Source: Acholoe squamosa
Lineage: Eukaryota; Annelida; Polychaeta; Phyllodocida; Polynoidae
Reading direction: 5' to 3'
Length of the DNA: 64,000 bases
Assembly: GCA_949317995.1 (NCBI GenBank)
Contig: OX439037.1
Location: 22,503,182-22,567,181 of the forward strand
Below, in pieces: positions 1 to 64,000 of the stretch. Under the pieces are notes generated by a model, which did not search any database, was not told the DNA's origin, and saw only the letters and a list, made by a program, of their open reading frames with translations. Positions within the stretch are counted from its first letter, which is position 1, and every line of letters begins with the position of its first letter. The translations under genes were made by a program, and so were the position numbers.

Positions 1-509
1 ACTAAAATATCAAAGTAAACTATCCCCAAATCCTCCATCACCAAAGTGTAAGGAGCTCAGCTGGTACCCTTTCATAGCCAAGCATATCTTCAGAGCATGG
101 AATTTGTTGTGGCAGTTCTAACTGATGTAGGGTTTACGGACTCAAATTAATAGATATACAGTTACTTGCTCCAGGAGGAAAGGTCAATGGGCCAAAGTAA
201 AATACAATGTAGTAATCTCCCACCTGGACTTATAATTGTTAGCCCTAACAACAGGATGGACAGCCCAAATAGGTATTTACAACTTGCTCAGAGAAAAGGG
301 TTCCCTGCAACTGGTGCTTTTGATTTTAAGATAGGTTTTTTAATCTAGCCCTGTCGAAATCTTACATTATTTCATCGTGCTGGACGGATCAGTTTAATCT
401 AGCCCTGTCGAAATGTCTGATTTTAAGAAATGATATTGTTTCTGCAACAAATCTAAAAGCCACTTTATGGTTCCCATGATTGATACTGCTAGTAACCATA
501 GAAATATAG
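1..509. other. Intron or 3' flank of ITSN
   Basis: No exon recognised. A 22-bp direct repeat (TTTAATCTAGCCCTGTCGAA and two more bases) lies at 339-360 and 393-414. Confidence 0.6.
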
Positions 510-727
510 CTACTTACAAGACGTCCCTTCGGATTCCTTATTATCGACAACCGCGTCTGCTAGGGATGACACATAGTTGCTAGGGAAGAGCCCCGTTTGG
601 CCATTCACCTCGCCCTTCCACCAATCGGCATCGTCTTTTAGGATAACATTGATGATAGATCCTTTATGGAAGGTCAGTTCATCACTATTTTGTGCCTCAT
701 AACTGAATATTGCCATCACCTGCTCCA
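510..727 (-). CDS. ITSN: ITSN exon: SH3E, with stop codon built into the donor
   Basis: Complete SH3[18 protein letters not shown] and [19 protein letters not shown]. At 517-510 the minus strand reads GTAAGTAG. Read through, it gives Cys-Lys-stop (stop at 510-512, short isoform). Used as a donor after 518, it leaves phase 1 for downstream exons (long isoform with DH-PH-C2, outside the window). Confidence 0.93.
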
Positions 728-3700
728 CTGTGTGAGAGGGGGAAAGGGTTAGTATTACAACACCGCTAATGAATTGCATTGAGAATCCTGTTGCTGTTTG
801 TATTTTCTATTTCCATTTTTTGTTCGTTTTTTACTTGAAACGTGTTTTTTCTTCGTCTTTTCTTTCTTCTTTTCTAATTAAGCTGAACAGTCATGTAGAA
901 TGACTATTCCATACACCAATGTACTGGGTAATATTTCTACAGGGATTTTATACATGAATTCATAGCAAACCACATGGCATATAATATCGTTACATGAGAA
1001 AGGGATAATATATTCATGAAGTACATGTCCCAACATTATCTATTAGATTATCACTATGCAGAGGTACTCACATGCCGGTGCACTGGAGGGTTGTGGTGGT
1101 TGTGGCGTCTCTGTCCGACTTCCAGCATCCTGAAAGAATTATACACAGAGGTTTAAAAGGATTGCTCCAAACTGAGTATTTCTTCAAGTGTTGAAGGTCT
1201 GCCTCGAGGAAAACTGCTTGAGGCTAGTGAGTGAGGAAGTATTCAGTTGGAACAATTTAAAAAAAATTATGTATTAAATTCATGTAACATTGAAATCTAC
1301 CATAAAATGGCTATTTCATAAGGGACTTGAGGCTATTTGATAATGTCGCCGTGGAGAATGAGATCCAATTTCTTCATGTTTAATAATCTGTTCATCTATT
1401 TTCTTACCGACAGATTTGGTGAACCACATTTCATTGGGGATGAGCTGAGAGAGGCCCGGTTAGGATCTGGTGTCGACCTGGCACTTGAAGGACCTAATAA
1501 CTTGACATAGTTTGCAGGGAACCATCCAATCTTCCTCTTTTGACCACGCGCCTGAGCACAGAAAGAAAATGAGCAAACAAGTTTTAAGTCAAGTTGTAGA
1601 ACAAAGGTCTTATTCATTGCTGCTAGTAGCTAAATCTAAAGGAAAGGTGGATTTCACCAACAGAAAAAGAAAGGTATCAAAAACTAAATAAGAAAAGAGC
1701 TGACTCATGCATGTTTTCACTATTAAAGCATGACAAGTACATTAATGCTTTTGTGATACAACAGGGTTGATATAGCTAGCATTATGTATACAACAATGTA
1801 GTGTTGGTGAGTAGACTCACAACGGTAGAAAGCCAATGGTGCATGAGACCAATGAAAATGACTCTTGTGGCAGCATCTGGCATATTAAAGGGTTATTGAA
1901 GGGTTATTAAAGGTTCAGAGACGGTACATGTGACTCACCTGTAGTTCCCCTTCCCACCAGCCAGACTGGCTCTTCTTGCGTACCTGGATGAGCTGTCCGG
2001 GCATAAGGGACAGCTGCTCCTGTCCTGTAGCTTGGTATGCCGCTATCACATTAGCAATTTCTGCAAGAAATCCAGAGATGGGGCTGTTTGAAATCTAGTC
2101 AATGCATTAGATGAATTAAAGATCCATGGTATACATGAAGTATAAAGTCGTGAATATAACCGTATTCGGTGTGACAAGCGCACATACCGCAATAAGCCCA
2201 CACCCCCTACTTAATAGGACAATAGCCGTCAATCCCATTTGGACACTTATGTTGAATCAATGTTGATATGACGAAGATGACGTTGATCCACATTGCCAAC
2301 ACAATCAACCAGTTGTCAACTTTAATATAGTCAATGATCTGTGCCCATTGGGTAGCATCATAATTGTGTCAATCAATCCAGTTTTCAAGTCACGAAACCT
2401 ATACACCATGTGCAATGCCATAAATTATTTACAATCACTGGTAGTAAGGTAACATTTGAAAAACTCACCTGGTTTCTTGTTCAGTTTGGCTTCAGGCTAA
2501 AATAAAAGACAAACATGGTATATATAAACTACGGTACCATTTAAGTAATCTTTCAAAAGCAGTAAAAACCTTAAGTTATAAGTAATCAAAATCGGAAAGT
2601 ACTACTTCTGTATCACATAAACTATATCAGGTCCAAGCCTGAATGCACATACAAATAACAGTTCAAAATGTGAGGTGTAGAAAAACAGATATTGTTTTAA
2701 ATGTGATTGTGTGTTATTGAAATCTAAATCTACATATGAAGTTGTTCCACTGTTTGTCTCAAAATATGTATTTTGAAATCGATAAACATTTTTTTTCAGT
2801 AACTACAAATTCATTATCTTTGGTACTTCAACAATCTTATACTAACTTCATTAAACAAGTTAAATCTAAACTGTTTCTTAGCTAATTGGGACTTAGCACA
2901 TCTGTACAATATCTTAGAACTATCCCACACAGAATGCTCGCTTCTTAATATGTAAACATATTGTACTGTTTGTAAGTATTTAGATCAAACAATCATACAA
3001 AACTAGTCCCTAGAATGTTACGTTTATGATAGGTCACTCTTAAGGCAATCACAGGGGAATAATCTTTTCCCTTGAAACAATGGCAAGATTTGCAACAATT
3101 GAAGATTTTCTTACATAACCATGGTATTTATTACCCTTCAAAGTCACATCATGCCTAACACTTTATGTTTATTTGACATCATGATGCACCAATGCAGTAT
3201 TAGTGAGTAAATGAATAGCACTACATTGGTGAAACATGCTGACCCCCTTGGAAGTGTATAGATCTGTTCCGTGGGGTCAGCATGATTAATGAATGTAGCC
3301 CTATTCATGCACCATTAAAAGTCAGCATGATGTATCATAACACTATGACGGGTCTTTGAAGGGTTCTTAAAGCACACTGTATATAGGTTTCCTGGAGAGC
3401 AGTGTAAAAGCCCTAGAAATAGTGCCACCTCCTCATACAACTAGAGGATACAGTACATATTGAAAGCAGTAACCATGCATATACTGTACAGGGAAATTAA
3501 TTCTCAAGCAAACTTGCCGTGTCCATCAATAAGCAAAATCAATCCCATCCACAGGCATATAGATATGGGTAGTGTACATATGGATTGTTGGTCCTCTATG
3601 TATTTCACTTGCAAAATAGCTAATGATGTGCACAAAATAGGTGTAATATTAATGATATCATTCAATAATTGGCCCAATAATTCTCTGTCTTTTCAAGCTA

Positions 3701-6700
3701 TTCTGACTAAAAGATGATAGTCAAGTAACCTTAAGTAAGTTTCTACCAGGTGTGTAATGGGGTAATTTGACTACCATATCACCCAGCGTATAAGGCGCAG
3801 CTTATGTATGAAACTGACATTAGCTGTGCCTTGCAGGACTTTCAAAAAGCCTGTGTGTCTTGTAGGATGGCTAAACTTACATTATACACTGTATCTGACA
3901 AAATGTGCAATATTAAGCACTATGCGCCTTATACATGGGGTCATCTTGTACCTGTGGTGCCAAGGTAGTGGGTTTGCCTCAAGTACTAGCACAGAGACCA
4001 TTGTTTCTGCTAGGTCAATCACAAATGTATATCTGGTATTGGACCTAGGATAAGGTTGTCTTCAAATCTATGATGTGGAAACCCCATTCATTCTGCATCC
4101 TTACTCCTTCATGGCATACTTAATAGGGTTTAGTATAGTTTAGTTCAGGATACAAATGGATTATTTGTGTATCTCGATTCACCTGACTTAATGGCAACAT
4201 TTACCTAGCAATCTCTTAAAAGGTAAGTTTTATCGTCATTATTTTTGATGTCATTTAATGTTAAGCGCCAAATCTACTGCCATTGAAATCAAAGCCTATC
4301 ACTCAACTGTAAGTTATGTACTACAGTGGATATTGGAATTCAGTTGACTTCATGTACCTTTAAGTGTCTTATGATGTCTTATCAACTCTTACTTATTCAC
4401 TCCCCTGAGTAACTCTTCCAGTCCTTCATCATCTTTCTAATTTCTATCTTATCATAATCTTGAAAATCACGTTTCTTTCTCCTTATCTTTTCTGTCACTT
4501 CACAAATCAACCCACTTATTATTTTCATTATCAATTCTTATTATTTGATATACAGTAAAATAATACTTTTTCAACTGGCGGCTTTGTGGCTTTATCTGAA
4601 TTGTCTTCGGTGGTTAAGCTGAGGTTACTGTCTTCCAACACTGTATTCTCTTTCACTTCATCGGGCCCGGTACCCTCTGTCTGCCCAGTGCTAGACCAGA
4701 CATCTGCCTGATCATTGAGGGCTTCATCTGATCTGGGTTCTCCACCAAATGGGTCATTTGATTTGGGGTTTCCATCATGTGGGTCATTTGATGTATGGTC
4801 TTCACCAAATGGGTCAGAATCAAAGTCTGGGAATAAAACCCCGGCCACTTCAGCTGACTCGGGGCCTGGTTTTGAGTTCCAAATACCATCCCCTCCACCA
4901 TCACCCCACGGGACCGTGATGGCAAAGGGGTCCTCAGTGGAGGCCACATCCCCCAAATCAGGAAAATTTGCCTCATCTGGTTTGTCCTATAAAATACAAA
5001 GTGCCCTTTTCTTGTGTACAGGAGTTCTCTAATTGGTATGGTTTGTGCAAAGGGCACAACATTTCTAAGTTGTGGTTGCATTTTTGAGGATATATGTGTT
5101 GTACTTTGCTATAGAAGGTAGCTACAAAAAGGAGGGGACGGGTGTGTATGTACATGTACACTGATGGTCTTATGTTTATATATTAGATGGGCACACAACA
5201 CCAAAAGTGTTTGTTCTCTCAAAAGACTTTCCCTCACCCCCAATCCACTCCGGAAAGTGTTACCTTCTTTCTTTTTTTTTTTTTCAAAAAGGGGAGTTTC
5301 AGATAACCAGACCATATAATATAACAAAGTCAAACCTGAATATACATTGATTATAAGAAGTTCATAATAAAACTAGCCTTGACAAAGGCCTGTGAAGACC
5401 GATACATGTCAGCACTCTAGTACTTCATCCCACAGGTTTCTATTTTTAGTCACCACGAGCATAAAAGGAGAAAGTTTAGAGAGTATTTACCACCCTTCAA
5501 ATATGATTATCATAAAGGATTTACTGTAATGCCTTCAAGTTTTCCTTTACCACTAGCAAAACTGTTCCATGTTAGAAATTGTCCGTAATTTTTTATCATA
5601 TTTTACCCTTGAAATTATAGCCATGTTACCTGAAACATACCTTTTTTAACTAGGAGTTTTGTCAAACCAATAACAGATATGGAATATCGTAATATGTGCT
5701 TAACCAGTGTATTGAGATAATGATTCTTATGCTAGCAAAAGAAAAGCAAAGCCACATCAACACTTGCAATATACAATGTACAGCGACACCATAGCTTTCC
5801 AGTTTTATAATTCATAAAAAAAAAAACCAGAGAAAGCCATAGTGCCCGAAGGTGGAAAATACATTGAGGGGATCGCGGAACAGGTGCCACGAATGGAAGG
5901 GATAGCTTTCAAAAAGAGCACGTTGGGAGGAAAAAGGCGAAGCAAAGGTTGTCTATTCCATGTTCTATGATTAGCTTTACTATTTTCCATTGTGTATTTC
6001 CAGTACTGGGCTTGAGATACGTTCGCTGCTGGCAAAAAGATTTTTGCATTACATTTATCAATTTTGTTAATATACGGAAAATACCAAATATATGGTTCTT
6101 AAGACCTTTTATATTGAAATTCACAAGATAAAACCTAGTTTCATAATAGTATTGTTATACAAGAGAGAGTTTTTCTGGTTATGAACAGTAGTATTCAGAA
6201 AAAAAGGTGAATCGGTAACCTCGTTTCACATTTGTCCCTCGCGCACAGATAGGTACCCAGTGGTTAAAAGAGATGTGATTGGCTTAACACAGAAAGAGAA
6301 ACAAGTCTTCATTGACATATCTCCTGTTAACCATAAATGCCATTGTATCAGACTTTGGTCACATGGCAAAAGCTTTACAAAGTTCATGCCTACTTTGTGA
6401 AATTGAATTTTCATTGAAAATGCTCACAATGTGCGCAATTCATGTACCATTTATATTGTTATAATTTTGTGAATATTGAATCAAATGGGTCAATTTCCTA
6501 GAACAATGCAATACATAAAAAAGGAACAATTTCATGGGGCGCAGTAGACCCATTACAAGGACCAGAATTTTCTGTGGCACTTTCACACTATTGAAACATA
6601 TGGTGGTGGTGATAAGTGAAACAGGCTGCAATGTACAATGAAACCCTGCCTTGATAGATAGGCTTTTGGATGCAATGTTATCGTCAACATCTACCATAAG

Positions 6701-9700
6701 CAATTGAGGTTGGTCTGCATGTGGGTTCTGCTGAAATAAGAAAGAGAAGTGCCAATCAGCGCACTCATCACGACCGGTTAGACCTTGAAGTGCCCCATGG
6801 TGTGTTACTTTAAGGGCCGCTATTGTAGGAGTGCATCATGCCCATTGGTCTGCATGATGCACCGATGAAGTGCTAGCAAGCAGTCTCGCCAGCGCTTCAT
6901 TGGTGCATCATGCCGAGCCTCTGGGATCCCGTAGGGTAGGCATGATGCATGAATGCAGCCCTGGTGAGTAACTCGCCAGGGCTGCATTCACGCATCATGA
7001 CGACCAATGGGCATGATACATTAATGCCCTAGCAGCCCTTCCCCACTTTGGATCATCATGGTGTATGAATGCAGCCCAAGTGAGTATCTCCAATGCTGTA
7101 TCTACACACCATGGAGACCTGATGCAGTTGATACATGCCTGAAGGGTTCACAATGATGCATCATTACAGTGCAGGCAAGTTACTCGCCAGCACTGAATTG
7201 ACACATCATGACAACAGACAGACATGAAGGTTAGGTTGTTCTGCTGCCCTCAAAGAATAAGGTTTGGTTTGAATTGTTAGAATCGATACTCATTGATGCC
7301 CAGTGTTCAAACAAGTAATCATGCAACAGTTACACACAGCAATAATAATAGTGCTCTTATTAAATGCATATCCATAAGAGCTACAACTTTAGGAAACACA
7401 TTACGTTCGTTCTATACAGTTTAGATAATCAAGGATACCTGAGAAATGATATTGTCAATGTCTCGTTACATGTCATGAAGTGAGGTAACAGGAGTCCAGA
7501 CAATTCAGTTGATGATCCAGCTTTATTGTAAGATTGGCATGATGAGTAACTGATACAGTGTACAATATAGTACTCGCCAGTCTGACCAAGCTATATCCTA
7601 AGCCAAGGCACCTGAGTGTCGTAGGGTCTAGGTTGGAGAAGAATAAGATGCTGAGGCTTGATCCTGACTAGGTTATATAGTCAGGAGCAAGCCCAGATGA
7701 CGTCGTGTCTATTTCTGTACTTTCTATTTTTAGTATAGGGAGCGACTCAAATATGCTGAGTCGGTGGTTCTGCTCAGTCCCAATCTGTGGTAGGAGGGGT
7801 GAGCTGCTCCTATTGGCTAGGTGAATCTAAAAATAGTTGAGTTCTCCAGTGGGGGATCCACAGGAGGGAGCCTGGGGATTTCCCACTGGAGGAGGGCAGG
7901 TGTGAACTCTTCACCCTGCCAAGCTAAAAATAGGTTGACCTTGGTTTGAACTAGGGGGTAGCTTGGCCAGTTTGGTTTGAGTATGTCGTTCATAATTATA
8001 ATACATAGAATAGTCCATTGACATATCCCCACATTCCCACTCATCTCTGCATGAGGTTAAAGGGAGTATAATTATAAGGAATGAGAGTCTATATCAAGTC
8101 CATTGACATGCTCAAGTATAAGATGTGAAATAGGGGGCTGAAAAGATGTTCAGCGCTGGGTAAAGATTGATATTACCAAGTTTCTTGTGAAAAGGGGGTA
8201 CAATATTTGGTTCTACCGGTAGTAGTTGGTACAAAACATAGGAGCTTGGATAACAACTGATATTTTTCTTAGCTAAAACTACTTGAACTTGCATCCTCTC
8301 AATTGAGGCAAATTCTGTGAACTAATTCAAAATAATCTGGCTTGAACACTACAAGAATAGATGCTAAGGGTACTAAGACTGCTCTGGCTGAGCAGGGTAG
8401 TAGGGGCATGACTAGGTCTGTCTTGTTCATCATACATTGTCAAAATACATTTTCTATATCCAGTATAAAAATATACGGTATAAAATTACAAATACATCAG
8501 CGGTATAAAAGCACAGATTGTTTAAAGGAGGTTTTAAATAAGGTGAAAATATGTACATGCTGTCCTTACATACAAGGTTTTAACAAATAAGTTAATGATT
8601 GAGCTGGGCAGTAGTGGTATCACTGCTAAGCTACATATATGGGCGAGGTGACGATCATCAGTGACATACAGTAAGATGTGACCGAAGATCTCTTTTGGAC
8701 TAGCTTGTACATAAAATAATTGAAAACACAAACTTGCATGCAAGGAGAAACTGTTCACCCAGAGCCGAGAGGTTGGTGAAAATGTGAAATTTCTAAAAAA
8801 AAATTTTTTGGATTTTTGGAAAAGGGGGCATTTGGCCCGAGGTAGTTGTCACTTGTTACTTTTGGGGTTGAAAGGCTTGCCGAGGTGGCATTCTGTAGAA
8901 TTTTAGTAGTGGAAATTACAGGCTCTGGATGTTCAACTTCTTGAGACAATAAATATTTCAAAACATTTTTCACACATGGTTTTCTACTGAGGCTAAAACC
9001 CATAAATACAATGACATGGTTGGGCTTGAAAAGAGGGATGGGGGCTCTGTGGCACCTGAAAGCTAGGGTTGATCTGCCAGCCAGGTCAACTCTAAGCTTA
9101 CACAGAGTTTTTACAAGTAAATGTATGGTGGTTTATTGGTTAAGATGGTACAATATGAGTTTGGTTTTATTTTTACCATCGTGGAGAAATCGTGTGAACC
9201 TTGCAGATCGAATTAAAGGTCACATACAAATGAAAGCGGTACTGTGGTTCTTGGGGGGGGGGCGTTTTAAATTGTGTCCCTACAATCGATAAATATGGAA
9301 GGAAGGTAAGAATAACACTGATTTGTAATTGAATTCGGAGGGGTTTACATGACTTTCTGAATATTAATGTTTCCATGGTTTACTGTCTCCAGCACTGACA
9401 CTGGAGGGGGGTAGGTTAGGGTGGGGTCTGGGGGTTCTTATGTAGAATCTGCCTCTTGCCCACTTCCTTCTGAGTGCAGCCCTTTTAATAGGAGTGCTGG
9501 GGTCTAAATCTATGTCTCTAAAATCCTCTTCCACCGAGGCCAGGTTGCCTGGTTCGGCAGAAGTAGAGGTTGAAGAGTCAGAGTCTTCAGACTCGGAGCT
9601 ATTGTCATTTTTGTTGTCCTGGTGATCTAGGTTTGAGGTGCTATTGGTGAAGGTGGTGGTGGTGTAGTGTCTCTGGGATACTAGGGGTCTGAACCTGATG

Positions 9701-12700
9701 CCTGTGTAGGAGCAGGGGCAGACAAAACCCTCAGGGGTGCTGGAGCACAGTCTGCACCCTGCTATTAGGCATTTTGGCCTTGCTGGGGTGCGGGGGTTGC
9801 TCCTCCAGTTGTAGCGGGCCTCTGGGATGGGGGTGTCGGCCCTTCTGCTGCGTGTATTTCCGCCGTTAGGGTTCGTTCCTCCTGAGTATTGAGGGTAACT
9901 GGTTTCCTGACCTGGGTATTTTTCGGCTGAGGAGTTTTCTGGTCTTTCAGGGCCGGCTTCGTCGGTGTTGGACTGGTCCCAGTCATCTCGCGTTGACCTG
10001 TTCAGAAAACAACATAGAGCCGAGAAAACAAAGCATTAGAGACCGTGTCAGGGTTGTATGGTTCACAATCAGGTCCGCAATAATACTAAGATTAACCCAT
10101 GGTGCTAAATTTTAGTCAAGTTGACACCTAGGAGTACCATACAGAAGCAAAGGTTTTGGTTTGGAGCTAGGCGGGAGGCCGTATCCAAGGACTCTATGTT
10201 AATTTCAATGCTACACACCTGGCGGCGCCAGCGGACGGTCGCTGGGCCGTACGCTGCTTTGTCTCGGATTTTAGTTCAGGAAAATAACACCAAGAGGCGC
10301 CACTGCACCAGCGTCTGTACAGCGTTTGGTTAATGTATGGGATTTACGTTAAGGCCTATGAGTTTACGGTAAATGAGAGATGTAGACTTGCACCAACCCT
10401 TCAGGGTTGGGACGGGGGCTGGGGAGGTTTACTTTGTATTTTGGGTTGGGGGGGGGTTGGTTTGGTTTTGAGAATTTTGGAAAACGACTGGAACGGTCTG
10501 GATTTTTGAGGTTCGAAAATTGGGCCGAAAAATGAGCTTAAGGTTCCCGCGGTAGGGTCCACTATAAAAGGGGAAGACGGCGTTTTTGACGTCAGAAACT
10601 GCTGAAATATTGACGGAGGAAGTTCGCACCAAACCCCGGAGATTTTGAAGGAGGCTCTGTGTTGCTTCGGCAAAAAAAAAGGAAAAGGATTGTCATGGAG
10701 GTGTCGCTCTCCATCCATGTCACGGAGTTGGGGACCGTTTGCCTGATGCTCCGCGTCGTTGAGCCGGTGGGGTGAGTCAAAATCTAATGGATGGATTCAT
10801 TGTTAATGTGCTAATTTGTTCGTCGTTGAAAAACATTATGCTGTTTTTCACAGAGGGTGGCTTTGGTTTCTCTCCAGGGTGCGTGTGTATCTGGTGGTGG
10901 TTGGATGGGTGCCCTATGCGTGTCATGGTTTTAAGGGCCTGCAAGGGGGCCCCGGGGGCACCGGCAGCGGACCCTGTGGGGTTTCTGCTTAGGAGAGAGG
11001 TGAGTGATATTTCAGGAGTTTTTGAAATTTTGTGGGGCTATTTTTAGGTTTTTAATTAGGAGGGTTGAAATGCAACGAAAAATTTGAATCCTTGTAAGGG
11101 GTCGATGGGGAGTAAAGGGCTGTCTGTTTGGTTTCAGGGATATTGATATGAAGGCGTGGGTCGGTTGAGGACGGGCAGACAAGAGAGCCGGGGAGTGAGA
11201 GAAAGAAAGAAAAGGAGGATGTGAAGCCGGAGAAAAGGACTAGATTCCAGAAGGTGGCGAGGCCTAATGCGCTATGTGATTGACTGTGATTTCCCTGTGA
11301 TTTATTATTGTGATTACGGCATCAACAGCCAGAAGGGCTCGGATCAACCTGTGATAAGTGACTTTGATAATATGCTTGATTCCTCGTGATTTTAATGTGA
11401 TTGGCGCCAGAGAACCTGATTAATTTGTGATATTTGCTAATAATATAGAAAAGTCCACCACCAGTTTAGAGTTTTGTTATGGATTTTGGGGCTTGTAAAT
11501 TGGGTGCCGGTGTTGTCTGAATTAGATTGGTATAGTGATCGGGGAGTGGTAAGTCGGGGTATGTTGCAAGTCTACTGTAATATAAACACGTGCATATGTT
11601 ATTGTATTGGCGTGCACACCACGTGTGGACGTTTATTTGGTTATGCATATTGTCATGTGAGCGTGATCACGTGCGAAAAATTTGCATTTGGTGACTGGTT
11701 TCGGTACTGGGGACGCTCGGCAACGTCATGACGCTGCGTTTGGCGCGAAAATGCCCAGACGCAGCGTCAGCACTAGACGTCTGTGATCCGCTAACAACAT
11801 TCAAAATTGGGTCAGTGGGGCTGCTATTGTATAGGTATGTGGCGGTATGTTTGTTTTAATGGGGCTATGTTTGTTAAGCTGATAAGACTGACGGGTAATG
11901 GGATGGGAGTCTGGAATGAGATGAGGCATGGCTCGGCATCGCCGGGCTGGGTTATCTGTGGGGTAGGGGGGGGGGGGGGGTGGGGTATCCCCACATAGGA
12001 TGTGTTATCCTGTGTGTGGCTATCCGGTCGTGTGCTGTGGTATGGTTGGTCGGTTCCATTATATGAGAAAATAGGGGTGGCCGGTGGCTGTAGAACGATT
12101 TTGGCTACGAAGACATGTGGGTATCCCCACATAAATCAAGACACGGACCTTAAGGATTTTGAACGGAAAAATAAACATACCGATTTCTGGTGGGAATTTG
12201 GTAGATATATCCTCCAGGGTGGGGTCGAACACGTACATGTCCTTAGGGGGTTGGTAGTCCTTTGGTGTGAATTTAGTTAGCTCCACCTGGCCGCTGGGAT
12301 TTTGGGTACCCCTGGGCCTGGGGCTGGGGCTGCTGGGGGCCTGGATCCTGGGGATTTCTGGGATGTTGGTGTCTTCGATTGTCTCATATCCCGGGGTCAG
12401 CTGGAAATCTGGCTGGGTCTTGGATTTGATGACCAGGGTCATAACATGTGGCTTCCCATTTAGGATCCTGTAGAGGGGTAGTCTCCAGAAAAGGGGGCAG
12501 CGAGGGTATCTCTCGAGCTGCACCACTCTTAATTGAGCGCCAATTATGAAGCTGACCTTGGCCTTCCAGTTGAGATCCAGGTGGCGGCCGAAGGGCATAG
12601 TGAGGCGGGGCTTTCCAATTTTAGGGGCCTTAATGAAGGGTGGCCATAGGTTGGAGCCGAAAATCATGGTTCCCACAACAAACTCGTATGTTCTGCCCTG

Positions 12701-15700
12701 GGAGTGGATGCGGAGGACAAACTGGGGCAAGCCATCGGATTCGTCTTGCCTACAGTGTGGCCAGTGTCTGCAGCATCTGGAGATGAAGAGGCGGGCCAGG
12801 TACAAGATGATCAGGACGGAGCCGATTGCCCACATCACATCGTAGCGTCCAGGAGTCTGGATAAATTCCAGGCTTTGCTCCACGGGCTGTTGTGTGGGTG
12901 TCGAGGGCCAGTTGTTGTTGGCCTTGTTGATCAGATCCTTGAGATTCTGCCAAGTCGCTGCATCCGCCATTCTGGGTGTGTTGAGTGCTAGATGGACTGT
13001 CACCAACTGAGCCAGGCGTGACACGCGCATCTGGATCTGGCATGTCATTGCACAACAGAGGATGGCAATCAGAGGGGTCACTAAGTGGAACCAGATCGAA
13101 TATTCCAAATGGTAACCAAGGTGTATTAGTGAACTTGCTGACAGAAGAGAAGACTCATCTGACAGACCCTTGGCTGCTCGTTTGAGGGTGAGTACGCTTT
13201 TAATTAAGGGTACTATTTTTTGGTTGTGTAAGGATTTGAGACGCTGGAGGTTAGGTAGTTCCAGGGACCGTGGCACGGTTGTCATGGTAACGCCTGATAT
13301 GTTAGCTGGAGGTGAACCAAAATGTCGCCATAGTGGTAAGTTTATGGGGCTCATGGCCATGGGTTCCAGTGTTATATTTTGTACGCAGGTTATATTTGAA
13401 TTGATCATAACCATGCCTGCGTTCTTAATAGAGCATAGGCATGGTACTGACATGACTGAGTATGCTGCATTGATCATTGGGATTTGTCCCGCATTGTGAC
13501 ACTGTAAGTAAGATGGCGATTTACTAGTGATCATGAGATATGTTGACCTAGAAATGGGTTTGATTAGGTTGGGTATGGGTGCAGCCATGTGTGCAGTGAA
13601 ACTGCAGGTGTGGTGCACTGCATCAGGTAGGTCCAGGAGTAGGGACAGAGTGCAGGTGGGGTGTAGAGGTGATAGCAGGGGGAGGGGTAGGTTACAGCTG
13701 ATGAAGGTGTCTTGTGTACATAGGTCTAAGTCTGCCTGCTGAAGCTCCATGAAATGGGCGTGGCTGGGAGACATGGCTATGTAGGGGGGTAGGGGCTGTA
13801 CCAGGGTGTAACCTGTAGAGTTAACATCTGATGTGTCAAAGGGGACTGGAAAGGTTTCAGTTCTGAATAGGGTGTAAACATTATCCCCTAGTCCTATGGG
13901 TATGGGTAGTGAGATGAAGAGGGTGGAGGGGTCACTCCACTGGGCACTTACTCTTCTTTTATAGTAATGACCTATGGGTATGTCAAGGATTGATATGCCT
14001 TGGTGGGCGCTACTCAAGGCGCTGGAGAGGTTGTTTAGGCCTGACCTGAGGGTGTCATGGGAAATTAAGTTGGGAGGGAGCTCGCCCTCCACTAAGCTGT
14101 TTATGGCACTTAATAAAATGTCTAGATCCTCCTGAAGGTCGATTAGTGACTCAATTTGTGAGTTTGCTGCAGAAAATAACATGGAATAAAAGGTGTCCTG
14201 TCTGGCTTGGGATTCTAACTTTAAAATAATGTTTGAAAAGTTGGAATCTAATGTTTTTAGATTTTGGGCCAGCAGGGACAGTGCGTCGTCAGTATCATTT
14301 TGGAATTCAGATAGGATGTTTAGGGAATTGTAATTGTATTCTGAGATATTTAATAGAAAATGGGTGGCTAATTCAACCACATGCATTTTAGTGGCCAATC
14401 TTCTGTCAATGTCAGAAATGTCAGCGTTTAGAAGGTCAATTTCAGGTTGGGTTCCCAGGCCTAGGGTTGCTCTGAGAATATCGCCAATGATTTGTCCTGG
14501 GGCATTTCTGGCCTGACGGTTCCTGGGGTTGGAAATTAAATTAATCAAAAGGTCTAATGAATTTTGGGTTTTGTCAAATAGGGTGCTAATCAATGTGTCC
14601 AGATTGTTGGCTGTTTGGGTAATGTATGGTAGGGTGCCGGGCTTAAGTAGGGGTGACACTTTATCAGGTCTTTGGAGGTTGGGGGACAGGGAGATGTTCA
14701 GACTGAAAACTAGGGGGTAGTCCATGAAATTTGAGATTAGGGGCTGTGGTAACTGGGTAAACAGTGTTCCATAATTTGGTCTGAATACGATCCTTTGTGG
14801 TAACTCCTTGTCCTGTGATCCATTGGTGAGGTTGAAGAGGATACACAGCACTATTAGAGGTACTGCGGCTCTGTAAAAGAGATGTGATGGGGGGATTGAG
14901 TTTGTGAGTCATATCAGCAATTGGGTTATGTGGTGGGGGATTTTATGGTCGATTGTGTGGGAGGTGTCCTCCTGTGAAAGGGGACTGTAGGCACACCTAG
15001 GTGGGTGTAGTGTGGTTTGTTTAAACAGTGGGGGGTGGTTGCTTGGCGAGGGTGTGAGGGGGGTATGATGGAGATGTGACTGGACCTGTGGTATTAGTAG
15101 GCTAAGACTAAATGGGGGGGTTGTGAGAGTAAAAATTTTGTAGCTTACCCTGTCAGATTTATTTCAGCAATGGGCTGTAGGTGGGAGTTTAGACAGGTTA
15201 TTGGACCACATGTGGGTCTCAAGAATGGCTTTCTGAACTACTAATTCTATGGCGTCCCTGATGACCAAAGCTCTGCCCGTCCCACTAAAGTATCTGGGAA
15301 GGTCTTTTAAAGGCTGGTCAGAGACCAGAAGTGTGCGCGCGCACAGCAAGGCTATATAAGCGGCTGTTTTAGGTTTGAAGGTGCTCCAATCTGGAGAAGT
15401 TGGCATGTCACAACAGACATAAAGTAACATCCTCTTGACGAGGGTAGAGACCAACGGGTTTGATAGCGGCAGTTCCTTGTGGACTGCGGGGTCATTCAGG
15501 TAATATGCTAAATGTCTAGAAGTCATATTGAAGACCAAATTTTGGTGGTGTACAATGAGCTGCCTAAACTCAAAAATGTCTCTTCCTTCTTTCAATAATC
15601 CAACCGGTCCCAGGAGGTCGTAGATTGTCCAATTTTCACTGAAGAGAAGTTTTAATTTGAGTAAGCTACTTTTTTGAATAAGCTGTAAACCATACAGAGG

Positions 15701-18700
15701 GGTGAGTATAGGGGCACAAACAATTGAGTCAGGTATGGGGCGCGAAGTGAACAATCAAACTTTTTACAGGTATTCTAGTACTCACACTGCCATTGGTTAA
15801 TAGAGGTACCTGGGTAGCATGACATCAGATTATGTCATTGACCATATAAGAACGACTGATAAAACTAGTACTGGTTAATGGGCACATAGGACAGGCCTAC
15901 CTGGGCTTATTGCACGTCGTAAACGCCATGGTGATCCCTGGTCCAGGCACTTGTTCACTTGGAACGCTGATATGGTGTGATCTGGGTGATATTGTGGAGT
16001 GGCTAAGGTGGGGGTGGGCTAAGGCTTATAAACCCATCCGTGAGGGTGGCTATTTCTCACTTTTGGATATCCCTATAGTGGTATGTCTTGCCCTAAAAAG
16101 GCTGGGCCTGATTCTATTGGATGGCTGCAGTTTGGGCATATGTCCCTTATGCAAATTTGGAACCTATACCCCGGTAATAAGCTTTTAATTGGAATTCCTG
16201 GGGTCAGGTTTGAGATAAGGCGGGAGTGGAGAGGTCAGTTCACATGTCTAAAAATTTGCTGACCATGAATACATGTGTGTGAGAAACATCATGCCTGGGG
16301 TACCGAGCTGCTCTTAATTGACAGCTCATAAATATGGGGTTCTACCTGTATCAGCGCCCTCGTGCTAAACAGAGGTACAAACATGGGTGGGCATGGGGGA
16401 ATACGAGCACCTACAATAGGCGTGTCAACTGGTAAATAGGAGCCCTGAAAAGCTATCTAGCCGGTGTATGCATGATTTTTCTTTAAATGAAAACATGTAC
16501 CAGAGGATACACTGCTGCCGTGGGCAATTTATGTGGCTACCTAACCATAGCTGGACAAAATTGTGTGCATATGCTGCCCTTGAGTGGTTGACAGTGCGGC
16601 TGGTTGAAGGGTTTGATCCTGGGATCAAACAGTGTATAATTGGGCTCATTGGGCCTTTGATAAATAATTTAAAGGAAAAATAAAATCGGTTTGAGAAAAA
16701 CGAGATATATATAATAAAAGGATAAATATAAAAACAAAAGGCGTGCGAGGTGATAAGTTAAGAGGTGAGTGTTAGTAAATCTTCAAAGAAGAGAAAAAGG
16801 GGGTACCTGATGATATGGGGTGCCGCTGAGGGAATTTGTTATCATCAGGTCGGGGCTTTGAGGTCGGTGGTCACATGTGTAGGGTGGGTAATTGGGCCTA
16901 GGTGTGTGTGAGTGCGGGTGTCCCTGTAGATAGCAGGGGTGTGGCACGTGGCCTGAGTGTGGGCCAACAGCCCTGGTGAGTGTTGGTGTGTGTGTGTGTA
17001 TGGGGGGGGGGGGGTCGGGGTTGAGAGGTGTTTCTGTGTGTGGGGGGGGGGGTATTTGTGCTTTCTCTATATGTGATTTTAACGAAATTTCATTGCTTCC
17101 TTTTCTTTGCCCTTTTCTTGGGTGATGGGGCAAAGGTGATGATACCTTTCTTTGCCGGCCTTCCTCTCTTTTTCTTGAGGGGAGGAGCTGGTGTATTGGT
17201 ATCAGCAATTATGCTTGAATCAGGGTCGAAGAGAGTTTGTACAGGACCAGTCTGGAGCCTTTTTATGATGGCTTTGGCGCTGGCTCTAGTAATTGGTCTT
17301 CTCAGCCTGGACACATGTACTGCCTTTTTAAAGACATGTCCATCCTGCAACCTTTTTAAAATTGCAGTTACTGATGAGGTCATCTTAACTATGATGTAAG
17401 GGCCAGAGTATGTGGGTTGCAGCTTTTTGGTGGTGTGTTTCACCAGGAGGTTGGGTATATGTAAGTACACCAACTGACCAGTATTGAAGGTGGCTACCTC
17501 TGCAGAGGCGTCATGCTTGGCCTTCATCTTTTTGTGGGCCTTTATCATGTTTTCTGCTGCCTTCATTTGAATTTCATCCCTGAGATTTAATAAATGAGTG
17601 GCTACATTTTCTTTTTGTGCCGGGTCAACATCTTCTGTTGCTGTGATCAGTGCTAATGCAGCCTCTGTGGGTAGATGGGTTTGTTTTCCAAATACCAGGA
17701 GATTGGGTGAGTAACCCAAGGCACCGGAGACTGTGTTATTCATGCTAAAAATCACAGCTTGGAGGAAGGTTGACCAATGTTTTTGTGATTTAGACACAAA
17801 GGCTCTGAGGGATGATTCTATTGTCTGGTGTTGGCGTTCACATAGACCTTGAGATCTGGACCAGTGTGCGCTCCCTGTGACATGCTTAATACCAAATTTA
17901 TTGCAGAAGAGGGCAAAGAATTTTGAAGTGTATTGTTTAGCATTGTCAGTGTTTAAAACTGAGGGAGTGCCATGGATGCAGATCACTCTCTGAAAGAAAC
18001 CAAGGGCTACCTCAGCGCTTGTGTTGTCTTCTGTGCACCATGCTGTTACATGTCTAGTGGCATGATCTGTGACCACATGTATGTGGTGGGATCCATTAAC
18101 GGCCTTGTTAAATGGTCCTATTGTGTCCATGGTGACGTGAGAGTAGGCTGTGAGTACAGGTTCACGGAGTGTCATTGGTGATTTTAGGTTTTTCGGCCTC
18201 TTTTTGGTGGTAAGGCATGTGTGACATGTGCCACAGTAATCAAACACCTGTTTGAACATTGAGCGCCAATAGTACCGTGACCTGATAGCTGCATATGTTT
18301 TCATTGAACCCAAGTGCCCTCCTAATGGGGAGCAGTGTGTGGATTCAATTAATGATTCTGCCCACTTTTCTGGAATCACAATTTGGAGGGAGGGGTCTAG
18401 GGATTTACCCATGACTGTGTCAGTGATTCTGAAAAGTACCTCATCTAGTATGATGAACTGATCATGATTGGCTAAAATCTGATTTGTCAAGCCTTGATCT
18501 GGTGGCAACTTTCCATCCTGAATGTAATTTAGCATTGATGAAGCAAAAAGATCTTCTTTTTGTGCTTTAATCAATACTTCTCTAGAGGGTGTGAGTGAGG
18601 GGTGCTTGCAAATTTTGGTGATAGCCCTCTCAGCCAAAGGTAACACTTTGTGTGACAGCTTGGCGCGTCTGGCATTGGCTGCCTTAACTGATACCCTGGG

Positions 18701-21700
18701 TGACCTAGACTTGGGAGGTCGACCTCTTGGCCTTGAACCAGCTGGCTTGACTTTTGTGGGTCGGCCTTGTTTGTTTACAGCGGTTCTGGACCGTGATTGG
18801 CTGGGGGCTGGGGGTGTGTCTTCCTGGGAGTTCTGTGACTGTGCCCTGGTCAAGACGCACAGCTCCGTTGGCGCTGCTAGTGAAGCTAAGTGGTTTCTTT
18901 CAGAGCTATTTTTCTTTGCAATTACACCTTTGGGTGGTTTGCCTGTGCTTCCCCAGATTTTACCTCCTTTTAGAATTGATCTAGGGGGTCCCATCTGGAT
19001 TGGGTTCTTGGGTACTGGCTCGTTGGACCTAAAGACTTTGGTCATGGAGATATCAGAGAAAGTTAATTTCTTGGGGGGGAGAATAATTTTCCCCTGGGAT
19101 CTAATTGGCACTGGGTCATCAGAGCTGGGTGGGTAGGATCTCCTGGATAGGAAATCTGCCACAAAATTTGCTCTGCCTTGCAGATACTTCACCTCAAAGT
19201 CGTAAGACATGACTGTGTCTACCCACCTGGCTAGTCTCCCATTAGTAATGTTCTCTTTTTTATTAAAAAGGGAGACCAGGGCAGTGTGGTCTGAGTACAC
19301 TTTGAAGTGGGCTCCATCCACATAATGGTGGAACTTTTTAACTGCAAAGACGATGCCTAGAAGTTCTTTGTCTGTTATTCCATATCTCGTCTCCTGTGGT
19401 GTCAAACCTCTACCTGCAAATTCAATTGGTCTATAGAAACCATTTTCATCTACCTGTGTGATCACAGCTCCCAAGCTATAGTTGCTTGAGTCTGTAAATA
19501 TGACAAATGGCTTGCTGTAGTCAGGGAATTTGAGGACAGCTTCAGTGCAAATTGAAGCTTTGATTTTCTCAAAGGCGCGCTGGCAACTAGTGGTCCATTT
19601 AAAGGTCCCTTTGGTGGCTTCATATAGAGGTGCCATTATGTGGGCAAAACCTTTAATAAACCTTTTGTAGAATTGTGCCATGCCATTGAAACATCTAAGG
19701 TCGTGGATGTTTTTAGGTGGAGGGAAGGTTTTGACTGGCCAGATTTTGTCTGGGGAAGGTGACACACCGTGTTGATCTAGAGAAAATCCCAAGAAATCCA
19801 TCTTGGTTGTGCCAAATTCACATTTTTCTGATTTCAGTTTGATATTTCCCTTGATGAAAAGTTTGAGTACCTCATCTAGGTCCTGCAGGTGTCTTTCCCA
19901 GGTGGGGCTATAAATAGCCACATCGTCAACATATGCTACTGCATTTCTGTACTTGCATTTCATGAGCAATTGCTCCATGACATTCATGAAAGACAAACCT
20001 GAGGTTTTGAGTCCCATTGGGAGAACTTTGGCCATGTATCTGGTTCCATTGGCTGAAAAGGTGGTAATAGGCCTAGATTCTTCCGCCAGGGGAATTTGAT
20101 GGTAGGCACTATATACATCTAATTTTGAGAAATATTTTGCACCTGTTCTGCCAACTTGTTGCATGAGGTCGTCTGCTCTGGGGAATTGGTAGGAAAAAGA
20201 TTTGAGGTTTTGATTAACCCATCTGTAATCCACTACCACTCTCCAGCCTGAGGCTACAGATCTGTCTCCCTGAGGTTTGGGTACTAAGAAAGCTGGTGAA
20301 TTCCATTCACAGGGCTTGGTACATTCCTCAATGATTCCCTGTTTTAAATGTTTATTTAGGAGCTCTCTTTGGAAAATTTCTTTATGAGGGGACATTCTGT
20401 ATGAGGGCCTGTTGCAGGGCTTGAAATCTGGAATTAATTCCAGCTTGACCTCATTCTCAGTGTTGGAGCCAATGGCGCTGTCATCAATCACAAAAGCCTG
20501 CCTATTCTGTTCAACAATTTTACGCACCTGCGTTTTTTGAGTCTCAGTGAGCTGCTCACAAATTTTGTATTGTAGGGGTTCATTACCCTTGGGAAATTGC
20601 TCCAGGGGGTCTTCACCACAATTTATTGGAAAAAGCTCGCTGGCAGGTGAGACATGGTTCAGTGAATGATGAGTGTCCAGGGGGCCTATTGGTATAGCCT
20701 TTTTCATGTTGAAAGGTTTGAAAATACCTAGAGGTGTGTGTTTCTTCTTTAAATGCAAAGGAAAATCATTTGGATTTGCCACAGTTACCGGTATTAATTT
20801 TGCACTAGTCTTGGGTTTAACCAAGGCGTGCTTAATCAGGAAAGGTAGGGCTGGTTTGATATTTTCAGTGATGCCTGTCAATTTATTTAAATTTTCTGAA
20901 CCGTTGACAATAGCATTGAGAGTGGTTTCAGAGTTTGGTGGTATTGTGATATTTTCAGCAGGCCTGATTGTGTTTATGGAGGGAAGCTTGGGGCCAAAAC
21001 TAAGCTTAGCTTTGTACTTGGTCATGAAGTTTACTCCAAGAATGATGGGGTGATTTAATTTTGGTACCACATGTAATCTTGTAACAAATTCTTTGCCTTC
21101 AATTAGGAAGCTGAGTGTAATGGCATGGTTTACCTGTACTGTGGATCTGTCTGCTAGGAGGACATTCATACGTGAGCGTCTTCCATGTTTAAAGTTTGGG
21201 GTGTGTATTACCTTATCTGCCATTTTTTGACTGATAAAAGATAGGGATGCTCCAGAGTCTACCAAAGCTCTATAGGGGTGGTCATTTATGTCGACAAAGA
21301 CTGCACCTTTAGTTAACTCGGTATTAATGCGAGAGACCTTACCTTGCTGCCCATACTTATCTGACTTGATTCTCAGTTGAAGCCGTGCCACTCTGCTACT
21401 GCTGTCCTCGTAACAGTCTTCGCTGTCTGAAGAGGAGCTGTCACCAAAATCCAGGTTGTTGTCCTTGGAAAAATCCATTTTTGGCCGCTGTAGGGAGTTG
21501 ATTTCTGCATCACTTTGAATATCAGTTGGGTGGTGGCTGGCGGGGGGCGTTCCAGATTTCATATCCACTGTGGTGGGGGCGGGGTGGTTTGGTGCTTTGC
21601 ATCCTTCCCCTGAAACCTATTCTTCGTCATCATAGTCTGTGTCTTCATCAATGAAGTCTTCATCACCATCGTTGTGATCATGATTGTCTTCATCAATGTT

Positions 21701-24700
21701 ATGTAGGTCAGCGTTGCCCTCAGGTTCCGTCGGATCACTTTCATTGTTATTCCTGGGGAATCTGCTGGGTGTGGGGTCTCTGGTCCTCCTATTCTGGTAA
21801 GGGGGACTATTGCTGTTTATGATATCAGCCTCATGTGTGACCTTTTTAAAGGAAACCTGTTTATTGTTTGCCGGGGCTGTGGCCACTGTGATGACTATTT
21901 TGTTGTCATCCCTGGAGGTAGGATTTCTGGAGGCGCTTTGTGATCTAGCTCTTTGCTGAGGTGGTTTATTTCTTCCTCCAGAAGCATCCTGAGACCTTGA
22001 CCTTCTGAACCTTCTGTAATTGGGGTCAGATTGGTTGCTGGAGCCGTTTTGGGTCCTGGTCTCATACTGCCTGTTGTAGTTGCCACTGGGGTACCTGTCA
22101 TACTTTTTATTGTTGGAGTATTGGTTTTCCTTTCTGGGTGTGCCACTATTGTTTTTGTTACTGTTCATGGCACAGAGGTCTGCTTGTTGGGTCCCAGCCA
22201 TGGCCATTTTATGTGCTTCTATGCGCAATTCCTGTGTAAGGGCCATTTTTTCTGCATCAGCTATGGTTTTGGGCATGTCAGGGAGGATTACTGATTTAAT
22301 TTGAGGCTTAAGCCCATTAATCAGGTAATCCACTTGAACTGACTCCTCCAGGTTGCTGTTTGCCAAGAGCAGGGTCATGTCTTCTAAGTACTGTTCCACT
22401 GTCTCATCTGGCTGTTGTGTCCTGTTTCTATAACCTTTGCTGATGGTTGCAGGGTCAGGGGTGCCAAAACGCTTCAGGAAGGCTGCATATACTGCCTCAT
22501 TGTCATACATGATGGGCTTCTCAAAAATATTGGCGAAGAACCATTGAGCTGCCCTGCCCTTTAGGAAGGTGTATAGGCAGGAGGCGTGCAGGTGTTGGTG
22601 GCGGGGGTATACATTCCTGATCCAGAACTTAAATTCTGTGATGAATTTGGCGGCAGACCTGTACTCAGTTGGTTTGTCAAATGTCTCAGGCTTATTAAAA
22701 GAGCTGAGTTGGGCTGAGGAGAGTTTGTCATCACTCAAAGTCATTTGACCCAAACCACTGGCGATGTGAGATTGGCCTATCATTGGTATCATAGGGGTGG
22801 AGTGGTCGTATGCCTGGCGGTGTCCTGTTGGATGTGCACCTGTGCTTTGAGAATACAGGGTTTGCATGGGTATAGGCATGTTGCTGGGTGTACGAGCATG
22901 AGCAGGGATATAGATACTACCTGCCACTGTACCTAATGTGTTAGCATTGGCCTGCACTGGGGTGGTGGCTGGAGCTGCCATCTGGCGAGTAGCGGAGACA
23001 CTAGGAATATCGTCTCGGGTTGACCTGTGTGAGGTGGGCGTGGCACCCAATAAACCAGCTGGAGTGTTGTTCTGGAAGGCGCTGGGTGGGCTTGACCTTA
23101 TGTCATTGCCAGCATGTTGGAAACCTGGCATGGTAGGTGCACTGGGGGTCTGTGAGGCATGAGGTATACCCAAGTTTGCCGGTGAGGAGTGGGCAGGAGG
23201 GGGCTGGAGTGGGGGCCTGTGGCCATAAACTGAGCAAATCTCTCTCCTAACATCATCCATGTTCCTGTTGATGCGCTCAGAGATATCTGCTGCCATCATT
23301 TCAGATCTCCTCAGGACATCTGCATTATCTTCTGCAGCTCTCCTGTGTGATTGTATCAAGTCGCGCTCCATTTGAGCCCTCCAGGTGTCCATGTTGTCTA
23401 ACCTGTCGTTGACCCTGTTTAGATGGCTGGTGTGCTCCTGGCCTACCCTTTGGATTTCAGCTGATAGGAGATTAATCTGGCCAGTCAGTAAATTGCTTAA
23501 GGAATCACTGACTGCCTGTGTACATTCTCTTACCAGATTCCTGGCCAGGTCGTCCTGATCATACCTGGGAGGATGTGTAGTGGGTGTCCTGCTGTCCATC
23601 CTGCCTCTGCGTAGGTGGGGGAAGGTGATTTCAGGATCGTCCTCAGAGGTTAGGCTGTCTTCTGAGGTGCAGTATGGGGTGGCTCTTCTCCTGAAGATCT
23701 GGGAGGTGGCTCCTATAGCACCTGCTACTGCTGAGTCTATGCTCCTCAATACCCTATAGTAGGGGGGTGTCTGCCTTCTAAGAGGTGAGGTAGACTGTGC
23801 CCTCCTTCTCCTGGGGCTAGGTAGGGGTGTATAGTCTGAAGAGGTGGCCCCTGTGTCCAGGTTTGGGGTATTGAGAGTGTTTGGTGGTGTTGGGGTGGCC
23901 TCAGGGGTCGGGGTATTTAGATATGACCTGAAGGGGTCACTAGATGTGGTGGCGTCAGGCCACTGCTCCTCTAGTATTCTATTAATGCGACCTAAAAATG
24001 CTGAGGGACTTTCACCACACTGTGTATTGTGAGTGTTGGGGGCTGGTGCCTCCTGAGCTCTATTTGTCCTTACTGATCTCCACCTATTGATAGCTGATCT
24101 TATCCTTTGTCTCCAGAGATCAGATTCAGGTGGTAATGTAGGGTCAGGGGGAATATAACTGTCCCAGGTGAGTTCAGAAGGGTTGGGGTGTGTAAAACCA
24201 GCTGGGGGTGAGGTGGTGTCTGTACCGGTAGCAGGCTGCCGAGGTAATGTAGGTATGCTTTCTAAGGCGGCCTGTAATCGTGGTGACCTGGGCTCTAGGT
24301 GTGAGTCTAGGTCTAAGTGGCTTGGTGAAGCTACAGGTGTAGATGATGTTTCACCTGGTAGACCAGCAAGTCTTAGGACTGGGGATTCAGCACTTGAAAA
24401 ACCAGGTAAAGTCAGATTAAGTCCTGGTGCCTGTGATGTGAGTGGGGTGCTGGTCTGTGTACCGGTATTATTGTCATCAATTGTTGATGAAAAAGTTTTG
24501 TTTCTACTCACAGGTGTTGGCTTGGGTGTTAGAAATGATGGTGGTAGGATTGGATCCAACAGAAAGGCGTCAGGTGACGAGTCAGATGACGGAACAGTCT
24601 GCTGCTGGTCTGGGGCTGCTGCTGGTGCTGCTGCTGCTGCTGCTGCTGGTGGGGGCGCGTCTAGCCCTGGGGATGTAACGGCATCTTCTGTAAATGGCTC

Positions 24701-27700
24701 TTTGGTTGTTGTCTCACTTTGATTCATGGCTCATGAGAGGTGAAAACAATGGGACGTTACAAATAGGGTTCTCCACCATTGTCAATGTCTCGTTACATGT
24801 CATGAAGTGAGGTAACAGGAGTCCAGACAATTCAGTTGATGATCCAGCTTTATTGTAAGATTGGCATGATGAGTAACTGATACAGTGTACAATATAGTAC
24901 TCGCCAGTCTGACCAAGCTATATCCTAAGCCAAGGCACCTGAGTGTCGTAGGGTCTAGGTTGGAGAAGAATAAGATGCTGAGGCTTGATCCTGACTAGGT
25001 TATATAGTCAGGAGCAAGCCCAGATGACGTCGTGTCTATTTCTGTACTTTCTATTTTTAGTATAGGGAGCGACTCAAATATGCTGAGTCGGTGGTTCTGC
25101 TCAGTCCCAATCTGTGGTAGGAGGGGTGAGCTGCTCCTATTGGCTAGGTGAATCTAAAAATAGTTGAGTTCTCCAGTGGGGGATCCACAGGAGGGAGCCT
25201 GGGGATTTCCCACTGGAGGAGGGCAGGTGTGAACTCTTCACCCTGCCAAGCTAAAAATAGGTTGACCTTGGTTTGAACTAGGGGGTAGCTTGGCCAGTTT
25301 GGTTTGAGTATGTCGTTCATAATTATAATACATAGAATAGTCCATTGACATTATTCTAAACATTATTTCTATCTGTTTTGTTTCCCCTTATACTTGTATA
25401 CATGCATAATTTTGTAAGTTTAATTTCACAAACATCAAACATGTTTAGACAATCTAACTTTAAATACCTGTTTTAAAGGGGAATTTAGAAATCATTTCAA
25501 AGTCTATGTAGATTCTTAACTTAAGATAAGTATGCAGATAGAGTGAACAAACTATACTGCATACCACATGCCACACTCCTAAGCTAGAAAACTGCTGAGT
25601 TAAAATATTTCTCACTGAAGACACAGTAGCACTCTCATTTACTACCTAATTCTGCTACAATTAACTAATAAAGACCTGGTTTTCATTAAAGCGACTCTGA
25701 CAGGAACAAAAACAGTTTTCTTTGCTGAGGGCGATAAAGGCAGAAAAATACAGAATAGATGATAAGATTTGTTAAACACCATGTTTCGATTCTGTCAATG
25801 TCGCATAAAGAAGTCCAGACTAGAGAGAGCACCACATTAATTCCATGCAGCTTATTCTAATTTCTGTGCTTATCTGTATATGTGTGCATTGACGACGGGA
25901 CAACCTACACTATTAATCAACCTTAAGCATGTTACCACAGGGCCTAATATCTTTCGTGTCATGAGACCATAACGGGAACTAGTCATATATGTTAAAGAAT
26001 AGGTAGAGAATGGAGGATGGTTGAAAACAGTTCTATGAATAACAAAGAACGAAGTCCATCAACTTGGTCGGAAAAGGTGTCGTTATGTCTATAGTTTACA
26101 TTTATATTAATGGTTAAGTTTTTTTTTGGTCAGTTTTTACTTGTCTGAATATTGTAGAATAGAATTGACACTCCTCTGTTATGCAAGAAATATTTGTGTT
26201 AGTCTCTAACTGGTTTCCTCTCACACAAAAAGGTGCTGCAGGTACATCCTGCTAGGAATGAAAGGAAGAATTCTCATGAAAAGACTGATAGAGAAAGCTG
26301 TTTTTTCTACGGAGAAATGACAAGGCTAAATGTATCAGGAGATGAATGAGAGAGAGGGATAGATGCTTTCAGTAGGTGTCATAAGAATAATCATTTTGTT
26401 CTGATTTGATATTTTGTTCTTATGCAAAATGAAAAGAAGGAAGAATACAATTCTAGAGAAAAAAAAGATGACAATGGTGTACTGCCCGGTTGATGATTTT
26501 TTACAGGATTCTCTCATTGTGCACTAACATCAAGATAATTAGAGTGGCAAAGACTAATCTTTAAGGGCCTCATAATGCAATCTCCCTTGTCGCCATGATG
26601 TATAAATGCATCCCTAGCAAGCAGTCATGCCATCATACAAGGCCAATGGGTTTCACAAACTCCCAAAGTTATGCATGATGCACTGACACAGCGGTTAATT
26701 GCCAGTAATGTAGCTAGGTGCATCATGACGACAAAGGAGTTAGAAGCGCGAGGCATCACGCAGTCCTTAAAGTGTTAAACCTACTCCAGGACAGGCTCTG
26801 CCATGGCCTAACGTGTAACACCTGTCTGCCACAATTATGTTCTTTAAAGTGTGAAAGTGTTACTAAGGTCTTCCAGTTTCATTGGTTAGATTCCCTGCTC
26901 GGCCAACTTTGGGATACTTGGTAGTACAAGGCATGTTTGCCTTTATACTGCTTCATCCCTTGTTTTAGTGTCTGTTATTTGCAGTAAAATGTGATGAACA
27001 CGAGTAGGTTATCTAACCAATACAACCATACCTAAGAAGCAGCTCTTTCACAAAGTGTATCTCTCCATGCAAATGGTGGGCCACACAAAAAATAGAAACA
27101 AATAGTGTGGCCAAACAAACCACACAGGCTCAAGTGACAAGAGGTTAAGAGTTTTAGAGATGCAAATGCTCACTATTGGACTTTCTTCTTCCTTAGTAGT
27201 CTCCTCCTGCTGCTGAACCTCAACCTCAACCTACACACAGGCCAAATGATATGACACAGATGCAGCTTTGCATTACTTATCAAGGCGAAATGAAATGTAG
27301 CAATGCACAAGGCGCGTATTGAATATATTAATCGAGCCATCAATCTATGTGAGTTCACACCCAAAAATAACTTTCTACTCAGATAAGGTTTCCTGGTAGA
27401 AAAAAAAGACTACCGTAACACAAGTGTGGCTTATATCTGGGAGTTAACAGTAGTTTTGAGATTGTGTTTTTTTTTTTTTCTTTTCTGAAAACTAGAGAAT
27501 TGTCCACGGCATGAGATCATTTATCTCACTTTCTTATAATTAATTATTTTTGGCTGTAAAGGTTATGCCCAAGTGTTTTTATTGTTCCAGGTAGAATATA
27601 CACCCAGTGTTTGAAGAGCTACATTCATCAGTTTTTTATGTTTGTCTTGTTTGTATTTGAAAAGATATTTCAAAGGGCGCAAGCTAAAGTATGAACTGGA

Positions 27701-30700
27701 GAATTATGTATATCTGTTTATCCATGACAGAAAAAGAAATAGTATATCGAGCAAAAGGGCAGGCAGGTCACCAGCACATAACACCTAGATAAGACTTCTC
27801 TTTATTAAAAATATTCATATGGCAAGAATGAATGTAGGCCTACCTGAGTTTCCATTTCTTTTACGTAGTTGGCAGGGAAGATGCCACTTAGGCCATTAAT
27901 CGACCCCGTCCACCAATCGCCTTCCTTTTTCGATACCAGGATCACGTCACCCTGATTGAAGGTCAGATCGCCTGGCTCACTAGATGAGTAGGCGTAGATG
28001 GATACATAGTACTCACCGCCACCTTTAAAGAGAGAGGATAAGTATAATCATGAGTGAAAAATGATTCCATTAGAAACAAGAGGTGGAACAAAAGTACACT
28101 GAATTCATTATTCCTGTCGTTGACACTGTGGATCAAGTTTTAGTCGTCCATTTGTAATTCACTAATAGTAATGGCGATATGATATCCATGAATTGTAGCA
28201 AGGCTGAAGCTTCAACTTAAAAAACGAGATCACGCTTGGTTGAGGACATTATTAAGAGTGAATTGTACATCACCAATGTAATGGCCGAGAGATCGTAGTA
28301 GAGATGTGTAATTATGAAGTGATTGAACAAACACTCAGAGACTCTAGGGGACAGAGCTGCGGTGCTGTTAGATGACCTGGGACAATAGCAATTGACTACA
28401 GGTACTTAGAGGCGCCTAGAGTGGGTGTGGAAGTTATCAGCCCATCCAAGAACGACCTGGAATAATAGCAATTCACTGGTACACTGGTACTGGTACACCA
28501 CAGTCTTCGTCATGGTTGACTGATTTCAGTAGCTGATCTATAGTAGAGGACTTTTGGCTGTTTTTGACATGACCTGCTGTCCCCCTCCTACATGATGTAT
28601 ATATGGCCGAGGAGACAAGTCTCTCGGCCAAAAATGAGCCAAGAAAACATGTATGTTACTAACCGTTCTGCTCAGGAGCTGGCGAGCTGGAAATATCTAC
28701 ACCTTCAACCGTGATTTGAGGTTCTCCTTCACTGTAATGGAGGAAAGGTAAAACCTTTACCAGGGACCCACACTTCATAGGATATGGCCCAAACAGAGGT
28801 GAGCTTTTCATTACTTTCCCAACTTTCTTCACTATGACTGCCAAAGCAATTAATTTGTGAATTAGTCTGTAAATTATGCACATCAATGAATTAGTTATTC
28901 AAATTAAGAGACAATTGTGTAATACATTAAGAGCATAATACATCCGCACATGCTAAGCTGTATAAAGCTTATCGAGTCTATGGTGTAAAACGTGTCAAAC
29001 AGTCCTCAGGAGATCCCGAGAGCTCTCCCAATATGAATAAGTACCACCCATATGAATGAATGCTGGTACCTATGGTTTCCAGTAGAAGCACCGAGGATCT
29101 TGACATAAGATTTGGGGAACCAGCCAACACGGTCACCGAGTGAACCGGACCACCACATATCTTGCTGCTCATGTACTGTGATGACATCCCCTTTGTTGAA
29201 GGTGAGATGGTTTTCCTTCTTAGCTCGCCACGGGTAGAGTGCCTGCGCCTTGAGGCCATCCTCTGCCTGTTCGCCCTATCGATGAAAAGATTGTTTGAAC
29301 TATATCCCTTCACTAGACTGGCAAAGATATGGTACAGATATTTCTCGAGTCCCCAACATTTCTATAAAATTCCCTGTGTCTATCATTAATTTCCTCTGAT
29401 CAAACCTTTATATACACTGAACCTTATATACCTCAACCATTTTATGGTTTATCAATGTCATTCTTTTAAATTCATTTCATATTCATCTCGTCTACAGTAG
29501 TGTATATTTTGCCATTTTTTAACATGCGGTTACCTGTCCGGGTGTGGGTGACGGTATCGTAGTTGTGACAGCCTTAAAGGACGACTCGTTGGAGAGGTTG
29601 AGAGTACTTGGTGCTTGGGCAGGCTCCTCTGCAGGTTGCCTACAAATGGTATTTCATACATTAACACCATTGCTTAAACGCTGTTATCATTGACATATGT
29701 GTATCATACATGCCTTGAAAAGCTATTACACCAAAATTAGTACCGGTAGTGTGAATCAGGTTTATGGAAAATAAGCGTGACGCAAAGTATAATCCTGATG
29801 AAGGCTAACCATGGCCAAATGATTGATCAAATCTACATCAAATCTCAACATTACCATTGTTCATGCATATACATTAGATTGTAGTTTCAGTACAGCATTA
29901 AATATTCAATATTCAAAATTGTTGAGATTCTACATACTGATTGAAGTTCGTCTCAAACGAGTTTTTTTCTGCAGGGGGTGAGGTAACCTGACCATCTTGT
30001 ACAGCCGACATCTCCGGGGTTGGCGTAGCGTCCACACTAGCCTGATTCTGTGGGACTAACTCAACATACGCTTCTGGGAACCAACCCCCTTTACCATTAG
30101 CTGTCCCGAATAACCAACCAGGCTCAGCGCCCTCCTGTTTTGATTGCCGGACCTGATGGAGAGGGTGAAAATACTGGTTGACAGGGGACCATCATAATAA
30201 ATGTTTGCCGTTTTAAAGTCAGCAAATCTCAGATCTCTTTTTATTGGCTTCACTTAATATTGCACATATGGACTACAGTATGCTCATTAAATCACCTTGA
30301 CGATATCCTCTGGCAGAAGGCTGAGTTCGTCAGGGTTTCTTGCATCAAACTGGAAGTTTGCGCGGTAGTAGGATACTCCGGGCTCTGGTTCATCTAGTAC
30401 AGAAATAAGAAAGAATAGCAAAATTAGAAATAGAGTAAGCAAATAGCTCCCTAGCTTGAATGGCCATCCAAAATAACTCGATTGAAATGATAGATCCTAC
30501 AGAAGGTCTCTATAAAGGGCCTAAGACATAGGCAGGGTGATTAGAAAAATAGTTTCAAGGGATTCTCACTACCGGTACTTCTAGATAGAAACTAAAATGT
30601 AATGCTAGCAATGGGTGTATTAAATGAATCTGGGTGTAACGAAAAGGTTTCTACAGAAAGAGTTATAGGGCTTGTATGCGGAAGGGACTGGATAATTAGA

Positions 30701-33700
30701 AGAGAAAACTAAAATGATAGGATGAGTATATTATAGTGAACATGCCTGCTTTTGTAACGAAAGAATCAGACCATGCGAACGAGGACTGAGACTGACTAGC
30801 ACTCGAACCAAAACCAAAGGCGTCTGAAATACAATATAGCGTGCACGGTAATGAAACAATAAGAACTAAATTATAACATCGCATCAAATTAAAAGGAAGT
30901 ATATATTGAGAAATGAGTAATTGGAATATTTTTTTCCCTTTTCTTCTAAAAATGAAGCAAGTGACATACATTAGGTCTACTTGATAACCATACAACTGAA
31001 GCCTCAAGGCGAATGATACCCATTCATAGTACGACTAATGAATACACCTCTCTCTTTTTCAACCAATAAGCTACAAACAGTTATTTTTGAATGGCTATTT
31101 TATTTTGTTACCCTCATTTTAAATAAAATCTCAAACTCCACTAAATCTTAATTGAAATAATAACCCAGATAGGTTTCTAAACTTTTGATCTCAGGGAATC
31201 CTGAAGACTTATCAATCCCGGTTGACTTCAGGTTCATGTTTACGATATTTACAGCACTGGCACATCTTGACAACCCTTTTCTCGATCATGTTGGGTTATC
31301 AAATTGTACCAGTTTGTTGTTCTAGTTGATCACTTTCCAGGGTATTATATCACCATGCGACATTTGACGCATAATGCAGTGTAGTACATGCATGGTATTT
31401 GCTTTTTATGTGCTAATATCATATTTTCTTCATTATATATTTTTACTTTTTATAGCCCTTAAGAGTGGCAAAATTGTCTCCTTACATTAGTCTTATAACA
31501 AGGTTAGTATCATGTTTGTTGACATTTCATTAATAAACCCATATAAAGCTATATATTGTGCACATTTTAAAGAAAGCGCTCATTTGATAAATATACTACT
31601 GTAGTAAAACTATACTAAATAGTGTCAGTAATCATACACGCTATGAGGTAGATTAAAATATTTCTATGACACTGCTATGTATGCTAGTAGGATACTCAAT
31701 ATTCAAACAGATCTTTTTATAAATCAAATCAATTGAAAATAATTTTCCTTTAGAGTTACAAGTATTACCTCCAAAAAGGTAGACATATTGAACCATCAAG
31801 GTTATTCAAACTTGACGTTAAGTTTCAACATGACATCACAATTGTAAACCAGTTCAGATGACAAAGCATGTAGTGGTGCTTAAAATGAATAAAACCAATT
31901 AAGTGCATTTCTAAGAAGGAACCTCCAATTGGGAGAGCTCTAACCTGCTGAGAAGGAAAACGTGTGAGAGTGAAATTAACTCATTTCAGTAAATAATCAT
32001 TGAACTCAGATAGAAACATAGATCCATTGGTGATCAGTAGGGAATAATTCAAAACAATTCATGGATCTCATTAGAAAAGAGAAAACATAGTCCAGGAGGA
32101 GAAAGAGAAATCACAAGAGAACATAGCAGGGGACATATCAGGGAAAAGTCATCTGAAGTTCCTGAAAATAAAGGAAAAGCCTGCACATACATTGAGAGAA
32201 CTTCAACGATAAGATTGAGCAGAAAGTTGCTACTACTGTTTTCCCATTTATATATGTACTAGTAACTTCTAATCTACAACAGTGCTCACTTTCTATTATT
32301 TTCCTCAGTGTTTAATGAGGGATTTAGCTCTAAAATGAAAAGGGAATAGCTTCAGTCACACTCTCCACATCACGTATCAAGCGTGGGTTTTGAATAAGCA
32401 TCGGTCTGGTATAAGCGCTGTGGGTAAGCGGTGTTGAAATTATATCTTAAAGACTGAAAATAGGCCTTCACTTGATAAGCGCCTGTTTTGTGTAAGGGCC
32501 GGGGGTAACCATCCTTCTAAATCTGCCTTCTGAATCTGGGGAAAACTAAATCAAATATGCGTGAGGTATTGCGGTACACATCACAGAAAGCCCAAGTGTG
32601 ATAATGCTTTTGAGCATTTCTGGTGTTCTCCATTGACTTCAATATGGCAATGGATATGTGCAAGCTTTTAAGATGTTCCTTAAACTGTCAACATTCATTT
32701 ACAGATGTTTTCATTGGACTAGTAGTGGACCAATTCCAATGGACCCAATCACCTCAGTGGGTCCTTAATAACAAACACTAATGGTTGCTGCCGAGCAGTC
32801 AATGTTCCCCCCATGAGCCATACTAATCCAGACGTAGGGCTTCCCTAGCCCACTTAAAAGGATCTATTTCTCCTCTTTCCTGTCCACTCGGATGTGTGTG
32901 GTGCACATATGCGTGGGCATTGACACATTCTAATGTGAAATTATGTAATGTAGTTCTCGTCATGAATATGACCTTAGCTGTCGAAATGAGGTTAAACATC
33001 TATTACTCACTCACTAACTTCAATCCAGACGTATGTGGATATTGAGATTGGCAGGCGAGCTTTCATAGCTCAGCCGATCAAGCACTTAGTCTTACGTCAG
33101 GCAGTCCCAAGTTTAAACCCAGGTAAAACGGGGGGAAAACAACATTTTCCCTATCTACAACATAATGCATCAACTCTGTGCCATGTGTTTTCTGCACAAT
33201 GCTCTAGCATTAGAGTTTTGGCTGAGCTATTTAAGTAAGAGAATAAAGGCTTAGGCACTTGTTAGTAGGAGTGTTGACAATCCACACGTTAACCAGTACC
33301 TATTACTCACCCGTGGTGCCACACGAGAGCCCCGTCCACAAGTCTGTATTTTGACTCTGATTGGGCTCTAAGGCAGTGGGGGTATCAAAGCTAAACATGT
33401 CTACAAAATAAACAGCATGCTTTGCGTTACAAAATATAGGCTTAGAAAAGTGGCTATTGGATGAGCATTTAATCTTTTATTAGAATGAAACCCAGCATTT
33501 AGGACATAAATTATAGAGAAATCAGTCTTGCTGTAGGTTATGAGGTCCCTTGACCTCAGGGTGCAGGTTTTTAGCAGTACAAAAATAGTACTAAACTAGA
33601 GCTTTTTAACACCCCTGGTAGTTTTAACCAAAGCCACACATTCTAGGGGCAGTATACCTGGGTCCAGCTTATAATGGTTTATGATATCTAATAGCCCTGG

Positions 33701-36700
33701 ACAACCAGAACATTACATATTAACATTCATTATTTGGTTCAATAATGGGGAGAGCAATGTTTCAGGAATACCCCGTAGTGGTTTGTGCACCTAGTATTTT
33801 AAAGCTGTTCTTTTTCTGTAGATTTAATACAATACTAATCATGTAAGCTGATGTTTGGATTAGACTCACACCCCTAACCAGATATAATTTCGGTTATTTG
33901 ATTGAACAGGTTACATATCAGTCATGCATTATGAACACAAGTGGACGTTGTGATGTGGATCACAATAGGCTCAGGGGCACGTTTTAAACCAGTGATGACG
34001 GGAATTGGAAATTTTCCCGCCTTTTTTTTAATCATCTTTCTCAGGTCATGTTGAAACGTCTGAAATTAAGACGCTTTTGGCGACAGGTGTTGGGGGCTAA
34101 ATAGGAATTGAGTGAAGAATAAAAGGTCTCGGCAATTCTTAGATATAGAAGTCTATGAGGAGTTGGATTTTACCCATTTGGGCTGTTTTTGTTACATTTT
34201 TTTGGATAATATTTTTTGGTGTCAAGTTCTGATGTTTTTGGTACTTAATCACAAATATAATGCAGCAATGTAAATTGCTGATAACTCGAAAAAGTGAAAA
34301 GCCTGTGATTGGCTCCCAGGGGCCATCCATAAATGACATCATACAAAATTTCACCTTTTTAGACCCCCCTCGTCATGTTTTTTTGCAAATTTTGCAATGC
34401 TGAAGGTATATGGAAAATTTATTTCATCATGCCGTCCTGACCCCCCTCCCCCCTTCAGCATGACATCATTTGTGGATGGCTGTGCACTCATCCTGTTGCA
34501 TCAGCACTCCCTCACCCAGGTTATTAGCACCACCAAGCCACTATTCGCATAACTCCCGCCAAAACTATGCTATTTGCAACACATAGCAAAAAAAGGTGGG
34601 AAAGTTGTTACATGGATCAACATCATATACCTTCACCATTGGAGGCAAAAAGGGTCTTATGGCTGCCAACCGAGTCTGTACATTATTGACAATTTCTCAA
34701 AATTTACAAAACTTGGTAATGAAATACCTTTTCCTGCAAGACCCCTACATCTCCTCCTTTAATGGCACTACAAATTCATCATGTAATTCTGCCTCTTATA
34801 TTTATAAAATTTCCATCTTTTTTAAAACTTATTTGCACCACCAAAATGACTGAAAGTACAGTGCCCCAGGGTGTCTCCTTATAACTCGCTTTTCGAGTTA
34901 ATGACATATTACAAGCAAATGGAGTATTTAATGTGAAATACTATTAATAGATAACATTATGTTAAAAGGTAGTTTTTCTATGACAAACATGGAAAAATGA
35001 AAGCTAGTCAGAGAGATCCGCAAACCAGCTCTACAGACTCAGGGGAGACCCCTGAGCCAATTAAGGTTATTTTCATGTAAAGATACAACTGTACGCTGAT
35101 CAATTATCAAATTACTTAAGCCTATAGACTACACTTCATAAGAGAATCTAATTAGCCTTTTCAATCATCCTAACTACAAAGTAAATACATCAAGATAAAT
35201 TAAATTAACTTAAGGCGAAATTAATTGTCAGTTACAGATGAGTCAGGGTACAGGGTCAGGGATAAGGATGGGCTGGGTACAGAGCATGGGGATATGTTGC
35301 AGCAAGGATGGAGGAATAGGGATGGGGAGGGAGCTGCCTGCATGTTTGGTCTGCAAAGCAATGAAAGCTGGTAAGTGTTAGTAAAGAATGGGTTAAGGTT
35401 AAACGAAAAGGTTTCCATTGCAAAATGACAGCGCGTCCACCAACTATTCAACCATTATGGACTATCCTAGGGCTTAAGAGTTTGGATGCGTGCTAAATAT
35501 GGGGACAATCCCTATTCTGTTTTTCATTGGCATGACTATCAGAATATGCTGATGTTTTGTACATTCATTGGCATGACTATCAGGATATGCTGATGTTTTG
35601 TACCATTCCAGTTGGATGAAGACATTGGTGAAGATATTGAATGATGAAATATTGGTTGGACAAAATACCATTCATTGGAGACCTGAGATCTCTACAGGTT
35701 ACAAAGAAAATTCAAATCCTTTTCAACACACAATTCATCACGGCATGTATTCCAGGATGGTTTTAAAATCGTGTTTTGTTTCTATAAGTGCAAATTGCTA
35801 AATTCTGAATCTAGAGCAGCACTTAAATTGTTCTATTCTTAGCACGTATCTTCACTTTAAGACACTACCGTAAACTCCCGCGTATAAGACGCGTCCTCTA
35901 CGCCAAACAAATGCCTTGTGCGTCTTATAGGATGTACTGAAATTGGGGGTGCGTCTTATACGAGGGGTAATTTTACCATAGAAATGTACTGAATTTACAA
36001 ATATCTGCATTAAAATGTGCGTCTTATACGCAAAAATGGTCCTGCTGAGTTTGGGGTGCGCCCTATACGCGCAATGCGTCTTCTACGCGGGAGATTACGG
36101 TATATAATTTACGGCAGCCTATGATTGCATTATTTCTAAACCCCTGACACAAAATGCTACCTAATAATATGCTTTTGATTATTTAGTTCTCCTGATCTTA
36201 GATCTAAACATCATATTCCGTATTGAACAGTTCAATTCACCAACAAAAAGTCTAAGTCACTTTTGCTAAAGTGAGTAGTTTCTTATGAAGTGTATCAACT
36301 AAACTGAATTTCTGAACGTTAAAAAATCCACAAACCGCCAAAATTTGGCCCAGAATTTATATAATGAACTGCATCATAGGAACTGAATTAAAGGTGCTTG
36401 AGAGAAAACAGTCATATCCTTCTTAACAACAGAACTAACAGAAATCTGAAAACCTTACAATGCACAACCAAAGACAAAATGGGGAGGAAATGATTAGTTT
36501 GTAAAGTAGCAGACACTCTGGGCTATAATCTTTGATAATAAGAGAGTGCTGTTCTGTGTTGTCTTGACAGCGGGGTCATTATTAGTCTGCTTGTTATGGA
36601 TGTTGCTGGTTGTTGTACCTTGGGTGAGGGTAACATCACTCCCGGCTGCTGATGTGGCCGACATGCCCAGCCGCTCTACAGCCAGCGTGGCACCATTGTC

Positions 36701-39700
36701 AGTGAGCCCTGCAGCAGCCTCCGCCCACAATCCCACCAGCTCCTTTTCGCTGGACGTACTCCGGTCTACAGGGTCAGGACGACTGACTGACAGGGCTTCA
36801 GATGGCCATGGAGGTGACCCACCCGCGGGCTCTATACCTAAAGGTCAAGGTCAAGGTCAAATGCATATGTAAATGTTATAATCAAATGTGCCTGTAACGC
36901 TCAATTTGCCCTACTCAGATTTGAAGGCTTAAAAACATGAAAATATTTAATTACCAAAATACATGCGCATGTATGGATCAAACTACAATTGGAAATTTGA
37001 ATTTGAAGAATTGCTAATTTATATGAATATGTTACACTTCTGAATTTTAAGGGATATTTGCACAAGTTGGATAAAAATGCAAGACGTCAAAATTTATCTT
37101 TTTGAATTCCAAATGTGTATAATCAAAGAGTGAATTTTCTCCTATACTTGGACTATCTTAGGACAAAGAGGTTTTCCACTGTCTACCGTCCTTAAAAACA
37201 ATACGATTTTTAAGCCTCAGAAATCTACCTGTCTGCCATAGCTATATTTGTTGCTAATATCAACCATGGTATTATTTTCTAGGTCTGAGAGGACAGGGAC
37301 AATGACTCTTTACAAAATAACATACAACCCAGTTGTATGTAAGCATTACTTTCACCATAGCGACCCAGATAAAATTGGCAGCAGAGCATGGAGGAATGCA
37401 GGCCAATTTTGCTCTTGACGCAAAGCGTGGGTGTTGATAAGTAGCATGATGGCTGAGCGGTGAGCTATGCTTTGGTGTTGCGGTGGGACACTGAGGACAT
37501 GAATACACATTTCACAGATGACACAAAATACCCATTACTCTAATTGAATACGAGAGCATAGCGAATAGATCTCGTGAAACCCTTATATATCGATGCATGG
37601 CTTGTAGGCAATAATATAAGCGTGTTTTTTTCTGAAAGAAATCTGGAAGCTGATGGAAAAGCTGCACATTTATCATTCAAGGTTCTTTTTAGTAATGTCT
37701 TCCCTAAAATCGATATATTCGTGTGATGAAATTGTAGAGTAAAACATAGCATGCTAAAAGGAAGCAGCTTATGATTGAGCCTTCAAAACTAGAAACATCC
37801 CATTGATTATAGCATGGGCTGTTATTCATTTGCTGTATACCTAAAACATCAAAACATTATCATCAGTGAAAACAGTCCAGAGAAGAATCTGTCTATGAAC
37901 CATATAAGAACACTATAAAGAGATCAATAAGATGTCCTTGCTCTTTTCTTTTCCTGTTGTGTCACTTTATAGTACCTGCCACATGCCAGAGTCACTTTAA
38001 CCACCTTACCTCCAAATGGATCCATGGACTGGTTTTTGTTAAAGTTTGTTTGTGCCTCTGCCTTGGTTTGCTGGTCGGTGGGCTTATCGAAGAGAGACGC
38101 AGTAGTGTTTGTACTAGCACTACTCATGTCCCAGTCAAGCAGGGCATTAGATCCGCCCGCCATACCAGCCCAATTGTTACTTGTCAAGGTGGGCGCGCTA
38201 GTTGGGTTTTGAGCAGCCCCAGTGTTTGGCCACTCCATGGAGCTATTCTTAGTCAACGAGCTGCTCGAGTCCCAATCAAGTGAGGCCAATGAATTGGTGC
38301 TGTTATTGCTCTGGTTGGCAGTTGCAGTACTCCAGATGTCTTTCTTGTCTGTGGAGCTGATACTTGGGGCAGAATCCCACCAGCCATCACCACCTATAAG
38401 TTGTATATAAATGCTTGCCAGTTAGAAAAATGCTTTACTCACCCGATGGTAGGCCAGCTTGGCATGTCATGTTTCCAGGTTCATGAGATGCTAATACTTC
38501 ATACACCAACCACCATGCCTTTCTCTGCACTAAGTAAACACAGCCAAGTCTCTTTGTATTGCGTATTTTAGATGTTTTTTTTTTTTTTAAAAAACGGATA
38601 TGTACTGAGGTGATTACTCACAATGCATATATTATCTGTCTTGGGATAAAAGAAATCCAGAGCACTCCTATTTGATACAGGTGTACATGGCTAGTTAAAA
38701 GTGCCACTGGTTCCACCAGGGTTTGAACATGGGACCTCTTGTGCCACAAGTGGGACCTACCACTGAGCAACTCAAGGAGTCATATGTCATTTATAGATAT
38801 TGTACCTACCCGTAATAAAAAGACTTGGCTGAGAGCATGATAAGAGTAAAGCATGTCCTAACTGAGGCCACACTAAAAGTAATGTTGGTCCACGGATTTC
38901 TGCGAGCATATATTTTCAAAAATACATTTCATTCTTCTAATTTTATTACTTAATCTTTTTCAAAGACAGTTTTGATCTTTTTATGTGTTTTTTCTCTTTT
39001 TTTTTCTCTAAGAAATGTACTCACTTGGGTTACAAATGTTAAGGAAATGCCATAGAAGCTCTTTGAGTGCATGTATGTAAAGAGTGTGTTTCTATGCAAA
39101 TGCCAGAAAAGTGATATCCATCTTCCCATTCTTTTATGTGTGGTCTTTTGACATAGGTAGGATTACCATAGCAGGGTACTGTGTCAAATGGTGAGAGCAG
39201 CAGTACTACAAGCGTATCTGGTATTCAGGGCCCACACCGGTCAGTTAGATTATGGCTGGTATATCAACATAGCAAAGCATGAGAGAGGTGAAATTCACAG
39301 GTATACAAACTGAAATTATGCCTTCACAAGAGCAGATTTTACTATTCTACCTCTATTGCAACATATTAAGAGCACCAACGAAGCTGGTCTGCATATTAGG
39401 TTTTTACTGTATATGTATATTATATCAAAGCTATATAGCATGGACATTTACACGCAAGTTTTTTGGTAAGTTTAGGAAAATCGAGCGAGAAAGCAGGTAG
39501 GGTTGTATTGGTACGTCGCTTATGGCACAGGTCACATACCTCATTAGATCAAACTTTGATTGTGATATTGCAAAATAAGCCTCAGCTTATGAATAGGAAT
39601 TGCAGCTTTGTGAAGGCAGTATTTCATATTCTAAAACATACAACTACACGTACAACATGTACTTATGATCTGTAATAGGCAAACGTCATTCTAATATAGA

Positions 39701-42700
39701 GTACAAAATTTCATACTTTTACATGATGACATGCGAAATGATTGCTTACTTATTAAGTAAACAAAAACGACAGAAGAGAAGTTGCACCATAGAATTGAAT
39801 TTTGTGTATTCACAGAGTGTCTACATGTTTAAACATACACACTGAAACTGTGTAAAATAATGAGTGAACACAATGAATAAGTTCGGTCAATTCGAAAATT
39901 TCAATTTATTAAATGAGTGGATTTGATGTCCTTTCGTTGCCATTTTTATACCTTTCCGGGCCGTTTTGTTTATTTTTGAAAAGAAAGTAGTACCGACATG
40001 TTTCTAGAAATGTGAATAGCTAGTTCAAGCAGGGGCTATTTTTATCTCTACGATTCAAGGAGCAGAGAACCATGAAACCAAAGCAATTGTAAACGGGCTT
40101 CTGTCAATAAGCTTAGTGGTAGATGGGAGAGGGAGGTCCGAGTAGAGGCAGGAACTTAAGCAATATGTAATAAAATGGACAACAGTAAGATGTCAATGCA
40201 GGAGAATAACTCATTAATACACATAGCACCTAGTGTTTTCTTGTCTTCTTCCTGTTTTTCTTTCATTTTTATGTTTGTTTTTTTTTCATTATTATTTGTT
40301 TTCCCCCTTCTTGAATCAATTTTTTTTCTGTTTAATCATTTCAGAAGGCTACTAATAAATGGAACTCCTTCTGGCTAGTCCTTGGTACAATGTATAGACC
40401 ATGTCTTTCACGTGGAACTCTTCCAAAAACAGTAACAGTGGTATCTCTAGATATGTAGAGGGTTATCTCTCTTTGTGTGATCTATGTACGACATATGTAC
40501 ACTAGGTGTCATGCTGTACTTACATGAGCATGCTAGTTGTAAATGGGTGATTGCACTGACAACACTGAGAGTATAAGAACAGCTCTTACCTCATAATGGA
40601 CACTGTGTGACCGACCAGAGGCTTCTAATTATTACTTCTTGTTCTTTCTACTATTAGGAAACTCTAAGTTTGTATAAAGTAAGGATTATTTTTCGATTCT
40701 GATAACATTCCCTCAGGTCATGGTTTGTCTAGGGATAACAACAGCTGTTACTACGGTATACCCATAAGCACAAGACACTTTTTATCTTAAAAAAGATATT
40801 TAGAAATATCTTTTCTCCACTCCTTATATAGGTCTCTATGTTCTGAAAAGGAACCATAATACTAGTTAATGAGTTCAAATTATTAAACAGTGACGTCAGC
40901 TATGCACTTCTCCTGGGTCATGATCAGGCATTTCCTACAAGGTCAAACAGAAACCAATGTCATTAGTAGCTACACATATATACAGAGGGTGCAATGCACA
41001 TTGATACATGTATATCAAACCTTTACACTGGGATGTTACTCAGCCTTATCAGAAATTCAGTAGTAACCAAGTCGTATTGGATTGGACGCTTCATGTAACC
41101 AAGCTATCACAGAATTTAAGGTTTTAGTTGGCTCGGAATGTCACATGTCTAACTGTGGGCTCTTTGCATATATACCATATCCATTTAAACCTTCCATGAT
41201 ACCATCATTATAAATTACCGATCGTATTATTTCAAAAACTAATCCAAAGAACTAGCCACCAAGGTTAGCGCTAATGCCTACTCGGTATTGGTGAATTTCT
41301 GAGTTTAAGCTCTGACAACATTCCAAAGTAAGGTCTTGACAAGTTAACGTTAAGCAAAATATTATGTTTTCCAGCACCTGTGGGAGGGACTCACCTGCTG
41401 ATGTGTTCGTGCCGAAGGCATCGGACCCCCAGACATCGCCACCGCCGTTGGTGGCCGCAGGTTTTGTACTGGAGGTGGTGAAGGCATTGCTCTGCCCCCA
41501 TGCGTCACTTTGACTTTGTTGAGCAGTTGTGTTGAATGCATTTTCAAAGCCCCAGGAAGTGTTGTCTTTAAACACCGAAGAAATAAGAAATGAAAGAAAA
41601 GAAAAAACAATCGCTATGTGCACGAGTGCATGGGATTGGGAAGGCTATGCCGGCGTTGAAGTCCGTAATCGCTGCAGCATCTCATACTTTAAAGTGAGCT
41701 CTACTTCAAGATTTAACATAAACTAAATCAAACTCATAACGATCCAATATTGGCTCCTCAACTGCAAAGATGTCTGGTTGTCATTGAGACATAGCAAGAG
41801 AATTATTGCACCTAATGTGAAGTCATTTTAACCTGCAATATACGTGACTGGTCATTAGTTGTTTAACTCATACTGAATGAAAATAAAGATTGAATAATGT
41901 ACACTCTATTTCTATTCTAGCTAGACCAGACATACATTAAGTAAGACAATATCAATTAATGTCTTCTAAGGGTGCATGTATTAATTTTATCGCGACCTTA
42001 TTGAACATTTTCACCCACCTTTAGTGATGATTTCATTCCTGAAAGATCAATGAGGAAAACATAGGTAAGCAATACTTCTTTTGTAAAGTACTCAGGTTTT
42101 AACCCATATCATTTCATCTAATAGGTAGAGTATGAAGTGAACACTGCCCAAAACTGCCTGCACAGAACTGATCTCTATGAGTAGGTGTATACATTATTTT
42201 CTTTAACTAATTTCTTTCTTAACATAGGAGTTGATTATATCAGATATTTATTTTGAAACCTACTTGTCTGGAGATGGAATACCGTCCCGTTGTCTCTTTA
42301 TCTTCTTCCACTCATCTTGTTTGGTGCCGAATTGTGACATGAGCTCCTGGTGTTTATTATTGATTTCCGTTAATTGTGTATTAATTTCCTGAATTAGAAT
42401 AAAGGAAATAAAATGTCATGATTAGGATGATAATATAATGATGACATAAAACATAATTTCAAAATATAATTAATTTTACATCAACCAGCTCAATAATTCA
42501 AACAATATATAACGCTACTTTCAATAAACACATGCAAGTGCAATTGGCAGACACTAACTTAAACATTTATGTATGTCTTTGATTAATCTTACTCACATAG
42601 AAAATACAGTTTGCCACATTTTATATCTTATCCTGGGATTGCAAGGACAGTTGATTTATTTTTTGGTAGAAAAAGATATTGAACTTACATTAAATGCTGA

Positions 42701-45700
42701 ATTGACTTTATCTATCTCCTCTAACTTGGAGGCAGTCTCCTTCTCTAGTTCCTCCATGGTGGTTTTTAACTTCTCTATGGTTTGTTTCTTACTGTTGTAG
42801 CTGTGCATCACCGTCCTATATGTATCATCTACAACAATGGATATGGACAAATCTGTGTTAGAATCATAGCTGGAATAACCTGATACAACTATAGTATTAC
42901 CCTGTATGTACAAGCTTACTTCATCATTTACTTTAGCATATTATAAGTGTTATCAGTGTGTGTTACATCATCTAAGATGATTGTGGTATGCAGAACAGTA
43001 TATCTTGGATTAGAAGGCGAGATACAACAAGGAATAAACCCGTCTGCTCCTAGGCACTATCTTGATGCAAATGGCTTGGTTGCCAATTGCCCAGCCCCAT
43101 TAAGTTAACTACAGAGATGTCAGTTGGGTATGGGCTCAACCTCTGAAATTTTTGGGTCTTAGCAAAGCACCCATTTCCCTCAATTTATTATACTAAAAGC
43201 ACCCATCTCATCTTCATTTCAACCTGTTCCCCTCATTAAAAACCTTTAAAACCATCTCTACATTGGATGGTGATAGAAAAACAATTAAAAGACTGCATTT
43301 GAATTTCAGCCAATCAGAAGCCAGCTTAGATTCATGTCCTCTGAAATGAGATTTCAGAGATCCTCTGATCTCTGAAAGGTGGTTTGTCTAGAAAAGGCTA
43401 GAGGGCAGCACAAGGCATGCTTAATTTCCCCTGCTGAAGCCTGGACTATGCTCAGCCTTATGCTCCATAGAAGTAGAAAGGGCTTGTTGTAAGGGTATCT
43501 ATGATTAATGTAATTCCCTCTATCTATATTATGACCACAAGATGGAAGAAGCCTCTGAGATGTCTGACTTTTGGGAAAGTTTGAACATCTGAAAATAGAC
43601 AGACCTCTGAAGGTCTGACATCTCTGTAACTAAGGGGCTTAGAAGGCTTCAAAGTCCTAACATGTGGATAGGTAGCCAGAGGTAGGCAAACAATGCATCA
43701 AACATAAAATGTGGGCCCTGGAGGAGACGTGAAAAATGCAGTTACACCAAAATGGGGTTTGTAGGAAAAGCCCTGCAGATAGACCTCATGTGTTGACGTG
43801 CGTGCATCGACACCTGGACAAAACGGTATTATCATCTTCCAAGTTAGTCCATGAGAATCCCACACCTCTAGCATAAGAGGCTAGGGACATTATTTCAATT
43901 ATTTTTGGTTTCTATCGACCACCACAACACATGAGATTTTGATTACATTATAAATTTGGCTTACTGGTGGTATTATTCTGTAGCTGAAGACTTTGGTCCA
44001 TGCCTTGTCGTTCTGCTTCAATCTTCTGAACTTTCTCATTCCATATCTGTAACATAAGTAGACATTCTTGAGAGACCAACACATTTATGAATTCAGTTCC
44101 CAATTAATTGCTCTTCCATAGATTAAACTTGCACACAGTTAAGTAAATATCTTTATATCTACCCATCAATTATTCACTGGGTCGATAACTTGTGAAAAGT
44201 TGTCATTAATATCACTACCGTCAGCACAACGCCAACACTTGCAGGACTAGAATTTGGAAACTGTCCAAATCAACCACTGCAAAGGCAGCCCCAAAATAAA
44301 CGAAATTATGACCCACATGGGTGTGAAATGCTAAAAAAAAATTATCTGAAGGGTGGTATATGGCTTCATGACAACGTCTAGATAGTGTGTTACAAGAAAA
44401 TAGCTATCAAAATGGGCCCATCGATCAATTTTATAACAATCTTTTGGTGTTTAAATGTGACATTGGGAAATTGAAAAATCCACAAATTACAAAGGATCTG
44501 ATATTATCAGAAACACAATGTCAGACCCTCCCCCCCCCCAACATATATATGGTGAAAAAAAAAATCTCAGTGGATTTACCCAGATCTTAGGAACTATCCT
44601 TTTAAAACAAAGATCTCGGATTTCCGAGATTTCTCGGGAGGTTTCACACCCCTGGACCCAAACTATGAAAATGCTGCATACCATAACTTCTTCCCGTGCT
44701 TTCTCTATATTGGCTAGTTTTTCATCACGTTGGCCCCGCATGCCATCAATGTTGTTGGTTAATTCTGTAACCCCTTGTCTGGAGCTTTGGATCTTCACGT
44801 GCAGCTCGCCTTTCCGTGTTTCCTAAAGTAGAAGGCAAAACAACGATATTGAGATTTGATTTTCAATTGCCTCTTCTATCCTGTGCTGAAAACGAGGTAT
44901 GCACACATTGGGAACATTAAATTTCTACTAAAGCACAAAAATGTTCTTGATTTGGACACAGTTTACTGCTATTTCCCATAATTAATTCATACATTTCTGG
45001 ATAAAACAGTTATTGGCTGCACTTACCAGGTTCTCTAGTTCCATCTTGAGTTTGCCAACCTCAGACTTCATCTGATCCACCTGGTTCTGCTCGCGGAGCT
45101 TCTCTGACATTAGTTGTTCTCTTCGCTGTCTCTCCCACTCCAACTGTCGCTGTCTCTCCATTTCACGCCGAGCAGCCTGAATAATTTTTTTAGGCATCAA
45201 TATGACAAAATGCTGGCATACCAAATCGACTGAAAACATTTTCTGCACAAAAATACATTATATACAATTCTTTTAAATCAATCATACATAGATGTGCATG
45301 TAATAAGAATTGTGTATCCTACCTCTCTTTGTTCGAGCGCTTTGCGGCGCTGTTCCTCACGCTGCTCTTCCATCTCACGCTGCTTCTGTAAAAGTTTCTC
45401 CATCTCCTGTTGCTTCTTGCGTTCCTGTTCAAGCCTGAAACACACATGTAAGCAAATGAGGTGAGGAAACAAGAATGCGAGATTGATATACGTTGCTTGG
45501 ATTTAATGGAACTTTTACTCCACAACAAGTCACCTTGATTTCACCTCTAATAATATGTAATAAAAATCTAGCAAAGTTAAGGTGTTTGATCCGCTGGCCG
45601 CCATTCAATCCTTTCTGGACAGGAAATGTAAAGATGCTTGCCCGAAACAGCTAGACAGGCCTTTTTATCCTGCTTGCCCGACAAAGCAGTGATTGTACAT

Positions 45701-48700
45701 GTATCTATGGATGACCAGAACCGCTACTGCGGCATGTCCCCTGAAAACACAATACATGTAACTAATAGGGCTATGTACAGGGCTTCGATTCTAGATTAAG
45801 TAAGATGTATCTTAGTGTACAACTTACCTTACTCGCTCACGCTTTTCGGCCTCAGCTCGTTCATGAGCAAGTCTTTCTTCCTCCATTTTCTTCTGCTCTG
45901 CTCGCAGAAGTTCTCGACGACGTTCAAGTTCAGCTTGACCCTTTATGAAGTTCTCCTGTCGCTTGTCTTCAAACGTAACTGTGCACATTTATACAGAAAG
46001 ATCAGTATGGTCATGAGACATTAGAACCAGCATTCATTAATTTACTCCCAGTCACTACCAACCACCACAACCATCACCTTCTCCCTACTATGCTGGTAAC
46101 CTTTGATAGAAATTTAAAGTTTCAGAGGTAAATCTCAGCCATAACTTGAAAAATGAAAGTCAAAAAGAAGGGGAAACATTTTGTAAGGCCCAGCACAAAG
46201 GAAAGGAGCAATACGGTTAAGTCAAAAATATATATCAAACCATCAGTGTTTTTGGTTTGGGCTGGTTTTGGTTTAGGATCTGGCTGTAAACTAAATGAGA
46301 CAAGTGTGAAAACAGAATTTGGCTGTGTTCTATTGTCACTTAAATGTTCTGAACTTATTCTTCTGTATCAAATCCACGGGAAATACATCTTATGTACTGT
46401 ATTACATTTTTTTTTTTTCAAATTCATACAGAATTGATTTCTATAAAAGTCACCTGCTACAAAACAAAATGTGACCTACCGGTATTTATATTTTCAACAA
46501 CAAAAAACAACTAACAGGGTTCCCACTATTTATGGATCATGGTTTTAACTGACTTTTACCGGATATTCATCGACTTTTACCTGACCAAATAGCGGCGATT
46601 TGCGGCGCCCTCGAAAAAAATTATCCACTCTCACGCACAAGCGTTTCAGAAATTTTGTGAATTCGTGTGGAATTTGACAATTAAGCTCCTAAATTACCGG
46701 TAGTCAAAATTTCATTTTTAACTGACTTTTTCCAAAAATATTGTTTTAACTGACCTTTAAAGAAAAATAGGTTTAACTCACTTTTAACTGACCAGTGGGA
46801 ACCCTGAACAAATGGTTACTGATACATTTGTATAATCTACTGGACAAGCAATCATCAGTTAACTAATATAAAATAGTAAATGTTAATACAAATTCTCTAA
46901 ATTTATGCGTTTTCTTCCAAATTAAACATGTGTGGGCACACCATTTGCACACATTTAATATCATAACTCTTTACTTATATCATTCACACACCATTCCCTC
47001 TCACTAGTAATCTACACTACAAGTTAAATGGGCCCAAACATCACACCGCAATATAACTAATTAAGCCAGTTCAAGAAGGGGATAGGATAGAGGATTGAGA
47101 GGGAATGGTGTATGAAAGTGGCAAACTGTTTGATTCTATCAGATCGCTGATACATAACCAACGCAAACTAAAGGTAAATAAATCAAACGATGAAACAATG
47201 AACTCACGAATTGAAGAAAAAAAAAACAATAAAAAGAAAACAATAAATATGAATACAATAGTGTGGACGATTTAGAATATTAAAGTTAGGATATGTGCTA
47301 TGAACTAAGTTTCAATGACACGAGAATTGTTAATAGACTTTTTGATGAAATCGAGTGTAAGAATTATTGAAAAGCACATATCACAACTTTAATACAGTTG
47401 AAGATTCTGTTTTTGTGATGTTGTACCCCCTCCTTACCCGGCTGAACGGGCTCTAGGGGCAGCACCGGCTCTTCCATCTGTACTGGCGGTGCACTCATGT
47501 TATAGCCACCTAGTAAATCACCGAATGCATCTTTCTGAGCCATCATGCCTGGAGGAGACAAGGAGAAATGAAGCGCAGAGTTAGTTAAGCGACACATGCA
47601 GTCACTAACAGCCACCGCCACACAGGAAAGCACCCAGGGAGCTGTGTTTGGCAAACTCACAGAGACATTCTCACACGACACACGCAAGTTGGTAACCGCA
47701 CCCTACGCTTCCCTTCAGGGCAGGGCATTACACAATATAGAAATGGATTGTGGTGCATCATTTTGTCACCTGTCCCCACTATACTAGAGTGATCCATAAG
47801 AAGTGTCAATAAAGAATCTTCTTCTATGAGAGATGGATATTAGCCGGATGTCAAAGGGAAGCGTAGATTGACCTTGGACCAGAATAAACACACTGTGTTA
47901 TACACAACTTTGGTGGGGAAACATTAAGAAAAGAATAACCACGTGTTATGGTTTAATCGACTCATCATATCATGTTTCAGCTCATTCAATGGTATATATC
48001 GTATTATATCATAAATGTCACCTTCTATATCTCACTTGTAAAACATAATTAAATAGGGATAAGACGTTGTTTTAAATGTGATTAAATTAAAATGAAGGTT
48101 AGAGAAAAATCGTTTTAGTAGTAAGATGAAGCATCTTAGGGCTTATGTACAGTCTAAATGGAACTGCCTTACCAAAAACCTACGTGGGTAATGATAGCCA
48201 TTTTTTCAATTTATGTACAGAGGCAGGGTGGACCTGTTCTATTATCCTCCTGGTTATAGTAATCACAACAAACAGACCTCATTGATATATAATGTGTTTT
48301 ATATAGTGTGTGATATAGTATGATGCCTCCATTTCGAATGTATATTAAAGAATATTTCAACACAAAATAGGAAAGCTTATCTCGCACAGTGCTCTACTGT
48401 ACTGCTACTGAGATATAGTGTAACGAATGGAGAGAAGATGGCTATCATGGAATGTTTGTTATTTTCTTTTTCTTCTTATTTAGCAACAAGTTTGTGGGAC
48501 CCCCATAAACATTTGCTTTTGACTGTATACTTCATATACACATACTGATCCTATGGTTAAAATTCCTAACGGCATGCCCTGGTAGGAAAAGGTCTTACCA
48601 TAAAGTCCCTCTTTATGTTAGCTGTTATGTTAGCTTTCGGTACTGATAGAGCAAAGGCACTGCACAATGTAACTTTAATCCACGCCCTAAGCCTGTGGAG

Positions 48701-51700
48701 GCTTGATACCACAATTCATACGCTGTCAAGCCAAGCTTTACACAAGAAAGCAGCAAACAAAATATCAGGTCCGTTTTATTCCCATCCACCTCATCAACAC
48801 AAACTGACATCCCAACTACCGATACTTATTATAACAGGAAATTGTGAACTAATACCCAAAATATCTGTTAGGTCGTGGCCTTCAGTGGGGAAAAATCGAA
48901 TTCTATCAAACCAACTGCATAAATGTGAAAAAAAAAAACTTGGGAAAACGTAACATTACAGAGATTTATTGTTATTTACGGCTACCAGGTGGCCCCACCA
49001 GCGCTGCACATGGTATAACATCATACATTGTCAGGGAACTTTCACCCATTTTTCCTTGTCCGATTTTGATAATCCATATACCAAAATGATCCCTATGACC
49101 TCTTCATTTCTATGGAAACAGATGTTTTAAGGAGTTGATTGGATATTATCTTAGTCAAGTGAGTACTCAAATCAGATAGGCATACCTGAACTAAGAATAT
49201 TACAATTTCTGTCAACTTACACTGAAAATCTTACATTTTGGGAATGATGACTTGCTTATTTGTGCTGTAAAAGAAGCTTATGCCCATTATTCAGGGTCTG
49301 TGATTGTCCAAAATATGCAAGACCAACAGAAAATATTCTGACAGGTTACAGCAGAAGTACCCTCTTGTATCATTTGCTTCTGCCACCTAGTAACTTGCAA
49401 TAGCATAAAATCCCCGTAATGATATATGTACGCTTTCCCGTGTTGTGTCACAAATTTGCATTAGACTTTTTCTTTGAACAGTTAGTGGTCGGTCGGGAGT
49501 AGTTTTGAGAAGAAAGGAGACAAGAGATAAGATAAGGGTCCAATTGAGGCCTTCCACTCCTGACCCCTGGTTTACAAATCTCTCCACTTTTTCTAAAGAG
49601 GTAATATCTATTACCAAATAGGCTGAATGTTTTCCTACATTCTCTCAAGTTTAACAATTCCTAATTTGTTTTAAATTTTCTGTATTTTTTCTTCTAACTT
49701 ATCAATGATTTTGTGACTTTGAGAAATGCCTCTCTTATTTGCTATTACCCAGTAGTTTAGAGCTCCACTGGCTCCCGTCTGGGGAAGTGTATAGAGGCTG
49801 CTTGGGATGTTTTAAGATTATATATTGCAGGTTTCTGCCTAACGTATATGCCGGTATTTTGTTTCCATGGATGATATTTACATAGCTTTTTTAAATGAAC
49901 AGGAGAACACCCCCATTTAAGTGTGGCGTTCATTCTTCAGCCACCCACCCCTCTCTCTAACATTCAAATACTTTGGTTTTCCATATCGTATACCAATACA
50001 GAGATGCCAGTCAGTGTCCGACAAAGAACATGGAAACTGAAAGATTTTTCTCCAGAAAATAAATAAATTTCAATACAGAACTGCTTTTAAAAAAGCAAGT
50101 ATGTATTCCCGTTTAAGCCAGAAAAAGTGACTTCTCGGCCGACATCTCTGTTGGTATTTTATCATTTGATGCCTATCAGATCCATTCTGCGATGTGACAA
50201 TCTGCGATAAGGACATACAGAAACTTCCAAGCTGTAAACTGGCCAAGCTGCACACTGTCACTGATTTCACACATAACAGGCCTGACCTGGCCTACCTGTC
50301 ATGCCTAACTGGTAGGGGCAGCTGAGATTGACAACAAATGAGAGCGGTGACCCAGACGCTAACGGCAGCGAAGCTGAGTGCACCGGGAAAATAAAGAAAC
50401 TGTTAGTTTCGACTCTCCAATCCCAGAGAGTCAGAAAAGTATGCCTGCCGCATCGGCAAGTTACTCGCCAGTGTAGAGGTTGGCAAGCTTTAAATCTGTA
50501 GTTCTTATCTCTACAATTCGCTGCTGCATACACCGCTAAGTGTTAAAGAAACAGTTAATACTAATAGCGGTGGGAGAAGTTTAATCTGTATGGACTGGTA
50601 AAATGCTCCTACATAACACTTTATGGTTACAAAATCGTAGAACGTCTTGCAGTTTTGCTGGGTTAATTTTCTATGAGAAAATAACCAAATTTAAGGCAGG
50701 ATTCACAGAGGACTCTCTGCGTAAGTAGGAAAGTTGGCTCCCTTGTGGGTCTCTCCCTTTCAGGGTTTTGGGTAACTTACACTATCTTATCTATATGACA
50801 AAGACCGTCTTGCTTGTAAAGGAGGACAATCGTAAGCAAGGCCGTGTGATTAATGTTTAAGGAGATATAGAAGAAAGCCCAATTGTGTTAAATGGCAAAG
50901 AATATAATGATATCTTATTCTGTAATAAACCAAAGTTTATGAGGTTGCATGGTGCCCCTAGTGTCACTAACCGGTGGAGAAGGCTGGCTGTAGCTGTAGA
51001 GGAAGAGATGGAGGCCCTGGGAAGGAAGATGGTGTCACATAGAGACTCTTTGTGCCATATTATTTAAGATACCGTGGACCTGTTATCATTATCAGGGATG
51101 AAAGTCACAGAGCACGAAAATCCCTGAAATGGTCCAATATCGGCCCAAAAACCTGAGTTTTTATATGAATATATAGGGTCCTGGACTTTCAAATCCCTGA
51201 AATCAGGGAAATCCCTGAAGACTTTCATCCCTGCATTATTCCCGATAAACCGCCCTCCTTTAGCCCTTCAAGGACAACATAGGACATAAGCACATTAAGC
51301 TCATTTGTCATCGTGGTGCATTGGTGCGTCATGATGCATTGGTGCATCATGATGTATCGGTGCATCATGACACCAAATTATGCAGTCCTTTTTCATGAAT
51401 ACTCCCCTGGATCCCCACGAAATGTAGTCTTATGTTTCATCCAAGATATCTGAGGCTAATTTCAGAATGAATCGGTTCAATCAGCGTTGTTCAGTGTACA
51501 GGCATGGCAAGTTTCACATAACAATATTAGCGAGGCCAATCGCCTCAGCATACTCATGCTTAATTAGTTACATTCTGAGGAAATTAACATTTTAATTGTT
51601 GATATCATGGTATGCTATAAAGAATACTAAAATAGTACTGCAAGCAAGATATATACAACGTATAATTTTTTTCATACATAAAAGGTGTATACATGTATCA

Positions 51701-54700
51701 TTTATACAGTAAGCAATGACAGGACTCACTTATGGCATGACATCTTTATAGATAAATCGTATACCCTCAAAGTGTCCTATAGTGTTACTTATAGAACCTT
51801 ATAGTATTTCGCCCAAAGTCATGGTGCAGCTTACACACGAGTTTTAATTAGATGGGGAGTACTTTAAATACTACTCCTGTATTGAGGATAACTGATATCT
51901 AAGGTCGAGGATAAGAACTTCAAAGCTTTATTGCATAAATGATTATTTTCTGTGTCCAATTTTAAATCAACAGAGGAAAACGTGGACTGTTCAAAAAGCC
52001 CTATCATTGTGATAGCACATTTGATTAAACCTACATTTATTGTTTACATCACTTTGTTCGAAAAAAAATATCTTGCTTGCAGCACATTTTATTTGGTTTC
52101 TAAGAGAATGGGCCATGCAATGCTAGTAGTAAAGGATGTAACATGGAATATCACTTCATGACAGATAACATAGAACCTACCTGATGCAGGGGCGGCCGGA
52201 ACCCCCGGTACCTGACCGGGAGGGGAGGTTATCTGTACCCCGGCCGGAGCACTGACCGCGCTCCCAGACCGTGTGCGGCGGTAAGACGGGGGCACGAGTT
52301 CAGGGGGCAGCTTGGTAGGCAGAACTTTGCCAGACCGTGCTTGATCCACAAGGTACATGGCTAATACAAATTCATCAGTCGTTAGCTTCCCGTCATTATC
52401 AATGTCGGAAAGGTTCCTGAAGAGAGATAATTTTGAAAACATTTCCAATGTCTCACGATCAGAAATTGCATAATTTAATCTTTTACATTCATGAATCAAG
52501 TGGCTATGAGTATTTCTGCAAATCTTTTCATATAGACCTAGGTTTAGTTTTAAATTCCCTACATACATGTACATATACATGTTCCGTAATACCGTAATCT
52601 CCCGCGTATAAGACGCGTCCTCTAGGCCAAACAAAATGCTGGTGCGTCTTATAGGATTTTCTGAAGTTGGGGGGGCGTCTTATACGAGGGGTAATTTTAC
52701 TATAGAAATGTACTAATCTTACAAATTTCAGTATTAAAATGTGCGTCTTATACGCGAAAATGCATGTGCTGAGTTTGGGGTGCGTCTTATACGTGCAGCG
52801 CGTCTTCTACGCGGCAGATTACGGTAGCTCACGTTTGAGGTGCACCCTGCTGACCTCCATTGATCCCTTTGCTGCTGTACAGGTTAAGGGGAATGTTATA
52901 CATCAATGACAATTGAACTGTGAAGAAAACCTGTGGAAAGTCCCAAGATATAGATATAGCTGAACAAAACTTACCAAATTTGGGCTAGAAAGTTGTGAGT
53001 AAGGTTTGACTGGGTGAGTACCTCCCGTGCTTCAAGACCTGAAAGCGTACAATAGAGGCATATTATTAATCTGCGTCTGGTTTGACTTACAATGGAACTC
53101 TGTATCTTGTCCTAAGCAAGAGTTAAGCTGACCACAATATTCAAGCACTTTTAAACTACCATCGATCCACACCTGTAGGTAGGTAGGTAAGTGGATGTTT
53201 TACGCCATTTCAACAGCTAGAGTCATATCCATGGCGGTTTCTCGCCTGTAAGCCATGACTTATACTCGAAACAGAATCCAGGTGCAACTTATGGCTTCCT
53301 GAGGTTAGGTTGTGGTTATAGGCTCGAAATTTGATATACAGACTCTGCTTATCAAAACTCACACAGACTGTGTACTTATCATATAAAACCATTTAATATT
53401 GAACAAGAGTTGACTGAGACAGATTCTTATATTTACCTGTGAGATATCCCTTCTTCGATTTATCCAGGACGTTGAACTTCTGGGTGTATTTTAACTTGGC
53501 GGGCTGAGGAACCCCCCAGTCCCCACTTGCTGCACTTGCTGCGGGCCTAGAACAGACAGGAAAGTATAAATTCAGATGACAGAAAAAAGGAAAGGCTTTT
53601 TCGATTTATCCAGGACGTTGAACTTCTGGGTGTATTTTAACTTGGCGGGCTGAGGAACCCCCCAGTCCCCACTTGCTGCACTTGCTGCGGGCCTAGAACA
53701 GACAGGAAAGTATAAATTCAGATGACAGAAAAAAGGAAAGGCTCCTGAATTTGATGTCAATTAAACCACTTCGGTTCAAAACTCTTTAAATTTGTAAGTA
53801 CACAATAGTTCTATTTGGTGTAAAAGTATGAAAACAAAGATGTTCTCTTCAGTTTTGCTTGGATTTTTCAACATGGCTCGTTTGAAACTGGAAACTAAAT
53901 CAAAATACTACAATGACACAAAATGACTGGGTACTTACTGTGGTGGCGGAGATGTCATTGGGGCAGCAGCAAAACCAGCAACTGGTACACCCCTCCCTAT
54001 TAATCAAACACATAAATGTGAAACAAATGTTTGATGGCAAGGGAATTTTTTACACAATTATACATGTATTGTCTTCAAACTCGTCCCAGAAAGTTAGACT
54101 ATCAGCAACTTGGATAACATGACACTACCGGGGTATAGTCAAGATGAATGAGTTTTTTTGTTTTTTTTTGTTTTTTTTTTAATTTGATACATTTAGATGT
54201 TTCACCATGTAATTGTATAGGGTAAATTAGACATGCCTCACTTCGATGGATACATCATATTGTAAATTCACTGAATAAGAAGTTACAATTGTATTTTGCT
54301 CAAACTACGTAAGATTAGTAAACATTTCCAGAAGGATCTTCAACATGAAAAGGAACAGGAAAGGTATTCAAAATTCAGCCACAGTCTAAGCATGCTCGTG
54401 GCATTGCAAGAGGAAAAACGATGGATAGAAGAGCATGTATGAATTCGACACAACACAATACAAGAAGAAAGAAATGTAACAATATCTAATGTATGTAGAC
54501 ATTTTATCAGGCCCCTTCTACTCTATGTAACGTCATATTGGGTATAATCTTATTTAAAAGGTGATCCAATCTGAATTCAAGGCATTACCATCACCAAGCT
54601 AAAAGAAGTCAGTTTAAAGTGGAATGTGTTCATATAGACGATCTCTATCTCCTTGAAACTAAAGGTCAAGAGACTTGATGTGAGTTAGCCTATCAAGTTA

Positions 54701-57450: not shown

Positions 57451-58972
57451 CTGGAAATAAACCAGATAAGCTCTGTTGTTAGCCTAGGTTAGATGGTGTA
57501 TAGTAACAACATTACCAGTAGGGATATTGATCGTATCTGTCACAAGATAATTGCCTTATACATGTGTATGCCCTGGAGATCTATAGGAAATAGTCGATGA
57601 AATCAATGTGGAGGGAGAATAGAGGACTTAGAGAGGGAGGGATAGAGTATGGGAGGGTGGAAGGAGGTTAGCAGTAGTTCATACATGAGACTGGCCATAG
57701 AATTAAAACTACCGGTACGTTTTATATCCACGTCCTCCCCCTGCAATGACAGCACAGACATAATTCATTGTCTAGTGGTCTGTCTCCAGTGACACTAACC
57801 AGAGTTGTCTGGGCAATGCATCTGGCCAGTATTAAACACCAAATCAGTGCATATAACACTCTGATTATACTCTCCTCTAAAATAGGATGCCCAGCGATGG
57901 TAAATCATTCTTAAACTGGTCTGGAACCCCTAATGCTGGTATTCCTATGAACCGAAAAAAAAAGACGGGAAAACCCTCACTGTCACTGTAATAAGAAATA
58001 CGCAGAATTGGGAACACCATTTAAGCCATATCTACCCAGTCAGGCTTGCGTTTCATTATCAACCTACGTTATTGCATAATTCTTAGCTATATCCCAACCT
58101 CATGGCCTCATGACACCTGTCTGTATTGAATCATGTCTAACCACCTTGTGTGAGTGTCTGTTTCATGAGCAGCTAAATGAGGAGCAGCTCAACAGGTGAC
58201 CCAATTAGCTCCAGGTGTAATTACCAGCAGTACATGGCCCTGAGCGGTGCTGGCCATCATCTCCCTACTGTAGAATGACACGACCTTTGTTTTAGCCACA
58301 ACCCACTCCTCTACCTTTCCCCCTCACGGTCCTGAAATGTCAACTGAAATCAGCACCTTGCTCTCTTCCCGTTACTGCCTTAATATGGCGCACCGCCAGG
58401 TTAGAGTTAACACCTGACGTCTCATGAATTTATAAGCTGTTGCTTTTACATATACGCGAAGTGGGCTTATCACAGGGTCTCGATGATGTTAGGGTCGAGT
58501 TTATAGTGATAGTATTAGATACGTAGACTGTATTACGCCTCCCTATGCTATCCTGACGCCCCCCCCCCCCCCAGCACTAATCAAATAGACACGGCTGTAA
58601 CTACTAGTTACAGCGATATCTTCAAAACCTCATTTAGTATAATCTAAGATATTACCTGAATACTACCAGTGCAGCTTATTGGAATCAGCATTAGTGATTT
58701 TTGAAAATTGAGTCAGCTCATATTGGACAGGAAGACAGTTTTGTTGGGGCCAGAACTCCCTCAGAGCTGTGTCACATTTCACACTGTAAATAAGAGGTTA
58801 TTGGGAGGAGGAGGCGGTGCTGGGTGTCCCTGTGTGTATTGAGGAAGTATTGCTGTCAGTGCACTGGCCTGCTTCTCATTGTATTGACAGAGTAGAGGAG
58901 GAGGACAACCAGCCGCCTGCCTCTCCATCCACTGACAACATGGGACTGCCATCTCCACATAACCTCAGAGAC

Positions 58973-59290
58973 AGGCACTAGACTAGTCCAAGTCCCATAT
59001 AGCCTGGAAGTGAACTTGTGTATAAGTCCCACACAGAGTCACAGCCTGGCACTTGACTGATCCATGTCCCACATAGCCTCATAGCCTGGAAGTGGACTGG
59101 TCCAAGTCCCACATAGACTTATAACCTGGCACTTGACTGGTCCAAGTCCCATATAGCCCCATAGCCTGGAAGTGGACTGGTCCAAGTCCCACACAGACTT
59201 ATAACCTGGCACTTGACTGGTCCATGTCCCACATAGCCCCATGGCCTGGTATTGGGCTGGTCCAAGTCCCACATGGCTTTATAAGGTGAC
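58973..59290. repeat. Minisatellite, about 60-bp unit
   Basis: About five units built of two alternating 30-bp halves, with consensus pieces CTGGTCCAAGTCCCACATAG and AGCCTGGAAGTGGA. ORFs across it are repeat artefacts. Confidence 0.85.
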
Positions 59291-60390
59291 ACTAGAATAG
59301 TCCAAGTACCCAAAACCTTCAATATAACCAAGTACCAGACTGGTAAGCACTGTCCGATAGTAATGCATACAACTTATCTCTTTATGTTCACACTATTCTA
59401 AATGCTGCTTTGGGACATATCAAAATAAGCTATGGTACTATTCTTTCATTTGTGCTATAGACCTCGAGAGATATTTGCTGCCACACACACCACATCAATG
59501 GAACGTAAGGGACTCCCGGCAATATGCTCGGTCCCATATATCATAGATATCCATGGACTCCAAGGGGATATTCTGACTCAACTGGCATAGCACCATAGGG
59601 ATGCTAAGGTATGTCCTACCATACCCGGCGCTATATAAATATTCCATTCTAGATCCTTGATGGAGCTTCGAGAACCACACTTAACTTATGGTGCGGCTTA
59701 TACGCTGACATTTACATGTAACATAAATCTATAGACTTGAGTAAGGAATGGCAGCCTTTCCGGGTGCATGTTAACCATTCTCCAAAAGTCAGAATGTGGC
59801 TTGTACTTGGGGTTTTCCGCCATGTCTACCCATGGGTGGTCAAATGATTTAAGGTCTTGTATTGTATTTTTCAACATAGTCTGTTAGTTATCAAATCCCT
59901 TGTAACCTTTCTTCATTCTCAAACCTAAAAAGTCTGTATCATCCATCGGTTTCATAAGGCCAAATAAAAAAAAGGTTTGTTTCCAGTTACCCGACCGACC
60001 CTAGCATTTTCCTTTTTATATACTTCCCCTCTTTCACAGTTGTCAACTTGTCTTCTTCCATCATTATTTTGCAATGAAATCAAAGAATTTCCAATACATA
60101 TGTGTAAAAATAAAAATCAAAAAAAAAAAAAATTCGACCTACCGACCCTACCCTTTCAATTCATGTAACTGGAAACACAACTTTTTTGGGGGCCTAAGGC
60201 CAATATCGTGCATTACACATACACCGAGGATGATCAGCACAGCCTCGGGGCCTCCTTTCTGCATCACCACTCACACTACTAATACCATAGGGTGATGGCA
60301 GGTTGGGGGGGAGGGGGTGGTTTTAGGAGTACACTGTATGAGCATGTTAGGGTGGTTGACCACAGGTCAGCGAAAATGTCTCTGCACAAC

Positions 60391-60988
60391 TACCGTAATC
60401 TCCCACGTAGAAGGCGCAGCTCGCGTAGAAGGCACACCCCCAACTCAGAGAAGGCCTTTTCATGTAGAAGGCGCACCTACCTCTTCTGGATCAATATCTG
60501 GAAAACCCCGCGTAGAAGGCGCCCCGCCCAACTCACAGGGGGGCTGTTTCGCGTAGAAGGCGCCCCCCCTCCCCACCCCCCCCTCCACCCACCTCTATGA
60601 GTTGAAGCTGTCATCGGCACACGGTCGGCCTGATGCCCGCCGAGCGCGTTGACACCTACTGGTCTGCCGCGGTGCTGTCATCGGCGCATGGGAGGCCTTA
60701 GGCCCGGCTAGCGCATTGACACCTAATTTCTTTTTTTTTTTAATTGCCCCAAAGTACACAACTATACATGTTATGAATTCATAATCAATATTAGATTGAT
60801 ATATAAAGGTTAGCTATTGATTTTGGGGTGTTTTCCTTGGACACATCAACCAGTCTCCCAATGGGAAGTCCGAAAAACCCGCGTATAAAGCACACCCCAA
60901 ACTCAAGGTAATGTCCCTCCCGCATATAAGACACAGCAGCATTTTGTTTGGCGTAGAAGACGCGCCTTCTACGCGGGAGATTACGGTA
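60391..60988. repeat. TA-flanked inverted-repeat element, expanded copy C (598 bp)
   Basis: Ends TACCGTAATCTCCCACGTAG and TACGCGGGAGATTACGGTA as in copies A and B, but it is 2.5 times longer. It has an array of GCGTAGAAGGCGC-like motifs on the left and unrelated AT-rich and GC-rich sequence in the middle. Confidence 0.75.
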
Positions 60989-63900
60989 GCACAGAGCAGC
61001 CTTGAATACATGTTATTAATGTTATGGATACATTGCTCAGAAATTGAAACCGAAACACAGAGGAACTATTATATTTTTTGCTGATATATAGGAAATGTAG
61101 GCATTTTCACTATCAAGGCAGTTCAACATGCCACAGGAATTCCTGATAGAGCAGGGAAAATGGCACCTCTGATTATAGAACACACCCAGAATACACCCTA
61201 GGGCTATTAGCCCTCAGATTTAAGGACATAGCAGAATACCTAAACATAGTGGAAGGGGAAAAGCTCCGCATCCTCTCCTGTTTATTGGGGTCCGTATCAT
61301 CTTTGCCAAAAATGATCTGACCCAGGCCTAACACATTGCCCCATGTAAGAACTTCAGGTAGTAGTACAGGTGGGGGAATGGTGGTGGTGGTGGGGGGGCA
61401 TGTTAGGCGCTATTGATCTGGACCCAAAGCTGTGACCCAATTCTCATTAAAGGCCACCACTCGATATTGTGTACCAGATTCTCCAAGCATTTGAACATGG
61501 ATCACCCTTCCTGCTTGTCTGTTCAAATGTATGACCTGACTAGGACTTAAGCTTTAGGCCACCAACCTTTATTCTCCAGATGCATGGTAATTTATCCTTT
61601 GCACACTAGCCAATCCACTATTACACCCGCCCACATCTAACCCCGACCCACCCCTATTCCTCCAGGGCTATAGTTTATCCTAGGCAGTACCAAACCCATG
61701 GTGAGGCGACCCCTCCCACAATCTAACCACAACCACCTTAATCAATAGCCCCTGATCTGACTGATTGGTGTATACTATTGATCCCCCAGCCTGCCACAAC
61801 TGCCACCATCCCACCACCCATTCTATCACGAGAAACCTGAGAGCAGCAAAATAATAACCTTTAGTCTCTGGACGCTTGGCATCACTGATATACATAAATG
61901 CATGGATGTACTCAGTTAGTTTTGGCAAGTAACTAAGTAGGGATAGCCATTATATACATTATCTCCAGGCTATATTGATATTTTGAGCTACACTACCCAA
62001 ATGCAGTGTTGGCGAGAAGACTGCCCAGCATTGCATTGGCGCATCATGGAACATTATTCCTACTCTGAGCAAGAAGCAATCAGAGACACATATTGACACC
62101 CAGAGTTCTCGATCAGATTGGCTAGCACCAGCACCACTCAGCACTCCTGGCACCACCACCAGCAGCCACCACATACGGCTGGAAACCCTAACATGGATTA
62201 TTGATGACTGTCCAAATCTAGGCCTGCCGACTCACTCAACTCAGCACAGACTCACTCACTCAGCACTAACTGAGCAGCTGCCGAGCTGCTCCAAGCTGCT
62301 CACACTCTGGTTAACCTTATAAGTATCACATAGCATACCATCAATGCATTAGGTCCACTGGTAGTCATGATGCACCAATGTAGCTCTAATGAGTAACTCA
62401 CCAGAGCTGCATTCATACATCATATCAAACTGATCAGGTTGATATTCGTCAAACGGGTTAGCATGGCACACCGATGCAATGTTGGTAAGTGCACGGTTAT
62501 GCTGGCGAGTCTCCGCATTGGCATCATATCAGTGCACAACGATGACAGAGGTACATGGAGTCATCATCGTCATTAGGCCTTTAAAGGGTTAAACTATATG
62601 GCTGCCCCTCAGGGGTTGTGTATGTCCAGCTAAACGATGGGTCGATGCTGCTGTGGTTGTTCGCTGGTCATATCTGCCTCCAGACGAGGGGCGGTTAAAG
62701 TTTAGATTCACAGTCACGGTGAGCAACTCGTGCTTGGTTAGCAAGGGTCTGAGTTACTCAGTGGGAAAGGACAAATTGAGTCCTGTGTGTGATAGACATA
62801 TCGCTTTAATACAAGTCTATACTCTCAGTGGACACCATTCTATCAATTACTATGGCGGTGACTAACCAAATATGGTTCCTTTCTTTCTAACTCTATTAAT
62901 CTGCTGGTCCCAATATTCCATAACACTTTAATTACTGAGTTTGAGCATTTCGTAGATAAATGCCAATAGTATTGGTTTCAGTAATATGGGGGGAAATGGT
63001 TTCTGTTATAGGCGTTATTCAACGGGCCTCTGAAGGTAAGAGCTGTAAACCTAGCGAGAGAATGCTTATACACTTGCTTTATGAATGAAACATGAGTCAC
63101 ACATGGACATATGCTAATGGATGCATAGTGTTTTGGCTTGTATGACACTGAAGGGCTATACATTGCTCAGTAGGCAAAATATAATCTGTTATTGCTTGTG
63201 GACTGACCCTATTATATACCATCATCCCCAAAGACATACTGGACAATGACGCTACAATGGCGACCAGAGGGAACGGATTGGCTGGGATTGGCGAGGAGCT
63301 TCCATAAATCCCCGGCACATACATTGTGAATGGGGGATTTGTTCTGGCTCACAAAGTACCGATAGTCCTAGGAGTGGATAACATACATGGGGCACATTAC
63401 AATATAGAATACCGCAGTTCTAATTTGAACTTTTTGCAATTTTTTGGTGAAACTTCTTGTCCCTCAGTGACTGGAGGGGTGGTTTTCCGCAATTTTTTTT
63501 TTCCTATTTTGTTCTCATTTGAAACCAGACTTGGGGATGATATGACTTTGCAACAGCAATGGTGTAGATGGTTAACATGTTCAAAATATGCGGTTTATAT
63601 GGGGGGGGGGGGTTTACAGCAGTGTGGTGATCGACATTACTGGTAGGAACGGAAGGAAGCTGCCTCCAGCAAACACTGTTAAGGTGCTGTTGAGTGCCTG
63701 AGGGCATCCCTGGCGATGGATGTCACGGTGCCTCCAGGCATCAGGCAGTAAGTGCCTGATCGGAGAGGAAGTTCAGCCAAAATATACTAGAGACGCCACT
63801 GTCGGCTCAACAAAAACTAAGAGAAACGTCAGATTTTTGTTTGTTTATTGTCTAAACAAAAAAAATGCATATGCATTATATCAGATGTTCATTTAGGCTT

Positions 63901-64000
63901 TTATATTACCACCTACGGAAGAGAATAAGATACATGAGTGACCGACCCTTAGAAACAACCTTTGTGTCTAGATTATATCTAAGGCATAAGAAGTATTTTT

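What the first reader, a model, noticed from the sequence alone, without database searches (positions are those of the whole stretch)
7453..25350. Giant, apparently intact env-bearing Ty3/Gypsy element with identical LTRs
At 17.9 kb it is two to three times the usual size. Its 571-bp LTRs look identical, gag, pol and env frames are open, and there are at least two extra ORFs. This points to recent activity and an endogenous-retrovirus-like life style in an invertebrate.
Basis: partly seen in the sequence, partly recalled or inferred. Interest (0 to 1): 0.9.

Follow-up and report, generated by a model that had tools for sequence, protein, structure and literature searches.

The report
Giant retroelement with hypervariable antisense gene
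A very large, recently active virus-like jumping gene in an animal genome appears to carry a tiny gene on its opposite strand that comes in many very different versions, swapped between otherwise almost identical copies, which hints at an evolutionary arms race inside a genome.

Summary
A 17,898-bp Ty3/Gypsy element lies on the minus strand at 7453-25350, with identical 571-bp LTRs and open gag, pol and env-like frames. It is one of a young family: 16 elements (window included) had both LTRs among 40 scored LTR matches, 11 with both LTRs identical to the window's. Gag had no stop in 43 of 44 scored copies, Env in 47 of 49. Two extra sense genes, ORF-X and ORF-Y, are under purifying selection.

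The surprise lies between env and the 3' LTR. The opposite strand holds a TATA-type promoter and a predicted spliced gene for a 63-residue protein. Copies whose env is about 99% identical carry very different versions: 7 types in 30 env-selected copies, about a dozen overall. Nine 63-residue representatives are 21-73% identical. Within types pN/pS is 0.17. Types are unlinked to env variation and three recur in copies 18-30% diverged nearby. This looks like a balanced multi-allelic accessory gene shuffled by recombination. There are no transcript data; function is inferred, and whether the env-like protein is a working Env is untested.

The parts
24780..25350 (-). 5' LTR (571 bp, TG...CA)
   Evidence: identical to 3' LTR
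7453..8023 (-). 3' LTR (571 bp)
   Evidence: 28 of 40 scored genome matches reach the full score of identity
24766..24778 (-). primer-binding-site-like stretch TGGTGGAGAACCC; tRNA not identified
   Evidence: sequence
21617..24727 (-). gag, 1036 aa
   Evidence: Retrotrans_gag E 1.6e-4, just under cut-off; 43 of 44 scored copies without stop, 99-100% identity
17090..21568 (-). pol, 1492 aa: protease, RT, RNase H, integrase with zinc-binding domain; GPY/F-like SGPYIIV (motif name recalled)
15164..15754 (-). ORF-X, 196 aa stop to stop, no known domain
   Evidence: found in 8 of 12 stretches asked, no in-frame stop in those 8 when aligned to the window's frame, pN/pS 0.18-0.25 in the 3 most diverged; homologue P0121, 47% identity
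12059..14862 (-). env-like gene (exon from a predicted splice acceptor; open frame 12059-14908): signal-like start, RNRQAR cleavage-like site, 12 sequons, TM-like stretches
11275..11431 (.). cluster of TGTGAT motifs (ATCACA on the sense strand)
   Evidence: 7 of 22 plus-strand TGTGAT of the element lie here
10428..11458 (.). variable cassette (outermost limits; they differ by pair compared): unrelated or highly diverged in other copies
10563..10571 (+). TATAAAAGG box of the antisense promoter-like block, followed by TGACGTCA
   Evidence: related core in other types: 75 exact matches genome-wide, 0 of the reversed control
10695..10771 (+). predicted antisense gene, exon 1 (77 nt, ATG; donor GTGAGT follows)
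10878..10992 (+). predicted antisense gene, exon 2 to stop (63-aa protein with exon 1)
9364..9997 (-). ORF-Y, ~211 aa, Cys cluster and Arg-rich stretch, no in-frame ATG; begins at a conserved splice-acceptor-like site
   Evidence: 136 of 150 scored matches without stop; pN/pS 0.27-0.47 in frame, 0.81-1.65 in the other two
8024..8047 (-). purine-rich, polypurine-tract-like run before the 3' LTR
   Evidence: sequence

Best explanation
It is a recently and probably still active family of giant, env-bearing Ty3/Gypsy (Metaviridae) retroelements with a complex-retrovirus-like gene set: gag, pol, ORF-X, an env-like gene and ORF-Y on the sense strand, and on the antisense strand a small spliced gene with its own TATA-type promoter. 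Shown by sequence: the anatomy, the many near-identical intact copies, purifying selection on ORF-X, ORF-Y and the antisense coding frame, and the multi-allelic state of the antisense gene on an almost clonal backbone. Inferred: full-length RNA from the LTR gives Gag and Pol; spliced RNAs give Env and ORF-Y; the antisense gene is expressed from the integrated copy independently of the LTR. Recombination, most simply template switching between co-packaged RNAs, moves antisense alleles between backbones, and selection favouring rare types keeps many ancient alleles in circulation. The most likely driver is a host-facing conflict: the 63-residue protein probably binds, or is seen by, a variable host factor (estimated 40%). 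Less likely are type-specific exclusion between co-resident copies, or escape from small RNAs aimed at common cassettes.
For: Family and activity. Lineage: best solved match is Ty3; RT clade with P0001-P0006, 100/100 support. Antisense gene: 63 aa with a 77-nt first exon in 9 representatives of different types, one from a distant element family; dN/dS 0.14-0.39 for the closest type pairs; pooled within types pN/pS 0.17; 26 of 39 variable columns at third codon positions, p 2e-5. Multi-allelic: 7 types in 30 env-selected copies, effective number 6.0. Unlinked: env distance 0.0058 within and 0.0057 between types. Old alleles: types G1, G6 and G8 also occur in copies whose DNA just upstream of the TATA box is 70-82% identical; the G1 protein there is 61 of 63 identical.
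Against: No RNA or protein evidence for any gene. Copies were chosen by best match, which favours intact, similar ones and limits the power of the linkage test. Splice sites were predicted by consensus: the 63-aa choice ranked first by pyrimidine tract in 6 of the 8 types examined, third in G5, and in G6 no 63-aa form appears; the script also required an exon-2 motif. It predicted the gene in 40 of 50 copies; 5 more (G5) were read with a type-specific motif and 5 gave none. Within types the few differences of G1 and G3 are all non-synonymous. One control frame (reverse +1) also gave a low ratio, 0.34. Among distant types dN/dS ranges 0.27-1.40 at saturated dS, many near or above 1. L051, L054, L063 and L086 carry altered, truncated or decayed forms. 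Fusion activity of Env is untested. ORF-Y's upstream exon is unknown: the simple gag-donor splice gives the wrong frame at the conserved acceptor.
Confidence: 0.8

Rival explanations
1. The antisense types are leftovers of old subfamilies; neutral recombination put them on one expanding backbone, with no selection for diversity.
For: Diverged copies carrying the same types exist, so a pool of donor alleles is at hand; recombination is evident (two copies with ORF-Y 88% but ORF-X 99% identical to the window).
Against: In the 30 env-selected copies diversity is 0.15-1.1% from 16351 to 12152 and about 2.5% at 12151-11552, but 18-44% in the cassette, where unlike sequences are being aligned. Neutral mosaicism should also leave deep patches in gag or env; none was seen in what was surveyed, but pol and most of gag were not surveyed at DNA level. 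Types are evenly frequent (effective 6.0 of 7).
Confidence: 0.2
2. The cassette gives type-specific exclusion: a resident copy's antisense protein or antisense RNA blocks elements of the same type, as a copy-number control.
For: Own promoter-like block, antisense to the genomic RNA, many types at even frequency.
Against: Protein-level exclusion needs a co-varying partner; env, the part tested, is unlinked to type. RNA-level exclusion would not by itself explain codon-level conservation.
Confidence: 0.25
3. The cassette is captured host sequence: promoter and first exons of host genes.
For: It has a promoter-like block, exons and introns, like a host gene. Some distant protein matches were not fetched, and two that were (L095, L096) match only within the cassette, so their setting is unknown.
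Against: Of 75 promoter-core copies, 68 lie within 1.5 kb of a listed ORF-Y match and the other 7 are in element-related DNA. Of 5 distant matches fetched, one lies beside an ORF-Y match (L093), one extends into element sequence (L097) and one does so weakly (L094).
Confidence: 0.08
4. An ordinary giant Ty3/Gypsy transposon: the env-like gene is not a fusion protein and no infectious phase exists.
For: No match of Env to a known Env family; no usable structural model.
Against: Signal-like start, furin-like site, 12 sequons, TM-like stretches, and pN/pS 0.23 over 30 copies chosen by similarity.
Confidence: 0.25

Closest known systems
Env-bearing Ty3/Gypsy elements, genus Errantivirus (Drosophila gypsy; details recalled)
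   Same: LTRs, gag-pol-env order, short target duplications, env from a spliced RNA (predicted here)
   Different: About twice the size (errantivirus size recalled); RT in another clade; no Baculo_F-type Pfam match for Env; three further genes
Burro (planarian) and Ogre (plant) giant Gypsy elements (PMC6431247, passages read)
   Same: Giant Gypsy-type elements with extra genes; Burro also carries an env-like region
   Different: Burro has env in frame between gag and pol in one polyprotein; Ogre owes much of its size to long LTRs; no multi-allelic antisense gene in the passages seen
Grande gene and Retand TRP28 antisense ORFs of plant Gypsy elements (PMC11963269, passages read; Grande's own paper seen only as a title in its reference list)
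   Same: Antisense gene in a long stretch between pol and 3' LTR, in Grande from its own promoter
   Different: No TRP28 match here; predicted spliced 63-aa protein; many types on one backbone; animal host and env-like gene
HTLV-1 HBZ and HIV-1 ASP antisense genes (PMC10186651, start of abstract in a listing and passages)
   Same: Antisense accessory gene of a retroviral genome; ASP is described as a membrane protein with cysteine triplets
   Different: Those are driven from the 3' LTR; here an internal TATA-type block; no sequence similarity claimed or tested
Foamy-like fish endogenous retroviruses with accessory ORFs, up to 17 kb (named in a passage of PMC6431247)
   Same: Similar size, accessory ORFs
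   Different: Retrovirus-like, not Ty3/Gypsy

Membership tests
Metaviridae (Ty3/Gypsy) | Pol order PR-RT-RH-IN | tested here: met
Metaviridae (Ty3/Gypsy) | RT closest to Ty3-type enzymes | tested here: met
   the two best solved chains are 7q5b (Ty3 Gag-Pol, E 1.2e-89) and 4ol8 (RT/RNase H), ahead of foamy-virus, murine and HIV-type chains (virus names partly recalled)
Metaviridae (Ty3/Gypsy) | TG...CA LTRs with 4-6 bp target duplication | tested here: met
   3 of 3 other copies perfect 4 bp; window 3 of 4 bases
Metaviridae (Ty3/Gypsy) | primer tRNA binding site | tested here: inconclusive
   candidate stretch, tRNA not identified
Errantivirus | RT groups with errantiviruses | tested here: not met
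   apart from the errantivirus-like P0111 (only one such named row)
Errantivirus | Baculovirus-F-type Env | tested here: not met
   no such Pfam match; a diverged F-like fold is not excluded (unusable)
Chromovirus lineage | chromodomain at the Pol C-terminus | tested here: not met
   none; outside the main chromodomain group
Retroviridae | RNase H duplication with tether | not tested
   one RNase H region by Pfam, no dedicated test
Infectious endogenous retrovirus | functional fusogenic Env | not testable with these tools
   needs bench work
Retand/Grande-type antisense gene | TRP28 domain (PF04195) | tested here: not met
   no such Pfam match for the 4 types scanned (one has a sub-cutoff COPI_assoc match, E 0.07)
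HBZ/ASP-type retroviral antisense gene | promoter in the 3' LTR | tested here: inconclusive
   a promoter-like block is internal, next to the gene; its activity, and any LTR antisense activity, are untested

The most novel reading that the evidence does not exclude
A transposable element carries a multi-allelic gene under balancing selection, comparable in pattern to MHC or self-incompatibility loci: about a dozen ancient protein types of an antisense-encoded 63-residue factor persist across element subfamilies and are continually reshuffled onto a clonally expanding retroelement backbone.
Probability: 0.5. Interest if true: 0.88.

Novelty: new variant of a known kind. Interest (0 to 1): 0.76.

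Why it matters
Balanced multi-allelic genes mark sustained conflict and are known from hosts and pathogens. In the listings seen here (open-licence papers only, some listings capped) none was described inside a transposable element. If right, it gives a natural, countable record of an arms race between a retroelement and its host, or between copies, and a test bed for how retroelements exchange modules. It also adds an invertebrate example of a large, env-bearing metavirid with conserved accessory genes.

Tried and rejected
Host identity: Gibbula magus was suspected from 18 chromosomes and 1.47 Gb and rejected, because its longest scaffold is 117.5 Mb while C1 here is 127.1 Mb. The COX1 protein looks molluscan to me by recall only. 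Env homologues: the 7992 candidates sharing most words, of 5.8 billion proteins, were scored; none at E 0.001. Pol in viral contigs: none confirmed. AlphaFold of ORF-X and Env: pLDDT 37 and 34, not used, so no fold search was made. Troyka was considered and dropped: it has CG...CG termini, 3-bp duplications and no env (parts 1 and 2 of 5 of PMC12440569). Capture of host genes is not supported but not fully excluded; on checking, two of five fetched distant matches proved to show the cassette alone, so I raised that rival from 0.05 to 0.08. Splice maps: gag donor 24718 to env acceptor 14862 gives a signal-peptide-like start, but ORF-Y's leader was not found. The unspliced-like match at C7:15444210 is a G4-type copy whose intron frame happens to be open. 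RT tree: 61 rows, that is the window plus 60 of 119 proteins that passed a length filter (121 loaded); the search itself listed 120 of 577.
Full report
What is there. On the minus strand at 7453-25350 lies a complete 17,898-bp LTR element. The two LTRs are identical over 571 bases. Pol has the order protease, RT, RNase H, integrase and its best solved relative is Ty3. In an RT tree of 61 rows the window falls with six unnamed proteins (53-79% RT identity) in a clade with 100/100 support, apart from the one errantivirus-like row and from the chromodomain rows. Gag matches Retrotrans_gag just under its cut-off.

It is a large young family. The LTR search scored 40 of 1101 candidates: 28 reach the full score of identity and 12 are one step lower. 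From these positions I paired 16 elements with both LTRs, the window among them, 17,656-17,908 bp long; in 11 of the 16 both LTRs are identical to the window's. Gag: 43 of 44 scored copies without a stop, 99-100% identity, 6421 candidates. Env: 47 of 49 scored copies without a stop, 98-100% identity, 6717 candidates. These are the best-scoring copies, so they are biased towards intact ones; pol was not searched in the genome. Target duplications of 4 bp are perfect in 3 of 3 other copies; the window's has one mismatch.

Extra sense genes. ORF-X was found in 8 of 12 stretches asked for; aligned to the window's frame none of the 8 has a stop (frameshifts were not assessed). In the 3 most diverged (94-95% identity) pN/pS is 0.18-0.25; the other five are too similar to tell (0.24-0.95 on two to seven changes). 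It has one homologue at E 0.001 among 193 candidates drawn from 5.8 billion proteins, P0121, 47% identical. ORF-Y has no stop in 136 of 150 scored matches, with identity down to 73%. In 8 diverged copies, two of which carry a stop, pN/pS is 0.27-0.47 in its frame and 0.81-1.65 in the other two. Its first bases follow a splice-acceptor-like site kept in 20 of 20 further copies looked at, while the frame upstream of it is not kept. It has no in-frame ATG, so an upstream exon should exist; it was not found.

Env-like gene. The frame has a hydrophobic start, an RNRQAR site followed by a hydrophobic stretch, 12 sequons and TM-like stretches near 590, 676 and 894. Pooled pN/pS over 30 copies is 0.23. 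Known Env families were not recognised. A splice from codon 4 of gag to 14862 would give a signal-peptide-like start; this is a prediction.

The variable cassette. In 30 env-selected copies (of 49 scored; the window is one) nucleotide diversity is 0.15-1.1% from 16351 to 12152, about 2.5% at 12151-11552, then 18-44% from 11551 to 10562, where unlike sequences are being aligned. The copies fall into groups that share flanks on both sides but have different middles. Read on the opposite strand, each middle begins with a TATAAAAGG box in a mostly conserved setting and then shows ATG, a short exon, a GT donor, an intron of about 100 bases, an acceptor and a second exon.

Evidence that it is a gene. 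Seven sequences give exactly 63 residues with a 77-nt first exon; so do L057, L089 and L094, from a distant element family. L062/L065 gives 61 residues. G6 has a longer first exon and a different ending, and for L059 no complete gene was predicted. The choice of acceptor was not blind: the 63-aa form ranked first by pyrimidine tract in G1, G2, G3, G4, G8 and L060, third in G5. The script, which also required an exon-2 motif, predicted the gene in 40 of 50 copies; the 5 G5 copies were then read with a type-specific motif, and L046, L054, L058, L059 and L063 gave none. Among nine 63-aa representatives pairwise identity is 21-73%, median 39%. Eight positions are invariant in the seven first aligned, two of them cysteines. 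Within types pooled pN/pS is 0.17, from summed, non-independent pairs: G2 0.18, G4 0.17, G6 0.32, G8 and L062 0; the differences within G1 and G3 are few and all non-synonymous, and the 5 G5 copies are identical. Frame control, without G5: gene frame 0.15, the other two frames of the strand 0.80 and 3.33, the three reverse frames 1.06, 0.34 and 13.3. Of 39 variable columns 26 are third positions, p 2e-5. Between the closest type pairs dN/dS is 0.14-0.39, though dS there mostly exceeds 1; among distant types it ranges 0.27-1.40 at saturated dS, so nothing firm can be said there.

It is multi-allelic and moves. In the 30 env-selected copies the counts are G1 5, G2 7, G3 3, G4 4, G5 5, G6 5, G8 1, effective number 6.0. 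In 20 further copies, picked from the 150 ORF-Y matches for divergence, more types appear: L057, L059 (first exon only), L060 (83% identical to G3) and L062/L065; one stretch (L046) shows none and one (L063) is truncated. With L089 and L094 that makes about a dozen. Env distance is 0.0058 within types (60 pairs) and 0.0057 between types (375 pairs): no linkage, within a sample chosen for similar env. Of 75 exact promoter cores in the genome (0 of the reversed control), 68 lie within 1.5 kb of a listed ORF-Y match and the other 7 lie in element-related DNA. Three of these, whose DNA upstream of the TATA box is 70-82% identical, carry types G1, G6 and G8; the G1 protein there is 61 of 63 identical, the G8 copy is decayed, and the G6 copy's reading ends differently. 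Five places were fetched as short stretches: L093 lies beside an ORF-Y match, L097 extends into element sequence, L094 does so weakly, and L095 and L096 match only within the cassette. So several alleles are older than the present expansion and appear to pass between subfamilies.

How it works. The strongest reading is a recently active, env-bearing retroelement whose copies recombine freely, with an antisense gene kept diverse by selection for rare types. A host-facing role is preferred because the linked part tested, env, does not co-vary with type; that step is inference. The small protein is hydrophobic towards its first 40 residues (best 19-residue means 1.4-2.3), fitting either a membrane segment or beta strands.

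Known relatives. Antisense genes between pol and the 3' LTR are known in plant Retand and Grande elements, Grande's with its own promoter by the title of its paper (PMC11963269, passages read), and in HTLV and HIV from the 3' LTR (PMC10186651, start of abstract and passages). Giant Gypsy elements are known, Burro with an env-like region (PMC6431247, passages read). A multi-allelic antisense gene on a near-clonal animal retroelement was not met in the listings seen; Repbase and closed papers were not searched.

Host. A genome of 1.48 Gb with 18 large contigs seen. Its mitochondrial COX1 has 6 stops under the vertebrate code; tables 4, 5, 9 and 13 are all open, and AAA and AGA fall where I recall Lys and Ser in COX1, which points to the invertebrate code. 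The element sits in an intron of an intersectin-like gene, same orientation; that name rests on recalled SH3 and EH features, not on a search.

Noticed in passing
510-52679, minus strand: SH3- and EH-like exons suggest an intersectin gene; the element would lie in one of its introns, same orientation (gene name recalled, not searched).
   Followed up: no
L025/L044 (C7, 39.69 Mb): A copy about 620 bp longer between env and ORF-Y, with the antisense gene of type G2.
   Followed up: no
11275-11431: Cluster of TGTGAT motifs just after env, also seen in the distant family L094; possible binding array.
   Followed up: partly
L061/L076 and L062/L077: Two copies with ORF-Y 88% but ORF-X 99% identical to the window: mosaics.
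   Followed up: no
12059-12451: The env 3' end is more variable than the rest (1.1-2.5%) and holds a donor-like site at 12181; the true Env C-terminus may be spliced.
   Followed up: partly
P0001-P0006, P0121: Related Pol and ORF-X proteins in unnamed public assemblies, one on an 18.3-kb contig (P0004): relatives of this element may exist in other organisms.
   Followed up: no
C1:29676776-29678554: Inverted pair of antisense-gene-like matches about 1.3 kb apart; one side fetched (L097), element-related.
   Followed up: partly
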